From: Caldisericota bacterium
GTDB lineage: Bacteria; Caldisericota; Caldisericia; Cryosericales; Cryosericaceae
DNA length: 20,255 bases
Reading direction: 5' to 3'
NCBI GenBank assembly: GCA_026390245.1
Contig: JAPLGI010000012.1
Location: forward strand, 1 to 20,255
Under the pieces are notes generated by a model, which saw only the letters and a list, made by a program, of their open reading frames with translations, was not told where the DNA came from and did not search any database. Below, in pieces: positions 1 to 20,255 of the stretch. How positions within the stretch are numbered: position 1 is the first letter of the stretch; each line of letters begins with the position of its first letter. Position numbers and translations under genes: made by a program.

Positions 1-216
1 CTCGAGGACACCAAGATGGAGCGGTACTACAAGGACAACGACTGGGCATGCTTGTCGGGGGGACGTGACGAGGGGTTCATTGCAGTCAAGGGACATCTGG
101 TCCCGTTCGCCGTGTTTCACAACGAGCCGGAAAAGACGCTCGATCCCGAATTGCTGGGCGCCGCGCTGCGGGATGCGACCGGGCGGTTGGCCGGACTCTT
201 CACTGCGAAGGGTTGA
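1..216 (+). CDS. 3' end of an unidentified protein gene (5' partial)
   Basis: The reading frame is open from base 1 and ends in TGA at 214-216, leaving 71 residues of the C-terminus. The first in-window ATG is at 16, but there is no ribosome binding site in front of it and the frame continues upstream, so the true start lies outside the window. The visible part is a mixed hydrophilic and hydrophobic stretch (VKGHLVPFAVFHNEP, then a helix-like GAALRDATGRLAGLF), with no transmembrane segment and no motif I recognise. A hairpin 10 bases after the stop may end the transcript. Function is unknown. Confidence 0.6.
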   Translation, partial: LEDTKMERYYKDNDWACLSGGRDEGFIAVKGHLVPFAVFHNEPEKTLDPELLGAALRDATGRLAGLFTAKG

Positions 217-225
217 ACAACAGTC

Positions 226-244
226 GTGCAGTGCTAGACTGCAC
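226..244 (+). terminator. Hairpin after the first gene, possible weak terminator
   Basis: GTGCAGT (226-232) and ACTGCAC (238-244) form a perfect 7-bp stem with a 5-base loop, 10 bases after the TGA of the upstream gene. It is followed by CTTTG rather than a true T-run, so termination would be weak. Confidence 0.4.
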
Positions 245-305
245 CTTTGCCCACACGAGATGACTCATGCTCTGCAAATGGATTCTTTGACAAGAGGAGA
301 TTGAC

Positions 306-1778
306 ATGGCCGTATTTGACATGACCGTCCACGAAGATGTTCTGGAAAAGACCGTAAAGCGCGCCCAGGAACGTAACATCATCATCCCAACCTTCGCGCA
401 GCAGAAGGACCCGTCACTTGTGCCGGACAAGGTCAAGGCCAGGCTCAAGGGCGTCGGCCTCTGGGACATCAATCCCATCAACCTGTTCCGCATTACGTGG
501 CACAACGATGTGAAGGCGGGTTTGTATGGCGGCGTGAACTACATTGAACTTCCAAGTTCCATCACAGGCATTAAAGCTCGCGTCGTGGGCATCGTCGGCA
601 AGTATTTCCCCACCGGCGCGCACAAGGTCGGTGCCGCATTCGGCTGTCTCGTTCCACGACTGGTCACCGGACAGTTTGACCCGACCCGGCAGGCAGCCGT
701 ATGGCCCTCCACGGGCAACTATTGCCGCGGTGGCGCCTTCGACTGCGCACTGCTGGCCACGGATGCCGTAGCCATCCTGCCGGAAGGCATGAGCAAGGAG
801 CGCTTCGACTGGCTGCGTGAGATCGGAACCAAAGAAGTCATCGGCACTCCCGGGACTGAGTCCAACGTGAAGGAGATCTACGACAAGGTGCACGAGCTCA
901 AGACCACCCGTGGTGACGCCATTGTTGTGTTCAATCAGTTCGAGGAGTTCGGCAACGCCCTGTGGCATTATGACATGACCGGTTCGGCATTTGAGCAGGT
1001 CTTCAACAGTATCAGGACTCCCAGGTCGCGCATGGCGGGCTATGTTTCGGCCACGGGCTCTGCCGGGACCATCAGTGCCGGCGAATATCTGAAGAAGGTT
1101 TATCCCTACAGTCATATCGCGGCTGTCGAGGCCCTGCAGTGCCCGACGCTTTATGCAAACGGCTTTGGTTCCCACCGTATCGAGGGTATCGGCGACAAGC
1201 ACGTCCCGTGGATCCACAATGTCCGCAACACCGATGCAGTCGCTGCCATTGACGACGAGTACCCGATGCACCTTCTGCGCCTCTTCAATGAGGATGCAGG
1301 CAAGGCCTACCTGGAGAAGAAGGGTGTCCCGCGCCAGCTGATCGACCGGCTCAATCTCATGGGCATCTCATCGCTGGCAAACATGGTCGCGGCGATCAAG
1401 ATGGCGAAGTATGAGGAGATGGACGAGAACGATATCGTGTTCACTGTGTTCACGGACTCCGCCGACCTGTACCTGTCACGCATCGAGGAATTGCGCGCCG
1501 AGTACGGCACCTATACCGAGATGGACGCGGCGCTCGACTACGCGAAGTACCTCGAGGGCATTCTGACCGACTGGTACCGGGAGCTCAATTATCGTGACCG
1601 CAAGCAGCTGCACAACCTCAAGTACTTCACCTGGGTCGAGCAGCAGGGCAAGACCGCGGAGGAGCTGCGCGAGCTGTGGGAGCCAGAGTTCTGGGATCAG
1701 GTCTGGACTGCTGCCCCGGCGTTCGACACACTCATCGACCAGTTCAACGAGAGGACGGGGCTGCTGGCAAAGATCTAG
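306..1778 (+). CDS. PLP-dependent fold-type-II enzyme (cysteine synthase/tryptophan synthase beta-like)
   Basis: This 490-residue protein belongs to the cysteine synthase/threonine synthase fold. The Schiff-base lysine is K107 in FPTGAHKVG. The substrate loop STGNY is at 135-139 and the glycine-rich phosphate-binding loop TGSAGTIS at 250-257. About 120 residues after the core are charged and helical, longer than in a cysteine synthase. It matches my memory of proteins called 'PLP-dependent protein subunit beta' in many anaerobes; their substrate is not known to me. The start is supported by AAGAGGAGA about 6-8 bases before the ATG. It stands alone on the plus strand. A beta-elimination or ammonia-lyase-type reaction is likely by fold, but the substrate is not deducible. 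Confidence 0.85.
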   Translation: MAVFDMTVHEDVLEKTVKRAQERNIIIPTFAQQKDPSLVPDKVKARLKGVGLWDINPINLFRITWHNDVKAGLYGGVNYIELPSSITGIKARVVGIVGKYFPTGAHKVGAAFGCLVPRLVTGQFDPTRQAAVWPSTGNYCRGGAFDCALLATDAVAILPEGMSKERFDWLREIGTKEVIGTPGTESNVKEIYDKVHELKTTRGDAIVVFNQFEEFGNALWHYDMTGSAFEQVFNSIRTPRSRMAGYVSATGSAGTISAGEYLKKVYPYSHIAAVEALQCPTLYANGFGSHRIEGIGDKHVPWIHNVRNTDAVAAIDDEYPMHLLRLFNEDAGKAYLEKKGVPRQLIDRLNLMGISSLANMVAAIKMAKYEEMDENDIVFTVFTDSADLYLSRIEELRAEYGTYTEMDAALDYAKYLEGILTDWYRELNYRDRKQLHNLKYFTWVEQQGKTAEELRELWEPEFWDQVWTAAPAFDTLIDQFNERTGLLAKI

Positions 1779-2220
1779 TCAGTTGTTTGTTTGTCTTCCA
1801 TACATCTTCACCTGGCATAGAAAGCAAGCGCTCCAGCGTGGACTCCTGGGGCGCTTGTGTGAGCGGGAGGCCATAACGCGAATGGCGCTGCCTCACCCCC
1901 TGGGTGGACTGTTCTCCACAGCCGCTGTCAGTTGTGTGGAAGACTGGTGGAGTTGTGCGCCGCCAAAGTGCGGACAACCTGTCAGGGCCTGTGGAAAACT
2001 CCGCCTGCGACCCCTGATTTTGCTTATCACTCTGAACTCCTCATCCCAGGCTCGTTTCACGAAAATGTGCTCATAGCGGGGCTGGACGGATTGAAAACGT
2101 GCGTGGGTACGGCATATTGTGCGAAATCGTCTGTCAGGGCCACTGTTCGCGAAGCGATCTCTGGAAGCCGCTTCTGAAGCCACTTTGCGGACTTCCTCTG
2201 TGAGTCGGGCGGGTACATGG
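1779..2220. other. Gene-poor stretch with DnaA-box-like words and short repeats
   Basis: No convincing gene lies here; the open frames have no recognisable protein features. TTCTCCACA at 1912-1920 and TGTGGAAAA at 1990-1998 (TTTTCCACA on the other strand) each differ by one base from the DnaA box TTATCCACA, and TGTGGAAGA at 1935-1943 differs by two. CTGTCAGGGCC occurs twice (1979-1989 and 2131-2141), and GTCAGTTGT twice (1778-1786 and 1927-1935). TTTCACG near 2055 resembles half of a parS site. These fit an origin-like or regulatory region, but box number and match quality are modest. Confidence 0.35.
1825..1857. terminator. 12-bp hairpin downstream of the PLP enzyme gene
   Basis: Bases 1825-1836 pair with 1846-1857 (CAAGCGCTCCAG against CTGGGGCGCTTG, one G-T pair) around a 9-base loop. 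It lies 46 bases after the TAG of the PLP enzyme gene. There is no T-run on the plus strand. On the minus strand the flank reads CTTTCTATG. It may be a factor-assisted terminator or an RNA 3'-end stabiliser. Confidence 0.4.
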
Positions 2221-2246
2221 AAAACTGCCCGTCGAAAGAGGCGGGC
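2221..2246 (-). terminator. Rho-independent-type terminator of thrB
   Basis: On the minus strand a 7-bp stem (2240-2246 with 2227-2233, one G-T pair) closes a 6-base loop and is followed by AGTTTTCC. It begins 29 bases after the thrB stop codon. Confidence 0.5.
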
Positions 2247-2274
2247 GGTCGACAATTCCAGGAGGAAAAGCGAG

Positions 2275-3213
2275 TCAGGCTTTCTCGTCGTCGGTTTGCA
2301 GGATCACTCCCTGGGCAGAAATGCCAAGGACCAGTGTTTCTGCCTGTGCATCCAGTTCGATCATTGCCTTCTGCATCGCCTTGCCAACCTTCTCCGCCTT
2401 GGCGGGATCGGCGAGAGCAGCGATGCTGGGGCCGGCTCCCGACAGGAAGCTGCCATAGGCCCCTGCGTGGTCAGCAGCGCGCGAGACCTCACGGAATCCA
2501 GTGACAAGCTTCTCACGGTAGCGCTCGTGGAGACGGTCATGAAGCGCAAACGAAAGCAGGTCGTAATTGCCGCTGAAGATGCACGCAGACAGCATGGAGG
2601 CTCGACTGATATTGAAGACGGCATCTCTGCGCGAGTACGTGTCAGGAAGGCACGCCCGGGCCTTCTTTGTCGACAGGAAGCTGGAAGGGACCGTGACGAT
2701 GACCTTGAGGTTCTGGGGGACGACCTTCATATAGGCCACGTCGCTCCTGTCGCTGGCAGCAATCGTAAACCCCCCGATCAGTGATGCGGTGACATTGTCG
2801 GGGTGCCCTTCGATGCCGATGGCGTACTTGAGGACCTTGCCGGTATCGAACTCATCGTTCATCAGAAGCTCGAAGCATGACAGAAGTCCTACAATGGCAC
2901 TGGCACTGGATCCCAGGCCACGCGTCAGAGGAATGCCAGTATGAACGTCAATACGCAGTGGCGGCAGATGCACCGACTCGGCACGCTCATAGTACTCCAT
3001 GACCTCGCTGACAAACTTGAAGCCCTTCTCGTTGAGGACGTCCGCGCCCATGCCTTCGAAGTGGACGTTCCACTTCTCCTTGGGAGAGAGTGCCTCGACG
3101 ACATAGGTACTGCGCATCTCGAGGGCTAACCCAAACGCGTCAAACCCTGGTCCCAGGTTGGCAGTGGTTGCAGGAACGCTGACTGTTACTCTGTTGGTCA
3201 CGTCTTCTTCCAC
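2275..3213 (-). CDS. thrB: Homoserine kinase
   Basis: This GHMP-superfamily kinase phosphorylates L-homoserine with ATP to give O-phosphohomoserine, the substrate of threonine synthase; it is cytosolic. The N-terminal motif VPATTANLGPGFDAFGLAL is at 13-31. The ATP-binding loop RGLGSSASA is at 98-106, EGHPDNV at 135-141, and the C-terminal GHMP motif GAYGSFLSGAGPS at 251-263. Its 312 residues are normal for ThrB. The frame opens with GTG at 3213, but a second in-frame GTG at 3201 has GGAAGAAG just before it, so the protein may start four residues later. No other threonine-pathway gene is next to it. A possible promoter at 3285-3311 and a terminator at 2221-2246 suggest a single-gene transcript. 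Confidence 0.93.
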   Translation of the reverse strand: MEEDVTNRVTVSVPATTANLGPGFDAFGLALEMRSTYVVEALSPKEKWNVHFEGMGADVLNEKGFKFVSEVMEYYERAESVHLPPLRIDVHTGIPLTRGLGSSASAIVGLLSCFELLMNDEFDTGKVLKYAIGIEGHPDNVTASLIGGFTIAASDRSDVAYMKVVPQNLKVIVTVPSSFLSTKKARACLPDTYSRRDAVFNISRASMLSACIFSGNYDLLSFALHDRLHERYREKLVTGFREVSRAADHAGAYGSFLSGAGPSIAALADPAKAEKVGKAMQKAMIELDAQAETLVLGISAQGVILQTDDEKA

Positions 3214-3277
3214 CAGCGCAACTGCGATTCCCCGATGCGGGTGCCGGCAGCGCGCGAACTATCGCAAAGCGAAGTAC

Positions 3278-3306
3278 TTGACACATCTTACCACACTCCA
3301 TGCAAT
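3278..3306 (+). promoter_or_regulatory. Promoter for the UPF0173 hydrolase gene
   Basis: A perfect TTGACA (3278-3283), a 17-base spacer and TGCAAT (3301-3306) form a sigma-70-type promoter. Transcription would begin near 3313, leaving a leader of about 75 bases before the start codon at 3388. Confidence 0.5.
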
Positions 3307-3311
3307 TGCAA
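3285..3311 (-). promoter_or_regulatory. Candidate thrB promoter
   Basis: On the minus strand TTGCAA (3306-3311) is followed by 15 bases and TAAGAT (3285-3290). A TG one base before the -10 makes it an extended -10. It overlaps the spacer and -10 of the divergent promoter for the UPF0173 gene. The short spacer lowers confidence. Confidence 0.3.
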
Positions 3312-3387
3312 GCCTTACCGTGAAACATCAGCCCACGCTTGACCGGCATCCTCTGCTGGATAGACTCAGGTGGAGGTATGAACAACC

Positions 3388-4080
3388 ATGACACATGAGC
3401 AGCTTACTTTTCTTGGCCATTCGGCTTTCCTGATCGCCACGGAGGTTGGAGACATCCTTATCGACCCATTCCTCTCGGGCAACCCTAGCGCGTCTCTCGG
3501 TCCCGACGACGTCCATCCTGCCTACATCCTGGTGACGCATGGTCACTCCGACCACCTCGGAGATACCATCTCCATTGCCAAACGCACCGGAGCGACCGTC
3601 ATCGGTCCTGCGGAACTCATCACCTACCTTGCTGACAGAGGAGTGCCAAACGTGCATCCCATGCATATCGGTGGCAACCACACTTTTCCGTTTGGTGAAC
3701 TCTTCCTGACTCAGGCTCTGCACGGCTCGTCCGTCACAGAGAACGGCCACCTCATCTACACAGGAAATCCCTGTGGCTTCGTAATCAAGACGGGACAGCG
3801 GACGACCTACCACGCAGGCGACACCGGTGTCTTTCTCGACATGGAGCTTATAGGCCGCCTGCACCCGGTGGACATTGCGCTTCTCCCTATCGGCGGCAAT
3901 TTCACGATGGGCATCGACGATGCCGTAGAAGCTGTCAGGATGCTTGCACCACACACGGTGATCCCCATACACTATGGCACCTTCCCTGTCATCGCTGCCG
4001 ACGCGCAGGCATTCAAGCACAAGGTTGAGACCTCAACAAGCGCTCACTGCATAGTCCTGGAACCCGGACAGACCTTCTGA
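3388..4080 (+). CDS. UPF0173 metal-dependent hydrolase (metallo-beta-lactamase fold)
   Basis: This 230-residue protein has the compact metallo-beta-lactamase fold of the UPF0173/YtkL family. The metal-binding motif is HGHSDHLGD at 51-59 (H51, H53, D55, H56). Further ligands are likely in HGSS near 111, in GDTGVF (the bridging aspartate) and in the late PIHYGTFP. Length and motif order match the family. Natural substrates are not established; hydrolase activity is inferred from the fold. GGTGGAGGT (3367-3375) lies about 12 bases before the ATG, a slightly long spacing. The gene is read from its own promoter and stands divergent from thrB. No signal peptide is visible, so it should be cytosolic. 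Confidence 0.88.
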   Translation: MTHEQLTFLGHSAFLIATEVGDILIDPFLSGNPSASLGPDDVHPAYILVTHGHSDHLGDTISIAKRTGATVIGPAELITYLADRGVPNVHPMHIGGNHTFPFGELFLTQALHGSSVTENGHLIYTGNPCGFVIKTGQRTTYHAGDTGVFLDMELIGRLHPVDIALLPIGGNFTMGIDDAVEAVRMLAPHTVIPIHYGTFPVIAADAQAFKHKVETSTSAHCIVLEPGQTF

Positions 4081-4118
4081 GCGACGTGGCGCCGGACCTC
4101 AGAATTCACCCTCGTACG

Positions 4119-4146
4119 TTGACAGCAGAGGGCCTGCCGGTACACT
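4119..4146 (+). promoter_or_regulatory. Promoter positioned for a leaderless decarboxylase mRNA
   Basis: TTGACA (4119-4124), a 16-base spacer and TACACT (4141-4146) precede the decarboxylase ATG at 4154. The usual distance from the -10 to the start point puts the first transcribed base on, or one base before, the A of the ATG. Confidence 0.5.
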
Positions 4147-4153
4147 CTCTTCC

Positions 4154-5614
4154 ATGAGAGACCAGAATCGTACCCCTTTTTTTGATGCCGTTCAGTCATA
4201 CATTGGCAAGCACCGCGCCGGCCTCCACATGCCGGGGCACATGGCTGGCCAGGGCATCCATCCCCGCCTCAGGGAGTTCTGGGGAGAGAATGTCTTCCTT
4301 TCTGACCTGACGGAGGTTGAAGGGCTCGACTACCTCCATCGCCCCATCGGTGTGGTCAAGGAGGCACAGGAACTCGCTGCCGAAGCATATGGCGCCATCG
4401 AGTCATTCTTTCTGGTCAACGGTTCGACGGTCGGAAACCAGGCAATGATCCTGTCGACCTGCGACCCCTATGACCGTGTCATCGTACAGCGCAATTCTCA
4501 CCGTTCCATGTACGGGGCGCTCATTCTCAACGAATTGCGCCCTATCTACCTTGAGGCTGAAGAAGACCGTCTGCTGCAATTTCAGACATTCCCATCCAAG
4601 AAGACGTTCGCGCGCGTGCTCCGCGACCACCCTGAAGCCAAGACTGTCTTCGTAACCAATCCAAACTACTTCGGCATCAGTTCGGACATCGACTACTACG
4701 TTCAGAAAGCGCACGCCATGGGCCGCCGTATCCTGGTCGACGAGGCACACGGATCGCACTTCCACTTTCACCCCGGCCTCCCCAAAAGCGCTGTTGATGC
4801 GGGCGCTGACATGGTAGTACAGAGCACGCACAAAACGCTCTCCGGCCTTACTCAGACATCCATGCTGCACCTGGGCTCACGTCGCGTGGACAAGGAGTTG
4901 GTAAGAACCACGCTCACCATGCTGGAGAGCTCGTCGCCCTCGTACATCCTCATGACAGCTCTCGACGTCGCCCGTATGCAGATGGCGACAAACGGGTACG
5001 ACCTCCTTCAGCGGGCAATCGACCTCGCCGAGAATGCTCGCGGGCGCATCAACAAGATTGAGGGACTCTTTGCTCCCGGCAGAGAGCGCTCTCACACCGA
5101 GGCGGTCTATGACGTGGACCTCACGAAGCTGACCGTCCATGTGTCGAGGCTTGGACTGACGGGATTCCAGGTAGAAGACATTCTCAACAAGGATTACAAT
5201 GTCGAGATTGAGCTGTCTGATCTGGAGAACATCCTCGCATTCATCACGATTGGAACGCCCAAAGAGTCAGTAGAGATCCTCATCCAGGCTCTGGAGGACA
5301 TTTCTCGCAAACGCCATGGCAGGAGTTCGACCATGACTCCTCCACCACCCATCCCTGACATTCCCGAGATGGTTCTGTTCCCGTTCGAGGCCTACTATGC
5401 CAAGAGAGAGCGCGTCCGCATGGAGGATTCGGTCGGGCGCATCATAGCAGAGCTCGTGACCCCCTATCCTCCCGGTATCCCCATCACGGTCCCGGGAGAG
5501 GTCATGACGCGCGAGTGCGTGGACTACATGGTGTTCATGCGCGACCACGGCGCGGATCTGCAGGGAATCATCGACAAGACAGCCAGGTACCTCCAGGTCG
5601 TCAAGGAGCGCTGA
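4154..5614 (+). CDS. Orn/Lys/Arg decarboxylase family protein (fold-type I, PLP)
   Basis: This 486-residue protein resembles the short, Bacillus SpeA-like branch of the Orn/Lys/Arg decarboxylases. It probably removes CO2 from arginine, lysine or ornithine to make a polyamine precursor. The PLP-phosphate loop NGST is at 89-92 and the PLP-ring aspartate is in VDEAHGSH at 195-202. The Schiff-base lysine is K227 in QSTHKTLSGL. The early RAGLHMPGHM (21-30) and late TPYPPGIPITVPGE motifs are family signatures. It lacks the N-terminal wing domain of the large inducible E. coli enzymes. No Shine-Dalgarno sequence precedes the ATG; a promoter sits so close that the mRNA may be leaderless. Which amino acid it uses cannot be read from the sequence. 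Confidence 0.9.
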   Translation: MRDQNRTPFFDAVQSYIGKHRAGLHMPGHMAGQGIHPRLREFWGENVFLSDLTEVEGLDYLHRPIGVVKEAQELAAEAYGAIESFFLVNGSTVGNQAMILSTCDPYDRVIVQRNSHRSMYGALILNELRPIYLEAEEDRLLQFQTFPSKKTFARVLRDHPEAKTVFVTNPNYFGISSDIDYYVQKAHAMGRRILVDEAHGSHFHFHPGLPKSAVDAGADMVVQSTHKTLSGLTQTSMLHLGSRRVDKELVRTTLTMLESSSPSYILMTALDVARMQMATNGYDLLQRAIDLAENARGRINKIEGLFAPGRERSHTEAVYDVDLTKLTVHVSRLGLTGFQVEDILNKDYNVEIELSDLENILAFITIGTPKESVEILIQALEDISRKRHGRSSTMTPPPPIPDIPEMVLFPFEAYYAKRERVRMEDSVGRIIAELVTPYPPGIPITVPGEVMTRECVDYMVFMRDHGADLQGIIDKTARYLQVVKER

Positions 5615-5649
5615 CCGATCGACCGGCCACTCCAGTGTCGATCATGAAG

Positions 5650-5675
5650 ACGCCCTGATGCAAGCATCAGGGCGT
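5650..5675. terminator. Strong bidirectional hairpin between convergent genes
   Basis: ACGCCCTGATG (5650-5660) and CATCAGGGCGT (5665-5675) form a perfect 11-bp stem with a CAAG loop. It lies between the decarboxylase (plus) and the IMPDH-like gene (minus). Flanks are pyrimidine-rich on both strands (TTCGATGTCTTCC and CTTCATGATC), so it can serve both transcripts. Confidence 0.75.
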
Positions 5676-5701
5676 TCGATGTCTTCCAGAACAAATCAGG
5701 G

Positions 5702-6589
5702 TCAGACGGGGTACGGTGGACGAATCCGGATGAATTCGGCCTTCTCCCGCAACTCCGCAATCGAACGCGCTCCAACGTAGCTGAGACTCTCGCGCACCTG
5801 TGCCGCAACCTTCGCCATGACCTGGGAAGCAGTGTCCGGCATCAGGGTGTTGAGGACGACAGCTGATGCCCCTGCGGCAAGGGCCTTGACTACGCTTGCG
5901 GCAGACCGCACCCCCATGTTGCAGACGATCGGCCTTCCGTACAGGGACGCGACGTCTTCGACTTCCATCAGGGCGGACAGTTCGGGAACTCCGACGCCCG
6001 ACAGCTCCGTGGCCTCCGCGAAAGAACTGAACCCGCTGCCGACGACGACAATGTCCGCACCGGCATCAATGACATCCTTGGCTCCGGCGCGCGTCTGAAC
6101 GTTGCCAACCATGAGCGGCAGCCAGTCAAATTCTGCCTTCACCGCCTGGATCTGCCGAAGAATGGTGGTACGGTCGGCATGCGGGACATCCACGATGATG
6201 ATGTCTGTCCAGACCTCAGCAAGCGAGCCTATATATTCCAGGATGTCCTCCCGTTCGAGATCGACAAGGGCTCCAACCACCGGCCGACCCTTCGGATCAC
6301 ACGCCGCGCCGTCCTCCTTGCACATGAGTTCCTTGACCTTGCGTACCTCATGTGCCTGATCCTCAACGGCGCCAGACAGAGGGATGAAGCCAATGCCGCC
6401 CGCGCGCGCGACAGTTGAAGCCAGGCGATAGTCAGCCGCAGGCTGACGCGCCGAGGTGATAAAGGGCGAACGCAAAACGACGTTGATCGAAAGCCTCGAC
6501 TCGAGGCTGACGTCGGAGGCAGTCACCTCGCTTCGGCGGGGCAGGAGCATGACGTCGTCAAAGAACAGACCTTCTCGAAGTCCCGGCAT
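5702..6589 (-). CDS. IMP dehydrogenase-like protein lacking the catalytic cysteine
   Basis: The 295-residue TIM barrel clearly belongs to the IMPDH/GMP reductase family: LFFDDVMLLPRRSEV at 8-22, KGRPVVGALV near 100-109, LMVGNVQTRAGAKDVIDAGAD at 159-179, VKALAAGASAVVL at 234-246 and SYVGARSIAELREKA at 270-284. It has no CBS (Bateman) insert. The active-site loop, normally GPGSICTTR with the catalytic Cys, reads GSGFSSFAEA at 184-193. The phosphate-binding DGG is replaced by CNMG at 223-226. IMP oxidation by the usual covalent mechanism therefore looks impossible. The protein may bind a nucleotide, have changed chemistry, or be regulatory. It sits 9 bases after a DUF4388 gene and was probably co-transcribed. 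AGGA about 8 bases before the ATG supports the start. Confidence 0.85.
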   Translation of the reverse strand: MPGLREGLFFDDVMLLPRRSEVTASDVSLESRLSINVVLRSPFITSARQPAADYRLASTVARAGGIGFIPLSGAVEDQAHEVRKVKELMCKEDGAACDPKGRPVVGALVDLEREDILEYIGSLAEVWTDIIIVDVPHADRTTILRQIQAVKAEFDWLPLMVGNVQTRAGAKDVIDAGADIVVVGSGFSSFAEATELSGVGVPELSALMEVEDVASLYGRPIVCNMGVRSAASVVKALAAGASAVVLNTLMPDTASQVMAKVAAQVRESLSYVGARSIAELREKAEFIRIRPPYPV

Positions 6590-6598
6590 CTCCGTGTC

Positions 6599-7219
6599 CT
6601 ACTTCCGGCTCCAGAGGCCGAGAAAACTGCGGTGCTGTGGTGGTGTCGGTTCCGCATCCCGAGTGGAGGATGGAGCTTCCACTTCGACGGCGAGCCCTGC
6701 CTCCATGAATCCGTAGAGCGCTTTGGACACTGCAACACTTCCCTTGCCTGTCTTTCTTGCGATCTCACGCATCGACGTCTTGCCATCCAGGCTGACCATC
6801 ACCTGCCACTGCTCCCTGGTGAGCGTCAGGTCCCTGCCGGCGCCCTCTGCACTCAGAGCATAGACCACATCAAGTGAACCAAGCTTCTGGCGCATCGAAT
6901 TCCACTCGTCGAGAGCCGCTGTCACCTGAAGGACGATGTCCGCAATCGGAATGGACTGGTCCCTGGTCGTTGCCATCTCGCCACTCGCAAAAGAGAAACT
7001 CCCCTCTCTAAGGCTGAACAGGTCCACAAGCGAACTGTAAGCTGTCCCAGCACCTATGTCGACATGAACCATTCGCGAGTCCTCGATGTAGAATGTCGCC
7101 TTGACGCGCCCTCCGAAGATCGATGTGCCCTCAAGATTGAGGCAACCCGTCCCCTTGCCCTGCACAATCGTCTGGAGGACTTCGTCCACCTGGCAGTTGC
7201 CAAATTTCCCTTCAAGCAT
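6599..7219 (-). CDS. DUF4388 protein with C-terminal winged helix
   Basis: The N-terminal half (residues 1-104 from the start chosen) matches the DUF4388 pattern: MLEGKFGNCQVDEVLQTIVQGKGTG-type opening, then a beta-rich part with FYIEDSRMVHVDIG and a LFSLREGSFSF motif. Residues 132-180 (REQWQVMVSLDGKTSMREIA onward) look like a winged helix-turn-helix. DUF4388 domains occur in bacterial signalling proteins, so a signalling or regulatory role is inferred. The frame is open up to 7357. I chose ATG 7219 because the domain begins there, GGGGG lies about 6 bases upstream, and a promoter at 7257-7285 would start RNA near 7250, after the upstream ATGs. It is followed within 9 bases by the IMPDH-like gene. 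Confidence 0.7.
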   Translation of the reverse strand: MLEGKFGNCQVDEVLQTIVQGKGTGCLNLEGTSIFGGRVKATFYIEDSRMVHVDIGAGTAYSSLVDLFSLREGSFSFASGEMATTRDQSIPIADIVLQVTAALDEWNSMRQKLGSLDVVYALSAEGAGRDLTLTREQWQVMVSLDGKTSMREIARKTGKGSVAVSKALYGFMEAGLAVEVEAPSSTRDAEPTPPQHRSFLGLWSRK

Positions 7220-7256
7220 CCTTGACCCCCAGTTCCACAGCCTGCAGTACATGTTC

Positions 7257-7285
7257 ATTGTACTGTCGTGCGCAGCTTTTTGCAA
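7257..7285 (-). promoter_or_regulatory. Promoter of the DUF4388/IMPDH-like operon
   Basis: On the minus strand TTGCAA (7280-7285), a 17-base spacer and TACAAT (7257-7262) give a good sigma-70-type promoter. It faces away from a plus-strand promoter starting 9 bases further on. Confidence 0.5.
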
Positions 7286-7293
7286 CGTCCGCG

Positions 7294-7321
7294 TTGCATC
7301 CTCGTATGCCTCCAGTATACT
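7294..7321 (+). promoter_or_regulatory. Promoter of the small multidrug-export gene
   Basis: TTGCAT (7294-7299), a 16-base spacer and TATACT (7316-7321) precede the ATG at 7340. The predicted start point near 7328 leaves a leader of only about 12 bases. Confidence 0.5.
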
Positions 7322-7339
7322 GAGAGAGTGTCCAACCTC

Positions 7340-7801
7340 ATGCAGAACATTCTCCATATCTTTCTCATCACCATGATCCCGGGCGTCGAGGTTCGCGGCG
7401 CTCTGCCGTATGCCATCGGTGTACTTGGGATGCCCGTGTGGGAGGCGCTGCTCGCCGCAACGCTTGCCAATCTGTGCATCGCGCCGCTGTTCTATCTCCT
7501 GGAGAAGCCCGCTCTCGCTATCATGTCGAAGTGGAAATGGTTCCAGCGGTACCGGTCGCGCCTCGCCGTGCGCAGCAAGTCGACACTCGCACGGTATGGG
7601 CTTTTTGTCGGCCTCGCACTGTTCGTAGCCATCCCCCTCCCGGGAACTGGCGCCTATACCGGTTGTCTCATCGCCGAGATCATGCGCATGAAGAAGCCGC
7701 TGGCTATCGCCTGCATCTCACTGGGTGTTTTGGGGGCGTGCACTATTGTCTTTCTCGCGTCGGTCGGCATCATCAAGGGCGTCCTGGCAAAATGGCTGTG
7801 A
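7340..7801 (+). CDS. Small multidrug-export family membrane protein
   Basis: This 153-residue integral membrane protein has the PF06695/COG2426 signature: MIPGVEVRGALPYAIG near residues 12-27, two or three hydrophobic segments after it, a basic cytosolic loop (SKWKWFQRYRSRLAVRSKS), then VAIPLPGTGAYTGCLIAEI and a last hydrophobic helix. The two P-G-rich half motifs are reminiscent of re-entrant loops in DedA-like proteins. The family name is historical; the transported substrate is not firmly known. The frame is open back to 7268, but the promoter at 7294-7321 and the usual short N-terminus of the family favour ATG 7340. No clear Shine-Dalgarno is seen. A parS site lies between it and rsmG. 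Confidence 0.8.
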   Translation: MQNILHIFLITMIPGVEVRGALPYAIGVLGMPVWEALLAATLANLCIAPLFYLLEKPALAIMSKWKWFQRYRSRLAVRSKSTLARYGLFVGLALFVAIPLPGTGAYTGCLIAEIMRMKKPLAIACISLGVLGACTIVFLASVGIIKGVLAKWL

Positions 7802-7810
7802 CCGACGAAT

Positions 7811-7826
7811 TGTTCCACGTGGAACA
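7811..7826. promoter_or_regulatory. parS centromere site for ParB
   Basis: TGTTCCACGTGGAACA is a perfect 16-bp palindrome that matches the bacterial parS consensus (TGTTNCACGTGAAACA), differing only where it is made fully symmetrical. ParB loads on such sites and spreads, and ParA then moves the origin region. It lies in the rsmG leader, 18 bases before the start codon and about 0.8 kb before parA. Bound ParB could also affect transcription of rsmG-parA-parB. Confidence 0.92.
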
Positions 7827-7843
7827 CTCACTGGAGAAATTTG

Positions 7844-8593
7844 ATGGATAGTGGTGAAAAGACCAATGTTGCTCAACTGCTTCCACTGGTACGACAGTCG
7901 ATGGATGACTTCTCTGCACTGCTGCCTGCCGGGGAGAGGAGGGCAATAGTCAGCGACGCCTTCTGTACCGGACTCACGTCGTTTCTTGTACAGCTCGCCA
8001 AGGCCAACGAAGTCATGAACCTGACGTCTGACGCAGATCCTGGGCATGTCCTGACCACTCACGTCCGGGACTCGCTCGCGCCACTGCTGGTGGAGCTTGA
8101 ATCACCACGCTCACTGCTCGACATTGGAACGGGGGGTGGCTTCCCGGCTGTTCCGCTTGCACTCGCTTGGCCAACCACGGCAGTCACGATGTCTGAGTCG
8201 ATCGGCAAGAAGGCCCGCTTCCTCCAGACACTGGTCCACAGTGTGCCTCTTCCCAGGGGACGCGTTGTCCATGCGCGCGTCGAAGACCGGACCAACGCCC
8301 TGCCTGAACGAGCCTTCGACATGATTACCGCGAGAGGCGTCGCTCACATTGCGACCATCCTCCAGTACGCTCTTCCTCTCCTTGCGAGCAACGGCAGACT
8401 GGTGTTGTGGAAGGGGGAGCGGGACCTCGCGGAACTTCAGGATCCTCCGTTTGCAGCCACGCTGCATCGCGTCCACTGCACAGCCACCGTTCTCGACTAT
8501 GCACTGCCGGGTGTTGAACGCAATTCCAAGCTTGTCATACTGCAAGTGACTCCAGCCCCCGGCGGCCGGTCGTCCAGGAGGAACGGCTCGTGA
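7844..8593 (+). CDS. rsmG: 16S rRNA (guanine-N7) methyltransferase G
   Basis: RsmG (GidB) adds a methyl group from S-adenosylmethionine to N7 of a conserved guanine in the 16S rRNA 530 loop. The SAM-binding motif LLDIGTGGGFPAVPLAL is clear. It is preceded by NLTSDADPGHVLTTHVRDSLAP, the family's N-x-T-x...H-x-x-D-S-L motif, and followed by MSESIGKKARFLQ and FDMITARGVA. The length of 249 residues is normal. A TTG lies directly before the ATG at 7844; GGAG at 7833-7836 is 7 bases from the ATG, so I chose the ATG. The last bases GTGA contain both its stop and the parA start, implying coupled translation. rsmG beside parAB is a common arrangement near chromosome origins. Confidence 0.93.
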   Translation: MDSGEKTNVAQLLPLVRQSMDDFSALLPAGERRAIVSDAFCTGLTSFLVQLAKANEVMNLTSDADPGHVLTTHVRDSLAPLLVELESPRSLLDIGTGGGFPAVPLALAWPTTAVTMSESIGKKARFLQTLVHSVPLPRGRVVHARVEDRTNALPERAFDMITARGVAHIATILQYALPLLASNGRLVLWKGERDLAELQDPPFAATLHRVHCTATVLDYALPGVERNSKLVILQVTPAPGGRSSRRNGS

Positions 8594-9354
8594 GAATCAT
8601 CGCCATTGCCAATCAGAAAGGTGGTGTAGGCAAGACGACCACCGCATTGTCACTCGCCGCATCTCTTGCCGAGCTCAATCATCATGTCCTGCTTGTGGAC
8701 TTTGATCCACAGGCCAATGCGACCACAGGCCTCGGGTTCAACGCAGCCGAACTCACATCCAACATCTACACGTGTCTGCTGTCCGGAGACCCTCTTGAAA
8801 ATGCCATCCGGTCCAGCCACGAGCACAACCTCTCCTTGGTCCCTTCGTCGATCAATCTGGCAGGTGCGGAACTGGAACTCGCCGGCATGGATCACCGCGA
8901 GTATGTCCTTCAGAACTGCCTGGCCAGCCTGGAAGGTTCATGGGACTACATTATTATCGACAGCCCGCCGTCGCTTGGGCTTCTGACGCTCAACACGTTG
9001 ACGGCGGCCCACGAAGTCATTGTACCTATTCAGAGCGAGTATTATGCGCTGGAAGGGCTGACAAACCTGCTGCGGACCATCAGCCTGGTCAAGCAGCGCC
9101 TGAACCCGAACCTGGCTCTGCTGGGCATCCTGGTGACGATGTTCGACAAGCGGACGATTCTGTCTGCACAAGTCAAGGATGAGCTCGTCAAGCACTTTGG
9201 AGAAACCGTTTTCACGGCTGTCATCCCCAGGAGTATTCGCATGAGTGAAGCTCCCAGCTACGGCAAGACCATTCTGGAATATGATACGCTTTCCACCGGT
9301 GCCGAAGCGTACCGGCAGCTCGCCAAGGAGGTAGAATCCCGTGAACAACAGTAA
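8590..9354 (+). CDS. parA: Chromosome-partitioning ATPase ParA (Soj)
   Basis: This 254-residue protein is a deviant-Walker-A ATPase of the ParA/MinD superfamily. KGGVGKTT is at 10-17, with the signature lysine K10. The LLVDFDPQAN motif (34-43) and the Walker B region IIIDSPPSLG (123-132) follow. It has no N-terminal DNA-binding extension, so it is the short chromosomal type. ATP-bound dimers coat the nucleoid and are released by ParB, moving the origin region. It starts with GTG after AGGAGGAACG, overlaps rsmG by 4 bases and overlaps parB by 14, so the three are one operon. Confidence 0.95.
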   Translation: MRIIAIANQKGGVGKTTTALSLAASLAELNHHVLLVDFDPQANATTGLGFNAAELTSNIYTCLLSGDPLENAIRSSHEHNLSLVPSSINLAGAELELAGMDHREYVLQNCLASLEGSWDYIIIDSPPSLGLLTLNTLTAAHEVIVPIQSEYYALEGLTNLLRTISLVKQRLNPNLALLGILVTMFDKRTILSAQVKDELVKHFGETVFTAVIPRSIRMSEAPSYGKTILEYDTLSTGAEAYRQLAKEVESREQQ

Positions 9355-10495
9355 GCGTCTTGGGCGGGGGCTCGACGCTCTCTTCGCCAGCGAACAGACA
9401 CAATCATTGTCGGCGGACGGCACCGAGGTCCGCATGCTTCGGCTTGACCAGATCATCCCTTCGCCGCTGCAGCCGCGCCGCCGGTTCGATGAGACAGCGC
9501 TTGCAACGCTGGGAGAGAGTATCCGCAAGCACGGCATACTCGAGCCCATCATCGTGCGCCCACGGGATGGTCGGTTCGAGATTGTCGCTGGAGAACGCCG
9601 ATTCCAGGCTGCTGTTCAAGTGGGCCTGGAACAGATTCCTGTGACAGTCCGCGAACTCGATGACCGGACGACCATGGAGATCGCGCTCTCGGAGAACCTG
9701 GAACGCGAGGACTTATCCCCAATCGAAGTCGCCACTTCCTTCAGCGATTACCTTGCCAAGTTCGGGACAACCCAGGAAGAACTCGCACAGCGCCTCGGCA
9801 AGGACAGGAGCACGGTTGCCAACCTCATCCGCCTTCTGGACCTTCCGGAAACTGCACGCGTCGCCCTAGACAACGGTGCCATCAGCTCCGGGCATGCCCG
9901 CGCACTTTTGTCGCTCAAAGACGAGAGACAACTTAGCTCGGCATTGGCGCAAGTGGTCAGTAAACAGCTGTCGGTCCGTCAGACCGAGGCGCTTGTGCGA
10001 CGACTGCTGATGAAGAAACTCCGCGCGGAGGTCGTGCATGATGAGGCACTGCGCAACATCCAGGAGACCATGCAGAAACTGCTGGCCACACGCGTCAGCA
10101 TACGCGGGCGGGTCAACAGGGGCGTCATTGAGATCAGCTACTTCAATCAGGAAGATCTGCTGAGGATCCTCGGGATTCTGAATTCGCAGGAGAAGGCCGG
10201 TGGCGAGGACGGCAGTCATCGATGGTCAGTCCGATGTATTCTGGTTCTTCTCCCCGTCGACGCAGTGCAACATGCCTCCGGTGAAACTGCTTCAGCCCTC
10301 GCTGTTCTGTCTCTCTGCAAACTCAAAGCCATCAGCCTTCAAATCTCGGATGAACTGGTCAATCACTCCTCGTGCCTTTTCCGAAGGCATGCTTGGGAAG
10401 TTGAACATGGTGCCGCCAGGGACCTCTGTATAGAACGGCCTGTTGCATCCGAGGCATCCATGCGTCACAAACACGAAGTGCCTCTTCAGAAATGA
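9341..10495 (+). CDS. parB: Chromosome-partitioning CTPase ParB (Spo0J) with an unusual C-terminal tail
   Basis: The N-terminal RLGRGLDALF contains the ParA-interacting segment. The ParB/Srx domain spans about 30-124, with GERR (84-87) of the CTP site and ENLERED (118-124). The helix-turn-helix (about 142-168, EELAQRLGKDRSTVANLI) reads parS. The usual dimerisation end, IEISYFNQEDLLRILGIL, is at 263-280. A normal ParB would stop near here, at about 285 residues, but this frame continues to residue 384. The tail shows no recognisable domain, is cysteine- and histidine-rich, and its last 204 bases overlap the radical SAM gene on the other strand. Stop-codon loss, a nearby indel or a sequencing error are all possible. 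It starts at GTG with GGAGG 9 bases upstream. Confidence 0.92.
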   Translation: MNNSKRLGRGLDALFASEQTQSLSADGTEVRMLRLDQIIPSPLQPRRRFDETALATLGESIRKHGILEPIIVRPRDGRFEIVAGERRFQAAVQVGLEQIPVTVRELDDRTTMEIALSENLEREDLSPIEVATSFSDYLAKFGTTQEELAQRLGKDRSTVANLIRLLDLPETARVALDNGAISSGHARALLSLKDERQLSSALAQVVSKQLSVRQTEALVRRLLMKKLRAEVVHDEALRNIQETMQKLLATRVSIRGRVNRGVIEISYFNQEDLLRILGILNSQEKAGGEDGSHRWSVRCILVLLPVDAVQHASGETASALAVLSLCKLKAISLQISDELVNHSSCLFRRHAWEVEHGAARDLCIERPVASEASMRHKHEVPLQK

Positions 10496-11284
10496 ACGCA
10501 TCCGGGCTTCGCTGAGACCAAAGCTGTAAATACGGTTCGTGGCATCATACGCAACATGGAAGCATTCCTCATCCTCCTGGTCCAGCAGCCCCAGCAGGAA
10601 CTGAAGCTTGCGATATGCAAGCAGCAGCGGCGGGCTCGCATGTTCCATCTGTGTCCCCTGGACGGGGGTGAACGCGAACAAGGACACAAGCACGCCAGCG
10701 TGACGCATCTCGAGCATCAGCTCGGCGGCTTCCATCTCGTCCTCTCCGAGCCCTATGATCAAGTGCGTCGTTATGCGGCCGGGGTACCTCTCCGACAGGC
10801 TCCCCACCAGCGACTCTGCATCCGCCAGGGTTCCACCTCGAATAGTGGGATACAGTCGTTCAGAGCAACAGTCGATGGCGATGCCAATGCGCTCCACGCC
10901 GGCATCAAGCAACTGCTCTGCCTCCTCATCCCTTGTCACTCTGTACGACACAGAGACAGGCAGTCCGCTTGCCTGGCTGATCCGCGGCACGAGAGACAGC
11001 AGCTGCCTGAACACTCCGCGTGAGGCTGTCGTCTGAAAACACACTCTCTGAAATGCTCCGGGGTGAGCAGCAAAGGCCGCGATCAGCTGATCTTCATCAA
11101 CCTCTGGCCAACTAATGCGCGAAAGCCGACTGTGGTCGCCGACAACGTTCCGGCCTTGACCGCAGTACGCACAGTCACTGGCGCACCGTCCGCCGATCAT
11201 GAGATACGCCGTTGTGGGCGCGGCATCCATGCGGATGTCGCGCAGGCCCAGGACAGTCAATGTACCGATACTTGCCCGAACCAT
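10292..11284 (-). CDS. Radical SAM protein, BioB-related (LipS1/LipS2-type)
   Basis: The [4Fe-4S] motif C-A-S-D-C-A-Y-C follows a strand that reads TTAYLMIGGR near residues 24-33. A TIM-barrel pattern follows (LDAGVERIGIAIDCCSERLY; THLIIGLGEDE). Near the C-terminus GCLGCNRPFYTEVPGG offers extra cysteines for a possible second cluster. It resembles the biotin-synthase-related family (COG2516-like from memory), one half of the LipS1/LipS2 pair that inserts sulfur into octanoyl groups to make lipoyl cofactor in archaea and some bacteria. The partner gene lies 36 bases upstream. GTG 11290 is also possible, but ATG 11284 has GGAG five bases before it and is preferred, giving 330 residues. The exact reaction is inferred, not shown. 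Confidence 0.7.
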   Translation of the reverse strand: MVRASIGTLTVLGLRDIRMDAAPTTAYLMIGGRCASDCAYCGQGRNVVGDHSRLSRISWPEVDEDQLIAAFAAHPGAFQRVCFQTTASRGVFRQLLSLVPRISQASGLPVSVSYRVTRDEEAEQLLDAGVERIGIAIDCCSERLYPTIRGGTLADAESLVGSLSERYPGRITTHLIIGLGEDEMEAAELMLEMRHAGVLVSLFAFTPVQGTQMEHASPPLLLAYRKLQFLLGLLDQEDEECFHVAYDATNRIYSFGLSEARMRSFLKRHFVFVTHGCLGCNRPFYTEVPGGTMFNFPSMPSEKARGVIDQFIRDLKADGFEFAERQNSEG

Positions 11285-11320
11285 GCTCACTCCATCTCAG
11301 AGCAAAGACCGACAGCGGGC

Positions 11321-12163
11321 TTACCGGTAGAAGACACAGCACTCCTCCACCTGTTCCACGTCCTGCATCCTGAACTTTTCGCCGACAACACCCCGGAATT
11401 GGTACTTCCCCGCCAGATGGGCCAGCTGTTCACCATAGCCGCCCACTCTGGGGTGCATGCAGCCCAGCACGAGGTCGGTGGACGGCAGCTTCAGCCTTGC
11501 ATAGGCAAACACCGACTCCACGGCATCGATGGGGACGAGAGGGAGTTCCGCGTAAGCCGTTCCCTCTGTGGGAATGAGAACCAGAAAGATCAGTGACGCC
11601 GGCTGAAACGCCACGAGCGAATCGATCGCCGCATACTCTCCGACGACGACACCGCCCTTGAGGCCAACCGTAAGGTGGAGGTTGACCCGCTGCTTCGCGG
11701 ACGCCAGCTCCTCCGGAGGGTTCGCAGCCCAAAACGCATCCGTCCAGCCACGAACTGCATGAAGGTAGTCGGCACCGGACTGTTGCAGATGATAGACCTC
11801 GCGGATGGTTGCAGCGTCCCACGTGTAGTCGAGAGACACTTTGTCGAACAGGGGGGATAACACCCGAATGTCCTCGTCCGACTGCAGGCCGACGTGAGCG
11901 TTGATACGTATTCCCTGTTCATGAACCCAGGTGATGAAGGCCAGGTGCTCCGTCAGGGGCAGGCGCCCACGGACATCGCTTCCGCCAGACAGCAGTATGC
12001 TTCGGTACTTTCCAGATTCAAGCGCCTGGCGGGCCGCGGCCACCGGAACCATATGCTGCAGGTAATGTCCACCGCAGTGGCTACAATGCAGTGCACACTC
12101 CCGTCCCGTGACAGACACGACAAGGGTTCGGCTGGGAACGCAGTTGAAGACTATCCCGCTCAG
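11321..12163 (-). CDS. Radical SAM protein, biotin-synthase homologue (LipS1/LipS2-type), probable CTG start
   Basis: The cluster motif is C-A-L-H-C-S-H-C in VTGRECALHCSHCGGHYL. Later barrel parts include SILLSGGSDVRG, RINAHVGLQSDED, VSLDYTWDAATIREVY and LVLGCMHPRVG. It resembles the uncharacterised biotin-synthetase homologues (COG1856-like from memory) that partner the neighbouring type in LipS lipoyl synthesis. The first standard start is GTG at 12118, but that leaves only seven residues before the first cysteine, cuts the first barrel strand (RTLVVSVTG) and has no ribosome binding site. The frame is open back to 12187 with no ATG, GTG or TTG. A CTG at 12163 overlaps the upstream stop as CTGA, with GGAAG just before it, and would give 280 residues. 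Confidence 0.68.
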   Translation of the reverse strand: MSGIVFNCVPSRTLVVSVTGRECALHCSHCGGHYLQHMVPVAAARQALESGKYRSILLSGGSDVRGRLPLTEHLAFITWVHEQGIRINAHVGLQSDEDIRVLSPLFDKVSLDYTWDAATIREVYHLQQSGADYLHAVRGWTDAFWAANPPEELASAKQRVNLHLTVGLKGGVVVGEYAAIDSLVAFQPASLIFLVLIPTEGTAYAELPLVPIDAVESVFAYARLKLPSTDLVLGCMHPRVGGYGEQLAHLAGKYQFRGVVGEKFRMQDVEQVEECCVFYR

Positions 12164-12417
12164 GTCTTCCGTCCTATCTGGGGCATGTCATTGGCAATGA
12201 TGAGGGAGATGCTGAGCCTGTCGACAGCTGCAATAGCCTGATACGCCTTGCTGATGTTGGTCAGGACCGTGTCCATTTCACCGTAGCAGCTCACGGCCAT
12301 GTTGCCGACGACACACCGTACACCGGCTGCTTCAAGCGCACTCTCGAATTCCTTGATGACTGCCGCCGTTCTCAACCCGTCGTACGGAAACAGAATTGCC
12401 TGGACTTCAACGTTCAC
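12160..12417 (-). CDS. MTH1187/DUF77 (YkoF-like) thiamine-binding-type protein
   Basis: This 85-residue protein fits the small ferredoxin-like MTH1187/UPF0045 family: an opening strand VEVQAILFPYDG, a helix (AAVIKEFESALEAAGV), a second strand region with NMAVSCYGEMDTVLTNISKAYQAI, and a last strand (LSISLIIANDMP). Family members form tetramers and some bind thiamine or related compounds; the role here is unknown. It starts at GTG with AAGGAAGG seven bases upstream. It lies 35 bases after the HD-GYP regulator gene and overlaps the probable start of the radical SAM gene after it, so all four minus-strand genes may form one operon. Its link with the LipS-like genes is suggestive only. Confidence 0.7.
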   Translation of the reverse strand: MNVEVQAILFPYDGLRTAAVIKEFESALEAAGVRCVVGNMAVSCYGEMDTVLTNISKAYQAIAAVDRLSISLIIANDMPQIGRKT

Positions 12418-12452
12418 GAAACGACCTTCCTTTCCCGCCCAGCAAGGGCAAA

Positions 12453-13796
12453 TTACAGATTGTCGAGTTCGTCGAGAGAAGACGACAGCGCGGCGATGAC
12501 CTGTGGATCCCAGTGTCCCTCGTCCATCTCCCTGTGAAGGATCTCAAGAGCCTGATCGCGTGGAAATGCAGGACGGTATGGGCGATCACTCGTCAACGCC
12601 TCAAAGCTGTCAGATACACCGACGATGCGTACGAGCAGAGACACCTGATCTCCTTTCAGATGGTCGGGATACCCGGAGCCGTCCGCCTTTTCGTGATGAT
12701 GCCGAACGATGTCGGCTATCTCGTCGAATCCGTGTATGGGCCTGATGATTCTCTCCCCGTACTCGCTGTGCCGCTGGATCTCGGCCCACTCAGAAGGATC
12801 AAGCTTGCCCGGCTTGAAGAGGACTTCTCTCCGGACCACCAGCTTGCCAACATCGTGCAGCGAGCCGGCCATCTCCAGGACCCACAACCCGTGTCCCTGG
12901 ACTCCCAACCTTTTGCCCAGAATGACACTGATGCTTGCGACCTTCTGATTGTGGCGTGGCTCGGTGGCCTCCGCCAATTCGATGGCGTTCGTGATGACTC
13001 CAACGACCTCCGACAGCGCAAACCGCTGCTTGGCCATCCCCCGCAACCGCGTCAGCGAACGTATGCGCACACGCAGTTCCTCCCACGATACAGGCTTGTT
13101 GAGAAACTCGTCGACACCACTCTCAAACCCCTTGAGCTTGTCCACGAGCCCCGAAAGCACTGTCAGCATGATGACAGGCGTCGTTCCCAGCCGCTCGGTC
13201 GCCCGGATTTCCTTCACCACTTCGAACCCGTTGATGTCGGGCAGAAGTCCGTCCATCAGAATGACGTCGAAGTTTCCGGTGGCAGCCTGTGCGATGCCTT
13301 CCCTGCCCGTCTGCACCCAAGTAACTTGGTATCCCCAGCTGGTCAGCTGCTCTGACAGCGATGCTCCGTCGATTGTACTGTCCTCGACGATCAAGACCGG
13401 CGACTGGTCACCTTCTCCCTGGCGCTCGTGGGAGAAGAAGACCAGTTCTACCCTGCGAATCATGTCATCGTAGGTAATGGGTTTGACGACGTAGTCAAAC
13501 GCTCCCATCTGCATCGCCTTCATGACGTCGTCGTCCTTGCTGATGGCGGACACGACGATGATCGGGATGTTCCTTGTCGACAGAGCTGTGCGCAGAGTCT
13601 CGAGAACGGTCAGACCCGTGATGTCCGGGAGCCGGAGGTCCAGCAGAATCAGCCCAGGGTGCTCCTTGACAGCCAGGTCGATGCCTTCCCAGCCCGTACT
13701 CGCGGTGACGGCAGCATAGCCAGCTCTTCGGAGCATTTCTCCATATAGGCGCAGGCTTTCGATGTCGTCGTCAACTACCAGGACCTTTCGTTCCAT
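12453..13796 (-). CDS. REC-REC-HD-GYP response regulator
   Basis: This 447-residue protein has two receiver domains and an HD-GYP domain. REC1 (about 3-120) has D10/D11, the phosphoacceptor D53 in LLDLRLP and K105 in VVKPI. REC2 (about 133-250) has E138/D139, the acceptor D182 in LMDGLLP and K234. The HD-GYP domain (about 258-447) has SLHDVGK with H314/D315, HSEYGERI at 343-350 and HHHEKADGSGYP at 366-377. That complete set of metal ligands and the GYP signature indicate an active cyclic-di-GMP phosphodiesterase. No histidine kinase is in the window. AGGAGG lies 9 bases before the ATG. It is first of a minus-strand gene set and divergent from the P-loop gene. Confidence 0.93.
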   Translation of the reverse strand: MERKVLVVDDDIESLRLYGEMLRRAGYAAVTASTGWEGIDLAVKEHPGLILLDLRLPDITGLTVLETLRTALSTRNIPIIVVSAISKDDDVMKAMQMGAFDYVVKPITYDDMIRRVELVFFSHERQGEGDQSPVLIVEDSTIDGASLSEQLTSWGYQVTWVQTGREGIAQAATGNFDVILMDGLLPDINGFEVVKEIRATERLGTTPVIMLTVLSGLVDKLKGFESGVDEFLNKPVSWEELRVRIRSLTRLRGMAKQRFALSEVVGVITNAIELAEATEPRHNQKVASISVILGKRLGVQGHGLWVLEMAGSLHDVGKLVVRREVLFKPGKLDPSEWAEIQRHSEYGERIIRPIHGFDEIADIVRHHHEKADGSGYPDHLKGDQVSLLVRIVGVSDSFEALTSDRPYRPAFPRDQALEILHREMDEGHWDPQVIAALSSSLDELDNL

Positions 13797-13981
13797 CGGA
13801 CAACCTCCTGGTTCTGTCCCTGTTCATGGCCCGCTTCCAACAAGCCCGCGGACATGCACGAGCAACCGCACTCCCAACAGTGCTCTAATTGAGTAGTATG
13901 TAAGCATCCGGACAAAAAGCAATTCGTGGAGTGAGAGCCAGGATCCTCGGAAATACCAACAGCCGGACCTTGGAGGCACCA
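13797..13981. other. Divergent intergenic region, 185 bases
   Basis: This space separates the HD-GYP regulator (minus) from the P-loop gene (plus) and must hold promoters for both. The centre near 13886-13905 is AT-rich (CTAATTGAGTAGTATGTA). On the minus strand TTGCTT, 16 bases, CATACT is a weak candidate. I found no clean plus-strand pair. Ribosome binding sites flank it at both ends. Confidence 0.35.
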
Positions 13982-14665
13982 ATGCAACACCATATCGAAA
14001 CAGGCGCACAAGGTACGCTTGAGCAGCCCGGGAAGCCGACCTGTGCGCCCTCTGATGCCCGCTCGATACTTGTCGTCCACTCGGCCTCCGGTCACTCGGG
14101 CAAGACCACCGTCTGCCGATCGCTTGTGCGGGACCTTCCATTTGACACCTATATGAAGCTTTCACGCCACAGTCTGCATCTCGCAACCCGCTCACTTGCC
14201 GCAGGAACGCTGCCCCCGGAAGGGGGTGATACGGGACGCCTGCGCCAAGCGGGGCGCTCTCATCGGCTCCACCCATTGCGCGACATTATCCTGCTCGACG
14301 GACCCTACCAGGAAACAGAAGATGCAGTGGCCATGACGATTCAACAGTGGCCCGTGAACACGCGCGTCCTTATCGAAGGCAACTGCTCATCGGTGCCTGA
14401 CAAGTCGCGTTCCATGTATGTCCTATGCTGTCCCTTGCCGCCAAGCGCCAAAATCAACATGAGTATGATGGCTGCCCGGGCGGACCTGCTTGTCGTGAAC
14501 AGGTTCCCTGGCTGCACTGCGCCTGAAGAAGCAGCCCTTCTTGCCATCCTGAGGGATTGGAACCCCCGCGTGACTCTAGTGTCAGGGTCTGTGGAGGATG
14601 CCCGGTTCATCGAGACGATTGAGGCAGAGGTTCTCAAGCTTCTTCCGCTCCTGCGCTCCACTTGA
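13982..14665 (+). CDS. P-loop NTPase of unknown function
   Basis: The 227-residue protein has a Walker A motif A-S-G-H-S-G-K-T at 35-42 after the strand SILVVHS, and a Walker-B-like strand RVLIEGNC at 128-135. VVNRFPG at 171-177 is placed like a nucleotide-specificity or switch segment of SIMIBI-class NTPases. MobB-like and other cofactor-insertion NTPases have a similar layout, but I cannot assign a family. The N-terminal 27 residues are polar and probably disordered. The frame is open to 13931; ATG 13982 has GGAGG seven bases upstream and is chosen. A small C-S-L-G-L-F protein gene follows after 72 bases, suggesting a functional pair. Confidence 0.75.
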   Translation: MQHHIETGAQGTLEQPGKPTCAPSDARSILVVHSASGHSGKTTVCRSLVRDLPFDTYMKLSRHSLHLATRSLAAGTLPPEGGDTGRLRQAGRSHRLHPLRDIILLDGPYQETEDAVAMTIQQWPVNTRVLIEGNCSSVPDKSRSMYVLCCPLPPSAKINMSMMAARADLLVVNRFPGCTAPEEAALLAILRDWNPRVTLVSGSVEDARFIETIEAEVLKLLPLLRST

Positions 14666-14737
14666 AAATGCACCCCCTCATGACACACTGTATCAACAAC
14701 ATGTGCAGCCAGAAGACTCAGGATCCGGGAGGTTCCC

Positions 14738-14920
14738 ATGGAAGAAATCACACAGAAGGTCCGCGATGAGCTCCTCAAGGCAGCGACGGACGGATTCATC
14801 GATTGTGGCAAGGCTCTGGCTATTGCCCGCGACCTGAACGTTGACCCCAAAATCGTGGGCAAGGCTTGCGACCTGCTGCGCATACGGGTCCGTTCCTGTT
14901 CACTTGGCCTGTTCGACTAG
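14738..14920 (+). CDS. Small conserved-type protein ending in a C-x-LG-x-F motif
   Basis: The 60-residue protein starts at ATG after GGGAGG (6 bases spacing). It is mostly helical: VRDELLKAATDG, then CGKALAIARDLNVDPKIVGKACDLL, which looks like a helix-turn-helix-like pair, and ends in RIRVRSCSLGLFD. From memory, similar short proteins with a terminal C-Q-L-G-(L/C)-F motif occur in several anaerobes; I know no function. Its good ribosome binding site, position between two same-strand genes and coherent helical pattern make it a real gene. The Lit-like gene begins 3 bases after its stop. Confidence 0.7.
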   Translation: MEEITQKVRDELLKAATDGFIDCGKALAIARDLNVDPKIVGKACDLLRIRVRSCSLGLFD

Positions 14921-14923
14921 CCG

Positions 14924-15556
14924 GTGTCAGCGCTGATCCTTCTCGCTACTGTCGCTATGGTCGCGGCGGTGCTGTTGACGCCGTTCTCTCTTCTGGTCAA
15001 CTTCGTGCCGCTCCAGAGACTCCTGCTTGCCATGGTCGGCACAACAGGCGGAGCCACACCCCGCTTCAGTGTGGCTGAAGCCGTCCGTCGCGTGCTCGAC
15101 CTGCTCAAGTACCTTGCTCTCCGCAGACCGCTGCCGAATGATGGCTTCTACTCGCCTCTGGAGATTGCTCACATGAGTGACGTCCAGACGATCTTCCAGA
15201 TTGTCTATCTGAAAACAGTCGCCTCGTGTCTCCTGACGGTTGTCCTCATTGTCGTTCTCCGTAAGAAGGGGCGTGACATTCGCCGGGTTGTTCGCGCTGC
15301 CGGCATCACCGTCCTCGCCCTCATTGCCGTCCTTGGGACAACCTCGGTCACCGCAGGGTTTGATGCATTGTTCATTGCTTTCCACAGACTCGCTTTTGCG
15401 AACGATTTCTGGCTGCTCCCGGAGGATTCCGGGCTCATCCGCCTGTTCCCCGAGGAGTACTTCATGAACTACTTCTTCATCGCCCTCGGAGCGAGTGTAG
15501 CCATCGCCATTATCCTCACGCTGCTGTCACGCCAAAAGAACGTCCGCCGGCTTTGA
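14924..15556 (+). CDS. lit: DUF1461/Lit-type integral membrane protein
   Basis: This 210-residue protein has four hydrophobic segments: about 3-29, 93-112, 126-145 and 184-202. Between the first two are SPLEIAHMSDVQTIF, with H83. Between the last two lies the family signature FHRLAFANDFWLLPEDSGLIRLFPEEYF, with H154. This is the TIGR01906/DUF1461 pattern; in Gram-positive bacteria a member (Lit) moves an acyl chain within lipoproteins to make the lyso form, and two conserved histidines are implicated. It acts in the cytoplasmic membrane. The start GTG is 3 bases after the preceding stop and lacks a clear ribosome binding site, so translational coupling is likely. Whether it has Lit activity here is inference. 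Confidence 0.8.
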   Translation: MSALILLATVAMVAAVLLTPFSLLVNFVPLQRLLLAMVGTTGGATPRFSVAEAVRRVLDLLKYLALRRPLPNDGFYSPLEIAHMSDVQTIFQIVYLKTVASCLLTVVLIVVLRKKGRDIRRVVRAAGITVLALIAVLGTTSVTAGFDALFIAFHRLAFANDFWLLPEDSGLIRLFPEEYFMNYFFIALGASVAIAIILTLLSRQKNVRRL

Positions 15557-15579
15557 CCATCGCTGTTTGCTGGTATACT
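15552..15579 (+). promoter_or_regulatory. Extended -10 promoter of the mtnP operon
   Basis: TTTGAC (15552-15557), a 16-base spacer and TATACT (15574-15579) with TGG directly before the -10 make a strong-looking promoter. It overlaps the stop codon of the upstream gene. The start point near 15586 leaves a leader of about 47 bases before mtnP. Confidence 0.6.
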
Positions 15580-15632
15580 CCTTAGGCAGGCAACGATGCG
15601 CAGCTTTGCTGTGCAACACAAAGGAGATATAC

Positions 15633-16439
15633 ATGGAGCAACGTGCTGAAATCGGAATCATTGGCGGTTCCGGGTTTTATTCACTGCTGGACAACGCACA
15701 GGACATCAAGGTTGAGACACCCTATGGAGAACCCTCTGATCTGATGTCGCTTGGTGAGATTGCGGGCCGCAAGGTTGCATTCCTTCCCCGCCACGGCAAG
15801 CACCACCAGCTGCCTCCCCATATGATCAACTACCGTGCCAACATCTGGGCTCTCAAGTCTCTCGGCGTCCGCCACATCATCGCTCCCACCGCCGTTGGCT
15901 CGCTGCAGCCGGACATCAGGGTGGGCGACCTTGTGGTCACCGACCAGTTCGTCGACCGGACGCGCCGTGGCGACACGACGTTCTACAACGGTCCCGTCGT
16001 CACCCATGTCTCTACGGCTGACCCATATTGCCCTGTCCTCAACAGAATTGCGGTTGCGACCATCAGGGGCCTCGGCTTGCCTGTGCACGATGGCGGCACC
16101 TGCGTCGTCATCGAGGGACCCCGGTTTTCCACGAAAGCCGAGAGCAGCTGGTTCACGCGCATGGGCTGGCATACCGTCAACATGACACAATACCCCGAGG
16201 CAGCCCTGGCCCGCGAGCAAGCCATGTGCTACTGCAACATCTCCGTCATCACGGACTATGACGCCGGGCTGGTTGCTGAGGGTACTGTCGAACCTGTGAG
16301 CAACGAGGCGGTGATCAAGGCATTCACGGCCAACCTCAGGAATCTTGTCATTATCATTGAGAACATGGTCCCACAGATCCCTGGCCCAGACGAAGACTGC
16401 ACCTGCTTTCACGCCCTGGACGGCGCCAGCATAGGGTAA
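15633..16439 (+). CDS. mtnP: S-methyl-5'-thioadenosine phosphorylase (PNP/MTAP family)
   Basis: The enzyme splits methylthioadenosine with phosphate to adenine and methylthioribose-1-phosphate, recovering the by-product of polyamine synthesis and SAM-radical-related chemistry. The phosphate site GGSGFY is near residues 11-16, RHGKHH near 54-59, the EGPRFSTKAES signature near 164-174 and NMTQYPEA near 186-193. TDYDAG carries the two aspartates that mark 6-aminopurine (MTAP) rather than 6-oxopurine specificity. The 268-residue length is typical. The frame opens upstream at 15567, but AAGGAGATATAC just before ATG 15633 fixes the start. It heads a likely operon with the rhomboid gene 4 bases after its stop. 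Confidence 0.9.
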   Translation: MEQRAEIGIIGGSGFYSLLDNAQDIKVETPYGEPSDLMSLGEIAGRKVAFLPRHGKHHQLPPHMINYRANIWALKSLGVRHIIAPTAVGSLQPDIRVGDLVVTDQFVDRTRRGDTTFYNGPVVTHVSTADPYCPVLNRIAVATIRGLGLPVHDGGTCVVIEGPRFSTKAESSWFTRMGWHTVNMTQYPEAALAREQAMCYCNISVITDYDAGLVAEGTVEPVSNEAVIKAFTANLRNLVIIIENMVPQIPGPDEDCTCFHALDGASIG

Positions 16440-16443
16440 GCTC

Positions 16444-17127
16444 ATGCTTCCCATCCGCGACGACACGCCATCCCGCACCTTTCCGCTGGTTACCTTCCTG
16501 CTGATCCTCGCCAACGGTCTCGTGTGGCTGTGGGAGGTCTCCCTTGTCGGAGGTTCGGCTCTGACCCATTTCTACTACCAATTCGGCTTCGTACCCGGCG
16601 TCCTGACAGGATCCTATGAGGCTCCGTCGTGGGCGGTGGCCCCATATTTCCTGACGGCCCTGACATCGATGTTCGTCCACGGCAGCTGGAGCCACATCCT
16701 CGGCAACATGCTCTTCCTGTGGATCTTCGGCAACAACATCGAGGACTATCTCGGCCACGGCAAGTACCTGTTGTTCTACCTTGCAGGAGGCGTAGTAGCC
16801 GCCATGGTCCATCTGCTTTCCGGACCGTCCTCCGAGGTCCCCACCATCGGGGCGAGCGGCGCCATCGCCGCTGTCATGGGAGCGTACTTCTTCCTGTATC
16901 CAAGGGCCAAGGTCCAGACCCTGGTCTTCTTCATCTTCATTACGTCAATACGTCTGCCTGCCTGGGTCTTCCTCGGCGTCTGGTTCGTGATGCAGCTGTT
17001 CGAAGGAACATTTGGCGCCGCTCAGGGAGTCGCCGTGTGGGCACATGTAGGGGGATTCCTGTTTGGCGTCGTGGTTGCCTGGATGGCCAGTCGGCGAGGA
17101 CGGGCCACTGCAGAGTACGGGGGCTGA
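16444..17127 (+). CDS. Rhomboid family intramembrane serine protease
   Basis: This 227-residue polytopic protein cleaves membrane substrates inside the bilayer. The catalytic serine is S138 in GASGAIAAVMG and the catalytic histidine H201 in WAHVGGFLFG. FVHGSWSHILGNMLFLWIFGNNIED at 77-101 carries the conserved H-N pair (N88) of the oxyanion side. Hydrophobic segments at about 14-34, 84-96, 108-125, 135-152, 157-180 and 197-214 give the six-helix rhomboid core. The N-terminus PIRDDTPSRTFP is a common start for bacterial rhomboids. It begins 4 bases after mtnP, with only a weak AGGG as ribosome binding site, so coupling is likely. Its substrates are unknown. Confidence 0.92.
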   Translation: MLPIRDDTPSRTFPLVTFLLILANGLVWLWEVSLVGGSALTHFYYQFGFVPGVLTGSYEAPSWAVAPYFLTALTSMFVHGSWSHILGNMLFLWIFGNNIEDYLGHGKYLLFYLAGGVVAAMVHLLSGPSSEVPTIGASGAIAAVMGAYFFLYPRAKVQTLVFFIFITSIRLPAWVFLGVWFVMQLFEGTFGAAQGVAVWAHVGGFLFGVVVAWMASRRGRATAEYGG

Positions 17128-17137
17128 GGAGGAACAC

Positions 17138-17986
17138 ATGCACATTCTGGTCACCAATGACGACGGGCTATGGGCACAGGGGATCCAGGCTCTCGTCGCC
17201 GCTATTCCGGCCGAACACACCGTTTCGGTCGTCGCACCCGCCTCTCCCCAGAGCGCTGTGGGGCATTCCCTCACCATGCACAAGCCTCTGCGGGCCACCA
17301 GGGTCGAGAACTATGTCCGCCCCGGCGTAAGTGCGTGGACTGTCTCGGGGACTCCGGTCGACTGCATGATGCTGGGCCTCGACACGCTGGTGAAACAGAA
17401 GGTCGACATCGTCTTCTCCGGCATCAACCATGGCGACAATCTGGGAGACGACCTGCCATATTCTGGAACGGTATCTGGCGCCTATGAGGCGTTTGTGTCG
17501 GGTTATCCCAGTGTGGCATTCTCGACCGCCTTCCCCCCGGTAGGAAGCTTGGGGTTTGACTTCAGCCCGATCGTCTGGTTCCTGCAGAAGATGTTCTCTC
17601 TCCTGCCGGATCTCATCGGAATCAACCAGCACCTCACGAAGAGCTTCAGCAACTCCCTCAACGGCAGTCTGTTCCTCAATGTCAACGCGCCCAACTGTCC
17701 AGCCTCCAAGGTCAGAGGCATCCGCGTCGTTCGCCAGGGCCGCCGCCGCTATGCCCATCGCGTCACTCCCAGCGTCGACCAGTTTGGCGCACCGATCTAC
17801 TGGATAGGGGGCGATATCCCTCCAATTCCCCAGGAAGACACCGACGTGACTGCCGTGGCAAGCGGATACGTCAGCGTCACGCCCCTTGGCATCGACCTGA
17901 CGGACTATGTCCTTCTGGAACGGCTGCAGCAGCTTAGCACGTTCGCTGCCATCACGCCTGCTTCATCGGAGGCGGAACAGCACTAG
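17138..17986 (+). CDS. surE: 5'/3'-nucleotidase SurE
   Basis: SurE is a metal-dependent phosphatase that dephosphorylates nucleoside monophosphates and is linked to stress survival. The metal-binding aspartates are D8 and D9 in VTNDDG. S39 lies in APASPQSAVGHSLT, and N96 in SGINHGDNLGDDLPYSGTVSGA; all four ligands are present. With 282 residues it is slightly longer than many SurE proteins, with an inserted-looking stretch around 140-175 (WFLQKMFSLLPDLIGINQH). GAGGAGGAACAC precedes ATG 17138; the longer open frame to 17063 overlaps the rhomboid gene and is rejected. It is 10 bases after that gene and in the same operon. Confidence 0.94.
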   Translation: MHILVTNDDGLWAQGIQALVAAIPAEHTVSVVAPASPQSAVGHSLTMHKPLRATRVENYVRPGVSAWTVSGTPVDCMMLGLDTLVKQKVDIVFSGINHGDNLGDDLPYSGTVSGAYEAFVSGYPSVAFSTAFPPVGSLGFDFSPIVWFLQKMFSLLPDLIGINQHLTKSFSNSLNGSLFLNVNAPNCPASKVRGIRVVRQGRRRYAHRVTPSVDQFGAPIYWIGGDIPPIPQEDTDVTAVASGYVSVTPLGIDLTDYVLLERLQQLSTFAAITPASSEAEQH

Positions 17987-18008
17987 GCACGGCAGGAGGG
18001 CTGAATTC

Positions 18009-19568
18009 ATGGCACAGTTTACAATGCTGGACGGCGCTGCCACTATTGGCGGCACCAAGCTTCTGTTTGAGATGGGGTCTGCTCCCGAATCCACCCGCCT
18101 GCTGTTCGATTTCGGGCTCAACTACGCCACTATGGGGGCATATTTCGAGGAATTCCTTACTCCTCGCACCTCGGCCGGCCTCACCGACTACCTGACGACG
18201 GGCCTGCTGCCAAAGCTGAACTTCTATCGTTCCGACCTCACGCTGCTCCTCCAGGGGATGCAGCCCGAACTGGCTGGCCGACTGAAGAATCCCGGCCACA
18301 TCGACGCATGCTTCATCACCCATTCTCACGTCGACCATACGGGTTCGATCTCGTTTCTGGATGAGACCATACCTCTCTATGCCACGCCGGTCACGGCTGC
18401 CGTCCTCCGGGCTGTGGAGGAGACGCAGTACAGTTCCGGCCCTGAGAACGGCGTGACTGACTTCATCCTCCGTCCCAACCTTGGCGCCAACAAGCACAGC
18501 CAGCGGGACCTTGTCGACCTGACCGAACCCAAGCAGTTTCCCGACTGCAGGGTGACACCCTTCCCGGTGGACCACAGCATTCCCGGCGCGTGTGCCTATC
18601 TCATCGAGCACGATGGAGGAAGTCTCGTGTACACCGGCGACCTCCGGTTTCACGGCCGCATGGGCCATCTGACCGCAGAAACCATCGAGAAGCTCGCCAC
18701 AGTCCATCCTGATGCCCTCCTCATTGAGGGTACCAACCTGCGCGGAGATGACGCCTTCGCCGCCACGGAACCGGCGTTCGCCCGCCGCTTCAAGCTCTGG
18801 TCCGAGGAAGATGTAGAGGCCAAGGCTCTCGAGGAAGTTCAGAAAGCATCCGGGCTGGTCATCGCGGATTTTGGCATGAAGGACCTGGACCGCCTCATGA
18901 CCTTCCAGCGTGTCGCCCACGCCACAGGACGCAAGCTGGCCATCCTTCCGCGGGACGCCTATATCGTCCGCCTGGCGCAGGAAGCAGACTACCCCACCAT
19001 CGACCTGCAGGATCCCGACGTTGTCCTCTATGTCAAGCGCAGCGGAAGTGGCACCTACGACGCAAGGGACATCGAGAAGGACTGGGCGCGTTCGACAATC
19101 CTTCGCTTCGCGGGCTGGGATCCAGACTCATTCGATGCCGCGGGCAAGAAGGAGGCAGTGAGCGGTGTGCTGAACGGATCCTGTCCCCGCATCGTCCGGG
19201 CAGCCGATGTCACGGCTCACCAGTCTGAGTATCTCCTCTCCCTGGGCTACTGGGACGTTCAGGAGCTGTGTGACTTGCATCCTTCCCGGGGATCACTCTA
19301 CATCCACTCCTCCGCAGAAGCGTTCAACGAGGAGATGTCCTGGAGCCAGGAACGGCTTGCCAAGTGGCTGAAGCTCGCCGACATGGATTCTGTGCACATC
19401 CACTCTTCGGGGCACGCTCGGCCGGAAGACCTCTTCCGCATCGTCGAGCAGCTCGCACCCAAGCATGTGTATCCCATCCACACTGAACATGCAGAGCTCT
19501 ATGCCAAACAATTCGGAGATATCGTCAGTCTCATGTGGAATGGGCGGGGGGTAACCCTGGCACGCTAG
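18009..19568 (+). CDS. RNase J-like metallo-beta-lactamase/beta-CASP protein
   Basis: This 519-residue protein has the metallo-beta-lactamase motif THSHVDHTG with H105, H107, D109 and H110. H189 lies in PVDHSIPGA and D211 in VYTGDLRFHG. The beta-CASP part includes LLIEGTN, the strand-helix ADFGMKDLDRLM and the late HSSGHARPEDLFRIVEQL and YPIHTEHAE motifs, as in RNase J-type nucleases. The segment before the HxHxDH motif is about 30 residues longer than in common RNase J, so it may be a divergent nuclease or a non-RNase hydrolase. CAGGAGGG eight bases before ATG 18009 fixes the start. It ends the mtnP-rhomboid-surE operon, 22 bases after surE. Confidence 0.85.
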   Translation: MAQFTMLDGAATIGGTKLLFEMGSAPESTRLLFDFGLNYATMGAYFEEFLTPRTSAGLTDYLTTGLLPKLNFYRSDLTLLLQGMQPELAGRLKNPGHIDACFITHSHVDHTGSISFLDETIPLYATPVTAAVLRAVEETQYSSGPENGVTDFILRPNLGANKHSQRDLVDLTEPKQFPDCRVTPFPVDHSIPGACAYLIEHDGGSLVYTGDLRFHGRMGHLTAETIEKLATVHPDALLIEGTNLRGDDAFAATEPAFARRFKLWSEEDVEAKALEEVQKASGLVIADFGMKDLDRLMTFQRVAHATGRKLAILPRDAYIVRLAQEADYPTIDLQDPDVVLYVKRSGSGTYDARDIEKDWARSTILRFAGWDPDSFDAAGKKEAVSGVLNGSCPRIVRAADVTAHQSEYLLSLGYWDVQELCDLHPSRGSLYIHSSAEAFNEEMSWSQERLAKWLKLADMDSVHIHSSGHARPEDLFRIVEQLAPKHVYPIHTEHAELYAKQFGDIVSLMWNGRGVTLAR

Positions 19569-19607
19569 GGACTTCCCAATATCGTGGCGATTTCCTCACA
19601 ATCTCCG

Positions 19608-19636
19608 TTACGAAAGCGGGCATAGTTACGTATACA
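19608..19636 (+). promoter_or_regulatory. Promoter of the HtrA-like protease gene
   Basis: TTACGA (19608-19613), a 17-base spacer and TATACA (19631-19636) give a plausible sigma-70-type promoter. The start point near 19643 leaves a leader of about 40 bases. The -10 overlaps the first of several nested palindromes. Confidence 0.45.
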
Positions 19637-19670
19637 CAGGTGTATGTGGCAAGTACACCTGTTGCAGGTG
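19632..19670. promoter_or_regulatory. Nested palindromes over the -10 and leader of the HtrA-like gene
   Basis: ATACACAGGTGTAT (19632-19645) has 6-bp arms, CACCTGTTGCAGGTG (19656-19670) also 6-bp arms, and ACAGGTGTA (19636-19644) with TACACCTGT (19654-19662) forms a perfect 9-bp inverted repeat around 9 bases. The same core word ACAGGTG/CACCTGT recurs, as in an operator bound by a dimeric regulator. A leader RNA hairpin is the alternative. Confidence 0.5.
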
Positions 19671-19682
19671 AGGAGGTACGAT

Positions 19683-20255
19683 ATGATCGATGAGAATGGC
19701 TTCATCAAGCCTGATGCTGAAGAAACTGAGCATCCGGACACATCAAACACAGTAGAGGGGTATATCGCCCCAGAAGCTTCCCCAGATGCTCAAGGGTACG
19801 GCACACCGTTGCCCGAGACTTCCCCGGCCGCCCCAGCATACGGTTCTCCGTTGCCCCCGCCTCAGCCACCCCGACCTTCAAATTCGGGCCACGTGCTCCT
19901 TGTGTGGGGACTCATCATCGGATTGCTGCTCGGCAGCGTCATGGGAGGCATCGCCGGCAACTACATCGTCATGAAGAACCCAGGCACGTTTCCATGGGCA
20001 CGTACGGTGTCGACGACAAACCCAGGGACGACCGGCTCGGGCATCACAATTGTCACGACCGAAGAGCAAGCAATTGAGAATGCAGTCAAGGTCGCTTCTC
20101 CTGCCGTCGTCCAGATCAATATTACGTCGGTCAGTCAAAACCCGTTCGGCTTCTCGTCTGGACAGCAGGAGGGTCTCGGCTCGGGTTTCATTATTACTTC
20201 TGACGGTTACGTGCTGACCAACAATCACGTCGTGGAAAATGCCACCAAGATCACC
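19683..20255 (+). CDS. htrA: HtrA/DegP-type serine protease, membrane-anchored (3' partial)
   Basis: The frame starts at ATG with GAGGAGGT six bases upstream and runs off the window, leaving 191 residues. Residues 1-68 are acidic then proline-rich (repeats like GYGTPLPETSP and AYGSPLPPPQPP) and cytosolic. A transmembrane helix spans about 70-92 (VLLVWGLIIGLLLGSVMGGI). An extracytoplasmic linker follows, then the protease domain: VKVASPAVVQINIT and the trypsin-like GSGFIITSDGYVLTNNHVVENA, with the catalytic His in NNHVV. The Asp, Ser and any PDZ domain lie beyond the window. HtrA proteases degrade misfolded envelope proteins. The nested palindromes at its promoter suggest controlled, perhaps stress-linked, expression. 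Confidence 0.93.
   Translation, partial: MIDENGFIKPDAEETEHPDTSNTVEGYIAPEASPDAQGYGTPLPETSPAAPAYGSPLPPPQPPRPSNSGHVLLVWGLIIGLLLGSVMGGIAGNYIVMKNPGTFPWARTVSTTNPGTTGSGITIVTTEEQAIENAVKVASPAVVQINITSVSQNPFGFSSGQQEGLGSGFIITSDGYVLTNNHVVENATKIT

What the first reader, a model, noticed from the sequence alone, without database searches (positions are those of the whole stretch)
5702..6589. IMP dehydrogenase paralogue without catalytic cysteine or phosphate-binding Asp
The barrel skeleton of IMPDH is well kept (FFDDVMLLP, VGNV, DAGAD, KALAAG, SYVGA), but the active-site loop GPGSICTTR reads GSGFSSFAEA and the DGG motif reads CNMG. The frame is intact and coherent, so this is selection for something other than IMP oxidation rather than decay. 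Pairing with a DUF4388 signalling-type gene 9 bases upstream hints at a nucleotide-sensing role.
Basis: partly seen in the sequence, partly recalled or inferred. Interest (0 to 1): 0.72.

Follow-up and report, generated by a model that had tools for sequence, protein, structure and literature searches.

The report
Inactive IMPDH relative with signalling partner
Some little-known bacteria of cold soils and sediments carry, beside a normal IMP dehydrogenase gene, a stripped-down copy that lacks the parts needed for catalysis yet is kept by selection next to a signalling-protein gene, which suggests that it has become a regulator.

Summary
Confirmed. 5702-6589(-) encodes a 295-aa IMPDH barrel in a Ca. 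Cryosericum genome. The catalytic Cys is absent in 35 of 35 full-length family members counted, and the DGG Asp is Asn in all 35 (CNMG aligns with ADGG). The flap and CBS module are deleted too. A canonical guaB lies beside guaA elsewhere in the genome. The family is under purifying selection (median dN/dS 0.08) and forms one clade. Its gene follows a DUF4388 (PATAN)-winged-helix gene by 8-9 nt. The same 11 of 15 genus genomes hold both genes; one genome lost both by deletion, one shows decay of both, one has only the barrel gene broken. In loops, conservation is inverted relative to GuaB of the same genus: the catalytic face varies, the opposite face is conserved. In related families the nearest DUF4388 relative usually neighbours a small GTPase that was not found in Cryosericum. 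Best reading: a pseudoenzyme acting as binding partner or input of the PATAN-winged-helix protein. Nucleotide sensing is possible, not shown. No description was seen in the paper searches made. New variant of a known kind (regulatory pseudoenzyme).

The parts
5702..6589 (-). IMPDHp: 295-aa IMPDH-type barrel without catalytic Cys, DGG Asp, flap or CBS module
   Evidence: ORF, Pfam PF00478, alignment, model and fold match
5987..6040 (-). Residues 184-201, equivalent of the catalytic loop: GSGFSSFAEATELSGVGV
   Evidence: Aligned; Cys 0 of 35, Glu-Ala-Thr 35 of 35
5912..5923 (-). Residues 223-226 CNMG, equivalent of ADGG
   Evidence: C223 and N224 in 35 of 35; G226 in 30 of 35, Asp in 5
5819..5836 (-). 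Junction (residues 252-257) where the 57-60-residue flap segment of IMPDH is absent
   Evidence: Alignment
6299..6334 (-). Place (residues 86-97) where the CBS module of IMPDH is absent
   Evidence: Alignment
6599..7216 (-). DUF4388 (PATAN-type)-winged-helix protein, 205 aa, likely start at 7216; spacer to IMPDHp 9 nt
   Evidence: Pfam PF14332 45.6 bits against cut-off 25; homology from residue 1; model; winged-helix match
7257..7285 (-). Promoter-like TTGCAA-17-TACAAT upstream of the pair
   Evidence: Pattern scan: 2 found in 5550-7450 against 0.4 expected; TTGYAA-17-TACAAT readable in 7 of 7 sequences printed. Consensus match only
5650..5675 (.). Hairpin between the convergent 3' ends of IMPDHp and the Orn/Lys/Arg decarboxylase gene
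   Evidence: Fold z -3.7; the terminator scan found no site there, so a terminator role is not shown

Best explanation
IMPDHp is a pseudoenzyme: an IMPDH-family copy cut down to its barrel, without the catalytic Cys, the DGG Asp, the flap and the CBS module. It works with the PATAN-winged-helix protein encoded just upstream. Shown: the losses, the purifying selection, and the joint presence and joint loss with that gene. Inferred: the two proteins bind each other, with the non-catalytic end of the barrel, where CBS would be inserted, as the contact; the barrel sets the activity or place of the PATAN protein, perhaps gated by a small ligand at the still conserved loops 4 and 6. A parallel in print is the sensor PixD, which binds the PATAN protein PixE (PMC7690835, passages read).
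For: Catalytic Cys 0 of 35 and Asn for Asp 35 of 35; flap and CBS deleted; median dN/dS 0.080 over 28 pairs; canonical guaB elsewhere; DUF4388 directly upstream in 9 of 9 near loci, spacer 8-9 nt; both genes in the same 11 of 15 genus genomes; pair absent from two genomes that keep the locus, one by deletion; both broken in G008; loop conservation inverted relative to GuaB.
Against: No contact between the two proteins was tested. In G007 DUF4388 stays intact while IMPDHp is broken, so DUF4388 may have a use without it. Catalytic-face loops 4 and 6 remain fairly conserved, and helices 4 and 8 are much less conserved than in GuaB, so the split by face is not clean. The AlphaFold model is uncertain in the replaced loop, and the five models ranged from 79.6 to 35.8 in mean pLDDT.
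Confidence: 0.55

Rival explanations
1. IMPDHp is an enzyme with a new reaction: the barrel keeps part of the phosphate site (S189, mostly G226) and uses the new loop E192-A193-T194 for chemistry that needs neither Cys nor flap.
For: S189, E192, A193, T194 and N224 are invariant in 35 of 35; loops 4 and 6 of the catalytic face are fairly conserved.
Against: Catalytic-face loops as a whole vary more than the opposite loops (0.78 against 0.34 bits); loops 2 and 8 are the most variable loops; the flap is gone; the neighbour is a signalling-type gene, not an enzyme.
Confidence: 0.15
2. IMPDHp is a regulatory subunit of the genuine GuaB: it joins GuaB oligomers and tunes guanine nucleotide synthesis; DUF4388 modulates that.
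For: Same fold, canonical GuaB in the same genome, and 13 of 14 GuaB loci in the genus gave a readable canonical GuaB.
Against: guaB and IMPDHp lie on different contigs; GuaB persists in genomes without intact IMPDHp (G003, G005, G006, G008, G014); helices 4 and 8 have lost constraint.
Confidence: 0.15
3. IMPDHp is a gene on its way out, kept only for a while.
For: Broken in G007 (three stops and indels) and G008 (indels), deleted in G006; P0039, P0041 and P0045 show the same shifted N-terminal reading as G007; pairs with a broken copy reach dN/dS 0.12-0.24 (five pairs among L007, L009, L011 and L012).
Against: Intact in 9 of the 11 genus genomes that hold it, with dN/dS 0.04-0.12 in 28 of 28 intact pairs; common signature over 18 members down to 62% identity.
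Confidence: 0.05

Closest known systems
IMP dehydrogenase, GuaB (TIGR01302, PF00478)
   Different: No catalytic Cys, Asp of DGG, flap or CBS module; 167 bits against the equivalog cut-off 481.5
GMP reductase and GuaB1-type GMP reductase (TIGR01305, NF052358)
   Same: Same superfamily and barrel
   Different: 63 and 117 bits against cut-offs 492 and 675; by recall these keep the catalytic Cys, which is absent here
GuaB3 IMPDH-related proteins (TIGR01304)
   Same: Same superfamily; also an IMPDH-type protein without CBS, by recall
   Different: 33 bits against cut-off 342; GuaB3 of Synechococcus is described as an essential IMPDH (PMC13273366, passages read)
CBS-less but catalytic IMPDHs of Brachyspira and related Caldisericota
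   Same: Barrel without CBS module
   Different: Keep GSICTTR and DGG: L013-L019 and L055-L059, read
PATAN/DUF4388 genes paired with MglA-type small GTPases
   Same: A PATAN/DUF4388 gene beside a partner gene: in print for some MglA (PMC4316618, section 18 read) and here in related families
   Different: In Cryosericum the partner beside this DUF4388 is an IMPDH barrel; that GTPase was found in 0 of 15 genus genomes, though a separate MglA module exists

Membership tests
IMP dehydrogenase (catalytic) | IMPDH barrel fold and Pfam PF00478 | tested here: met
   [not shown]
IMP dehydrogenase (catalytic) | Catalytic Cys in GxGxxC loop | tested here: not met
   Cys 0 of 35 members counted, out of 51 clusters found
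IMP dehydrogenase (catalytic) | Asp of the DGG motif | tested here: not met
   Asn in 35 of 35
IMP dehydrogenase (catalytic) | Mobile flap between strand 8 and helix 8 | tested here: not met
   57-60 residues absent
IMP dehydrogenase (catalytic) | NCBIfam equivalog cut-off TIGR01302 | tested here: not met
   166.9 against 481.5 bits
IMP dehydrogenase (catalytic) | Oxidation of IMP with NAD | not testable with these tools
   Needs purified protein
GMP reductase / GuaB1 | Family cut-offs and catalytic Cys | tested here: not met
   117.4 against 675 and 63.4 against 492 bits; no Cys
GuaB3 | Family cut-off TIGR01304 | tested here: not met
   33.3 against 342.1 bits
Regulatory pseudoenzyme | Loss of catalytic residues with purifying selection | tested here: met
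Regulatory pseudoenzyme | Binding to, and effect on, a partner | not testable with these tools
   Only genetic linkage and shared loss seen
DUF4388/PATAN (the neighbour) | PF14332 over cut-off | tested here: met
   45.6 against 25 bits; that PF14332 is the PATAN domain is recalled
Decaying pseudogene | Broken frame or relaxed selection in the window's lineage | tested here: not met
   Intact ORF; dN/dS of window pairs 0.07-0.10. Met in G007 and G008

The most novel reading that the evidence does not exclude
A dead IMPDH barrel has taken the place of a small GTPase as the input of a PATAN-winged-helix switch, so that the cell reads a purine nucleotide by binding to a retired purine enzyme instead of by GTP hydrolysis.
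Probability: 0.12. Interest if true: 0.78.

Novelty: new variant of a known kind. Interest (0 to 1): 0.52.

Why it matters
Regulatory pseudoenzymes are known for many folds (general knowledge), but the paper searches made here (listings only) showed none derived from IMPDH. If the barrel controls a PATAN protein, it shows how a housekeeping purine enzyme can be turned into a signalling part, and it gives a new kind of candidate partner for the little-studied DUF4388/PATAN family (one paper held the word DUF4388; ten held 'PATAN domain'). The natural states found - both genes present, pair deleted, both broken, only the barrel broken - make the dependence between the two genes testable.

Tried and rejected
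Shifted catalytic cysteine: C223 is invariant (35 of 35), but it lies one residue before N224 at the end of strand 7, not in the catalytic loop; from the in/out alternation of strand residues I judge that it points away from the pocket (inference; no coordinates were inspected). C97, invariant in the 18 aligned members, lies at the place of the missing CBS module.

Recent duplicate of the genus's own GuaB: both trees make IMPDHp one clade, on a very long stem (1.55 changes per column). Holding it together with Cryosericum GuaB is not rejected (AU p 0.18), so its origin is unresolved.

Orthology of the window's DUF4388 to the GTPase-linked DUF4388 of related families: in family f3 it is the best match (76-91 bits; next 65 and lower), but the tree leaves the join open and warns of long branches. 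Likely, not shown. In one f3 genome (G045) the best-matching copy lies behind phosphofructokinase without the GTPase, and a second copy has it.

Distant members outside the genus: the profile search listed the same 51 clusters, from 296 bits up, and then canonical IMPDHs from 209 bits down. Only the best 120 of 1812 hits among 8000 scored candidates were listed, so weaker members could be hidden, and the hosts of most clusters are not named. A search of 54 genomes of the phylum gave 9 genomes outside the genus with a match; all 9 (L055-L060, L062-L064, read) keep the catalytic Cys.

Full report
Where it is. The window is one contig of a 1.28-Mb assembly, 84% complete. The nine closest loci in named genome records are 79-95% identical in this protein; their titles name Candidatus Cryosericum (three species), Caldiserica MAGs and one unnamed bacterium MAG.

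A family, not a freak. Two searches listed the same 51 clusters and then a gap to canonical IMPDHs. I counted residues in 35 of these 51, leaving out 16 that are short or frame-shifted: Cys at the catalytic position 0 of 35 (Ala 29, Thr 3, Val 2, Glu 1); Glu-Ala-Thr after it 35 of 35; Asn for the DGG Asp 35 of 35; the Ser of the phosphate loop 35 of 35; the second Gly of DGG 30 of 35. Of the 25 NCBIfam families shown for it, none is reached at its cut-off. The genome has a canonical guaB next to guaA on another contig.

Selection. Over 8 intact sequences (28 pairs) median dN/dS is 0.080, range 0.04-0.12. For DUF4388 the median is 0.139 (28 pairs), for the flanking decarboxylase gene 0.036 (6 sequences, 15 pairs). 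IMPDHp is one clade on a long stem; descent from the genus's own GuaB is not rejected (AU p 0.18).

The pair. DUF4388 lies directly upstream in 9 of 9 near loci, with a spacer of 8-9 nt in the window and in the 8 loci measured. A promoter-like TTGYAA-17-TACAAT upstream of DUF4388 is readable in 7 of 7 sequences printed. Of 15 genus genomes, the same 11 hold IMPDHp and this DUF4388; IMPDHp is intact in 9 of the 11. G003 and G005 lack both, but their assemblies also lack the flanking decarboxylase gene. G006 and G014 have the locus without either gene. In G006 the empty site keeps the sequence on both sides of the pair plus a 15-26-bp match to the inside of DUF4388 (found with three of five relatives tried), so this is loss by deletion; for G014 loss and never-gained cannot be told apart. 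In Ca. C. septentrionale (G008) both genes carry indels, and the start of IMPDHp is gone, while the flanking genes read through. In G007 only IMPDHp is broken, by indels and three stops. Five pairs of a broken copy with near relatives or with each other have dN/dS 0.12-0.24, against 0.04-0.12 for intact pairs.

Which face is conserved. I split the barrel by the model's secondary structure and compared 13 IMPDHp with 13 Cryosericum GuaB (14 GuaB loci tried; one slice gave none). In GuaB the catalytic-face loops are more conserved (mean entropy 0.18 bits, 40 of 57 invariant) than the opposite loops (0.39, 14 of 24); permutations reached this 171 times in 5000. In IMPDHp it is the reverse: 0.78 (18 of 58) against 0.34 (14 of 24), reached 13 times in 5000. 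Helix 2, the C-terminal helix and the CBS-linker stretch are more conserved in IMPDHp than in GuaB, although IMPDHp is the more diverged set (mean identity 0.73 against 0.87 in the barrel). Against a simple reading: catalytic-face loops 4 and 6 stay fairly conserved (0.40, 0.52), the stretch 23-42 and helices 4 and 8 vary more than the catalytic-face loops, neighbouring residues are not independent, and the two sets differ in depth. This is a pointer, not proof.

The partner. The neighbour is a DUF4388 (PATAN-type, name recalled) domain followed by a predicted winged helix. In related families of the class its nearest relatives tend to sit next to a small GTPase. From the coordinates this holds for the best-matching DUF4388 in 9 of 10 family-f3 genomes that have the GTPase (in the tenth, G045, for a second copy), and for 5 of 5 f4 genomes, where the DUF4388 similarity is weak. 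In the three f3 loci read in full a phosphofructokinase gene lies upstream. That GTPase was found in 0 of 15 Cryosericum genomes at E 1e-5, although the genus has a separate MglA: 15 of 15 genomes match Arf (not every match is MglA), and in G007 a DUF4388-Roadblock-MglA order is readable. Another DUF4388 gene of the window's genome lies about 0.9 kb from a secretion/pilus-type ATPase gene. PATAN genes near MglA GTPases are in print (PMC4316618, section 18 read), as is PATAN binding to the pilus motor PilB (PMC10519157, passage read) and to the sensor PixD (PMC7690835, passages read).

How it most likely works. The residues of the IMPDH mechanism are absent, so IMPDH activity is very unlikely. 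Selection, gene order and shared fate tie the barrel to the PATAN protein. The inverted loop conservation suggests a binding surface at the end of the barrel where IMPDH carries its CBS regulator. I therefore propose that the barrel holds or localises the PATAN-winged-helix protein, perhaps under control of a ligand at loops 4 and 6. The contact, the ligand and the output are inferred.

Novelty. The paper searches (listings only) showed no IMPDH-derived pseudoenzyme and none paired with PATAN/DUF4388; subscription papers are mostly not held. The kind, a regulatory pseudoenzyme, is known; this variant appears new.

Noticed in passing
L119 (G006), about 3767-3960: Empty site of the two-gene unit, with both flanks and a short match to the inside of DUF4388 left behind: a natural deletion.
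   Followed up: yes
L151 577-2190 (G007:C171): Another DUF4388 gene followed by Roadblock/LC7 and MglA-type GTPase genes: a second DUF4388 module in the genus.
   Followed up: partly
L093 1243-1830 (-) (G000:C166): A further DUF4388 gene about 0.9 kb from a T2SSE-family ATPase gene (PilT-like by recall), in line with PATAN-pilus links in print.
   Followed up: no
window 10292-12118 (-): Two adjacent genes: a radical SAM protein, and a 265-aa protein with a C-x3-C-x2-C stretch that matched no Pfam family at E 0.001.
   Followed up: no
[not shown]
   Followed up: no
L013-L019, L055-L059: CBS-less IMPDHs in Brachyspira and in other Caldisericota families that keep the catalytic Cys.
   Followed up: partly
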